In this document: piece by piece, positions 1 through 38,602 of the stretch
Position numbering within the stretch: position 1 is the stretch's first letter
Layout: every line of letters starts with the position of its first letter
Virus record (IMG/VR): IMGVR_UViG_3300006923_000063
Coordinates: 1 to 38,602 of that record
Length of the DNA stretch: 38,602 bases
Origin: a virus
Strand: one strand, 5' to 3'
The notes under the pieces: generated by a model
Database searches by the model: none
Told to the model about the DNA's origin: nothing
What the model saw: only the letters and a program-made list of their open reading frames with translations
Position numbers and translations under genes: made by a program

Positions 1-84
1 CATAACATGGATTTGATAGGGTAAATAAAACACACCATTGAAACATTTTGTTACATTTGTAGCCTTCCCTTTTGGGCGGAGACT
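1..84. other. Window edge, no supported gene
   Basis: No convincing gene is visible here. Frame 1 is open only from the window edge to a TAA at 22-24, so a few codons of an upstream gene could end there, but this cannot be tested from the window. The rest is A+T-rich and leads into the promoter at 85-93. Confidence 0.3.
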
Positions 85-93
85 TGATACAAT
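85..93 (+). promoter_or_regulatory. Extended -10 promoter (TGaTACAAT)
   Basis: TG at 85-86 and TACAAT at 88-93 form an extended -10 element. The same TGaTACAAT string is present in the strong promoter upstream of dsbA. The region 17 bases upstream (65-70) is a poor -35, so recognition would depend on the extended -10. Initiation about 7 bases downstream would fall near 100, exactly where the inverted repeat of the next feature begins. Confidence 0.5.
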
Positions 94-99
94 ATACAT

Positions 100-188
100 A
101 GAGATTGAGAGAGATGCTTGAAAAATCCCTGTTCGGATCGCCTTTGAGGCTCAAACATATCCCTTTCAGACCGCAGCTTTCAATCTCT
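100..188 (+). ncRNA. Structured RNA or leader closed by an 11-bp stem
   Basis: AGAGATTGA (100-108) is the exact reverse complement of TCAATCTCT (180-188). The pairing continues inward with G109-U179 and A110-U178, closing an RNA of about 89 nt. Inside are smaller helices: ATCC 125-128 with GGAT 135-138, and GCCT 140-143 with AGGC 147-150. The 5' strand starts where transcription from the promoter at 85-93 should begin. It could be the 5' leader of the gene at 225 or an independent small RNA. I do not recognise a known family; it does not show the core motifs I know for the phage glutamine riboswitch. Confidence 0.4.
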
Positions 189-224
189 TTACTTTGGAGA
201 TATATTGAATAAGGAATGCATAGC

Positions 225-527
225 ATGACTAGATATACACTACATAAAAGATATACTCGAAGATCTGGACATAAAAAAGAAGCTATTCATGAATGGCTTT
301 GCTTCTGGCCTGTAGATAATAACGGAATGCAATTTGTAAAAGTTTATGAAAGCACAAGTACATACACTAACCCACATGAATTTGAACAATCAATAAAACA
401 GCAGTTAGAACATGTATTACCAAAAGAAGTTGAAAGTCAAGATGATATGACTTTTATCAGAACAGTAGACCAAGCTCGTGGGAGCTGGGATGATTATATT
501 TACGACGGATATAAGAGAGTAGAATAA
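225..527 (+). CDS. Hypothetical small protein (100 aa)
   Basis: Unrecognised protein of 100 residues, basic at the N-terminus (TRYTLHKRYTRRSGHKK) and more acidic later. Two in-frame starts exist, at 216 and 225. The AAGGA Shine-Dalgarno at 211-215 touches the first ATG but lies 9 bases before the second, so 225 is preferred. The stop overlaps the ATG of the next gene (TAATG), so the two are translationally coupled. It is the first gene behind the promoter at 85-93. Function unknown. Confidence 0.6.
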   Translation: MTRYTLHKRYTRRSGHKKEAIHEWLCFWPVDNNGMQFVKVYESTSTYTNPHEFEQSIKQQLEHVLPKEVESQDDMTFIRTVDQARGSWDDYIYDGYKRVE

Positions 528-646
528 TGAGTTACGATGAACTATTACGAAAGGTTATTGAAAAGACTGGAATAACTTTTATATCACCACATGTACTTCC
601 TGTTGATGGTGATTTATATGAGATAGAGGCGAATGATTACCTATGA
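527..646 (+). CDS. Hypothetical protein (39 aa)
   Basis: Very short ORF starting on the A of the previous stop (TAATG) and ending in an ATGA overlap with the next gene. The tight coupling on both sides is the main reason to accept it. The peptide is acidic at its C-terminus with no recognisable domain. It is probably a small early phage protein. Confidence 0.5.
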   Translation: MSYDELLRKVIEKTGITFISPHVLPVDGDLYEIEANDYL

Positions 647-1230
647 GACAATTTGAATGCATAAACACAATCTATGCCTTCCAGAAAGAAAGTGTTACTT
701 CTGGTTCCAAGGGTTGTGGCATAGTTTGTGCATCAGATATGATTATATTTGTAACTGGAGAAAAATATACTGAATTTCAGATATTAGATTTTTTTAAAGA
801 TATACCTGAGCAGTATTTTACCAGGATGCCAATATTAAAGGAAGTTACTGAGGAGTTTATCGTAAGGACGACAAAACAGAATCAGGAATTTTCAGCAGAG
901 CTATTAACTAAGTTTTTAAATAAGATAGAAACGGATATAGATGAAACTGCTTTAGTCAAATTGAAAAGAAGAATATCGTCATTACGACGTGGAATGCTTC
1001 ATCATGACAATGGCTCAGTTGAACATTCATTGTTATGGAGTAATGCAATAACATTTGAAGAATTGCTTCGTTGCTATAATAGAGTGATTGAGAATCAAAG
1101 CGAAGCAGTTCAATTGGAAGAAAAAATGCTTGAAGAATCGCAAGAAGAAGCATTATTAGACGAATTAGAAAAGAATGGTTTTTTGAATATAGAAACTAAA
1201 GCAGCAACAGAACCTTGGACAGAGGATTAA
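643..1230 (+). CDS. Hypothetical protein (195 aa)
   Basis: Unrecognised soluble protein. Residues 1-55 look like a compact alpha/beta domain. The C-terminal third (about 145-195) is strongly acidic and predicted helical (VQLEEKMLEESQEEALLDE). It begins in an ATGA overlap with the previous ORF and is followed 3 bases later by a small membrane-protein gene, so it belongs to the same early transcript. No catalytic motif is evident. Confidence 0.65.
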   Translation: MRQFECINTIYAFQKESVTSGSKGCGIVCASDMIIFVTGEKYTEFQILDFFKDIPEQYFTRMPILKEVTEEFIVRTTKQNQEFSAELLTKFLNKIETDIDETALVKLKRRISSLRRGMLHHDNGSVEHSLLWSNAITFEELLRCYNRVIENQSEAVQLEEKMLEESQEEALLDELEKNGFLNIETKAATEPWTED

Positions 1231-1233
1231 ATT

Positions 1234-1452
1234 ATGGAGTTAGAAGGCATGAAAGAGTTACTACAAAGAATATTTAAGAAAGAAGGCCTAAAGAGAGTGT
1301 TTTCAAAAGCACGATTCTTTTTCTTTTTGGTTGGATCGGGTATAGCATCAGTATTTTCGCTCACAAGTGAAAATGTTCTTGCAACTATGGCCTTTGCCTG
1401 TATTTGCTATATCATTTTTCGATATGGGCAGATAAAGGGTTATTTACCATAA
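1234..1452 (+). CDS. Small two-helix membrane protein (72 aa)
   Basis: A basic amphipathic N-terminus (residues 1-27, many K/R) is followed by two hydrophobic segments, about 28-44 and 48-63. This suggests a hairpin inner-membrane protein with the positive N-terminus in the cytoplasm. It starts 3 bases after the preceding stop, implying co-translation. A holin-like or superinfection-related role is possible but unsupported; no family is recognised. Confidence 0.55.
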   Translation: MELEGMKELLQRIFKKEGLKRVFSKARFFFFLVGSGIASVFSLTSENVLATMAFACICYIIFRYGQIKGYLP

Positions 1453-1453
1453 G

Positions 1454-1488
1454 CCACTTGTTGGTTAATATATACCACATGTTGGTTA
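1454..1488 (+). repeat. Tandem operator-like direct repeat (14 bp x 2)
   Basis: CCACTTGTTGGTTA (1454-1467) and CCACATGTTGGTTA (1475-1488) differ at one base and start 21 bases apart, about two helical turns. They fill the gap between the membrane-protein gene and the metallophosphoesterase and run into its Shine-Dalgarno (TAGG 1487-1490). Spacing and position suggest a dimeric protein-binding site on DNA or a translational operator. Confidence 0.4.
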
Positions 1489-1498
1489 GGTTGTACGT

Positions 1499-2029
1499 AT
1501 GAGTAATGTTTATTTCATTAGCGATTTGCATCTCGGACATGAGAAGGCTATTCAGTTTGCTGATAATTTTAGAATGAAGTTATTGGATATTGAAACTCCC
1601 GCAGAGCACGATGAAAAGATTATCAGAAATATAATGTCCAGATTAGTCAAGAGAGATAAGTTATTTCTTCTTGGCGATTTGGGTGATGGCAAGATGGTAT
1701 ATGATATGCTGAAAGAGCTTCCTACTCTGATGACTAATATCGTGCCCGGCAATCACGATCATGATAGAGACCTTGCATTGTATGCTAGTCTGCCGAGGGT
1801 ACAGATATTCCCGCCGGCTACATATAAGGGCCATTGGATTACTCATCATCCTATACATCCACTTGAGTTGAGGAATAGGAAGAATGTCCATGGGCATGTT
1901 CATACAAACAATATCCCTGATGAAAATTATATTAATGTATCTCTGGAAATGACTGGTGGCGTTCCAATAAACTTCCAGACTATTAAGGCTGGCGAATATA
2001 CTACCCATGATAGAAAACTCATATTATAA
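1499..2029 (+). CDS. Calcineurin-like metallophosphoesterase
   Basis: Dinuclear-metal phosphoesterase of the calcineurin-like (MPE) fold. The family's signature blocks appear in order: SDLHLGH (residues 8-14; D9 and H11), GDLGD (about 59-63), GNHDHD (about 84-89), HHPIH (about 115-119) and HGHVH (about 131-135). The whole protein is the catalytic domain, 176 residues, with no signal peptide, so it acts in the cytoplasm. The substrate is not predictable; related phage and bacterial enzymes hydrolyse phosphodiesters or phosphomonoesters. The Shine-Dalgarno TAGG lies 8 bases before the ATG. The stop codon is embedded in the late promoter at 2025-2032. Confidence 0.85.
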   Translation: MSNVYFISDLHLGHEKAIQFADNFRMKLLDIETPAEHDEKIIRNIMSRLVKRDKLFLLGDLGDGKMVYDMLKELPTLMTNIVPGNHDHDRDLALYASLPRVQIFPPATYKGHWITHHPIHPLELRNRKNVHGHVHTNNIPDENYINVSLEMTGGVPINFQTIKAGEYTTHDRKLIL

Positions 2030-2032
2030 ATA
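2025..2032 (+). promoter_or_regulatory. T4-type late promoter TATAAATA
   Basis: Perfect match to the T4 late consensus, overlapping the stop codon of the metallophosphoesterase (TAA 2027-2029). A transcript would start near 2038 and carry the small ORFs at 2052 and 2154 and probably the tmRNA gene. Confidence 0.75.
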
Positions 2033-2051
2033 ATTTAAACAGGAGAAAAAA

Positions 2052-2141
2052 ATGTTATCCATACTGGGCAAAACATTTTTAGGAACAAACAGTGGCTCTG
2101 CCGGTAGAGGCAAGTCAATGAAACGAAATAAAAACAAATAG
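2052..2141 (+). CDS. Hypothetical basic peptide (29 aa)
   Basis: Tiny ORF with a strong Shine-Dalgarno (AGGAG 2041-2045) placed after a late promoter. The product is Gly/Ser-rich in the middle and ends in a lysine-rich tail (KSMKRNKNK). No homology is recognised. The good ribosome-binding site and promoter placement are the evidence for it being real. Confidence 0.45.
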   Translation: MLSILGKTFLGTNSGSAGRGKSMKRNKNK

Positions 2142-2153
2142 AGGAATAATGGC

Positions 2154-2306
2154 ATGTCAGAAACAGGCGGAATGATAGTAATAGTATTGCTTATAGTAGG
2201 AATACTAATTTATAAGAAAAGTAAATCCAGCAAATCTGAAACTACTGGTGGTAACGGTGGTGGAGGTTATGATGGTGGTAACCAAGAAAATCAACAACAC
2301 AAGTAA
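2154..2306 (+). CDS. Small single-pass membrane protein (50 aa)
   Basis: One transmembrane helix (residues 7-20, MIVIVLLIVGILIY) is followed by a basic stop-transfer stretch (KKSKSSK) and a glycine-rich, hydrophilic tail. The topology suggests N-out/C-in. An ATG at 2149 in another frame stops after 8 codons, so 2154 is used; GAGG at 2141-2144 is the Shine-Dalgarno. It ends just before the tmRNA gene. Function unknown. Confidence 0.5.
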   Translation: MSETGGMIVIVLLIVGILIYKKSKSSKSETTGGNGGGGYDGGNQENQQHK

Positions 2307-2310
2307 TTCA

Positions 2311-2556
2311 GAGAAGCGTAAGTAATTATAGCACGGATTTGGGATCGTTCCCCAATAGCTCCACCAAAAAAGTATAATGTATTTTTTTGATGGGGCTAAG
2401 AGTCGGCTTCGACGGGCATAAGAGTTTACGTGGAGAGTAGGTTTCAATAGCCTTAAATAGAGAGAAAACGTAACCGCAAACGACGATATGGTATTTGCAC
2501 TGGCAGCTTAGGCTGTTCGGGGTCTAGGGCACCTGGCAACAGAACGCTCTATTAAT
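2311..2556 (+). ncRNA. ssrA: Circularly permuted (two-piece) tmRNA
   Basis: Transfer-messenger RNA, which frees stalled ribosomes and adds a degradation tag. The acceptor piece comes first. It has a T-arm (TTGGG 2339-2343 with CCCAA 2351-2355, 7-nt loop), the acceptor strand TAGCTCC (2356-2362), A73 and an encoded CCA (2364-2366). After about 25 nt of spacer comes the coding piece, starting GGGGCTA (2392-2398). It pairs with TAGCTCC over 7 bp including the G3-U70 alanine identity pair. A TTCGACGGG block follows at 2408-2416. The tag ORF 2476-2511 encodes ANDDMVFALAA and a TAG stop. Helix P2 joins the pieces (GTTTACG 2424-2430 with CGTAAGT 2317-2323; ATAA 2418-2421 with TTAT 2326-2329). CACCTGGCAACAGAA near the 3' end is a motif I recall from alphaproteobacterial tmRNAs. 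AATAGAG 2456-2462 with CTCTATT 2547-2553 closes the message domain. Exact ends are estimated. Confidence 0.93.
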
Positions 2557-2564
2557 TATAAATA
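2557..2564 (+). promoter_or_regulatory. T4-type late promoter TATAAATA
   Basis: Perfect late consensus between the tmRNA 3' end and hsp20. Initiation about 6 bases downstream would be at 2570, the first base of the hairpin that opens the hsp20 leader. Confidence 0.7.
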
Positions 2565-2569
2565 TATAC

Positions 2570-2718
2570 ATGCTGCGGACTTCCGAGCATAGTGTCAAAA
2601 TGTACTCCATATAACCCATATGACGGCTTAGTGGGTTACATAAGACACATTATTTATATGATACATCAGATGTGGAATAATCCAATCTGAAATAACTTGC
2701 TAAAATATAGGGGTAACC
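2570..2718 (+). promoter_or_regulatory. Highly structured hsp20 5' leader
   Basis: Three strong hairpins follow one another. The first pairs ATGCT 2570-2574 with AGCAT 2586-2590, continuing as CGG/CCG. The second pairs GTGTC 2592-2596 with GACAC 2644-2648 around TAACCCA 2612-2618/TGGGTTA 2632-2638. The third pairs TCAGAT 2666-2671 with ATCTGA 2685-2690. GGTTAC (2634-2639) could instead pair with GTAACC (2713-2718), which abuts the GGGG Shine-Dalgarno at 2710-2713. That would be an alternative fold controlling hsp20. An RNA thermometer or a separate RNA are both possible. Confidence 0.45.
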
Positions 2719-2723
2719 ATACC

Positions 2724-3170
2724 ATGAATAGCATAAATCCTAGCAATAATAGCATTGCGAAAATCCAACGGGCCTTAGAATCTTCATTCTTAGGACTTCC
2801 CACAAATCTATCTGATGCATACTATCATGCAACTGATACATATCCATTCTATGACATTCTTCAAGACGAAGGCGGAGAGAACATTATTCTGCAAATCGCT
2901 TTGGCAGGATGGAATAAAGACGACATTAAAGTTGAGACCAAACGAGATCAGCTGACAATTATTGGCAATGTTAATGTAGATGAATATGAAGTTATGAATG
3001 ATAAATTCCGCCATGTACATAAAGGCATATCTCAAAAGAACTTTGAGAAAACCTTTACACTTGGTGCAGACATTGTTGTAGATGATGCTGATATGAAAAA
3101 TGGAATTCTATCAGTAACCATGCACAGAGAAGTTCCTGAAAAGGATAAGCCAAGATTACTTAAATTGTAA
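2724..3170 (+). CDS. Hsp20-family small heat shock protein
   Basis: ATP-independent holdase chaperone of the alpha-crystallin/Hsp20 family. The protein is 148 residues with an N-terminal arm (1-40). The alpha-crystallin domain spans about 45-140, with the family-typical stretches IILQIALAGWNKDDIKVE, LTIIGN and DMKNGILSVTM. The terminal PRLLKL could provide the I/L-x-I/L-like oligomerisation tail. An upstream TTG (2697) is in frame, but ATG 2724 has GGGG 10 bases upstream and fits family length. T4-like marine phages often carry such genes. Its long folded leader and late promoter suggest regulated, late synthesis, perhaps to help fold structural proteins. Confidence 0.9.
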   Translation: MNSINPSNNSIAKIQRALESSFLGLPTNLSDAYYHATDTYPFYDILQDEGGENIILQIALAGWNKDDIKVETKRDQLTIIGNVNVDEYEVMNDKFRHVHKGISQKNFEKTFTLGADIVVDDADMKNGILSVTMHREVPEKDKPRLLKL

Positions 3171-3180
3171 CTTGGTCACT

Positions 3181-3213
3181 AGCTTGGTCACTCTCAGTGA
3201 CCAAGCTTTATTT
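3181..3213 (+). terminator. Rho-independent terminator after hsp20
   Basis: A perfect 12-bp stem (AGCTTGGTCACT 3181-3192 with AGTGACCAAGCT 3196-3207) with a 3-nt loop, followed by TTTATTT. CTTGGTCACT occurs a second time at 3171-3180, offering a competing 5' arm. It separates hsp20 from the dsbA transcript. Confidence 0.75.
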
Positions 3214-3240
3214 GACATGCCCCCGAATTTTTGATACAAT
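3212..3240 (+). promoter_or_regulatory. Strong sigma70-type promoter for the dsbA-gp59 operon
   Basis: TTGACA (3212-3217), a 17-base spacer and TACAAT (3235-3240) with an extended-10 TG (3232-3233). The spacer contains GCCCCC and TTTTT, like the promoter at 29631. It starts directly at the end of the hsp20 terminator. It should be read by host RNA polymerase early in infection. Confidence 0.85.
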
Positions 3241-3272
3241 AGTATTATATTAATCAATTGGAGCTTTATATT

Positions 3273-3539
3273 ATGAGTTTTGTTATACCCAGTAGTCCAG
3301 AAGATCGCAAGTCAATCCACGATGCATTGAAAGAAGTCACTAATCATATGTCTATTATAGATGGTGCAAGAGATGCAATCAAAGAAATCAAATCAATGCT
3401 AAAAGACGATTATGATGTTCCAAAGCGAACTGCTGGTCGATTAGCAAAAACTATGCATGCTCAGGACTTTAAAGACAAAGAAGCTGACTTTGAAGATTTT
3501 ACAACTGAGTTTGAAATGTTAGTCAAAGGTGTAAAATGA
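3273..3539 (+). CDS. dsbA: DsbA-like double-stranded DNA-binding protein
   Basis: 88 residues, close to the size of T4 DsbA, the small dsDNA-binding protein implicated at late promoters. The fold looks entirely helical and charged: IDGARDAIKEIKSMLKDDYD, then PKRTAGRLAKTMHAQDFKDK. The pattern IKEIKSMLKDDYDVPKRTAGRL resembles the middle of T4 DsbA by memory. ATG 3273 has GGAG (3260-3263) at good spacing; an upstream in-frame TTG is unlikely. It overlaps dexA by 4 bases and heads the block that ends in gp33-gp59-gp32, as dsbA does near these genes in T4. Confidence 0.65.
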   Translation: MSFVIPSSPEDRKSIHDALKEVTNHMSIIDGARDAIKEIKSMLKDDYDVPKRTAGRLAKTMHAQDFKDKEADFEDFTTEFEMLVKGVK

Positions 3540-4174
3540 GCAAAGAAGTAATATTTGATTTTGAATCTTTATCTACTGACCCAAAAGCAACTCTGCTTTC
3601 AATGGGTATAATAGTGATGGACCCTAGTGATTTTGTAAATATGGCTCCACAGGACATATTTAATAAATGCATAAAAGATGGTTTTTATGTCAAATTAAAA
3701 GTCTCTAATCAAGTAGAAAAATATGGCAGATGTATATCTAAGTCTACTTTAACCTGGTGGGAACGGCAGATGAGTGAGAGCCCAAAGGCTGCTGAAGTCC
3801 TTTTACCTCACAAAGATGATGTCGATATCAGCGAGTTGCCTGATATGGTTAGAAGTTATCTAGCGGAAGCCGGGTATACTGATGGCCATTGTTGGTCTCG
3901 TGGAATGATTGATGCCACCTGGTTCAATACTCTTTGTGATGATATGGGAATAGCACATAAAGACCAACCTATGAAATGGTTTAAACAAAGAGACATCCGT
4001 ACTTTTATAGATACTCTAACTGGTAGCAACAATGGTTACCTACCAAAGCAATCCAGATTTGAGCCAGCAGGAATGATTCCGCATAATGCAATGCATGATT
4101 GTGCCAGAGATGTAGTACAAATGGTAATTGCCTCTGTGTTGAATGATTTAGAACAAGAAGATATACCATTTTAA
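3536..4174 (+). CDS. dexA: Exonuclease A (DexA), DnaQ-like 3'-5' exonuclease
   Basis: DEDDh-type 3'-5' exonuclease. Motif Exo I is DFES (D8, E10), the middle block is WSRGMIDATWFNTL, and the C-terminal Exo III is PHNAMHDCARDVVQM with the conserved H and D. FKQRDIRTFIDTL is a block shared with T4 DexA. Length is 212 residues against about 227 in T4. It would degrade single-stranded DNA ends during host DNA breakdown, recombination or replication. It overlaps dsbA by 4 bases (ATGA) and is expressed with it from the sigma70-type promoter. Confidence 0.9.
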   Translation: MSKEVIFDFESLSTDPKATLLSMGIIVMDPSDFVNMAPQDIFNKCIKDGFYVKLKVSNQVEKYGRCISKSTLTWWERQMSESPKAAEVLLPHKDDVDISELPDMVRSYLAEAGYTDGHCWSRGMIDATWFNTLCDDMGIAHKDQPMKWFKQRDIRTFIDTLTGSNNGYLPKQSRFEPAGMIPHNAMHDCARDVVQMVIASVLNDLEQEDIPF

Positions 4175-4183
4175 GGAAATGTT

Positions 4184-4432
4184 ATGCCAACGTATGAATA
4201 TAAATGTCCAGAATGTAGCACATATACTACACGAGTTTATTCAATGAAATATTCTGATACTCCAGTCCAATGTGAACGTTGTGATATCCTGATGAAGAAA
4301 ATTATCAGGTCTGCCCCAGAAATAAAAATGGGCAAATCCTGTTTTGTCAAGAAGCCTTCAGCAAACGAGCAAAGAAGGTCAGAGGCAATAATGGAAGATT
4401 ACAAAGCTAGAGCAAGAGGTGACTTACAATGA
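4184..4432 (+). CDS. FmdB-type zinc ribbon protein
   Basis: Small protein (82 aa) opening with MPTYEYKCPECS and then CERCD: two CxxC knuckles (C8/C11 and C30/C33) of the FmdB-like zinc ribbon. The ribbon occupies residues 1-40; the rest is a basic, helical tail (QRRSEAIMEDYKARARG). Such ribbons bind nucleic acid or protein partners; a transcriptional role is plausible but unproven. It lies in the operon between dexA and gp33 and its stop overlaps the next start. Confidence 0.8.
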   Translation: MPTYEYKCPECSTYTTRVYSMKYSDTPVQCERCDILMKKIIRSAPEIKMGKSCFVKKPSANEQRRSEAIMEDYKARARGDLQ

Positions 4433-4608
4433 AAAATAAAATATATGGTCACGATAATTGGCTGGAAGAAGTTGAATTCCAATTTGGTGGTAAAGTTAAA
4501 TATGATTTTAGATCACACATATTATATGCAAAGATTGGTAATAAAACAATTGGCGAATTTAATGAAACAACATACGTGGGATGGGCATTAGAAAATGAGC
4601 AACGATAG
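4429..4608 (+). CDS. Hypothetical protein (59 aa)
   Basis: ORF wedged between the zinc ribbon (ATGA overlap at 4429-4432) and gp33 (overlap of 14 bases at 4595). The product alternates charged and aromatic residues and ends at TAG 4606. No family is recognised. Tight coupling on both sides and the absence of another gene in the gap support it. Confidence 0.55.
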   Translation: MKNKIYGHDNWLEEVEFQFGGKVKYDFRSHILYAKIGNKTIGEFNETTYVGWALENEQR

Positions 4609-4828
4609 AGCTAAGAATGCTTTCTCTCTTAGAGTAGAAACACAAGCAAAACAGAATGATATATTATTGATTACTGCTCTTGCAAATATATGTGAGGATT
4701 ATGGTATCGAGGCACCAAAGGCTTTGGCATATATCAACAAAGGATTAAAAGAAAAAATTCAAATCGAAGCAGAAGATAATAAAACAATAAAGGCTGATAA
4801 TTTAGAACGACCATCTTTGTTTATTTGA
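4595..4828 (+). CDS. gp33: Late transcription coactivator gp33
   Basis: Short helical protein of 77 residues assigned as gp33 mainly from its place immediately before gp59 and gp32, as in T4-like phages. The C-terminal hydrophobic end LERPSLFI matches the kind of terminal clamp-binding motif that gp33 uses to contact the sliding clamp. The middle helices (ILLITALANICEDYGIEAPKALAYI) would contact the RNA polymerase beta flap. It is smaller than T4 gp33 (112 aa). Its job would be activating the TATAAATA promoters found through this window. Confidence 0.7.
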   Translation: MSNDRAKNAFSLRVETQAKQNDILLITALANICEDYGIEAPKALAYINKGLKEKIQIEAEDNKTIKADNLERPSLFI

Positions 4829-4829
4829 T

Positions 4830-5420
4830 ATGACACCATTTGAAGTGTATAAACAATATGTAATGATCAAGTTACATTTTAATAGCGACACATATGATTA
4901 TATTAAATTTTGTGGAAAGAGTAGAAATATTTCATACAATGCATATGATAAACGAAAAGACAAATATTATTTTGAAAAAATAGCTAAGAAATATAGCAAT
5001 GAAGATATTGTACCATTCTTTGTTTCTAATTTTGTAAATGATCCAAATATGTGGTCAGGAGATTTAGCATCATTTGATAAATCTGCTAAATTGTTCAGAG
5101 AATGGAAAGGAAAGGTATTATCCTTAAAGAGATTAGTCAAGGATGATATGAAGAATGTGGTTGCATTTATAGAGGATAGAGGTTTATCTGTAGCACAGAT
5201 ACTAGAGGTCCCTGAAGGCAGCAATACACACCCTATTTTGATACGATTCTTATTTCAAGGAATGATATCAATAGAAACAGTAATATATTTAAATAATATA
5301 TTTACATTTATAGAGAAGTATGATACTATGTTAGTAGATCCGCTATGGGAACATCAGTCAAAACTGATTAAAAACTATAGTAGGTTCTTACATAACATCG
5401 ACTGGAAACATCTGCTATAA
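4830..5420 (+). CDS. gp59: gp59 helicase loader
   Basis: All-helical loader of the gp41 replicative helicase onto gp32-coated forks. The length (196 aa) is close to T4 gp59 (217). Recognisable blocks in T4 order are VYKQYVMIKLHF near the start, YNAYDKRKDKYYFEKIAKKY, FVSNFVNDPNMWSGDL (T4: ISNLVANQDAWIGD), and a C-terminal LIKNYSRFLHNID. It begins 1 base after the gp33 stop and is followed by gp32, its partner. Its stop codon lies inside a late promoter. Confidence 0.88.
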   Translation: MTPFEVYKQYVMIKLHFNSDTYDYIKFCGKSRNISYNAYDKRKDKYYFEKIAKKYSNEDIVPFFVSNFVNDPNMWSGDLASFDKSAKLFREWKGKVLSLKRLVKDDMKNVVAFIEDRGLSVAQILEVPEGSNTHPILIRFLFQGMISIETVIYLNNIFTFIEKYDTMLVDPLWEHQSKLIKNYSRFLHNIDWKHLL

Positions 5421-5423
5421 ATA
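5416..5423 (+). promoter_or_regulatory. T4-type late promoter in front of gp32
   Basis: Perfect TATAAATA overlapping the gp59 stop (TAA 5418-5420). Initiation near 5429 coincides with the first bases of the gp32 leader hairpin. Confidence 0.75.
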
Positions 5424-5427
5424 TAGA

Positions 5428-5475
5428 TGATTCACTTAACATGTGAGTCAAACATAAAGACGATGGCTGTAAGCC
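5428..5475 (+). promoter_or_regulatory. gp32 mRNA leader hairpins (possible autoregulation site)
   Basis: TGATTCAC (5428-5435) pairs with GTGAGTCA (5443-5450) over 8 bp with one G-U and a 7-nt loop. GGCT (5465-5468) pairs with AGCC (5472-5475). The stretch from there to the ATG is A+T-rich and unstructured. T4 gp32 represses its own mRNA by binding a 5' pseudoknot and then filling such an unstructured stretch over the start site. The layout here fits that idea; the pseudoknot itself is not evident. Confidence 0.45.
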
Positions 5476-5502
5476 GAATTTAAAATTAAGAGGTAATAAA
5501 AT

Positions 5503-6423
5503 ATGAGTTTTGCAAATCTAAAACGCAATCGCGGAAAATCTTCAGAAGCAATCAAAAAAGCACTACAGGGTAATTCTCAAGGTGGTGGTTCATCACGAGA
5601 AAAGAATCCTAATCTATGGTATCCAAAAACTGATGATGCTGGAAATGGTTATGCTGTGATTCGCTTCTTGCCCCCTGCAGAAGGTGCAAATCTTCCATGG
5701 GCAAAAAGATATAAGCACGGATGGAAAGATAAAAACGGATGGATGATCGCTGAATGTCCAACTACACTTGGTAATGATTGCCCTATCTGTGAAGCCAATA
5801 AGGAATTATGGCAGACAGAAGATCGTGAGAATCGTAAGATTGCTTCACGCCGAAAGCGTAAGCTTGAGTATTATTTAAATATTCTTATCGAATCAGATTC
5901 TAAGAACCCAGAGAACGAAGGTCAAGTTAAAATCTTCCGTTGTGGTACTAAGATTTTTGAAATGATCCAGAATGCTCAGAATCCTGAGTTTGAAGATGAA
6001 GTAGCATTCGACCCATTTGATTTTTGGGATGGTGCTTCATTTAAGTTGAAGATTCGTAAGTATGAAGGTATGACTAATTATGATAAGTCAGAATTCAATA
6101 CTCCTTCTGAGTTAATGGATGGTGATGATGAAAAGTTAGAAGAAGTTTATAAGCAACTTCATGACTTGGGTGAATTTGTTAAGCCAGAGATATTCAAAGA
6201 TTATGATTCTCTGAAAACCAGATTCCATCGTGTCATCGGTGCGGACAGCGTAGCTTCTGCTCCGCGGTCAGCTGAAGAGGCAGTGGCTCCAAAGGCCGCA
6301 CCGGCTGCAGCTCCTGCTGAAGAGGCAGTGGCAAAAGCACCGGAGTCGGCAGAGGCCGAAATGGAAGCTGCTGAGTCGGCTGATGATGCTCTGGCATTGT
6401 TCAGAGACATGGCCAACGGCTAG
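5503..6423 (+). CDS. gp32: gp32 single-stranded DNA-binding protein
   Basis: Replication and recombination SSB of the T4 type, 306 aa (T4: 301). The basic N-terminal cooperativity arm is FANLKRNRGKSSEAIKKAL. The OB core begins with AGNGYAVIRFLPP. Zinc ligands are visible as H72, C85, C93 and C96 (T4: H, C, C, C). Other T4-like blocks are YYLNILIESD, NPENEGQVKIFRCG and SFKLKIRKYEGMTNYDKSEF. The C-terminal tail (from about 245) is Ala- and Glu-rich and acidic, as needed to recruit gp59 and polymerase. It contains a 17-base DNA duplication (6271-6287 and 6316-6332). The stop overlaps the stop of the convergent tape-measure gene. Confidence 0.95.
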   Translation: MSFANLKRNRGKSSEAIKKALQGNSQGGGSSREKNPNLWYPKTDDAGNGYAVIRFLPPAEGANLPWAKRYKHGWKDKNGWMIAECPTTLGNDCPICEANKELWQTEDRENRKIASRRKRKLEYYLNILIESDSKNPENEGQVKIFRCGTKIFEMIQNAQNPEFEDEVAFDPFDFWDGASFKLKIRKYEGMTNYDKSEFNTPSELMDGDDEKLEEVYKQLHDLGEFVKPEIFKDYDSLKTRFHRVIGADSVASAPRSAEEAVAPKAAPAAAPAEEAVAKAPESAEAEMEAAESADDALALFRDMANG

Positions 6424-8540
6424 AATATTTCAGCTGCAGGTGAAGCCACGTAGTATTCGTTATTGCGTGGCTTCTTCTTTTGGTGTATATGTGTAGTTGG
6501 TGTAGATACATTATTCACAGCTGTGGAATTCGAGCTAATTATATTGCCACCAGCAGAAGAGTTCCTTGAAGCTTGTCTTTCTTCATTTGCCATAGCACTT
6601 GTTCTTCTATTCTTTTCTGCTTGTGCATTCCTTAGTTGTTCCATATCAGTATCATAAGAATCGGTCAAGCCCAGAGTTGAACCTAAGAAATTCAAAAAAC
6701 CAGGCCCTGATTTTTGTGCTTCAAGACCTTCAGCGATTTGTTCTTCTAATTTTTCATCACTAGCACTATTTGATTCATTTATTACTGCGTCCGGCCCTTC
6801 ACTGCGATCAAACTTAAAATCACCCATGAATGGTATCGTTTGAATCACGCTCTCTACTGTACCTATTAATGATTTCCAAAAAGAAGATAATAAATTACCA
6901 AGGGTAGATATTATTCCACCTTGTTCATCAATGAATCCAGTTATATCTGTACCAGCAATCCAGTCAATCAATTGAATCGGCAATCCTATTAGAACTTCAA
7001 GTATACCCTCTGCCATTCCTCGTAACCCAGTAAGAACAATAGTTGCAAAGTCTGCAGAGTCTGGCAATTTTAATATATCTTCAACAGCTTGAAATATACC
7101 ATTACCTAGTGCCATAAGTGGCAATAGTACAGTCCCAACCAACCCCTTTGACAATATTCCTTTGAATCCACCCATGCTAGTTACAAATCCCTTAACCATA
7201 GGTACTAAATTCTTTGCTATCTTCTTTAGATTTTTGAACATATTAGCAATGCCACTAAATACTCCTTTAGCTTTTTCCTTTTTATTTTTTGCACTATCTA
7301 ATAACCCAGCACCAATTGATTTGGTAGCATCAATTAATTTCTGGAACATGAATTTTCTTTCTTTTACTTCTTCTGTGGATTCAGGTGTTACTGATGATTT
7401 ATTTTCTTCTAATGTTTCAATTAGTTCATCTTTTATTTTCTCTTGTGCTAATAAATTTGCTCCAGCAATTTTAATATTTGTATCTGATATATTAGATAAT
7501 GATTTTGTATTAGACTGCCTACCTAATATAGATATATCAATTAATGTTTTAACTAAATTATCATTACCTTCTTCTATTGCAGAAGTTTCAAGCTTTGATT
7601 TTGCTTCAATTGCTGTAATTACTTTGTTCTGTGTTTCATCTAATTCTTCAATTTTCTTTTCAACAAATTGTCCGCTGAGTTCTGTAACCTCTTTCAATTT
7701 AGCAGTTGCATCTAAGTCGGCTTGGTGCATAGAATCTTCGCGTTGTTGCTTGGCTTCCTCTAGAGCCATTTCAGCTTTTGCTTCTGCTGCTTGTTGTATC
7801 TTGCCAGCTGCCCACATAAGCCCTAGGCCAGCTATACCAGAGTCGGATAACAGAGTAGCAGTGACGCCAAGTATTGCTGGTGTCAACGGGCCAATTTTTT
7901 CTTTTAGGTCCTTAAAGCCACGAACTAATGCTTTATCCTGAGACCCAGAGATTTTTTGTAAATTGTCCAGAGACCTAAATTGATTTTCTAATTGTACCCT
8001 TGCATTGCGATCGACGCCCTTAGAATAATCTAATTGCTTCTTCATCTGAATAAGCTTTTCTGAGTCTTTCTTTATTGCAGCACGGTTACCATCAGCAATG
8101 TTATCTGCCATTTCGCCTAAGCGACCAGAAAGCTTATTTGCTATTGAATCTTTAAATATATCACTTTGCTTATCAGCAGCGATTTTGATTCCTTCCAACT
8201 CAGCAAAATTCTCTGCACTTAACTTTGAATCTTTTGCTGATAACTCATGTAAGCCAGTAGTAGTTAACTTTGCAGTATCCGTTAATCCATTTATTATACC
8301 AATCTGCTGTTCTTTGATATTACCAGCTATATCATCCTCTAATGCTTTCTTTAGATTTGTTGTATTTTCTTTAGCAGATTTTATAACATTTTCAGTATGC
8401 TTATTGAGAGAATCTAATTTCTTTGCTTGCAACGACGATGCTTTTGCTTCTGATTCTTTATTAGCCTTTGCAGAATCAGCAGCATCTTTAGTATTCTTAG
8501 CAATATCTTCTAAATTTTTATCATCTTTGTTTGTGGCCAT
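6420..8540 (-). CDS. Putative tape measure protein (gp29-like)
   Basis: Large structural protein of 706 aa. The N-terminal 400 residues are lysine/alanine-rich and helical, with long coiled-coil stretches (AEAKAEMALEEAKQQRED). Residues about 450-560 contain several hydrophobic segments (ILSKGLVGTVLLPLMALG, ILEVLIGLPIQLIDWIAG), and the C-terminus is polar and disordered. That layout is typical of tape measures, which set tail length. The gene follows the gp26/gp51 frameshift pair, the position tape measures usually occupy. T4 gp29 is 590 aa, so a somewhat longer tail is expected. Homology to gp29 itself is not proven from sequence. The start lies 3 bases after the gp51 stop. Confidence 0.7.
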   Translation of the reverse strand: MATNKDDKNLEDIAKNTKDAADSAKANKESEAKASSLQAKKLDSLNKHTENVIKSAKENTTNLKKALEDDIAGNIKEQQIGIINGLTDTAKLTTTGLHELSAKDSKLSAENFAELEGIKIAADKQSDIFKDSIANKLSGRLGEMADNIADGNRAAIKKDSEKLIQMKKQLDYSKGVDRNARVQLENQFRSLDNLQKISGSQDKALVRGFKDLKEKIGPLTPAILGVTATLLSDSGIAGLGLMWAAGKIQQAAEAKAEMALEEAKQQREDSMHQADLDATAKLKEVTELSGQFVEKKIEELDETQNKVITAIEAKSKLETSAIEEGNDNLVKTLIDISILGRQSNTKSLSNISDTNIKIAGANLLAQEKIKDELIETLEENKSSVTPESTEEVKERKFMFQKLIDATKSIGAGLLDSAKNKKEKAKGVFSGIANMFKNLKKIAKNLVPMVKGFVTSMGGFKGILSKGLVGTVLLPLMALGNGIFQAVEDILKLPDSADFATIVLTGLRGMAEGILEVLIGLPIQLIDWIAGTDITGFIDEQGGIISTLGNLLSSFWKSLIGTVESVIQTIPFMGDFKFDRSEGPDAVINESNSASDEKLEEQIAEGLEAQKSGPGFLNFLGSTLGLTDSYDTDMEQLRNAQAEKNRRTSAMANEERQASRNSSAGGNIISSNSTAVNNVSTPTTHIHQKKKPRNNEYYVASPAAEIF

Positions 8541-8542
8541 TT

Positions 8543-8737
8543 TTATTTTCTCTGTTGTCGTTCTTGATTGACTCGTTTAACTTCTTCTGTATATAACATT
8601 AAATATATCTCCCGCTCGAACGGAAGCATATTTTCAAGTTCAGCCAATGTAATATCTATAAGCTCTGATGCCATTAAATCAAAATTGATTTTATAGTGCT
8701 GGTGTGCTAGTTGTGCATCAAAGCTTAGCCGAAAAAA
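8543..8737 (-). CDS. gp51: gp51-like frameshift extension of gp26
   Basis: Open -1 frame that begins at the slippery site inside the last codons of gp26 and runs to TAA 8545-8543. After the slip it adds 62 residues, beginning RLSFDAQLAHQHYKINFDLM and continuing through LAELENMLPFEREIY. The LENMLPFEREIY block is what I recall of gp51 of marine T4-like phages. No good start codon or Shine-Dalgarno exists near its beginning; the first in-frame ATG would give only 42 aa and lose the FYK-like part. The likely product is therefore a gp26-gp51 fusion of 306 aa. gp51 is needed for baseplate hub assembly in T4. Confidence 0.7.
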   Translation of the reverse strand, partial: FFRLSFDAQLAHQHYKINFDLMASELIDITLAELENMLPFEREIYLMLYTEEVKRVNQERQQRK

Positions 8738-9462
8738 TTAGCTAAATGCTTAACCTCTAAATCATGTTTACTCTTACATGCTTTGCACGTAAATCTTTTA
8801 GTGAATACCAATTCTGGCAAATCATCAAAATACTTCTTCACTGCTTGTGATTGCTCTTCAGTCATATTGATTAAAATATTATCAATAATTTCATCGTTAG
8901 TAAAATCAGTATATACTTCATCACCATGTAAAACCATTTCAACTGATGCTGCCATCATATGTAATCCAGAGTTTGTATCACTACCATCATCTGCCTGCAT
9001 TGATTTCCTTACGCTTGCAAAAGTAGGAGCCTTCATTGATAATGTTAATTCATCATTTAGTTTTACTAATTTCTCTGGCTTGGATTTAGTTAATTTAATT
9101 TTATTTAAATCCAATTCAACTATATTTTCTGCATTGCATTCATTGCCATCTGCATCTGTCATCTTACATGTATATATTTTCTTTCTAATACTTCCTGAAC
9201 TAGCAGCTTTGATTTTAATAAAAAGATATTCCATATCTGGTACACACAAATCATCTGCTGACAATTCATTAAATGTACATGCCTTGATAAGTTCAGCAAC
9301 CACATCAAGCATATCTTCTATTTGCTTAGCCTCGTCATCTTCGGTCATCACGAGATTTAATATCTTATCTTCTTTAACTGTATATGGTCTGTATTTTACT
9401 TTCTTACCAGAGACTGGTAATATACATGATAATACTGGTGTTTCTAATTTTGGAAAACTCAT
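8725..9462 (-). CDS. gp26: Baseplate hub protein gp26 (tail assembly chaperone-like)
   Basis: 245 aa, starting MSFPKLETPVLSCILPVSGK followed by VKYRPYTVKEDKIL, the N-terminal pattern of T4-family gp26 (K-P-V-x(3)-LP and FRPFT-x-EEK). A C-terminal CKACKSKHDLEVKHLANFF carries a CxxC knuckle. It lies between a tail-tube-like gene and the tape measure, the place where long-tailed phages encode tail assembly chaperones. Its last codons contain the slippery sequence that leads into gp51. The Shine-Dalgarno on the minus strand is AAGGCG upstream of 9462. Confidence 0.8.
   Translation of the reverse strand: MSFPKLETPVLSCILPVSGKKVKYRPYTVKEDKILNLVMTEDDEAKQIEDMLDVVAELIKACTFNELSADDLCVPDMEYLFIKIKAASSGSIRKKIYTCKMTDADGNECNAENIVELDLNKIKLTKSKPEKLVKLNDELTLSMKAPTFASVRKSMQADDGSDTNSGLHMMAASVEMVLHGDEVYTDFTNDEIIDNILINMTEEQSQAVKKYFDDLPELVFTKRFTCKACKSKHDLEVKHLANFFG
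8731..8737 (-). promoter_or_regulatory. -1 frameshift slippery heptamer T TTT TTC
   Basis: In the gp26 frame the codons are AAT TTT TTC GGC TAA. T TTT TTC is a canonical X XXY YYZ heptamer two codons before the gp26 stop. The -1 frame is open from exactly this point through the gp51-like reading frame. No strong downstream stem is obvious (GCTA/TAGC is weak). Confidence 0.65.
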
Positions 9463-9479
9463 TTCACTTCGCCTTTATA

Positions 9480-10001
9480 TTATTTGCCATTCATTTCGTA
9501 AATATTGTATGTCATTGTAACTGTCATTTTTGCAACTTCGCCATCGGAATATGCCATTGGCAAATCATCTATCTTCATTGGCCAGATTGAAGTCATATGC
9601 CAAGTTCTTACTGCTGTATTTTGCTGATCTAATAATTGTAATTTCATTTCTGTAGAATATTCGCTAAGGTAATTCATATTATATGTTTCTGGGTTCCAGA
9701 TAACGTCTATCCAATCCTCAAAGAATTGTCTCACATACCCATTACCATCCATATAAAAATTCATTACTATTGGGTTATAACTTCTTTGGTATGGTAATAC
9801 AATCGGAGCAGATTTGCTAGCCCAGTCGAATGTTAATATGTCTGTACCTGGAAAGTTCACACTATTACAATTTTTATTAATCACTTGCATTATGTCATTG
9901 TCATATTTTGCTAGTGCTTTAGGTGGAGTAAGTATAACTTTATACTTGTTGCCACGTACGTAATCTTGTGCTACTGCCGATAAAATATCATTTACTTTCA
10001 T
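9480..10001 (-). CDS. Tail tube-like protein (gp19/gp54 fold)
   Basis: 173 aa, the size of the T4 tail tube gp19 (163). The C-terminal part RTWHMTSIWPMKIDDLPMAY then TVTMTYNIYE follows the gp19 pattern (I-x-G-L-WP-x(4)-L, then a beta strand ending in Y-x-E). The region NPIVMNFYMDGNGYVRQFFEDW matches the tube-domain strand-helix. It could be the tail tube or one of the tube initiators (gp48/gp54) that share the fold. Its place before gp26, gp51 and the tape measure fits a tube-type protein. It overlaps the upstream gene by 4 bases. Confidence 0.65.
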   Translation of the reverse strand: MKVNDILSAVAQDYVRGNKYKVILTPPKALAKYDNDIMQVINKNCNSVNFPGTDILTFDWASKSAPIVLPYQRSYNPIVMNFYMDGNGYVRQFFEDWIDVIWNPETYNMNYLSEYSTEMKLQLLDQQNTAVRTWHMTSIWPMKIDDLPMAYSDGEVAKMTVTMTYNIYEMNGK

Positions 10002-10801
10002 GAAGTATATGCCTTCTTTTTATTTTCTTTGTGTACTGCTGCTTGGTCTTTTCCAATGAATTTAGTAGTAGGTAATACTAACATCAATTCCCAATCGTCA
10101 TCTGGTATCCTAATAAGCTTAGATTGAACTTGCCTATTTAGGTACTTTCTTACGATCGGCCTGCCTAACCTAAATTTATCACTTCGCCGAATAACGTCCC
10201 ATACTATCTTTATAAATGTTCTATATCTTGTACCACGTTTGTACATTTGCAATAAGTTAAATAATCTTAATCTAGCTTCAACATCTATTAGGTGCCAATT
10301 CAGGCCAGTAAATCCACCCTTGAAAGTGCTTAATACTAATACTGTTGGTGTTCTATCATAATATTTTAATTTAACTTTTCCAACTGGATCATATATAAAT
10401 GAATAAAACATACCAGGCGTAACTCTTTTTGGTACTAACCGGCCATCTAACATACCGGGCGATCTTATCTTTTGTTTTATATAATTGACTGGTACGTTTG
10501 TATTTTCTATAATCCCGCCGATGAATAAATCATCGCATATTGTTCTATATTTTCTTATCCATTTTTCGTTTATGCCCTGATTAACTTCTTCAAGTAATCT
10601 GGAATCTAACTCATCCATGGCCTTTCGTCTCTCGCCTGGAGTATATCTACTATATCGTCCTTTTAATGAGTCATATTTGATATTCTTTTTCGCTTTTGCT
10701 TCAATCTTTGCAACAGCACTTTCTCTAGTATCTGAAATTTCAAGTATCTTATCAAGTACCCTATCGTTATATTCATTTATATATATTCTTTCTTTTGACA
10801 C
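9998..10801 (-). CDS. Conserved T4-like virion/head-associated protein
   Basis: 267 aa, basic, with a central motif PGMFYSFIYDPVGKVKLKYY then DRTPTVLVLSTFKGGFTGLN, ending in HLI. This type of block (F-x-Y-D-P-K...YYD-x-P...GF-x-GLNxHYL) is widespread in T4-like cyanophage proteins of the head/tail completion cluster. The N-terminus (1-70) is helical and charged. Its position next to gp4 would suit the DNA end protector gp2, which neighbours gp4 in T4, but I cannot confirm that homology. It starts 4 bases after the gp4 stop and overlaps the tail-tube-like gene. Confidence 0.6.
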   Translation of the reverse strand: MSKERIYINEYNDRVLDKILEISDTRESAVAKIEAKAKKNIKYDSLKGRYSRYTPGERRKAMDELDSRLLEEVNQGINEKWIRKYRTICDDLFIGGIIENTNVPVNYIKQKIRSPGMLDGRLVPKRVTPGMFYSFIYDPVGKVKLKYYDRTPTVLVLSTFKGGFTGLNWHLIDVEARLRLFNLLQMYKRGTRYRTFIKIVWDVIRRSDKFRLGRPIVRKYLNRQVQSKLIRIPDDDWELMLVLPTTKFIGKDQAAVHKENKKKAYTS

Positions 10802-10805
10802 TTGA

Positions 10806-11246
10806 TTATCTCGCCTTGAATAAATCTTTTTCAGTCAGCACAATAAAATTCATGCCCTTACTTTTTGCGTATGTATCTGCAGCTGTCCACTTTGCTTGGT
10901 TCTTTACATATGTATTCACTTTATTTACATATGCTCGTCTGTTCTTTCCTTGCCGTGGTGCCTTTGTTTGCTTAAATGGTTTTATCTCTATAATATTCTC
11001 AGTTATCACTCCGGTTTGTTCATTCACTACTCTTACGTAAAAATCAGTATAATATCTATGAACCTTATTATCTGTTGGACATCTGTAGGGTATTATTATT
11101 TCCTCTGAGCCCCATTGTAAAACTCTTGTACAATTGTCACACCATTTCATATAGGCCAGTTCCCACGAAGACAAATATCTGACATTGTTTATATTGCCTA
11201 TGTATTTATCTTTATTTTTGACCCTATATTTTCCTTTATATGACAT
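10806..11246 (-). CDS. gp4: Head completion protein gp4
   Basis: 146 aa, like T4 gp4 (150). It opens MSYKGKYRVKNKDKYIGNIN, then SSWELAYMKWCD (T4: SSWELKFMHWCD) and WGSEEIIIPY. A PD-(D/E)xK-like nuclease core is visible as D68 (YYTDFYVR), E87 and K89 (IIEIKP). In T4 the protein is needed to finish packaged heads before tail joining. It is the first gene of the minus-strand operon. It has no Shine-Dalgarno and lies only 5 bases after the late promoter element, so its mRNA is probably leaderless. Confidence 0.88.
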   Translation of the reverse strand: MSYKGKYRVKNKDKYIGNINNVRYLSSWELAYMKWCDNCTRVLQWGSEEIIIPYRCPTDNKVHRYYTDFYVRVVNEQTGVITENIIEIKPFKQTKAPRQGKNRRAYVNKVNTYVKNQAKWTAADTYAKSKGMNFIVLTEKDLFKAR

Positions 11247-11251
11247 AGAAA

Positions 11252-11259
11252 TATTTATA
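11252..11259 (-). promoter_or_regulatory. Late promoter for the gp4-tape measure operon
   Basis: TATAAATA on the minus strand. By T4 geometry (element from about -13 to -6) transcription would start at about 11246, the A of the gp4 ATG. It is the only late promoter seen for the whole minus-strand block. Confidence 0.75.
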
Positions 11260-11280
11260 ACACCAAGTAGGATAACCTGT

Positions 11281-11288
11281 TATAAATA
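11281..11288 (+). promoter_or_regulatory. Late promoter for the baseplate operon
   Basis: TATAAATA on the plus strand, 27 bases before the gp48-like ATG. It is expected to drive the string of overlapping genes from 11315 to at least 21165. Confidence 0.8.
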
Positions 11289-11314
11289 TTCTTTGGATAA
11301 TTAAGGATTGTAAC

Positions 11315-12472
11315 ATGGCAATAACACCAATTTTAAATAATCGAATTACAAAGGCAGCACTGAACAAAACCGGTACTTCGTCTTATATTAATTCTGCTAA
11401 AGAAGAAAAATCAAAAGTAGATTCGTATATACGTGGCGGAAAGGAATGGGCAGATGCAGCTAGTGATTTAATAGCTGGAATAACTCCAGACATAAAGGAG
11501 TCTGCCGGCGATTTGCTTGGTTCATTAGCTGGCAAACAAGATATACTATCTGCTGGTAAAGATAATAAGATTGCAACCAAAGTATTAATTAATAATCTTG
11601 CTAATCTGGGCCCTGATAGTGCTGGTGCAATTGGTGCAAATCAGATAGTACAATTGTTCACTACTAAGCAACAAATAGTAAAAGATGCAGGAAAGAATAG
11701 AAGTTCCAGCACTAGGGGAAAATTAGTATATCATGATGTTCAATATAATGCTAATATAAATGATATCCTTACTCATGCTACTTTCTTGCCATTGCCCTCT
11801 ACAATATCTTTTAGTACTGGGTTTGTATGGAATGTATATGAGAGCGGTGCTCTTGGAGATGCAATTGACAAGTATAACGGAAAAACATCAATAGATACAT
11901 TGGGCGGTATGAAAGATATGGTATCAGTTGCTGGAGGAGTTGTTGGAAATTTAGCAAAGGTTGGTCAACATAAAATTGCTAAGAACTTGTCAGAGACTAT
12001 ATCTGGCGGAGAAGGACTATATAAAGCACTAGAAGCAAAGTCAGGGAAAGTATTTAATCCACGAGAGAATGTTTATTTTGATGGGATAAAACATCGTACA
12101 TTCCAAGTAGTATGGGACTTAGCCCCACAGGATGAACAGGCTAGTGTACAAGTAATGGCACTAATAAAAGCTTTACATATCCAGGCTGCACCAGCAACAA
12201 CTAAAAATAAATCATTTTGGACTATGCCTGATATATTTACATTTTCAATTATAGATACACATACACCAAAAACAATATTAGATCGTGGCGAAGTAGCTAT
12301 TACTGGAATTGAATGTGACTATACTCCAGACGGAGTATGGGCTGCTTTTAGATCAGGGCAACCAGTACATATAACATTAACTGTGGACTTTATGGAAATG
12401 CAATTACCAGATAGGGCACGTAATATTGAAATGCTATCTAGCATAGACAACATAGCATATAAGGATCAATAA
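11315..12472 (+). CDS. gp48: gp48-like baseplate tail-tube cap/initiator
   Basis: 385 aa (T4 gp48 is 364). The first 110 residues are helical and Ala/Ser/Lys-rich. The C-terminal half carries the T4 gp48/gp54 signature: FNPRENVYFDGIKHRTFQVV then WDLAPQD, a middle IKALHIQAAP, SFWTMPDIFTFSI and TGIECDYTPDGVWAAFRSGQ then PVHITLTVDFMEM. In T4 gp48 and gp54 sit at the top of the hub and start tube growth. The two are paralogues, so gp54 is the alternative; the length favours gp48. It shares one base with the next gene (TAATG). Confidence 0.75.
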   Translation: MAITPILNNRITKAALNKTGTSSYINSAKEEKSKVDSYIRGGKEWADAASDLIAGITPDIKESAGDLLGSLAGKQDILSAGKDNKIATKVLINNLANLGPDSAGAIGANQIVQLFTTKQQIVKDAGKNRSSSTRGKLVYHDVQYNANINDILTHATFLPLPSTISFSTGFVWNVYESGALGDAIDKYNGKTSIDTLGGMKDMVSVAGGVVGNLAKVGQHKIAKNLSETISGGEGLYKALEAKSGKVFNPRENVYFDGIKHRTFQVVWDLAPQDEQASVQVMALIKALHIQAAPATTKNKSFWTMPDIFTFSIIDTHTPKTILDRGEVAITGIECDYTPDGVWAAFRSGQPVHITLTVDFMEMQLPDRARNIEMLSSIDNIAYKDQ

Positions 12473-13569
12473 TGTCATTATTAGATAAACTATCAAAAAT
12501 TGAATATAGTGGTTACATAGTATCAGATATTACTAAACGATTTGCTATGTCAAAAGTAGCAAAGAATGATAACACAGTAATACAAGACTATTCTATTGAG
12601 GGCCATGAGAAAGCAGAACACCTAGCATTTGATTTTTATGGCTCTGCAGATCATGTATGGTTAATATATTTAGCAAATGATATAGTTGATCCATTTTATG
12701 GGTGGATTCTTAGTGATAATGTTTTATCTCAAGTAATTGAAGATAAATATGGAGCAGGGAATGAAAATGTTGTTCATCATTATTTGTTAGATGGAGAAGA
12801 ATTGCCCGATCCGTTATATGGATTTTCCTCTAGTCTATCCAATCCAGCAATGGCAATATCTTCTGAGCTTGGACAGATACGCCATGATACAGTAGCAGGC
12901 GATATGCTATCACTGAAAAATGCTACAATGTCCAGGTACCATTCTGGCTCTGGCAAGTATTATATTGAATATCGAATCACTTCGGGTGACCCTGCAGATT
13001 TCGTATTCGGTTTAGGGTTGACTGATGCAAATATCAGATATCCAGTATTGGCAGATTATGATGGATTGACAATGTCTTACCCTGCAGCATCAAATACAGA
13101 GTTAGGAATAGCATTAACGTATAATGGAACTGCTTTTACTATTCATGAAAATTTTGATGGGGCTGTTTCACTATCACCTCAACAAATTACTCAGAATTCT
13201 ACTAGTGCTGATAATTTTGGAATTGTATTAGATTTAGATAATAATGAAATTCAATTTTATATTGATGGGTTAGTAGTTGGAAGTGTTGAACATACACCTG
13301 CTGCTAGGGAATATTCATCTTGGGTTCCAGTAATATCTACTCAAACTGGTACTGCACAGATATTAGATAGTGCAGAGCAGGAATACTTTGCAACTTTACA
13401 AGAATCAATAGATGATTTACAACATTGGCAAACAGAGCCAGTACATGATATTGCTATTCCAATTACAAATGAAGAGCACGAAACAAGAATAAATGAAAGT
13501 AAAAGAAAAATAAAAATCATTCGGCCAAACTATTTAGCTTCGATTCTAAATGAATTAGAGAATCAATAA
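12472..13569 (+). CDS. gp53: Baseplate wedge gp53 with inserted lectin/SPRY-like domain
   Basis: The N-terminal 110 residues match T4 gp53: FAMSKVAKNDNTVIQDYSIE, HLAFDFYGSADHVWLIYLAN and DIVDPFYGWILSD (T4: NDNYDPYYGWITS). The end also fits, with INESKRKIKIIRPNYLASIL as in T4's KLRQIKIIAKSDINSFM. Between them, about residues 115-305 form an extra beta-rich domain absent from the 196-aa T4 protein. Its pattern GKYYIEYRI...FGLGLTDANI...FGIVLDLDNNEIQFYIDG is that of SPRY/concanavalin-like jelly rolls. It probably decorates the baseplate rim and may bind host glycans. gp53 links wedges around the hub. Confidence 0.85.
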   Translation: MSLLDKLSKIEYSGYIVSDITKRFAMSKVAKNDNTVIQDYSIEGHEKAEHLAFDFYGSADHVWLIYLANDIVDPFYGWILSDNVLSQVIEDKYGAGNENVVHHYLLDGEELPDPLYGFSSSLSNPAMAISSELGQIRHDTVAGDMLSLKNATMSRYHSGSGKYYIEYRITSGDPADFVFGLGLTDANIRYPVLADYDGLTMSYPAASNTELGIALTYNGTAFTIHENFDGAVSLSPQQITQNSTSADNFGIVLDLDNNEIQFYIDGLVVGSVEHTPAAREYSSWVPVISTQTGTAQILDSAEQEYFATLQESIDDLQHWQTEPVHDIAIPITNEEHETRINESKRKIKIIRPNYLASILNELENQ

Positions 13570-14792
13570 TGGCTAGTATTGAAAATTTAATTATAAAAGA
13601 TTTATTCATAGCAGCAGAAGGCCGACCTATGTTAAATCTTAATGCTAGCAACAATCCATTATTTAAATCTATTAACATATATGAGTCAGTATTCTCACAA
13701 TATTTGACTGGTAATATTATCTTTATTGATGCAGCAGCTATACTTGAAAGTTATCCTATAGTTGGCGATGAATATCTATATATTTCATTCAAATCATCAC
13801 CTTTAGCTAAAGAGTATAATAAAATATTCAAAATTATTAAATTAGAAAGTGTTGATGAGGTTCCAGCAAAAGGAATTCAATTATACACTTTACATTTTGT
13901 ATCAACCATAGCAGATGAGTCATTAAAGAGAAAATTAAGAGTATCATTTAAAAATAAAAAAGAATCTGAGATTATAGAATCAATATGTAAAAATACTCTA
14001 GGCGTGAATAAAATTGAAGTTGAAGAAACCTTAAATGAGCGAACATTTGTAATTCCAAATTGGTCTCCATTAAAAACTATAAAATATTTAGCAAATACGT
14101 CTATTAGAGATTCTAACTCAAGAAGCGCATCATTTTTATTTTATGAAGATCGTAATGGGTTTAAATTTAAATCATTAGAAACCATGATGGGCGAAGAAGC
14201 TGTTGCAGAACTAACCCTAGACAAAAATAACTATAAAAAACAAACAATATCTAGCATAAAAGAATTTGAAATAGATAATTGTTTTGATATAGTTTCAAAT
14301 AGCAATAACGGGTATTATGGTTCTACTATTACTGAAATAGATTTAATTGATAAAAAAGTAAATACATACAATTATACCAATGAAACCTTTTTAGAAGATC
14401 AAGATAAGATTGATGATACTGGTGGATATGCAATACATGGCCAAAGTAAAAGCGATGGTGGCGACAGACCAATAGTTAGAGTAAGAAATCATACGCATGC
14501 AAATGGTAATTTTAATAATGCGCACAATGTAATGCCACGAAGAATGTTTATGCTACAACAATTTAAAAACTATGAAATAGATGTTACTTTGCCTGGTAAT
14601 TCTAATTGGATTACTGGCTCAAAGATATTATTCAATAATCCTTCATTACGAAAAACAACATTACCAGAAGATAACAAATATATAACTGGTAATTTTATAT
14701 GTACAGAAACATGGCACGAAATAACTCCATCAAAGCACAATATGATGATTACATTGCGGAAGCCTACATTTGCAAATGAGGTTGAAAATTAA
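13569..14792 (+). CDS. gp27: Baseplate hub gp27
   Basis: 407 aa (T4: 391). It opens IENLIIKDLFIAAEGRPMLN, followed by SINIYESVFSQYLTGNIIF and DAAAILESYPIVGDEYLYIS, the first tube-like beta domain of gp27/gpD proteins. A middle EIIESICKNTLGV and PNWSPLKTIKYLAN match the hub's second domain. A histidine-rich loop (VRNHTHANGNFNNAH) precedes the C-terminal beta domain. The trimeric hub joins gp5 and the tail tube, and the gene lies directly before gp5 with a 1-base overlap. Confidence 0.85.
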   Translation: MASIENLIIKDLFIAAEGRPMLNLNASNNPLFKSINIYESVFSQYLTGNIIFIDAAAILESYPIVGDEYLYISFKSSPLAKEYNKIFKIIKLESVDEVPAKGIQLYTLHFVSTIADESLKRKLRVSFKNKKESEIIESICKNTLGVNKIEVEETLNERTFVIPNWSPLKTIKYLANTSIRDSNSRSASFLFYEDRNGFKFKSLETMMGEEAVAELTLDKNNYKKQTISSIKEFEIDNCFDIVSNSNNGYYGSTITEIDLIDKKVNTYNYTNETFLEDQDKIDDTGGYAIHGQSKSDGGDRPIVRVRNHTHANGNFNNAHNVMPRRMFMLQQFKNYEIDVTLPGNSNWITGSKILFNNPSLRKTTLPEDNKYITGNFICTETWHEITPSKHNMMITLRKPTFANEVEN

Positions 14793-15763
14793 TGATTAAC
14801 GACGCACAGTGGTTCTTTGGTAAGGTAGAGGATATAGCAGACCCTAAGCAACTTGGTCGTGTCAAGGTACGTATATACGGAATACACTCGGAGCAAACAA
14901 CACCAAACCTAGAAACTGGCGAGGGCATAGAGACTGAAGCACTACCGTGGGCTTTGCCAATGCAGCCGATTACATCCGGTGCACTAGTTGGTGTCGGCAC
15001 ATCGCCGACTGGGCTGAAAGTTGGTAGCCAGGTTGTTGGCTTTTCCAGAGATGGCGACAAATACAATAACCTAATAATAACCGGCACTGTTGCTGGTATA
15101 GCAGATGAACATGATGTCAATGAGCTAGCACGCGGAATCACTACTGATATGGTGTCTGCTAAGAAATCAGGCGTCAAATCTGGTGTGTCAAATGCCAACG
15201 GCAAAGGTACATGGTCAGAACCCGCTACACAATATGCTGCTAAGTATCCTGATAACCATGTAACAGAAACGGAGAGTGGTATCATTATAGAATTGGATGA
15301 TACTTCTGGAAGTGAACGTGTACATATATATCATCCAACAGGAACCTTCCATGAGATACACCCAGACGGTACAATGGTTACGAAAGGGGTCAATGGATCA
15401 TACGAAGTAATTCAAAATGATAAGAACATCTCTGTTGGTGGAAGTATAAATATTAATGTATCAAGCAATTGTACAATCAAAGCTGGCGCGGATTGTGATA
15501 TCCAAGCTTCAGGGAATACAAAGGTAGTTACAACAGATTGTGATATCAATGCATCTGGAAATATTAAAGCAACAGCAGGCGGCTCAGCGAATATTTCAGC
15601 TGGCTCTTCTGCCGAGGTATCGGCAGATGGCAGCGTGTCAGTTTCGGCTGGCGGCTCAGCAACTATAACCGCGTCATCATCAGCTACACTAAAAGCTTCG
15701 GGTGGCGTATTAATTAAAGGATCAAAGGTAGAATTAAAGGGAACACAAACGGTAGTAATATGA
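14792..15763 (+). CDS. gp5: Baseplate spike gp5 without lysozyme domain
   Basis: 323 aa. The N-terminal OB domain (1-110) reads WFFGKVEDIADPKQLGRVKV, then RIYGIH, the classic gp5/VgrG start. Residues about 155-185 (TESGIIIELDDTSGSERVHI) lead straight into the triple beta-helix, rich in GG/S/A octad-like repeats (ASGNIKATAGGSANISAGS). T4 gp5 carries a lysozyme domain between these parts; here it is missing, as in many marine T4-like phages. It forms the needle that pierces the outer membrane, so murein digestion must come from another protein or be dispensable. Confidence 0.9.
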   Translation: MINDAQWFFGKVEDIADPKQLGRVKVRIYGIHSEQTTPNLETGEGIETEALPWALPMQPITSGALVGVGTSPTGLKVGSQVVGFSRDGDKYNNLIITGTVAGIADEHDVNELARGITTDMVSAKKSGVKSGVSNANGKGTWSEPATQYAAKYPDNHVTETESGIIIELDDTSGSERVHIYHPTGTFHEIHPDGTMVTKGVNGSYEVIQNDKNISVGGSININVSSNCTIKAGADCDIQASGNTKVVTTDCDINASGNIKATAGGSANISAGSSAEVSADGSVSVSAGGSATITASSSATLKASGGVLIKGSKVELKGTQTVVI

Positions 15764-16014
15764 ATATTTTATCAAAGCTAGGGACAATGACTAAAATGAA
15801 ACTAACAAAAAAAGACCAAGCTAAGTTTATCTTAGAAGGTGTTCAAGATAGGTTCACTGAATTAAATCAAGTTATCGGTCCTGCAGGATCGGTGCCAATG
15901 CTATTAGCAGAAACTGAATATAATGATCAAGCAACAGAGATAGCAATATTAGTGGATGAATTAAATGTTGAAATTGATTTATTAGCTAAAGATATTAAAG
16001 AAGAAATTAATTAA
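15760..16014 (+). CDS. Hypothetical baseplate-operon protein (84 aa)
   Basis: Small helical protein: basic first 25 residues, then acidic coiled-coil-like helices (ATEIAILVDELNVEIDLLAK then DIKEEIN). It overlaps gp5 by 4 bases and gp25 by 1, so it is made together with them and is probably a baseplate component or an assembly factor. I do not recognise a T4 counterpart. Confidence 0.65.
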   Translation: MNILSKLGTMTKMKLTKKDQAKFILEGVQDRFTELNQVIGPAGSVPMLLAETEYNDQATEIAILVDELNVEIDLLAKDIKEEIN

Positions 16015-16397
16015 TGGCAAAGCCCACATATAAAGATATCAATCTTAGTTTCATTGCTCATCCTATTACTGGTGACCTCGTAACAACAAATGATGATGAA
16101 GCAATCAAGCAATCTGTTAAGACACTTATTCTTACTGGTTTTTATGAGCGCGCACATCACCCAGAGCTTGGTTGTCAAGTCAACGGGCTATTGTTTGAAT
16201 TGGATACAATTGCTACACGATTAGTTATAGCAGAAACAATAAGAAGCATATTACGAGAACATGAAAATAGAATCAGAGTAATAAATGTTTCAGTAGATTC
16301 AGATGATAATCATGGTTATAATATAGGTATATTTTATAAAATCTTAGCGTATCGTAAAGATGCGAAAACAACATTATTTTTAAACAGGGTTAGATAA
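16014..16397 (+). CDS. gp25: Baseplate wedge gp25
   Basis: 127 aa (T4: 132), the gp25/IraD-type fold conserved in all contractile injection systems. It shows YKDINLSFIAHPITGDLVTT, DDEAIKQSVKTLILTGFYER and PELGCQVNGLLFELDT. IRSILREHENRI and a C-terminal ILAYRKDAKTTLFLNRVR follow. The conserved E in HPELGC is at the sheath-contact EPR-like loop. With gp6 and gp53 it forms the inner wedge and nucleates sheath polymerisation. It is joined to gp6 by a TAATG overlap. Confidence 0.93.
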   Translation: MAKPTYKDINLSFIAHPITGDLVTTNDDEAIKQSVKTLILTGFYERAHHPELGCQVNGLLFELDTIATRLVIAETIRSILREHENRIRVINVSVDSDDNHGYNIGIFYKILAYRKDAKTTLFLNRVR

Positions 16398-18223
16398 TGG
16401 CAAACCAACAATTTCAAGATTTGGATTTTGATGAAATCAAAGAGAATCTAAAAACATATTTAACAAATAAATCTGAGTATGCAGATCATAACTTCTCGGG
16501 TTCCACGTGGAACCTGCTTTTAGATGTAATGGCTTGGACAACTCATTACGTTGGAGTATATGCCAACCTAGCCCTCTCAGAATCATTTCTTGATTCTGCA
16601 GACTTGAGGCGATCTATTGTGTCGCGAGCAAAGGAGCTTGGTTATTTTCCTAAGCAGAGCACTGCAGCACAAGCTGGTGTGCAACTATCTGTGACTGGCC
16701 AGACTTCTGGACTTACATTATATGTACCAACCGGAGCAAAATTCTCAGCTTCTATAGACGCTGAATCTTTCCTGTTCCAGTCAATTGATAAAATACAATT
16801 AATAGAAGATGGTTCTACTGGAAATTATGCCACCGCCTCAGACGTTATTATAAAACAGGGATTTTCAGTAAATAAAACATGGACTATATCTGATCCTGCA
16901 ACTGATCAATTTGTAATCGTAGATTCAAATATAGATACGGATACTTTGACAGTAACAGTAAATAATGAAGAATGGTTATATGCAGATGATATAACAGTTG
17001 CTACCCCTGATAGTAAAATCTTTTATTTACAAGAGGTTGATGTTGGAGAAATTGAAATATATTTTGGCGATGATATTCTTGGAGCAAATATTGATACTAA
17101 TGATAAGGTCGTAGCGACTTGGTTGAACACAAAGGCAGACAGAGCAAATAATATTAATGTATTTGAGCTAACATCGCCGATTGGTGGCATAGCTGCTAAT
17201 GCTTTCACAATAATTACCACATCGCAATCCTCGGGCGGGTCAGAGCCAGAGTCTGATGAAACAATTAAGCTAATTGCTCCTAAAGTATATGCTACTCAAA
17301 ATAGATTAGTCACAGCAGAAGATTATGAGTCTATGGTACTTGCTGAATTTTCATATATAGATGCAATATCAGTATGGGGCGGAGAAGAATCATCGCCGCC
17401 TCAGTATGGAAAGATTTTAATCTCTGTGTCTAAGAGCGGAATTGGAGAAAGTATATTAACAACAGTAGAGCGAGCTGAGATACTAGATTATATCTCATTA
17501 CATAAAGTTGTAACTCAACGACCAGAGATTTATGATCCAGATTATCTAAATATCTCTATGGCAATTACAACTAAATATAATCAATATATGACAACTAAAT
17601 CGGATGATGATTTGGTTGCTGCTATTGAAGCAGGAGTTGAAGCATATTATAATAGTAACTTAGTAAATTTCAATAGTACATTAAGGATGTCAAGATTACT
17701 TGCAGCAATTGATAATTCAGAGACATCAATTGTAGATAGCCACGTTGATTTGACAATTCATAAAAAATGGCAACAACCTATTCTGCAATTTCAATTGTCA
17801 CAAACTATTGCTATAAACTTCGGTGGAAATGCAATAGAGCCTGGTACATTTACATCCAGCCTATATGATACAACCAAACAATTAAAAGACGATGGCGAAG
17901 GTAATGTTTTATATTATGATAATTTAATATTATTAGATGATTCATTTGGTACAATTGATTATATTACTGGTACAATAAATATCCCTAATATAACTATACC
18001 AGACGCCACTGCAGCTGCAGCACTAGTTGCAGCACACGCAGGTTGGACAACTACTGATGATATTGTTCTTTCAGAAATATTAGAGCAAGAGCGCTTAGAT
18101 AATTTTGAAGTTATCAAGTTTTATATGCAGCCATCTGGTTATAACGTAATAACCTCTGAAAACAATCTTATTGCTAGAGATTCAGAAACAGTAGTATTAG
18201 AATTATTAACTAGGGATGACTAA
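16397..18223 (+). CDS. gp6: Baseplate wedge gp6
   Basis: 608 aa (T4: 660), the J-like wedge protein. Signature stretches are FSGSTWNLLLDVMAWTTHYV, ANLALSESFLDSADLRRSIV and SRAKELGYFPKQSTAA near the N-terminus, and TAEDYESMVLAEFSYIDAIS, VWGGEES and GKILISVSKSG in the middle. The C-terminal dimerisation region contains VNFNSTLRMSRLLAAIDNSE. Pairs of gp6 form the inner ring that changes shape on contraction. It lies between gp25 and gp7, the T4 order, with a 1-base overlap on both sides. Confidence 0.93.
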   Translation: MANQQFQDLDFDEIKENLKTYLTNKSEYADHNFSGSTWNLLLDVMAWTTHYVGVYANLALSESFLDSADLRRSIVSRAKELGYFPKQSTAAQAGVQLSVTGQTSGLTLYVPTGAKFSASIDAESFLFQSIDKIQLIEDGSTGNYATASDVIIKQGFSVNKTWTISDPATDQFVIVDSNIDTDTLTVTVNNEEWLYADDITVATPDSKIFYLQEVDVGEIEIYFGDDILGANIDTNDKVVATWLNTKADRANNINVFELTSPIGGIAANAFTIITTSQSSGGSEPESDETIKLIAPKVYATQNRLVTAEDYESMVLAEFSYIDAISVWGGEESSPPQYGKILISVSKSGIGESILTTVERAEILDYISLHKVVTQRPEIYDPDYLNISMAITTKYNQYMTTKSDDDLVAAIEAGVEAYYNSNLVNFNSTLRMSRLLAAIDNSETSIVDSHVDLTIHKKWQQPILQFQLSQTIAINFGGNAIEPGTFTSSLYDTTKQLKDDGEGNVLYYDNLILLDDSFGTIDYITGTINIPNITIPDATAAAALVAAHAGWTTTDDIVLSEILEQERLDNFEVIKFYMQPSGYNVITSENNLIARDSETVVLELLTRDD

Positions 18224-21165
18224 TGGGTTCAAATAAATTATCATTTTTAACTGATGAAGTAATACCAAAATATGTAAGAGATAACAATAGTGATTATGTT
18301 GTCTTTGTTCAGAATTTCTTTGAATACCTAGAACAACAATTTGAAGGATATGATTTAGTAGCGAATTTATTAGAGTATCATGATATTGATACTACTGTAG
18401 ACGAGTATATCGACGAATATCGAAAAACCTATGCAAGAGCACTACCCAATAATACCTCAGCAAATCTAAAACTAATAATAAAAAGAATTAGAGAATTTTA
18501 TAGGACTAAAGGTAGTGAGCAAGCATATCAGTTTTTATTTCGTGCAGTATATGATTCATCTACAGAATTTTATTACCCAAGTGAAGGCACATTAAAGGCA
18601 TCAGTAATTGTACATAAGTTATCAGAAAAAACTTCTCACTTAACTGATTCAAATTATTGGCAAGACTTTTCTTATGTATTAAGAACTGGCCAGTCTTCGC
18701 ACGTATATGAAAAAATGCTATATGCAATGGCGCACCCTGCAGGATTAAAGTTCTTTGCAGAGCTTAAGCCAACTGCAGAATATACACAAGCTGATCGCCC
18801 TGCATACGTTGATTCTTGGATTACGTTGTTATTCATTGATTATATAATTAATACTAATACTCCAACATTTGTTGAATCTACACGAGCACTATCTACACAA
18901 TCGTTTGGAACTGGAATGCCAGCGATGAGTAATTATTTGTGGGAAAGAGAAAGTAAATCCCAGCCAGCTATTCTTGCAGATACTGAAGATACTATTATAG
19001 GTCAATTGGATGGCCAGGCGTCAGAGCAACATTGTTTAGTATTTTATAATAGAGCTAAGCAAGATATCAATTCATTCAAGATTATGGATAGATATGTTGA
19101 ATTCATTGGTGCGACAAGTAATACAGGGACTTATTGGGATAGAGATGTAGATATATCTACTGATACCCAATCTGATATTTCAGTTGATGCTACCAATACA
19201 ATCAATACTGCTGGCGGAATAGATTTTACGATGTTCTCTGATGGAGACATAATTAATCTGGATGTTGAATTATCTCAAGTTAATGCTGGAGAGTATACAA
19301 TTTCAGGGCCTCCAACATCAACGACTATTACTGTTGTTGGAACTCCGTTAACTATTGAAACAAATGGAACAATGGGTGATGTTGTAATATCGACTCGTCA
19401 GTCTGCATCTTGGTATACTACTCCTCTGAGAGCTCAGCCGACTAATGCTGACGATACAGTTCATATTGTAACAATGCCAATTGGAAAATATGCAAATACA
19501 TTTACATGTGTATATAATAATTTATTTCAAGTATTTGATGCAATTGATTCTGTTGCTGATGGATTGTTTTTCCACAATGGACTCAAGATAGTAAATTCAG
19601 ATATGTCATTTACTGTGCCCGATGGCAATGGAATCAGAAATGTAACAATGCCAATAGGCCTGAATATTCTAGCAGGCGAGATTGTTGATTATTATGTAGT
19701 ACCAAATGTAGTAGAAGAATTTACTATGCCCATTGGTGCAGATGCTAGTGATTTAATATTGACTCTCACTAATAAGCCAAAGAATGGCAAGGTAAGAAAT
19801 TTACAAGTATTTTCTGAGGGTACTATAATATATCCACATGAATATACATATCATAATGGTGTATTGACTATTGATTCTACTTTATTGGGTGGAATAATAG
19901 ATGATGAATATAGAATTGAAGTTATAACTTTCGATAGAGATGTGGATTTCAATGAGATAACTCATAATACTATAGCAAATCAGACTAAATTTGAATTACA
20001 TAAGAATGTAGAACAGAGACGGTGGGCATGGAGTGAGGTAATTCAGTGGGAGTGGGCAACAGTGCCACCAGCAGACTGGTCAGTAACATTCTTTAATGAA
20101 TTATTAGGTTGGACATACAACGAAGATTCTAATGAAACAACTGGCGATGGTAGAGTAATATATGATCATAGCGAATCAATACCAGATGTTGCTCCATGGT
20201 CTATCTATAGTAAAAACCATGGATCTGGCAGCCAATTGGCGAAAGATTCAGTAGGTGGCCATAGTAAATGCGTTAGAAATTATGGCAATGCTGGTAAATA
20301 TGTACTTAAATTTACAACAGTAACAAATGGTACTTGGAGCTCACCAATTTTCTTTCTTAATGGTAATAATGCTTCTTTTTATGAGCATGGCGAAACTGGT
20401 AGACCTGGCCTTGTAAGATTTACATCTAACAATAACACATATATAAATGGATCATATGTTAGCAATAGTCCAAGCAATAATTTAGATACTTCTTTAAGTT
20501 ATTGGTATGTATTCCTTGATTTCGATAATGAGTTATTAACATTGTGTAAAAATGGAACTTCATTAGCTACAAGTTTAGATATTTCATTTATGTCAACTTC
20601 TGCTTGGATTGATCCATATATAGTAGTTAATGGTGCCAATGATGTTCAAATAGATATGGATTATACACCGGATATTTCAGGCGTAACTTCATTTCCAGCT
20701 GGCACAGTTGAAGGCGATTGGACTGGTTGGAATGATACTACAGATTATATAACACAATATGATATATATTATATACCAAATGCACAAAGCAATTGGCCAG
20801 TTGTTTTTGATAGTCGGAACCCACAGAGAAAACAAACACCAATGGGATATGTTGAAATTGAGGGTCGAGCTGAATGCCAATCAGTAACAGTTAATGCTGG
20901 TAGTCATTTTGTCATGATTGAATCACCACATGACACTCAAACTTTTAATGGTGACTATCAAGTTTCAACAATGGAAGTAATGGAAGATAATGTTAGCCAG
21001 GGTGTTAGAAGAATAGAAGATGATGGATTTTCTGCCACTGGTGGGTGTAATGTTGCAGGAATGGGATTTGTTGCAGCACAAGATGCTGAGGTTTCTATAA
21101 GAATGAAAGGTGAAAATGGGTACGGTGCTATATTTGGCAATGCTGTAATCATTGGCGTTAAATAA
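18223..21165 (+). CDS. gp7: Baseplate wedge gp7-like, with a lectin-like region
   Basis: 980 aa (T4 gp7: 1032), placed between gp6 and gp8 as in T4. The N-terminal 200 residues are helical (YVVFVQNFFEYLEQQF, LKLIIKRIREFYRTKGSEQA) and match the wedge-anchoring part known from marine gp7-like proteins. The rest is beta-rich, with repeated ITMPIGxxA-type phrases (VTMPIGKYANTF, VTMPIGLNILAG, FTMPIGADASDL). Residues about 615-815 look like a second SPRY/concanavalin-like domain (WYVFLDFDNELLTLCKNGTS). It joins the inner wedge to gp8 and the periphery; the modular C-terminal half may touch the host. Confidence 0.75.
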   Translation: MGSNKLSFLTDEVIPKYVRDNNSDYVVFVQNFFEYLEQQFEGYDLVANLLEYHDIDTTVDEYIDEYRKTYARALPNNTSANLKLIIKRIREFYRTKGSEQAYQFLFRAVYDSSTEFYYPSEGTLKASVIVHKLSEKTSHLTDSNYWQDFSYVLRTGQSSHVYEKMLYAMAHPAGLKFFAELKPTAEYTQADRPAYVDSWITLLFIDYIINTNTPTFVESTRALSTQSFGTGMPAMSNYLWERESKSQPAILADTEDTIIGQLDGQASEQHCLVFYNRAKQDINSFKIMDRYVEFIGATSNTGTYWDRDVDISTDTQSDISVDATNTINTAGGIDFTMFSDGDIINLDVELSQVNAGEYTISGPPTSTTITVVGTPLTIETNGTMGDVVISTRQSASWYTTPLRAQPTNADDTVHIVTMPIGKYANTFTCVYNNLFQVFDAIDSVADGLFFHNGLKIVNSDMSFTVPDGNGIRNVTMPIGLNILAGEIVDYYVVPNVVEEFTMPIGADASDLILTLTNKPKNGKVRNLQVFSEGTIIYPHEYTYHNGVLTIDSTLLGGIIDDEYRIEVITFDRDVDFNEITHNTIANQTKFELHKNVEQRRWAWSEVIQWEWATVPPADWSVTFFNELLGWTYNEDSNETTGDGRVIYDHSESIPDVAPWSIYSKNHGSGSQLAKDSVGGHSKCVRNYGNAGKYVLKFTTVTNGTWSSPIFFLNGNNASFYEHGETGRPGLVRFTSNNNTYINGSYVSNSPSNNLDTSLSYWYVFLDFDNELLTLCKNGTSLATSLDISFMSTSAWIDPYIVVNGANDVQIDMDYTPDISGVTSFPAGTVEGDWTGWNDTTDYITQYDIYYIPNAQSNWPVVFDSRNPQRKQTPMGYVEIEGRAECQSVTVNAGSHFVMIESPHDTQTFNGDYQVSTMEVMEDNVSQGVRRIEDDGFSATGGCNVAGMGFVAAQDAEVSIRMKGENGYGAIFGNAVIIGVK

Positions 21166-21184
21166 CAATCATTAAATAACATAT

Positions 21185-21192
21185 TATAAATA
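21185..21192 (+). promoter_or_regulatory. T4-type late promoter before gp8
   Basis: Perfect TATAAATA, 29 bases before the gp8 ATG, in the only sizeable gap of the baseplate operon. It would boost gp8 and the large structural genes that follow. Confidence 0.8.
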
Positions 21193-21220
21193 ATTAAAGA
21201 TTAACTAAAGAGAAATTAAA

Positions 21221-22153
21221 ATGGCATCAATTATAAAGAATAGATTTTCAGTTGCAGCTCTGGGAGCATTCATTGACACTTATGGTCTTGGTGATGACTG
21301 GGAAGTTGCTGGTGGATTTACTGGTAATAAATTATATATGGCAATTGGTAGAGATGTAGCATGGTCAAGCGATGTAGCACCTCCAAGCCCAGCTGATAAG
21401 ATTGGCTCTGCTGCACACAATAGCACACAGGGTGAAAACGAATATGGCTTCCAACAGGATGTACATGCGATGAAATACATACCTGGCGCAAATATTCAGC
21501 CTATAGTTCCAAGAATTAATTGGGCAGCTGGAGTAGAGTATAATGCACTACAAAATGATTCATCAGATCCATATGGGGCTCAAGATTATTACGTATTAAA
21601 TTCATCTTCTCAAGTATGGATTTGTACTGAAGGGTATAAAGACGCAGATGGCTCTGTAACTAATAATGTAGTTTCAGATACTGGTGATGAGCCATATGCA
21701 GCATCACCTGCAGCAAATGCTACTTTCACTGGAACTACAGATGGCTATCAGTGGAAATATCTATATACTGTATCTGGTGTATCTTCAAATGCTCTTACTA
21801 CTTCTTGGATGCCAGTCAATTATGGAACAACAGTTACTGGAAACGATAATCCAGAATCTAATATAGAACTTGGTTGTGACCATCTTATGATAGTCGGTGA
21901 GTTTGATTCTAGCATAACAATTGCTGGTGATAATTCAGATAACCAATATCGCCAAGTTGGAATATATGTAAATCCAGTTGAAGATGATTTAACTATTGCA
22001 ACTGCTACTCTATATAATGCACCACAGACTGAAATATTTGCAAGCTCTGGCAATACTGCTAATATGGGTAAGTTAATATATCAAGAAAATAGAACACCTA
22101 TTACACGAACAGCAAGTCAGATCGAACAAATTAAAGTCGTTGTAGAATTTTAA
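21221..22153 (+). CDS. gp8: Baseplate wedge gp8
   Basis: 310 aa (T4: 334). The order of blocks is as in T4 gp8: KLYMAIGRDVAWSSD with SPADKIGS (T4: FGRSEPWSSN with YPTDSV), IQPIVPRINWAAGVEYN, YYVLNSSSQVWICTEG, GTTDGYQWKYLYTVSG, then RQVGIYVNP and a final GKLIYQENRTPITRTASQIE. The protein forms dimers at the wedge periphery under gp7 and gp9/gp10. It is the first gene after the late promoter at 21185. Confidence 0.92.
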   Translation: MASIIKNRFSVAALGAFIDTYGLGDDWEVAGGFTGNKLYMAIGRDVAWSSDVAPPSPADKIGSAAHNSTQGENEYGFQQDVHAMKYIPGANIQPIVPRINWAAGVEYNALQNDSSDPYGAQDYYVLNSSSQVWICTEGYKDADGSVTNNVVSDTGDEPYAASPAANATFTGTTDGYQWKYLYTVSGVSSNALTTSWMPVNYGTTVTGNDNPESNIELGCDHLMIVGEFDSSITIAGDNSDNQYRQVGIYVNPVEDDLTIATATLYNAPQTEIFASSGNTANMGKLIYQENRTPITRTASQIEQIKVVVEF

Positions 22154-22163
22154 GGAATAAAGA

Positions 22164-25100
22164 ATGTCATATAACTCAGTATCTTCCGTTGGACCATATT
22201 ATGATGACTTTGATAAGACTAAAAATTATCTAGCATTATTATTCAATCCAGGTAGCAATGTTCAGGCAAGAGAATTAACTCAAATACAGTCTGTATTACA
22301 AAATCAGATTTCGTCATTCGCTGGGCATATCTTCAGGAATGATAGTATTGTTGTAAATTCTAACCTATCTATCGTATCTGATTATTCAGTTATGACATTG
22401 AATTCTGGTGGAGATGCTGAGGCTATGGTTGCTAATTTATTAGCTGATCCAGTCATTACTGGTGGAACCTCTGGAGCCATTGCAACTATTACATACTTAG
22501 ACCAAGCTAATTATAAAGTATATTATTCTTCTACCTCTGGCGGCGATTTTGAGGTTGGAGAAACTTTAACTAATGCTTCAAAGACTTTTACTTGTTCTGC
22601 AAAAGGTAAAGCAACTTTAGCATCTTGTGATTCAGGGATCATCTATACCTCTGATAGGTTTGTTGTAGTAAATCCGCAGACCATAGTAGTAGACCATGAT
22701 AACACTGGCCACTACCATATCGGCTTTGTAAAATCAGAGACAGTAATAACAATCGCAGGTGATGGTACCCTTGGTGACCCTGCTGCAGGTTTCTCAAATG
22801 AAACTTCGCCGGGTGCTGACAGATACAATATTGATTTGACTTTGACGTCATGGCAGGAAGGTGGCGATGGTCTTGGAACAATCACTCCAATTTCTGGAGC
22901 AGATACATACGGATTATTAAATACTCTGCCAACAAATTTCGTAGAATACATGGTAGTAGAAGATAATGCAATTATTAAATCTACAGATAAAGTAGAGTAT
23001 GGCGAAATATTAGATTTACTTGCGCGCAGAACGTTCGATGAATCTGGTGATTATACAGTAAGTAATTTTCCAATGTTGATTGAAAATCATGATAGTGATT
23101 CTACAAAATTAACATTAAATCTTCAACCTGGCTTAGCATATGTAAAGGGATATGAAGTAGATCAACAAGATGTGATCAGCTTAGATATTAATAAATCAAG
23201 AGATACATTAATTGAAAATAATGGTCAACGATTAGCATCTTATGGTCAATATGTAACAGTAGGCTTTGATGATATTACTGATACTAATGATGCTGGCGGA
23301 AAGATGCTTGATTTCCAAGCTGGAGAGTTAGTAGATTTCTTTGCAGCTGGTGGCGGAGCAGTATTATCAACCGCAAGAGTAATGCACGCTTCTCAATATG
23401 GGGATAATATAAGATTATATCTTACAGAGATTTCAAACTCTTCTGCAATATCTTCTGCCTCTGTAGTAAAATCAAATGACACTGCAACAAATTATGCTAA
23501 TCTTAAATTAACAAATGGCGTAGCAGTTCTTGAGGGTACAGCAACTTCACCTATTGTTAATTTTGGTTATGATGTAACTAAATCATTTGAAGAAGTTGAA
23601 ACTTCATATTATTTCACAAAGAACTATGAAGCAAGTATATCTGGCGGCAGCATAACTATTGTACCGCCTGCTGGGACAACATTTGATGAAGTATTAAGTG
23701 TCCAGACTGTTGCTGATAGATTTGATATAAATGACCCATCAGTACAATCATGGAATATGCAAGTAACTCTTTCATCTATTGTTATATCTCGTTCTGATGG
23801 CGACGGCAGATGGGGCGAAGGCATAGCAGTACAGGTTACAGCAAAAGCTCAAAAGCAAAATTTCAGTTTCAGAACAAAAACAAAAACAATAGTAACGGAA
23901 AGAATTTGGATTGATCCTGCAGATGTTCCTGCAGACTCATTATATCCCTGTACTTTGGCTACTGCGATAATTGGAGACAGGATAACAAATGCTACTAATA
24001 GAGCAGATGGCATTAGAGTTCAATCAGTAATTCAACAATCAAACACAGGTGGACCAAGCCCATTAGATGCTGCTGGATTGAAAGAAGTATTCCAGTCAGG
24101 ATTCGACAGTGGCCAGCGAGATTATTTCTATGATTATCTTGGATTTGTAAATTTGGATTTACCAACACTTAGAGCATCAATGAATGATGAAAATGATGTT
24201 CTTGGAACAAACTATGATGTAACATACGAATACTATGAACATAATTCAAATGCTACTAATAAATGCTTTGGGCCTAATTCTTATCCAGCAGCAGAGTTTG
24301 ATTATATTCCAATTTATACAACTGAAAATGGAACTCATTATTATGATCTAACTAATTGTTTAGATTTTAGATTAAAGAAAGAAGATTTGGGCTCAATTGG
24401 TTCAGGTCTAGCTGAATTTCCAATTCCAAACACAAAGGTACAATCTGATATAGAATATTACCTTTCAAGAATGGATAAGGTTTGGATATCAACTAGCGGA
24501 GACTTAGGAGTAACTGAGGGTATATCTTCATTGAATCCAGAACTACCAGAAGATATTGATGGAGCAATGGTATTATATATATTGACACATCAGCCATATA
24601 CATATACTCGCGATGAAGTATATCAAGAAGCGATTGATAACCGACGCTATACGATGCGCGACATTGGAGATATCGAAAAGCGACTAGAAGCTGTTGAAGA
24701 GTATTCAGCACTTAGCTTATTAGAAAAATCTGCATCTGATATGATAATATTAGATAACCAAGGTTATGACAAATTCAAATCAGGAATTTTCGTAGATTCA
24801 TTTATGAGTTATGATACTCATAGTACAAGCGATGTAGATTATAGAATGAGAATTGATTCTACTAAAGGCCATGGTTGTACTCCATTTACTTCTGATTTTT
24901 ATGATATGTCAGTTGGTACTCTTACAGGAATGGTAGAGAATGAGAATACTATTACTCTTGCATATACAGAAACAGCAATGGCTACAAATGCTCAAGCATC
25001 AGGAAGTGTAAATGTTAATCCGTTCCTATTCTATCAATGGAATGGCACAGTTAAATTATCTCCGAGTATTGATAATTGGATTGATACAACCCAAGCACCA

Positions 25101-25325
25101 AACATTGTTAATAATAAAACAAGTGTAAAAATAATAAATGTGCCTGGTACTACAGTTGAAGTTCCTTTACCAGAACAAGAAGTAGAAGCCATACCATCAC
25201 GATGGATAGGTATTCGTAGACCAACAATTACTCCGATTGCTACAACAGGCCCAGTATCACCTACCATCAGAACTGGTGGCGGCGGTGGCTTAAGATTCAG
25301 CAGAGACATGTTACGATTTAAATAA
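22164..25325 (+). CDS. Large virion structural protein (DUF4815-like)
   Basis: 1053 aa. The start, YNSVSSVGPYYDDFDKTKNY and FNPGSNVQARELTQIQSVLQ then NQISSFAGHIF, is the hallmark of the DUF4815 structural proteins that sit after gp8 in marine T4-like phages. The middle is beta-rich (DFEVGETLTNASKTFTCSAK; FNPGLAYVKGYEVDQQD-like). The C-terminal 80 residues are proline/glycine-rich and basic (RRPTITPIATTGPVSPTIRT). It is probably a peripheral baseplate or fibre-base protein in the place of gp9/gp10; no enzymatic motif is seen. Confidence 0.75.
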   Translation: MSYNSVSSVGPYYDDFDKTKNYLALLFNPGSNVQARELTQIQSVLQNQISSFAGHIFRNDSIVVNSNLSIVSDYSVMTLNSGGDAEAMVANLLADPVITGGTSGAIATITYLDQANYKVYYSSTSGGDFEVGETLTNASKTFTCSAKGKATLASCDSGIIYTSDRFVVVNPQTIVVDHDNTGHYHIGFVKSETVITIAGDGTLGDPAAGFSNETSPGADRYNIDLTLTSWQEGGDGLGTITPISGADTYGLLNTLPTNFVEYMVVEDNAIIKSTDKVEYGEILDLLARRTFDESGDYTVSNFPMLIENHDSDSTKLTLNLQPGLAYVKGYEVDQQDVISLDINKSRDTLIENNGQRLASYGQYVTVGFDDITDTNDAGGKMLDFQAGELVDFFAAGGGAVLSTARVMHASQYGDNIRLYLTEISNSSAISSASVVKSNDTATNYANLKLTNGVAVLEGTATSPIVNFGYDVTKSFEEVETSYYFTKNYEASISGGSITIVPPAGTTFDEVLSVQTVADRFDINDPSVQSWNMQVTLSSIVISRSDGDGRWGEGIAVQVTAKAQKQNFSFRTKTKTIVTERIWIDPADVPADSLYPCTLATAIIGDRITNATNRADGIRVQSVIQQSNTGGPSPLDAAGLKEVFQSGFDSGQRDYFYDYLGFVNLDLPTLRASMNDENDVLGTNYDVTYEYYEHNSNATNKCFGPNSYPAAEFDYIPIYTTENGTHYYDLTNCLDFRLKKEDLGSIGSGLAEFPIPNTKVQSDIEYYLSRMDKVWISTSGDLGVTEGISSLNPELPEDIDGAMVLYILTHQPYTYTRDEVYQEAIDNRRYTMRDIGDIEKRLEAVEEYSALSLLEKSASDMIILDNQGYDKFKSGIFVDSFMSYDTHSTSDVDYRMRIDSTKGHGCTPFTSDFYDMSVGTLTGMVENENTITLAYTETAMATNAQASGSVNVNPFLFYQWNGTVKLSPSIDNWIDTTQAPNIVNNKTSVKIINVPGTTVEVPLPEQEVEAIPSRWIGIRRPTITPIATTGPVSPTIRTGGGGGLRFSRDMLRFK

Positions 25326-25337
25326 TAGGAAATAACA

Positions 25338-27512
25338 ATGGCAATAAATTTCACAAATTTTAATACTGGTACAATATTCCGGCGCGGATTTGTAGTACCT
25401 AGAATTACTCCGACGCCTGAGCCAATACAAGTATTAAATAGGTCAAATGTAGTTCCAGAACAGAGCCTAGTTCCTGATAGGGTTATGACTACGCGTACCA
25501 GTACAACATCTGTGACTATTAAAGACCGCGTTATTGACAAATCAATGATTCCTTATATGCGACAAAAGACGATAACGTTTACTGCAGAGGGACTACGCCC
25601 GGGTATTGAGATGTCTGGCAGATTTGCTGGTAAAGATGTTACTCTTTCCAATGATACTGTTTCAGCATCTGGTTCTTTAACTGGAACATTTTCAATTCCA
25701 ACTGGTGTACCAACAGGAACACAATCGTTTGAGCTATATGATGATACACATGGCTCTACGGGTTGCTCTGCTTTATACACAGCAGCGGGTCAGCTGATTA
25801 CAAAACAAAAAACAATAACATCAATACGGAATGTAACTGAAACTAGAACAACGGTACCCGAAAGAAGGCCTCCTGTTGTACCAGCAAGACCAGTAAGACG
25901 CAGATTAAATCTCCGCAGACGCGGTTGGAAAGATCCAATCGCTCAGTCATTTATGTGTGCTGACGAAGGTGGAGCATATATAACATCTGTGGAATTATAT
26001 TTCAGGACCAAAGATAATACAATGCCAGTATCTCTGTATATTGTTGAAATGGAAAATGGAACTCCTACAGATAGGATTGTTCCTCTCTCACATGTGACTG
26101 TTCAGGCAGCATCTGTTAATACTTCATCAACTGCAGCAATATCAACTAAATTTACATTTGGTGATCCAATTTATTGTGAAGAATTTACTGAATATGCATT
26201 TGTAGTAAGAACAGATTCTGATAACTATGAGGCTTGGATTTCTACTCTAGGCGAAGCAGATGTTGATAGCGGAATTGGAATTGCAAGACAACCATATCTT
26301 GGTTCTTTATTCAAGTCACAAAATGCTACAACTTGGACAGCAGATCAAATGTCTGATATGAAATTTATAGTCAATAAGGCAGTGTTTGGTTCTACCGGAA
26401 GTGTCGTACTTAATAATAATAATGCTTCCGATATAACTGCTACTAGTTTGAACTTTAATATTGCTGATATGAATCTTGCTGAGACTAGTACAGATTGGTC
26501 ATTTACTCATCTTGGAACAGAGACTCCAATTATTCCATTTGAGAATTATGATTTTGCCTCTGGGTTGATTGATGCTAGCAATACAAGTTCATTAATTACT
26601 ACTGCAGTGTGTAATACATCAAATACTAATTTATCTCCAGTAATTGATAAAGATAGAATATCAGTATATACTAAATTGAATACTTTAATTAGTGGAAATG
26701 CTGGGACATATATTTCCCAAACAGTAAATTTAATAAATCAATCCGATGATATTAAAGTGCTAGTGGAAGCATATAAGCCAGTTGGTGCAGATATAGATGT
26801 TTATATCAAAACAAAATCATATACTCCAACGTATCAATATATCGGTGGCCCATCTGATACTCCTTCTACTATCGGCAATGATATTAAGAAAGAAGAATTG
26901 ATTGGTATGGTTGTTAACATTTATGAGTATGATGGTTCATCTATTGTATCATATCAGGGACAATGTATAATTACTGGATATAATGAATTGGGTGATAGTA
27001 ATACTACTGGAACTTTCGGGAGTATATATTTTAAATCTGCTACTGATATAACAGTATTTAATACTACTAACCAATTATTTGTATCTCCAGAGGAAAATTT
27101 AGAAAATCAAATTATTACTTCTTGGAGCTCTGGAGCAAATTATAGCTTCGGTGATAGAGTATATAATACAGTGACTGGTAAAATATGGGAATCTACTGTA
27201 GCTGGTACTGGAACAAATACAAACTCAGAACCATCTTCTGTAAATTCAGATTGGGATGAAGTGATTTCAGTTTCATGCTCAGGTAACAATACATATCTGA
27301 CTGCTGATGACGTAGAATGGCAAGCAATGAAGCTTGCAAATACAGATGCAACTGATTTAGATGCTGAAAGCCAATTCATACAATATGAATATATTCCAGA
27401 GAAAACTATTGAATCAGAATTCGATTCATTTAGTATTAAAATTGATATGACAGCAGCAAATGCTTATGATGTACCAAAGATTAAAGCATTGCGAGGAATC
27501 GCGGTATACTAA
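25338..27512 (+). CDS. Large virion structural protein, baseplate/fibre connector
   Basis: 724 aa. The N-terminal 200 residues are rich in Pro, Thr and Arg (TTVPERRPPVVPARPVRRRL), with a possible extended arm. A beta-sandwich follows with GWKDPIAQSFMCADEGGAYI then TSVELYFRTKDNTMPVSLYI, resembling the DPLAQTF/S-type domain common in marine T4-like virion proteins downstream of gp8. The region 590-660 (SGANYSFGDRVYNTVTGKIW) looks like a carbohydrate-binding-module repeat (W-x-Y-x-GD-V...G-K-x-W). The location next to the DUF4815 gene suggests a shared peripheral structure. Confidence 0.65.
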   Translation: MAINFTNFNTGTIFRRGFVVPRITPTPEPIQVLNRSNVVPEQSLVPDRVMTTRTSTTSVTIKDRVIDKSMIPYMRQKTITFTAEGLRPGIEMSGRFAGKDVTLSNDTVSASGSLTGTFSIPTGVPTGTQSFELYDDTHGSTGCSALYTAAGQLITKQKTITSIRNVTETRTTVPERRPPVVPARPVRRRLNLRRRGWKDPIAQSFMCADEGGAYITSVELYFRTKDNTMPVSLYIVEMENGTPTDRIVPLSHVTVQAASVNTSSTAAISTKFTFGDPIYCEEFTEYAFVVRTDSDNYEAWISTLGEADVDSGIGIARQPYLGSLFKSQNATTWTADQMSDMKFIVNKAVFGSTGSVVLNNNNASDITATSLNFNIADMNLAETSTDWSFTHLGTETPIIPFENYDFASGLIDASNTSSLITTAVCNTSNTNLSPVIDKDRISVYTKLNTLISGNAGTYISQTVNLINQSDDIKVLVEAYKPVGADIDVYIKTKSYTPTYQYIGGPSDTPSTIGNDIKKEELIGMVVNIYEYDGSSIVSYQGQCIITGYNELGDSNTTGTFGSIYFKSATDITVFNTTNQLFVSPEENLENQIITSWSSGANYSFGDRVYNTVTGKIWESTVAGTGTNTNSEPSSVNSDWDEVISVSCSGNNTYLTADDVEWQAMKLANTDATDLDAESQFIQYEYIPEKTIESEFDSFSIKIDMTAANAYDVPKIKALRGIAVY

Positions 27513-27707
27513 ATGAAAGTAGAAGGACTTGATGCAGTAAGGGATAATGATTCTGGGGCTATAGTTTTTAATAATAGGCCCAGAAAAAAGGAAGTAAATG
27601 CCAAAGATAAATATATTCAGAGGCTAGAAAAACGAATAACAAGATTAGAGAATCTAGTCAATAAACATATAAAGGAAACGAAATGCCAGCATATCCAGCA
27701 TTATTAG
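27513..27707 (+). CDS. Small coiled-coil protein (64 aa)
   Basis: Short basic protein whose second half is a heptad-like helix (KYIQRLEKRITRLENLVNKH), suggesting a trimeric or dimeric coiled coil. It starts one base after the preceding stop and overlaps the fibre gene by 25 bases. A trimerisation or connector piece, or a chaperone, of the fibre is plausible. No homologue recognised. Confidence 0.6.
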   Translation: MKVEGLDAVRDNDSGAIVFNNRPRKKEVNAKDKYIQRLEKRITRLENLVNKHIKETKCQHIQHY

Positions 27708-28852
27708 ACCCAACGGTCGATTCATTTAAAGTAATGAGAGAAAGCATCAATTCTATGATTGGTGCTATTTCTGTATTGGAAGCTGCAGGAGTAGTATCTC
27801 ATAATCATAGTGGAGCAGACATTAATGCAGGTGAAGTTCCATTTGCATATTTGCCAACTGGAGCAACAGCATCAGACGTAGCCATTGGCAATCATAACCA
27901 CGATGGTGATTATCATCCGTTGATTGGCTCACCGAATACGGGCTTCAACTTAGCACTGGGCATAACAGCAGGCACAGTGTCTGAGGGCAACCACACACAC
28001 TCAGCCAATAGCATAACGTCAGATACTTTCGATGCAGCAAGATTACCAGCCAGTGGTGTAAGCGCAGCAGCATATACCAACGCCGACATAACTGTCGATG
28101 CATATGGCAGGGTTACGGCAGCTGCCAATGGTGCTTCTGGTGGTGGCATGAGCACATTCACACTAAGAGACGATTCAGATGCTGATTGGGTTGTTAGTGA
28201 TTCAGATTTTATTAAATATACAACCACTGCAGATTTGTCGATCACAAAGGGTAGTGGAACCGGCACAACGGGCGATCCATACGATCTGGATTTTGCTATC
28301 GTATCCGCACCGAAGTGGACAACAGCCCGCACGGTGTCGGTCAGAGACGCAGGCAATGGCAACTCAGCCATGGGCAGCGTAAACCTAGATGGTACCGCCG
28401 ACCAAAATTTGGACATCACGATCAATGGCGCAGGGCATAGTCACACAGGGTTACTATCTGCCACTGGCGATTCGTCATCCAGCGCCTACACATGGGACGG
28501 CCAGCATGAATGGTCAGCTACTGCTGGCACACCGATGGTTTTGTTCAGAGACCCAACGGCAGGTGACGACGAGGTGGTTGGCATAGAATACATAGCAGGC
28601 GGTGATTTTGCTCTAGTACCAACAACGGGTGGCTCTGAGTATTCAGCATTGCGATTTGGTTATGACCATGTTACTGGTACACCTACAAATGGCTATTGGT
28701 ATTGCCAAGCACCATTTCAGGCTGAGGGCAATATCATAATGGCGACCGGCTCATCTGTTGCTCACCATAGCGACTATTATGGCACAGCAGCACACTCGAC
28801 TGAGCTTTCAGGTGCCCCAGTTGGTGCAATCTATTATCAACATGAAGCATAA
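27683..28852 (+). CDS. Tail fibre protein with HxH motifs
   Basis: 389 aa. An N-terminal helical part (DSFKVMRESINSMIGAISVL) is followed by fibre repeats with HNHSG, NHNHDGDYHP and NHTHS, the HxH pattern seen in trimeric phage fibres that bind metal. Phrases such as AYTNADITVDAYGRVTAAAN and ARTVSVRDAGNGNSAMG are typical of phage fibre repeats. The C-terminus (SSVAHHSDYYGTAAHSTELS) may be a receptor-binding tip. From about 27900 the DNA is visibly richer in G+C and uses different codons than neighbouring genes, suggesting recent acquisition of the distal part. Confidence 0.75.
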   Translation: MPAYPALLDPTVDSFKVMRESINSMIGAISVLEAAGVVSHNHSGADINAGEVPFAYLPTGATASDVAIGNHNHDGDYHPLIGSPNTGFNLALGITAGTVSEGNHTHSANSITSDTFDAARLPASGVSAAAYTNADITVDAYGRVTAAANGASGGGMSTFTLRDDSDADWVVSDSDFIKYTTTADLSITKGSGTGTTGDPYDLDFAIVSAPKWTTARTVSVRDAGNGNSAMGSVNLDGTADQNLDITINGAGHSHTGLLSATGDSSSSAYTWDGQHEWSATAGTPMVLFRDPTAGDDEVVGIEYIAGGDFALVPTTGGSEYSALRFGYDHVTGTPTNGYWYCQAPFQAEGNIIMATGSSVAHHSDYYGTAAHSTELSGAPVGAIYYQHEA

Positions 28853-28858
28853 TTAATA

Positions 28859-29572
28859 ATGGCAAAGAATCTTACAATAAAAACTGGGTCTGGTGTATAT
28901 AAAGATATGTCAGCAATGGTAATAAAAACTGGTGCTGGTGTATATAAAAATGTATCAGCTGCATGGATGAAAACTGGGTCTGGTATATATAAGCAAGTAT
29001 GGCCAAATGCTCAACCAATGGATGGCTGGAGTGGAATTTGCACCGCTAGTACAAATGCATTTGGGTATAATGTAACTAGTACACAATTAACTTTTTATAT
29101 CTATGCAAATGGTAATGTTGAGCTACTAGCAGAAGCAGTTGGAGAACAAGCCACTCTGCTGGGCGGTACAGGTCTACCAGGTAGAGATTGGATAAATTCT
29201 TATACAACTTATGGATATTGGCATACAGATGCACCAAACAATGGTGGCTCTGGAGCTACAGGTAGTGATTATAAAGTTCAAGTGGATACAATTGCTATTG
29301 ATCCTACTGGAGATCAATATATGGGTGGATGGGATAATGCTAGCGATATTGATACTGATCAAAATGCACCATATAATGTTGGAGTTGCTAATTTGGTCGA
29401 TGGTACAAGATGGGTAAGATCATATACTGATATAGGATATAATGCATCTGAATGGCAGATGGAGGTTCATTTTTTCCCGAACACTTATGCTAATGCCGTT
29501 GCTGCAGAGGCTGCTAGTGAATGCCATACATTAGATCTGACAATAGGCGCATATTGGGAAGATATGCAATAA
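28859..29572 (+). CDS. Virion/fibre-associated protein with N-terminal repeats
   Basis: 237 aa. The N-terminus holds three copies of a 14-16 residue unit: IKTGSGVYKDMSAMV, IKTGAGVYKNVSAAW and MKTGSGIYKQVWPN. The rest is a beta-rich, aromatic domain with DGWSGICTAST, PGRDWINSYTTYGYWHTDAP and a closing LTIGAYWEDMQ. Similar repeat headers occur in marine phage fibre-tip proteins, but I do not know a function. It follows the fibre gene after 6 bases. The last three codons and the stop are contained in a tandem duplication. Confidence 0.6.
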   Translation: MAKNLTIKTGSGVYKDMSAMVIKTGAGVYKNVSAAWMKTGSGIYKQVWPNAQPMDGWSGICTASTNAFGYNVTSTQLTFYIYANGNVELLAEAVGEQATLLGGTGLPGRDWINSYTTYGYWHTDAPNNGGSGATGSDYKVQVDTIAIDPTGDQYMGGWDNASDIDTDQNAPYNVGVANLVDGTRWVRSYTDIGYNASEWQMEVHFFPNTYANAVAAEAASECHTLDLTIGAYWEDMQ

Positions 29573-29581
29573 TAATAAGAA

Positions 29582-29603
29582 GGGTTTACAAGCCCCCATT
29601 TTT
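29582..29603 (+). terminator. Terminator, first copy (weaker)
   Basis: GGGTT/AGCCC stem with a TACA loop followed by CATTTTTA. It is one G-C pair shorter than the second copy. It ends the fibre/structural transcript. Confidence 0.5.
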
Positions 29604-29626
29604 ATGATATGCAATAATAATAAGAA

Positions 29627-29649
29627 GGGGTTTACAAGCCCCCATTTTT
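29627..29649 (+). terminator. Rho-independent terminator, second copy
   Basis: GGGG (29627-29630) plus TT pairs with AGCCCC around a 4-nt loop, followed by TTTTT (29645-29649). It overlaps the -35 and spacer of the promoter at 29631-29659. Confidence 0.6.
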
Positions 29650-29659
29650 ATGATATAAT
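29631..29659 (+). promoter_or_regulatory. Sigma70-type promoter for gp42
   Basis: TTTACA (29631-29636), a 17-base spacer, extended TG (29651-29652) and a perfect TATAAT (29654-29659). The spacer has GCCCCC and TTTTT like the dsbA promoter. The first repeat copy has TATGCA at the equivalent -10 and should be inactive. Confidence 0.85.
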
Positions 29660-29692
29660 GTTATTATCTTTTTACTTTTGAGGTTGAATTTT

Positions 29693-30421
29693 ATGATGAA
29701 TGTACACAACATTCGCAATAGGTTGGTGAATGAATTAGAGCAAGAGAACTTTATTACAGATAAATCTGGAGTAAAGACTATTGAACTAATAGGACAATCC
29801 TTTATAGCCGATGAAGATTCTATCATCGGTCTACCAAATTCAGAATATATCAATAGAGAAATCAATTGGTATGAATCTATGTCTTTATATGTAAATGATA
29901 TACAAGGTGAAACTCCAGCGATTTGGAAACAGATATCTTCTAATCATGGAAGAATCAATTCTAATTATGGTTGGTGCATATGGTCAGAAGAAAATGGCAA
30001 TCAATATGACCATTGTTTAAAATCATTAATTAATAGTTCTGATACTCGTCGTGCCATAATGATTTATACTAGGCCCTCTATGCAAACAGATTATAAAATA
30101 GATGGTATGTCAGATTTTATGTGTACAAATGCTGTACAATATCTCATTCGCAATAATAAGATGCATGCAGTAGTGAACATGAGAAGTAACGACGCATGGG
30201 CAGGCTTCCGCAACGACTTCGCCTGGCAAGATTTTGTATTAGATGAATTAATACAAGATTACAATGCAGGATTAAGAGTAAAAGAAAGAATAGATCGAGG
30301 TAATATTATCTGGAATGTGGGGTCAATCCATGTATATGACCGACAATTTTATCTGCTTGATCATTGGAATAAAACTGGTGAATGGATTAAAAAATCAGAC
30401 TACACTGGAAAATGGAAATAG
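29693..30421 (+). CDS. gp42: Deoxycytidylate 5-hydroxymethylase (gp42)
   Basis: Thymidylate-synthase-fold enzyme making 5-hydroxymethyl-dCMP from dCMP and methylene-tetrahydrofolate. The 242 aa align by eye with T4 gp42 (246 aa) almost throughout: DKSGVKTIELIGQSFIADE, INSNYGWCIWSEENGNQYD, RRAIMIYTRPSMQTDY, GMSDFMCTNAVQYLIRN, NMRSNDAWAGFRNDFAWQ and IIWNVGSIHVYDRQFYLLDH. C144 is the nucleophile. D175 in FRND is the Asp that replaces the Asn of thymidylate synthase and selects cytosine over uracil, so dCMP rather than dUMP is the expected substrate. The start at 29693 has TGAGG upstream. It is expressed early from the sigma70-type promoter. Confidence 0.95.
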   Translation: MMNVHNIRNRLVNELEQENFITDKSGVKTIELIGQSFIADEDSIIGLPNSEYINREINWYESMSLYVNDIQGETPAIWKQISSNHGRINSNYGWCIWSEENGNQYDHCLKSLINSSDTRRAIMIYTRPSMQTDYKIDGMSDFMCTNAVQYLIRNNKMHAVVNMRSNDAWAGFRNDFAWQDFVLDELIQDYNAGLRVKERIDRGNIIWNVGSIHVYDRQFYLLDHWNKTGEWIKKSDYTGKWK

Positions 30422-30442
30422 GCGATAGTAAATCATTCATAA

Positions 30443-30472
30443 ACCTTCACTATTATAAATATTCATAGAGGT
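30443..30472 (+). promoter_or_regulatory. Hairpin hiding the homing endonuclease RBS
   Basis: ACCT (30443-30446) can pair with AGGT (30469-30472), and CTAT (30450-30453) with ATAG (30465-30468), with a 3-base bulge. The Shine-Dalgarno GAGG (30468-30471) lies in the 3' strand and the late promoter in the loop. Only read-through transcripts would contain the whole hairpin. Confidence 0.45.
30454..30461 (+). promoter_or_regulatory. T4-type late promoter before the homing endonuclease
   Basis: Perfect TATAAATA, 19 bases before ATG 30480. Initiation near 30467 would remove the 5' arms of the hairpin at 30443-30472. Confidence 0.75.
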
Positions 30473-30479
30473 AAATAAA

Positions 30480-31100
30480 ATGATTAAATCTTATGTTTAT
30501 TGGATATATGATGATAGTTGTAATGATGTATATACAGATGGATATGTTGGAGTATCTCAAGACATTGTTCAAAGATTCTCTGCACATAAAAGGTTAAATG
30601 AAAATATACCAAATAGTGATTCATTAAAAATTAAAGAATTATTTTATGGTGATAGGGGCGATTGCTTCAAATTAGAATTAAATTATAGACCAAAGAAAGG
30701 AATCGGGTGGAATAATGCAATCGGTGGATCTCATGGATGGAAGGTTGGGTTTTCACATAGTGATGAAACTAAAAAAACAATGAAAGATAAATGGACACCT
30801 GAGCGACGACAGAATGCAAAAGAAGTTAGAATACGAGAGAATAAAAAATTAATTGGACAAAAACGACCAAAACAATCTGAAAATATGCTAGGTCAAAAGA
30901 ATCCAATGTATGGTAATACCCATAGTAACGAAGCAAGACGGAAAATTAGTGAGGCACATATTGGAAAAGCACCATCTAATAAAATAGAATTATATTGCAT
31001 ACATTGTCAGAAACGTGAAGGCCCATATAAATTAAAAAAATATCATGGCCTTGGAAAAAAGAATTGCAAACAAATACCAACTAAAATTGAGGATAATTAA
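30480..31100 (+). CDS. GIY-YIG homing endonuclease with NUMOD3 repeats
   Basis: 206 aa. The N-terminal GIY-YIG nuclease (1-85) shows YVYWIYDD for the GIY strand, GYVGVS for YIG, the catalytic-arginine helix DIVQRFSAHKR and NNAIGG near the end of the domain. It is followed by three NUMOD3-type DNA-binding motifs: GFSHSDETKKTMKDKW, GQKRPKQSENMLGQKN and GNTHSNEARRKISEAHIGK. The C-terminus has a CIHC...C pattern. It is a free-standing, Seg-like selfish gene inserted between gp42 and the kinase gene. It should cut a related phage that lacks it near this locus and be copied by repair. Confidence 0.9.
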   Translation: MIKSYVYWIYDDSCNDVYTDGYVGVSQDIVQRFSAHKRLNENIPNSDSLKIKELFYGDRGDCFKLELNYRPKKGIGWNNAIGGSHGWKVGFSHSDETKKTMKDKWTPERRQNAKEVRIRENKKLIGQKRPKQSENMLGQKNPMYGNTHSNEARRKISEAHIGKAPSNKIELYCIHCQKREGPYKLKKYHGLGKKNCKQIPTKIEDN

Positions 31101-31104
31101 TATA

Positions 31105-31722
31105 ATGACACACTATATAATAGAGGGTGTAGATAATTTAGGTAAGGGTACATTAATAGATGGCATCCAGCAATTAAATGGCCCATACATGATTCAACAT
31201 TTTGAGCGACCTATGTTTTCTCAAAAGATCAAAAATAACTATATGGAAGAATTTCCACAGATTGAAACTAAAGTTTTGGATTATGAAATTCTTAGACGAT
31301 ATCAGCTACAATCTTTTTATAATGGATTCCAGCATTTAAGACAAACCAATGTACCAACTATATTTGATAGGTTCCATCTTGGTGAATGTGTATACGGCCC
31401 ATTATATCGCGATTACTCTGGCGATTATGTTTTTCTGATGGAAAATATAATTGAAGATGCCGATGTTAGATTGATATTATTAGTAACTTCTGATTTTTCT
31501 TTTATACAGGATGATGGATTATCATTTGATTTTGAAGCTAGAAATGCAGAACAAGATATGTTCATTTCTGCATTTCATAAATCTAATATAGAAAATAAAA
31601 TAATTATTGATGTTAATCATGCTGGCGAATGGGCAGATCCAATTGTTATTCGTGATTTAGCAATTAGCCCTAATGTAAAAACATGTGATAGACGACTTGA
31701 ACCAAGGATTGAAAATGAATGA
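31105..31722 (+). CDS. P-loop deoxynucleoside monophosphate kinase-like protein
   Basis: 205 aa. The Walker A loop is EGVDNLGKGT (about residues 7-16), the form used by thymidylate and deoxynucleoside kinases (E-G-x-D-x-x-GK-x-T). A second signature IFDRFHLGECVYGPLYRDYS (about 90-108) resembles their DR-x(3-4)-E/S-x-x-Y block. The chosen ATG 31105 has GAGG upstream; in-frame starts further up lie inside the endonuclease gene. Next to a dCMP hydroxymethylase, phosphorylation of hydroxymethyl-dCMP is the obvious role, the job of T4 gene 1, but the specificity cannot be read from sequence. It overlaps the methyltransferase gene by 8 bases. Confidence 0.75.
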   Translation: MTHYIIEGVDNLGKGTLIDGIQQLNGPYMIQHFERPMFSQKIKNNYMEEFPQIETKVLDYEILRRYQLQSFYNGFQHLRQTNVPTIFDRFHLGECVYGPLYRDYSGDYVFLMENIIEDADVRLILLVTSDFSFIQDDGLSFDFEARNAEQDMFISAFHKSNIENKIIIDVNHAGEWADPIVIRDLAISPNVKTCDRRLEPRIENE

Positions 31723-32941
31723 TATAAAATATGCAACGATGATACCACTTATTGGTGGTGAGTCAATTGGAATAATGAATGCAATGGGTGGACAATTGCC
31801 AGAATATGTTTTAACATATGAGGCCTTTGGTGCTAATGATTCTCATTATATTAATTATCTACGAGATAAAAAAGATTGGACTGGAGAATACCATGTCATT
31901 GATGGTAAGGATGCAGTAATACCAAACCTAGAAGAATCAGTTGATTTTGTAAATTCAGTATGCCCATGTGCGGGTCTATCTGGATTATCAGCTAGTTCAC
32001 ATGCAGACTCTGCAACGAATGATTGGATGTACACTTCATCTGAATATGTCCTAGAACATGTCAAGCCAAAAGTGTTATGGGGAGAGAACGCCCCAGCCCT
32101 GGCCACTAACAAGGGTAGGAAGGTTGCTAACGCCCTTAAAGACATTGGCACGAAGTATGGATACTCGTTCCTGCTTATTAAGACAAGCAGCCGGCTACAC
32201 GGGAATCCACAGAAACGGGCTCGCACATTTTATTTTTTCTTCAAAGAGGACTATGTGCCGCATCTGAATATTCCTACACGGGATACTAAATCTTATTCGG
32301 AGTTAATATCTGAGGTTACTATTGATTCAGATGACCCAATGTCAATGTTGATTCATGCAAAAGCAGATAAGCCAACGGATGATCCATATTTAAAATATCT
32401 ATTACATGCCCATCAGATGAGCTATCCTGATTATTGCAAATCAGTAAATGATACAGAAACTGTATTGGCACTAATCGAAGAAACACCAGGTGGCTTTCCT
32501 GCAGCATCTGAGTGGCTAGCAGCTAATGACTACGAAAAGCAATCTAAACGTTGTGCCGCTATTCAGAAGAAGTTGGATGATGATAAAAATTACTGGGCAT
32601 ATTCTACTACTATCATGGGCCATTTTACTGGAGCATTCGTAGGAGCTGCACCACAAGCTTGGACTCATCCTACTGAAGATAGATATCTGACATATCGTGA
32701 AGGTTTACATATCATGGGAATGCCCGATGATTTTGAATTATTGAATCCTAAAAAGAATACAAATCACATTTGTCAAAATGTTCCAGTCAATACTGCAGAA
32801 GATATGACTCATGGTATATTAGATTATTTGAAAGGTAAGTATGATAATACGACCAGTGATTATGTAGTACATGATTTACACAATAACAAATCTGAGTCCA
32901 GAACAGTTATCCCTGCCCCACAAGTATCAGAGTTTTTCTAA
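31715..32941 (+). CDS. Divergent DNA cytosine-C5 methyltransferase homologue
   Basis: 408 aa. Motif order follows the C5-cytosine methyltransferases: a changed motif I (MIPLIGGESIG, residues 9-19, instead of F-x-G-x-G), a motif II-like acidic residue (YEAFGAND), motif IV with the catalytic Pro-Cys (CPCAGLSGLS, C85), motif VI ENA (124-126, normally ENV), motif VIII QKRAR (166-170) and a late N-T-A-x-D motif X. An AdoMet-type cofactor site and a covalent cysteine are therefore plausible. If the phage incorporates hydroxymethylcytosine, position C5 is already occupied, so it may modify residual cytosines, act on host DNA, or remodel the hydroxymethyl group. AAGGA precedes ATG 31715; an upstream GTG is less likely. 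Confidence 0.75.
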   Translation: MNDIKYATMIPLIGGESIGIMNAMGGQLPEYVLTYEAFGANDSHYINYLRDKKDWTGEYHVIDGKDAVIPNLEESVDFVNSVCPCAGLSGLSASSHADSATNDWMYTSSEYVLEHVKPKVLWGENAPALATNKGRKVANALKDIGTKYGYSFLLIKTSSRLHGNPQKRARTFYFFFKEDYVPHLNIPTRDTKSYSELISEVTIDSDDPMSMLIHAKADKPTDDPYLKYLLHAHQMSYPDYCKSVNDTETVLALIEETPGGFPAASEWLAANDYEKQSKRCAAIQKKLDDDKNYWAYSTTIMGHFTGAFVGAAPQAWTHPTEDRYLTYREGLHIMGMPDDFELLNPKKNTNHICQNVPVNTAEDMTHGILDYLKGKYDNTTSDYVVHDLHNNKSESRTVIPAPQVSEFF

Positions 32942-32962
32942 ACTAATCGAGGTAATTGGTAT

Positions 32963-32970
32963 TATAAATA
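32963..32970 (+). promoter_or_regulatory. T4-type late promoter with RBS-hairpin
   Basis: Perfect TATAAATA. T4 geometry puts the start near 32976, inside the 5' arm of the following hairpin. Confidence 0.8.
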
Positions 32971-32971
32971 T

Positions 32972-32990
32972 TCCTAAATACAATTTAGGA
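32972..32990 (+). promoter_or_regulatory. 8-bp hairpin covering the Shine-Dalgarno
   Basis: TCCTAAAT (32972-32979) pairs perfectly with ATTTAGGA (32983-32990) around the loop ACA. AGGA (32987-32990), 7 bases before ATG 32998, is the Shine-Dalgarno and is fully paired. Transcripts begun at the late promoter would lose the first bases of the stem and free it. Confidence 0.65.
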
Positions 32991-32997
32991 TGATATA

Positions 32998-33558
32998 ATG
33001 CCAATAAACGATTTTTACATCGGCGATACCAAAACGCTAAACTTTGCAATAACAAAAGAATCAGACTCTTCAGCTATCGACATTTCCGGCTGGGAAATAT
33101 ATGTTACTTTCAAGTGGGATAAAGAAGATTCTGATGGTGATGCTATACTCCAAAAAGTATTTGTCATGCCCAATGATGCAAATTCAATTGCGGGGACAGG
33201 CATTGGTGTGCTTACATCTGACGATACTAATCAATTTATAGAAGAAGGTAATTATCATTATGATATCCAGCGAGTCATTGTTGGCAATCCGCCTGATGTT
33301 GCAACTCTAGAAATTGGAAAATTAAAAGTATTATATGGTGTAACTAGAGTAGACGTACCACACGATCACATTCCAGATGTATCAGCAATAACCGAAGCCG
33401 CCGCAGGAACAGTATTAGTAAATGCTGGGTTTGTCGTTGGCGCAACAACAACGGAAGCATCAACTACTATTGATGTTGGTGATGTGATTAGAACAGATCC
33501 TATAGCTAGAACATATGAGCCAATCGGTAATACTATTGATTTAGTTGTAGCAGTATAA
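32998..33558 (+). CDS. Fibre/baseplate accessory protein: BppU-like N-terminus plus PASTA-like domain
   Basis: 186 aa. Residues 1-120 read as a beta-sandwich resembling the N-terminal domain of phage baseplate upper proteins (DFYIGDTKTLNFAITKESDS, then ISGWEIYVTFKWDKED). Residues 128-186 match a PASTA repeat: AAAGTVLVNAGFVVGATT, then VIRTDPIARTYEPIGNTIDL, V-rich at the end. PASTA domains bind peptidoglycan or stabilise beta-rich rods. The gene has its own late promoter and hidden ribosome-binding site, so it is a late, probably virion-associated product. Confidence 0.6.
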   Translation: MPINDFYIGDTKTLNFAITKESDSSAIDISGWEIYVTFKWDKEDSDGDAILQKVFVMPNDANSIAGTGIGVLTSDDTNQFIEEGNYHYDIQRVIVGNPPDVATLEIGKLKVLYGVTRVDVPHDHIPDVSAITEAAAGTVLVNAGFVVGATTTEASTTIDVGDVIRTDPIARTYEPIGNTIDLVVAV

Positions 33559-33601
33559 CTAAAAAAACCAATGTTCCAACTGTAAAAATGAGAATAAGCA
33601 A

Positions 33602-33907
33602 ATGACTAAACAAGTATTAACTGCAAACGATCTCCGTAGTGGCGGAGTAGTATTCCTGACCCCAAAAGGTGATTGGTCACCTTATATTGCTATGGCCAGC
33701 GTTTCAGATAATTGTTGTTCAGCCGAGCAACTTGAAGCACAAGGTCAACGTTCAGTCGCTGATCAGCTGATCGTTGGACCCTTCCTGATCGATGTGAACA
33801 CAGAAAGTGGTGTGCCTTCTCCTGTACGGTTTCGTGAACAATTAAGAGTTAATGGCCCATCTGTTATCGCTGAGTTCAGGAAGCCAGTATTCAGCGAGGT
33901 TGCCTGA
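33602..33907 (+). CDS. DUF2849 protein (host-derived, cysI-linked)
   Basis: 101 aa matching the DUF2849 family over its whole length: KQVLTANDLRSGGVVFLTPK, then AMASVSDNCCSAEQLEAQGQ, then VGPFLIDVNTESGVPSPVRF and REQLRVNGPSV (family: VLTANRL-x-DGxVVF, PYLIDV, RE-x-IRA-x-GPTV). In alphaproteobacteria the gene lies directly before the sulfite reductase gene cysI; its biochemical role is unknown. The DNA is visibly richer in G+C than the flanking phage genes. The stop overlaps the next ATG by one base, followed by codons resembling the start of CysI. It is either a functional auxiliary metabolic gene or a passenger. Confidence 0.85.
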   Translation: MTKQVLTANDLRSGGVVFLTPKGDWSPYIAMASVSDNCCSAEQLEAQGQRSVADQLIVGPFLIDVNTESGVPSPVRFREQLRVNGPSVIAEFRKPVFSEVA

Positions 33908-33996
33908 TGTACACCTATGATGGCAATGACCAGCAATTTGTCAGAGCCCGCGCAGGCACTAATATCTGGTGGTTCGGCGTCTTTAGGCGCACATAA
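33907..33996 (+). pseudogene. cysI: 5' fragment of sulfite reductase cysI
   Basis: A 29-codon ORF begins on the last base of the DUF2849 stop (TGATG). Its first 15 residues, MYTYDGNDQQFVRAR, follow the start of alphaproteobacterial CysI as I recall it (M-Y-x-Y-D-x-x-D-x-x-F-V-x-x-R), then the similarity ends and a stop follows at 33994. A complete enzyme has over 500 residues, so this is a truncated remnant marking the edge of a captured host segment. It cannot have reductase activity. Confidence 0.6.
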
Positions 33997-34030
33997 TCGT
34001 GAGATAGCAGATCCAGCCTAGGAGATTATA

Positions 34031-34270
34031 GTGAATGAAGATATACAAATAGAATGTCTTGAGGATATTATAAATATTATAATTAATGATGCTGAAATTC
34101 TAAATCTTCAGTTAGTAGATAGTAATGATTTGACTTTAAGTGTTGATGAACCTTTTGATTTGACTTTAAGCGTTGCTGATCCTTTTGATTTAGCATTAGT
34201 TGTACAGGAACCATTTGATTTAGTATTTTCAGTATCTGAAATTGATATTGTTCTAGCATATACAGTCTGA
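34031..34270 (+). CDS. Acidic repeat protein (79 aa), GTG start
   Basis: Starts with GTG at 34031, 7 bases after GGAG (34020-34023). The second half consists of four imperfect 11-residue repeats built on PFDLTLSV: SNDLTLSVDE, PFDLTLSVAD, PFDLALVVQE and PFDLVFSVSE. The alternating hydrophobic pattern suggests a small beta-helix or beta-solenoid. It carries strong negative charge and no membrane segment. It may be a fibre fragment or a regulatory mimic; no family known. A TATAAATA inside it (34069) is probably chance. Confidence 0.5.
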   Translation: MNEDIQIECLEDIINIIINDAEILNLQLVDSNDLTLSVDEPFDLTLSVADPFDLALVVQEPFDLVFSVSEIDIVLAYTV

Positions 34271-34271
34271 C

Positions 34272-34458
34272 TTAGATACTCAGTTAGAAGATACAGAAGT
34301 AGAAGATTGGCCTTTAGGTATTCGTGTAGTAACACTCTACCGGCTCAACTGATCTAGAACTAACTGCCATAGGTATTACTTTTAACTCTCGTACTACAGA
34401 GCGCCTAGAATGGCGAGGAACTGGAACACTAACACCTATAATAGATACTAATCTTTAG
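34272..34458 (+). pseudogene. Frame-broken remnant of a protein gene
   Basis: No intact ORF with a start exists here, but two frames join into protein-like sequence: LDTQLEDTEVEDWPLGIRVV then TLYR (34272-34343), and, one base shifted, STDLELTAIGITFNSRTTER then LEWRGTGTLTPIIDTNL, ending at TAG 34456-34458. The join lies near 34341-34345. It has the look of a beta-rich phage structural protein that lost its start and acquired a one-base indel. An assembly error is an alternative. Confidence 0.45.
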
Positions 34459-34478
34459 GCTCTGCTAAAAATAATTGT

Positions 34479-34486
34479 TATAAATA
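34479..34486 (+). promoter_or_regulatory. T4-type late promoter
   Basis: Perfect TATAAATA, preceded by TTG as in the 11281 promoter. It lies 37 bases before ATG 34523 and should drive the fibre genes from here to the window end. Confidence 0.75.
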
Positions 34487-34522
34487 TAAAGAATATAATC
34501 TTTAAAAATAGGGAAAATTATT

Positions 34523-34899
34523 ATGACAGGAACGCCTTTACAATTGGCATATGTTACACAGCAATTAGATACTATGATAACAAATGGCAAGTCTTATCGG
34601 CTGCTGGTCAAAATGCGCTATTAAAATTATTACCAAACAACCTAGCACCAGAAGGAGCTATGAGTTATTTGCATTTTGCTAGACAATTTGAACTGGCAGC
34701 ATTTGAAGCAGGAATTGCAACTCAAGTAAGAACAGAATTAGCAACTGAGCTCGCAGCAGTACTAAATAGTAACACACTAGTACAAGATATACCTGGTGGT
34801 GTATGGGAAAAGCCTACATCGGAATTGACTACATCTGGCTCAATCGGACATTATATAACTAAGAAATTAATTTCACTTAAGGAGTGGTACTCACAATGA
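34523..34899 (+). pseudogene. Frameshifted tail-appendage-like gene
   Basis: ATG 34523, with AGGG 34510-34513 as Shine-Dalgarno, opens MTGTPLQLAYVTQQLDTMIT but stops at 34622-34624. The -1 frame is open across the region and continues with WQVLSAAGQNALLKLL, then APEGAMSYLHFARQFELAAF, to the stop at 34897-34899. The end, IPGGVWEKPTSELTTSGSIG, resembles the VW...TTPGTFG segment of phage tail proteins. The two parts look like one gene broken by an indel around 34560-34590. No slippery heptamer is present. An internal ATG (34660) would still give a 79-aa protein. Confidence 0.5.
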
Positions 34900-35114
34900 T
34901 GAAAAAATTCGCGGGTTATTTTTGGAAATTATCAATCAGCATAGAACAATTCTTAAATGTTTCCTTGGGCCCAATATTTAATTGGATATTACCAGTAAAC
35001 CCAGAGCATCTATTTGGAAATTCAGATAGAGGTAAAGTATGCAATTGGTTATGTAGAATATTCAATATATTCGATAAGAATCATTGTGTAGAATCTGTTG
35101 AATGGGGTGAATAA
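34896..35114 (+). CDS. Small conserved phage protein (72 aa)
   Basis: Starts in an ATGA overlap with the previous frame; AAGGAG (34879-34884) is the Shine-Dalgarno. Residues 1-35 are amphipathic to hydrophobic (FAGYFWKLSISIEQFLNVSL, then GPIFNWIL). The C-terminus has CNWLCRIFNIFDKNHCVESV, then EW. Small proteins with a hydrophobic start and a closing D-x-x-HC-x-x-S-x-E/W pattern recur near lysis or fibre genes of many phages, without known function. A peripheral membrane role is possible. Confidence 0.6.
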   Translation: MMKKFAGYFWKLSISIEQFLNVSLGPIFNWILPVNPEHLFGNSDRGKVCNWLCRIFNIFDKNHCVESVEWGE

Positions 35115-35620
35115 TGGCAGATTCATATCTTTATCTTGAAGATGGAACTAATCAATTAGAAGAACAAGAAGCAACTGTTATTTCAACAGGGGTTGCAAAT
35201 GCTGGTGATATAGTTGCTCTAGATGAAAATGGACAATTAGATGCATCTATTGCTATCTCAGCAGGTGGCTATATTACATTGGAAACTAATGAGGATGTCA
35301 TTGGTGGTGAGTTTATAAATATATATAATGATGCTGGAACGCCAAAGATACAATTGGCTTCTGCATCGGGAGAATTATTTGCTGATGGATTTGTCAAAGC
35401 GGATTATTCTGCCGGCGACATATGTATAGTATATTTAGGTGGAATGAATACATCACTCACTGGATTAACTGTAGGGGCTCAATATTTTTTAAGTCTCATT
35501 GCAGGTTCTATTACTGATAGCCCACCTACGGGCTCTCAAGTAACTATACAATTGCTTGGTAGGGCTATCTCAACAACTTCATTATCATTTGATCCAGTCA
35601 ATCCAATAGTGAGGTCATAA
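35114..35620 (+). CDS. Beta-rich fibre-associated/decoration-like protein (168 aa)
   Basis: 168 aa, acidic. An N-terminal tail (SYLYLEDGTNQLEEQEATVI) is followed by a compact beta domain: GDIVALDENGQLDASIAISA, DGFVKADYSAGDICIVYLGG, TGLTVGAQYFLSLIAGSIT and VTIQLLGRAISTTSLSFDP. This domain appears in tail-fibre C-termini and as separate proteins in marine phages, where it may bind the fibre shaft. It is coupled to both neighbours by 1-base overlaps (TAATG), so it is expressed with the giant fibre. Confidence 0.6.
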   Translation: MADSYLYLEDGTNQLEEQEATVISTGVANAGDIVALDENGQLDASIAISAGGYITLETNEDVIGGEFINIYNDAGTPKIQLASASGELFADGFVKADYSAGDICIVYLGGMNTSLTGLTVGAQYFLSLIAGSITDSPPTGSQVTIQLLGRAISTTSLSFDPVNPIVRS

Positions 35621-38602
35621 TGGCAGAAAGAAAACCACTCGTCCTTGGCGATGACGGAATCATTCGTGAATTAGATTTATTGAATGATACAGTCGCAGGT
35701 GTCGATTCATTAGATGCAAAAGCCATCCGGCAAACCTTTGCATCAACCACTGCAGGACAGACAACTTTTACTATCACTGATGGTTATATTCCTGAGCAAG
35801 CTTCGGTTTGGTATCAAGGAAGAAAATTAATCAATGTAGATGATGTAGATGTTTCGTCTGGAACTGAAATCGTTTTAACTAATCCTGTTACTTCTGATGG
35901 AGATATAATAGACTTTGTTGGTATTAAATTACTAGGCATTGGAGAAACTTCAGAGAATGCTCTAGTATCCAGACAGACCTTCACAAACACAACCAATGGC
36001 GAAACTACTTTTACTATTGCTAGTGGTTATTCGCCTGGTGACATATCAGTATTTTATCAAGGCTTGAAACTAGTAAATGGTGATGATGTAATAGTTACAT
36101 CGGGAACTGAAATCGTTTTAGCTGAGCCTATTACTTCTGATGGAGATATAATTGAGATTGAAGCTATGCATCATATCTCATTATCTAATGCTAGTATTGT
36201 AAGACAATCATATACCAATACTACTACTGGCGATACTATCTTTACAATTAGTAATGGATATAACCCTGGCCAGGCATCTGTATATTATCAAGGATTAAAA
36301 ATAATCAATGGCGATGATGTTGATATAACATCAGGTTCGTATATTGAATTGACTGATCCTGTTTCTTCAGATGGTGATGCGATTGACATAGTCGCAATTA
36401 GAGGAACGCTTTTCGTAGATACGTATTCAAAAAGTGAGATAGATAATTTGACATCAGGGCATGAGCCGGCTTTACCAGCCAATACTGACCCAGGTTATGT
36501 CCTTTCAGATGATGGTGCTGGCACTCGGTCTTGGGTTAGTTTACAAACAGGTGCTGTACAGTATCTGAATGATTTAGATGATGTAGTTATTACTGGAACA
36601 ACTACCGATAAAATATTATATTCTACAAGTGAAAATATTTGGGAAAATAAAAGCTTATCTGAATTAAATCTTGCCACAGCAAGTCATACTCATTCATTTG
36701 GTTCACTCACTGATACACCTAATACTATTGCTGGTTATGGTATTATTGATTCACCATCTGATGCATCTGTTGTACATAAGACTGGAAATTTAGAAGAAAC
36801 TATTAACGGAAATAAAACATTCACTAATAGTTTAGAATTGCATGTCTCTGGAATTTCTAGTATATTTAATATTAATTCTGATACTGGGAATAGTTCTTAT
36901 ATAAGATTAAGAAATAATGATGCTAGCAGGTGGATATTTGGTAAAGATTCTTCTACAGAATCTGGAAGTGATGTAGGCTCTGATTTTATAATCAATAGTT
37001 ATCCTGATTCTGGAGCACCCTCAAACGTATTCAAAATCACTAGAAGTACTGGTGATATTGATATTGCAAATAATCTGGATGTTGCTGGTAATATTACTCA
37101 AGGGACAAATGCAGTACTCGATGTTAGTATGTTAGATGACTCAGATACAACATCGGGCATAGTACAACTAGTAGGCGGAGTGTTGCCGAGCATATATTTA
37201 CCACCATTGGGTATATCTGAGACACTAACGGCGGCGAATGATACGGCGCATACTGGCCTGACAGCCCAGACTGGCGACATATGTATCAGGACAGACCTGA
37301 GCAAAGTTTTCATACTTGCTCAGCCAGGCACTACAGCCTGGACTAGTGAGGCGTCACCCGGCGACTGGGTGGAACTAAGTGCAAGTCCTGGTGTTATATC
37401 CGTAGACACCCAAACTGGTGTAGTGGACCTTTCAACGTCTTATGATTTATACGGCGGTTGGAACATCAGAGCAAATGCTGGCTCGCAGGAAGTAATATCA
37501 ACTGGCGAAATAGTTACTCTGGAAAATGGAACAGATATTTCTATTACTAATTCTGGAAATACATTCACAATTAATAGTACTGCTACGGATACGGATACTC
37601 TTACAGGTTTAACAGATACCATTATTGATGCTTCTCCGAGTATAGGCGATGTTCTATATTGGGACGGTACTGCTGATTGGATAAATGGAACTCTTACTGA
37701 TGCTGGAATCAAAGCAGATTTTACAGAAAATGAATTATTTAATTTAAAGGGTAATCTATCAGCAACTACAGCTCCTACATCAGCAACTGATGATACAACT
37801 CTTGGTTATGTAGTTGGCTCGCTATGGGTAGATACTACAAACGATAAAGCGTATATTGCTTCTGATGTAACGGACGGTGCAGCCAATTGGATTGATATTA
37901 CCAGCCTTGACCCTAATGATTTCGAGCCAGCATTACCCAGTAATACAAATGCAGGCTATGTCTTATCGGACAATGGCTCGGGCACACGGTCATGGGTAGA
38001 AATATCTACCGACGGTGGTGATGCTGCTTCATTAGATGGCTATGATACATTCCTATCAGGCAACCACTGGGGTGTGATACCAATCACAGATGCCTCTGGT
38101 GCGACACACGTCGGTAAGTTTTTAAGATTTTATGGTGACGACACTACAGCAGATGCTACCAATGCTGATTTTTCATTATCGGTGAACGCGGCAACCAACC
38201 CCAGCCTGTCATTCAATAATGATGCGGGTGCTGAAGTTGCCTCTGTGTCCAACACCGGCGACTTACAGATTGATGGTGCGCTCACGGTAGATAGCACCGG
38301 CTCATCAGTATTCTCAGGCAACGTGTTGGTGGGTAAGATTAGTGCTTCAAAAGACACTGTAGGTGCAGAACTTAAATCAGACGGTCGCATAAACGCTACT
38401 ATGTCTTCTGGAAGCCCTTTACTTGCTAATCGTCAGACTTCTGATGGCGACATTGCAATCTTCCAAAAAGACGGCACATCCGTAGGTAGTATTGGTGTTG
38501 CCTTTAACGATAATTTATTTATATCAGGCAATAGTAGTCACTCAGGTATAGCTTTCGGTTCAACTGAAATTTACCCGTCAACGCCAGCAGGGGCGAGCAA
38601 TG
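35620..38602 (+). CDS. Giant tail fibre protein (partial, runs off the window)
   Basis: At least 994 codons with no stop before the window end. Residues about 30-265 contain three repeats of about 80 aa, each with R-Q-x-(F/Y)-x(4)-G-x-T-x-F-T-I, then YQGxKLINxDDV, TSGTEIVL and SDGDxID. A second repeat occurs twice, around residues 282 and 770: PALPANTDPGYVLSDDGAG with TRSWV, and PALPSNTNAGYVLSDNGSG with TRSWV. HTHSFGSL and GDIDIANNLDVAGNI are typical shaft elements. It begins MAERKPLVLGDDGIIRELDL, a common fibre N-terminus that attaches to the virion. The missing end probably carries the receptor-binding tip or an autoproteolytic chaperone domain. Confidence 0.8.
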   Translation, partial: MAERKPLVLGDDGIIRELDLLNDTVAGVDSLDAKAIRQTFASTTAGQTTFTITDGYIPEQASVWYQGRKLINVDDVDVSSGTEIVLTNPVTSDGDIIDFVGIKLLGIGETSENALVSRQTFTNTTNGETTFTIASGYSPGDISVFYQGLKLVNGDDVIVTSGTEIVLAEPITSDGDIIEIEAMHHISLSNASIVRQSYTNTTTGDTIFTISNGYNPGQASVYYQGLKIINGDDVDITSGSYIELTDPVSSDGDAIDIVAIRGTLFVDTYSKSEIDNLTSGHEPALPANTDPGYVLSDDGAGTRSWVSLQTGAVQYLNDLDDVVITGTTTDKILYSTSENIWENKSLSELNLATASHTHSFGSLTDTPNTIAGYGIIDSPSDASVVHKTGNLEETINGNKTFTNSLELHVSGISSIFNINSDTGNSSYIRLRNNDASRWIFGKDSSTESGSDVGSDFIINSYPDSGAPSNVFKITRSTGDIDIANNLDVAGNITQGTNAVLDVSMLDDSDTTSGIVQLVGGVLPSIYLPPLGISETLTAANDTAHTGLTAQTGDICIRTDLSKVFILAQPGTTAWTSEASPGDWVELSASPGVISVDTQTGVVDLSTSYDLYGGWNIRANAGSQEVISTGEIVTLENGTDISITNSGNTFTINSTATDTDTLTGLTDTIIDASPSIGDVLYWDGTADWINGTLTDAGIKADFTENELFNLKGNLSATTAPTSATDDTTLGYVVGSLWVDTTNDKAYIASDVTDGAANWIDITSLDPNDFEPALPSNTNAGYVLSDNGSGTRSWVEISTDGGDAASLDGYDTFLSGNHWGVIPITDASGATHVGKFLRFYGDDTTADATNADFSLSVNAATNPSLSFNNDAGAEVASVSNTGDLQIDGALTVDSTGSSVFSGNVLVGKISASKDTVGAELKSDGRINATMSSGSPLLANRQTSDGDIAIFQKDGTSVGSIGVAFNDNLFISGNSSHSGIAFGSTEIYPSTPAGASN

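Follow-up and report, generated by a model that had tools for sequence, protein, structure and literature searches.

tmRNA is a bacterial RNA which releases ribosomes that have stalled and adds a tag to incomplete proteins. Two-piece tmRNAs have already been published for aquatic phages, including Melnitz, and Buchholz et al. described 53 such structures in phage genomes, 50 of the 53 from marine or aquatic phages, with a proposed role in the upkeep of hijacked machinery or in host-protein turnover (PMC9004378). Furthermore, the 2025 tmRNA database contains 79 phage tmRNAs (PMC11915505). Since phage two-piece tmRNAs have been both published and catalogued, the one presented here is not the first of its kind. 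The initial annotation had considered a permuted tmRNA to be unusual in a T4-like phage; this rarity did not hold, as two-piece tmRNAs of marine T4-like phages were in the literature (PMC9004378) and permuted tmRNAs are carried by more than 50 viral contigs, a number which is a lower bound. Our tmRNA is ordinary in kind and noteworthy for its fixed genomic slot and its odd T loop.

The window, i.e., the whole stretch of DNA analyzed here, is a 38.6-kb virus record. It is a fragment of a T4-like phage, as had been proposed from the sequence, with genes for gp33, gp59, gp32, a DsbA-like regulator, baseplate and tail-tube proteins. According to Rfam, ARAGORN and reading of the sequence, it bears a circularly permuted, alpha-type tmRNA gene at 2306-2556 (+). 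The ssrA of Melnitz, a T4-like Methylophilales phage (MZ577097; PMC9004378), is likewise permuted, two-piece and located upstream of gp33-gp59-gp32, but its tag is ANDNYVPVDYALAA instead of ANDDMVFALAA, its T loop is GGCAGUA instead of AUCGUUC and the spacer between its pieces is 142 nt long instead of 25. Pelagibacter phage HTVC008M (KC465899) also has a permuted tmRNA in the same slot, between an exonuclease and gp33 (145161-145370), although it differs from that of the window in its tag (ANFNEYALAA) and T loop (UGCAAUA). The KC465899 record lists no tmRNA feature, and a hypothetical ORF runs with its 3' end into this tmRNA (5162-5371 of our extract L408). Concerning the families of Alphaproteobacteria (RF04321 and RF01849), the window shares with them the order of the pieces, the CCA, the resume codon GCA and the 3' hairpin motif, and differs in its low score, its T loop (AUCGUUC versus GGCRGUA) and its location in a phage. 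Finally, the beta-type permuted tmRNAs (RF01850) of viral contigs L269 and L276 have the slot upstream of gp33-gp59-gp32 in common with the window, but are of the betaproteobacterial type, with tags ANDEKFRIAA and ANEERFALAA.

Anatomy and detection of the tmRNA gene

We were able to assign the following elements, all on the + strand:

2307-2366 (+): acceptor piece (RF04321 alignment), directly after the stop codon of the ORF at 2154-2306; 5' end approximate
2316-2322 (+): P2 helix strand GCGUAAG, pairing with UUUACGU at 2425-2431 (minimum-energy fold)
2339-2355 (+): T arm UUGGG-AUCGUUC-CCCAA (sequence); A54/U58 in the loop, versus the usual U54/A58 or alpha-type G54/G58
2356-2366 (+): acceptor 3' strand UAGCUCC (2356-2362), then discriminator A and encoded CCA (ACCA, 2363-2366) (sequence, Rfam alignment)
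2367-2391 (+): intervening segment with an A-run/T-run hairpin, predicted to be removed on maturation (Rfam alignment; fold)
2392-2398 (+): acceptor 5' strand GGGGCUA, with the G3-U70 alanine identity pair (sequence)
2399-2416 (+): D-like loop region (Rfam alignment)
2439-2453 (+): PK1-like hairpin AGGU...GCCU of the coding piece (Rfam alignment)
2476-2511 (+): tag frame ANDDMVFALAA and UAG stop, GCA AAC GAC GAT ATG GTA TTT GCA CTG GCA GCT TAG (ARAGORN; sequence)
2525-2551 (+): 3' terminal hairpin UAGGGC...GCUCUA with the alpha-type loop ACCUGGCAACAGAAC (RF01849; fold z -2.15)

The covariance searches and the ARAGORN run suggested in the initial annotation both recovered the gene. RF04321 (tmRNA_permuted) matched 2306-2511 (+) over the whole model with 81.1 bits (E-value = 3.6e-14; gathering cut-off 47 bits), while RF01849 (alpha_tmRNA) matched 2266-2553 with 60.1 bits (E-value = 2.8e-14; cut-off 50 bits). 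ARAGORN called the same permuted gene with the tag ANDDMVFALAA, and gave no tmRNA match in 200 simulated sequences of the length and dinucleotide frequencies of the window (7.7 Mb in total), which excludes a chance origin. The observation of a permuted tmRNA gene is thus confirmed. Its acceptor half precedes the coding half exactly as first placed, to the base, with the CCA end at 2366 and the GGGGCTA start at 2392, and the tag was read identically by the program and from the sequence. The acceptor stem (GGGGCUA/UAGCUCC) is paired at 7/7 positions and includes the G3-U70 pair noted earlier; the T stem is paired at 5/5. The tag frame is intact from resume codon to stop and has a hydrophobic C terminus (-LAA). 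The 3' hairpin presents CACCUGGCAACAGAA within a 6-bp stem (RF01849 alignment, fold), as the alpha-type motif had been described before.

A slot upstream of gp33-gp59-gp32

The genes which anchor the tmRNA within the phage genome are:

4595-4828 (+): gp33 late-transcription coactivator (PF16805/PF08993 profile matches for the gp33-gp59 pair), slot anchor by synteny
4830-5420 (+): gp59 helicase loader (same pair of profile matches), slot anchor by synteny
5503-6423 (+): gp32 single-stranded DNA-binding protein (phrog_224), third slot anchor by synteny

Counted from where ARAGORN ends the window tmRNA, these frames lie at +1990, +2204 and +2898, on its strand. A calcineurin-like phosphoesterase gene (1499-2029) and a 50-codon ORF (2154-2306) are located 5' of it. 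Directly 3', at 2724-3170, there is a small Hsp20 chaperone gene, which the nearest relative, L343, has retained with 46% identity. The stretch that separates this gene from the tmRNA contains two hairpins which fold better than shuffled sequences (z of -3.2 at 2566-2590 and -2.5 at 2592-2650) and match no Rfam family. The Melnitz tmRNA is accompanied by a glutamine riboswitch, reported at a place comparable to 2566-2650 (PMC9004378), whereas an Rfam search around the window tmRNA (E-value up to 1) gave neither a glutamine riboswitch nor one of any other family. No smpB was seen among the subset of ORFs examined in the fragment. Elsewhere in the window, at 29678-32941, a thymidylate-synthase-like gene, a homing-endonuclease-like ORF, a thymidylate-kinase-like ORF and a C5-cytosine methylase gene follow one another, perhaps as a base-modification cluster.

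Viral contigs were gathered by scans for tmRNA motifs and by searches for gp32 relatives, and the anchors were located with gp33, gp59 and gp32 profiles. The window has its tmRNA upstream of gp33-gp59-gp32 and on their strand, as do Melnitz, HTVC008M (gp33 at 146004, gp59 at the record start) and no fewer than 25 further viral contigs, some of which are near-copies of one another and not independent; besides the window, about 29 contigs show this position. The same arrangement, relative to whichever anchors were present, was found in 19 contigs retrieved by the tmRNA motif alone and in the nine tmRNA-positive contigs (9/9, covariance-model search) among 38 gp32 relatives. No contig with slot anchors showed the opposite order or strand, and the remaining tmRNA-bearing contigs, which end too early or show no T4-like anchor gene, are uninformative on the slot. 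Occupants are of both types, alpha (the window) and beta (L269, L276). Contig L014 also carries its permuted tmRNA (2248-2631) in the slot; its tag ANDESYRMVA ends in VA versus the usual AA, and ACCG stands where ACCA is expected.

The slot is not filled throughout. In the majority of gp32 relatives whose sequence extends far enough upstream, the slot holds no tmRNA, P-TIM68 has none, and cyanophage S-SSM7 has one outside the slot. The latter (GU071098, 21008-21227; 3009-3228 of our extract L409) is permuted, scores 78.5 bits with RF04321 and is labelled in GenBank as hypothetical protein SSSM7_025. On the gp32 tree, where the window forms a long branch that is not placed with certainty, the label "no tmRNA" takes 8 changes, at least 6 of them forced by supported branches, versus 16.8 with shuffled labels; the labels alpha, beta and other came from a crude motif and no type claims are drawn from them. 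Such a patchy but clustered distribution is what repeated loss and gain would give. In 18 slot tmRNAs, the acceptor and T stems were 100% paired with up to four pair types per position, versus a mean of 82% for shuffled partners, a count somewhat favorable to high pairing as the stems were located by maximizing it. These paired changes speak for selection on the tRNA-like part in slot phages generally.

Divergence of the window copy and search for a source

Among about 80 correctly parsed tmRNAs, the T loop of the window (AUCGUUC) is the only one without a purine at position 58. Positions 54 and 58 are occupied by A and U, respectively; U55, C56 and G57 are retained. All other correctly parsed permuted tmRNAs, viral and bacterial, follow one of three patterns (UUCRANN, UGCRANN, GGCRGNN), and each has a purine at 58 (L276, L279, L288 and L323, where automatic parsing of the T arm was unsuccessful, were excluded from the comparison). 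Purine 58 (UUCRANY, or GGCRGUA in the alpha type) is a usual trait of RF04321 members and not a threshold that defines the family. The altered elbow may be tolerated in the window lineage, or the RNA may be either specialized or decaying. Two further contigs are nearly identical to the window, L004 with 1 difference over 6470 bases and L008 (of which L012 is the reverse) with 0 over 5537; they are the same phage and thus add no evidence of purifying selection on the window copy.

The bacterial sample consisted of 385 genomes of one class, presumed to be Alphaproteobacteria since nearly all carry alpha_tmRNA. RF01849 scores were 143-313 bits in nearly all of them, versus 60 in the window. The best DNA matches of the window tmRNA to these genomes spanned some 30 nt in the 3' hairpin, the tag ANDDMVFALAA occurred in 0 of the 385, and neither tag pattern nor DNA similarity pointed to a host among them. 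The alphaproteobacterial source suggested initially consequently stands as a type, assigned by Rfam, and "source" amounts to that assignment. Against named phages, DNA similarity was absent for the tmRNA itself and confined to gp32 for the surrounding region, while the Hsp20 query gave no new relative spanning the tmRNA site. Matches to the acceptor-stem pattern in genome contigs were mostly gammaproteobacterial DNA in which ARAGORN called no permuted tmRNA; they are probably tandem tRNA-Ala genes.

Probable trans-translation and its alternatives

The RF04321 and RF01849 scores above their cut-offs, the ARAGORN tag, the stem pairing, the intact -LAA frame and the conserved same-strand slot are best explained by a phage-encoded permuted ssrA of alphaproteobacterial type, which would make a two-piece tmRNA working with the SmpB, AlaRS and ClpXP of the host and recycling ribosomes during infection (probability of roughly 0.7). 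The sequence anatomy, the model matches and the genome position are observed; expression, processing and function are inferred as follows. The gene would be transcribed within the replication-gene region, host tRNA-processing enzymes would cut at about 2366 and 2392, and the P2 helix (2316-2322/2425-2431) would keep the resulting two pieces joined. After alanine charging via G3-U70, host SmpB and EF-Tu would bring the tmRNA to ribosomes which have stalled on mRNAs cleaved in the course of infection, with ANDDMVFALAA added for ClpXP and release at the UAG (2509-2511). At a time when host mRNA is being destroyed, the phage would benefit from the recycling of ribosomes and the degradation of fragments, and this ordinary trans-translation would take place while the phage replicates and transcribes its late genes. 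The aberrant T loop, an RF01849 score far below that of nearly all sampled bacterial copies and the lack of smpB among the ORFs examined weigh against this reading.

Rescue or retagging during infection, as proposed at the outset, is plausible. In the retagging form, a tag unlike that of the host would divert host or phage fragments to a different protease or spare them from degradation; the absence of the tag from the sampled genomes is in line with this, but the C-terminal ALAA is the ordinary ClpX signal, and we rate retagging as very improbable. The divergent T loop lends itself to two other readings. The gene may be a host-captured ssrA drifting without function in the window lineage, for which no independent diverged copy is at hand (the sequence of L343 begins with the Hsp20 gene and narrowly misses the site). 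Such drift is unlikely, given that a gene-dense phage genome has all elements of the acceptor, T stem and tag in intact form and that the slot recurs across many lineages with paired stem changes. The unique A54/U58 and the low model scores would also suit a competitor which binds SmpB, AlaRS or ribosomes, works poorly because of its T loop and damps host trans-translation or tag-directed proteolysis. However, the gene has an intact CCA, an intact tag frame with its -LAA end and an intact stop codon, none of which a decoy would require, and the other slot phages have ordinary T loops; we rate it no higher than drift. It is most economical to assume that the phage supplies a two-piece tmRNA for ordinary trans-translation.

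On a wider scale, the chance is even that a dedicated tmRNA slot is maintained in the T4-like phages of alpha- and betaproteobacteria and is repeatedly lost and refilled with the alpha or beta type. If true, such a slot would imply selection in these phages on trans-translation at about the time when they turn to replication and late transcription. The comparison shows a ribosome-rescue RNA to be a recurrent part of the replication/late-transcription region in T4-like aquatic phages and not a stray capture, and the role of phage tmRNA becomes testable, as the slot phages Melnitz and HTVC008M exist as isolates.

Follow-up and report, generated by a model that had tools for sequence, protein, structure and literature searches.

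The DNA analysed here (the window) is a virus record from IMG/VR of 38.6 kb, 38,602 nucleotides in all. Its minus strand carries, in order, a head closure-like gene, a DNA end protector, a tail-tube-like gene, gp26, an open gp51 frame and a 706-aa gene. The tail-tube-like product (9480..10001) matches PF06841 (E 1.7e-8) and phrog_45 (E 1.9e-30). The gp26 gene (8725..9462) encodes a 245-aa protein assigned as a short tail assembly chaperone (TAC-N), and the gp51 frame (8543-8737) overlaps its end. The 706-aa gene (6420..8540), whose start adjoins the end of the gp51 frame, has a relative in the contig L002 (E 1e-43); it gave no family match in Pfam and PHROG profile comparisons, and no BLAST match to the tape measure of Pelagibacter phage HTVC008M. 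By its position and size, the 706-aa protein is probably the tape measure, which would be the client of the chaperone. The order is nearly the same in HTVC008M, with one extra small gene before the annotated putative tape measure. Outside this cluster, on the plus strand, the window has a phage-encoded permuted tmRNA (2266-2602; RF04321 tmRNA_permuted, 81.1 bits, E 3.6e-14; RF01849 alpha_tmRNA, 60.1 bits, both from Rfam) with the tag ANDDMVFALAA as predicted by ARAGORN, which points to an alphaproteobacterial host; ARAGORN found no tmRNA in the first 49 kb of HTVC008M. An open frame of at least 995 codons, also on the plus strand (35617-38601), runs off the end of the window and matches in part phrog_23595, minor tail protein (E 1.9e-13).

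The 3' end of gp26, which is read on the minus strand from 9462 to 8725, has the sequence GCT AAT TTT TTC GGC TAA. It contains the slippery heptamer T TTT TTC (8731..8737), of the form X XXY YYZ, with the codons TTT TTC in frame 0 and TTT TTT after a shift of -1, and a single sense codon, GGC, separates it from the gp26 stop. The -1 frame is open from the heptamer to a TAA at 8545-8543, which adds 62 aa following the slip and extends 60 codons beyond the gp26 stop, while frame 0 closes after 5 codons and frame +1 after 2 (computed on L001, which has the same sequence). Slippage would thus append the -1-frame C domain (gp51; 8543..8731, 62 aa and stop) to 244 residues of gp26, yielding a fusion of 306 aa. 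The original prediction had placed this heptamer just before the gp26 stop, with the -1 frame open through gp51 and a product of the same length, and all of this could be read directly between 8737 and 8543. A check of 37 gene ends of the window showed T TTT TTN within the last 15 codons of gp26 alone; X XXY YYZ motifs of another type occur at four other ends.

The two halves of the predicted fusion belong to recognizable families. The N domain falls into the T4 gp26 family (PF12322, E 1.5e-42; phrog_150, E 4.3e-44), and the C domain matches phrog_634 (E 1.1e-12) and the C-terminal end of phrog_150 (E 9.5e-4). The gp26 model, with a pLDDT of 93.1, matches other gp26 proteins in a viral structure library. 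Its best match among solved structures is the HK97 tail assembly chaperone 2ob9, with a Z of 7.0 over 87 residues (VIA-align 2); in Foldseek alone the same pair has an E of 0.68, at rank 3 and with the highest probability among the matches listed, and fold values of such size can arise by chance. We therefore consider the similarity of the modelled N-terminal fold to 2ob9 modest, supporting membership among the chaperones but not proving it. A sequence search with the gp26 profile against solved structures gave nothing credible, and the solved chaperones have no detectable sequence similarity to gp26. The C domain is predicted to be helical (pLDDT 82.5).

Since a break at a homopolymer is where a sequencing or assembly error would fall, gp26 and gp51 could in principle be a single frame, and the original prediction had itself raised the length of the T run as a doubt. 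The run of six T recurs, however, in L001, another IMG/VR contig with a 100% identical gp26, and in L002 (56% protein identity), which makes an assembly error very unlikely; two scans for closer relatives yielded only these two contigs and one fragment. Moreover, the same break is present in 95 distinct sequences, isolates included, by which such an error is effectively excluded.

These 95 junctions, from loci in IMG/VR and in annotated phages, form the alignment of relatives that had been proposed as a check. The loci are related and not independent, so that the counts below are strong trends rather than exact probabilities. An in-frame heptamer is present in 95/95, as T TTT TTC in 69, T TTT TTT in 20 and T TTT TTA in 6, and is placed 0-8 codons ahead of the gp26 stop. 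Elsewhere in the same genes, in-frame T TTT TTN is found at 6 of 21,085 codons, and only 3 of 82 other Phe-Phe pairs are slippery. The residue before the Phe pair is variable (Ser, Asp, Asn, Ala, Thr, Gly), yet the last base of its codon is T in all 95 junctions, where codon usage predicts 58.3. Past the stop, the -1 frame of the relatives stays open for a median of 60 codons, versus 5 and 6 in the other frames. In every relative it runs through the same C domain, to a stop or, in the three loci that reach the contig edge ahead of the -1-frame stop, to the contig end. The encoded peptide is conserved from its first residues (R..L.H..L.NYYKTNFALMQHHKYSL.ELE.M.PWER). Together with the poor starts of gp51 described below, the constant heptamer and the open frame support the original prediction of a programmed -1 frameshift.

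The slip could be made by RNA polymerase on the T run instead of by the ribosome, and runs of 8 or more T do occur in some relatives. RNA polymerase slippage usually needs longer T runs than the six T present in the window and in most relatives; the run is interrupted by C in 69/95, and the heptamer has the same phase in the reading frame in every case. We regard a fusion message of this origin as highly improbable.

A second way to express the C domain would be as a separate small protein, whose translation would start at an internal ATG through coupling to gp26 or re-initiation behind it. In the window, the gp51 part has its first in-frame ATG at 8674; a protein begun there would have 43 aa, and no Shine-Dalgarno sequence precedes this ATG. 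Most relatives have an ATG or another start codon in the -1 frame, with an ATG present in 82 of the 92 scored, and gp51 is drawn as its own CDS in the annotations of Syn1, syn9, Melnitz and others. On the other hand, no ATG lies between the slip and the conserved core in the remaining 10 loci, among them the nearest relative, L002, and an ATG preceded by at least four Shine-Dalgarno bases is found for gp51 in 7/92, compared with 54/81 for the ATG of gp26 itself. About 19 conserved -1-frame residues lie upstream of the internal Met, the C domain of T4 gp51 is kept fused to an N part, and separate translation leaves the heptamer unexplained. Such a protein is thus unlikely, though somewhat less so than polymerase slippage, and the statement that gp51 has no proper start holds for most of the junctions. 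In the genomes of S-WAM1 (L007, 4703-4892), ACP17 (L089, 3263-3415) and AS-yj (L110, 1906-2072), the C domain is left blank between gp26 and the next annotated gene, and the annotations of other phages give it a short gene of its own.

As judged by profile, T4 makes the same two protein forms without a slippery site, from a short gene (26) and a long one (51) that lie side by side on opposite strands. T4 gp26 matches PF12322 only, while in T4 gp51 the PF12322 match covers residues 1-201 and is followed by a match to the C domain; the two proteins match each other in a pairwise comparison (E 2e-6). The profile of the fusion aligns with T4 gp26 up to Phe-Phe and with T4 gp51 through residue 246. 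Consequently, the proposed correspondence of T4 gp26/gp51 to the chaperone system is supported by the family match and has to be amended in one respect, as the counterpart of T4 gp51 is the whole fusion and not the short -1-frame piece. The heptamer is absent in eight phages with a separate gp51 (T4, VR20, fHyAci03, kvi, AhMtk13a, a Jiaodavirus, Rgz1 and GomatiRiver_11); T4, VR20 and the Jiaodavirus keep the Phe-Phe pair but encode it as TTC TTT. It is present in AS-yj, LG08 and HTVC008M, all with gp51 in the -1 frame. The heptamer therefore tracks the -1-frame gp51: it is found where it is needed and is missing where the long form has a gene of its own. PX29 and PC-Liy1 (L093 and L095), which belong to T4's own family, the Straboviridae, retain the frameshift arrangement, as does AS-yj, and T4-type members have two genes. 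With both arrangements in the Straboviridae, the switch happened within or near the family.

The sequences flanking the heptamer give hints of stimulators on both sides, a Shine-Dalgarno-like element upstream and an RNA structure downstream. A Shine-Dalgarno-like match of at least 4 bases is present in the 18 nt ahead of the heptamer at 92% of the junctions, versus 21% at control places, a signal that owes part of its strength to a conserved Leu-Glu-Gly-Leu peptide. Compared with synonymous versions, the upstream pairing nevertheless gains about 1.4 kcal/mol in strength, an excess not seen at control sites. Most relatives have a stronger element, about 10-14 nt upstream of the heptamer; the window lacks this well-placed element and has only GAGG (8748..8751), 17-20 nt upstream, a weak candidate for the same role. 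Downstream, the RNA of the relatives is more stable than synonymous versions, with a mean z of -1.42 three codons past the slip and near zero at codon 22; the shuffle profile peaks directly after the site and has a smaller unexplained dip about 240 nt further. In the window, a possible stimulatory hairpin (8655..8727; -22.2 kcal/mol, z -2.5) lies shortly after the heptamer and folds the same way in L002. Codon identity between the window and L002 is 14/19 in the hairpin part and 10/19 in the rest of the C domain, which is no clear difference. RNAalifold found no shared downstream structure in 88 relatives, so that any stimulator would differ between lineages. This layout recalls the E. coli dnaX cassette, where a Shine-Dalgarno-like element, a homopolymer heptamer and a downstream structure are combined as in many of the relatives; the dnaX heptamer is A AAA AAG and not U-rich, its product and purpose differ, and the upstream element of the window is weak and further away. 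Tentatively, with chances a little short of even, the junction in T4-like phages may be a three-part dnaX-like cassette of Shine-Dalgarno-like element, U-rich heptamer and downstream RNA structure, whose parts are traded off between lineages, the phage of the window making up for the lack of a well-placed upstream element with a strong hairpin.

The arrangement resembles that of lambda gpG/gpGT and of the chaperones of other long-tailed phages, where a short form and a -1 fusion are encoded downstream of a tube-type gene and ahead of the tape measure, for which the 706-aa gene is the probable counterpart in the window. The slippery heptamer of lambda is G GGA AAG, different from the T TTT TTC of the window. 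That the product order mirrors lambda-type chaperones was part of the original prediction; the gene order and the modest fold match to HK97 agree with a G/GT system, but the identity of the upstream gene is less certain than was assumed. Its counterpart in PX29 and OLIVR6, at the same place, is annotated as gp54, the baseplate tail tube initiator, so that the tube-like gene of the window may be gp54-like and not the major tube protein. We conclude that gp26 and the -1-frame gp51 stretch together form, with high confidence, a single tail assembly chaperone gene that has two products. The majority of ribosomes would terminate at the gp26 stop and release the short form of 245 aa, and a minority would shift by -1 on T TTT TTC to make the 306-aa fusion with the gp51 domain. 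Both forms would jointly bind the tape measure protein encoded downstream as the tube assembles around it, in the manner of lambda gpG/gpGT.

The idea of a frameshift in T4-like phages is not new. The equivalence of T4 gp26/gp51 to tail assembly chaperones was published by Vladimirov, Gautam and Davidson in 2022 (Virology 566:9-15), according to PMC10885494 and PMC12846349. As cited in PMC10885494, that work describes some T4-like phages that, rather than frameshifting, have a short chaperone gene plus a second, longer gene for the fusion, and as cited in PMC12846349 it reports poly-T slip signals in the short gene. As far as these accounts describe them, the T4-like proteins have the same families and the same short and long forms as those of the window, and the present locus is a well-supported further case of a -1 frameshifted tail assembly chaperone of the published kind. 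Its lineage is new, with a gp26 at most 35% identical to those of cultured phages. A similar site layout is described in PMC12846349 for the Vandenendeviridae, such as phage Adele, where the short gene has a T-rich site for a -1 shift close to its end and is followed by a long open -1 frame and then directly by the tape measure; the motif there is GTTTTT, compared with TTTTTT[C/T/A] in the gp26 set.

Annotations of many cyanophage and marine T4-like genomes, which show the pair as two genes or leave part of it blank, are corrected by the present reading. In a 2010 review, T4 gp26 and gp51 are listed as hub assembly chaperones (PMC3004832). Our analysis adds independent support for the view that the 'hub assembly' genes 26 and 51 of T4 are its tail assembly chaperones, provided by two genes instead of a frameshift, and the chaperone reading makes the old question of the role of genes 26 and 51 directly testable.
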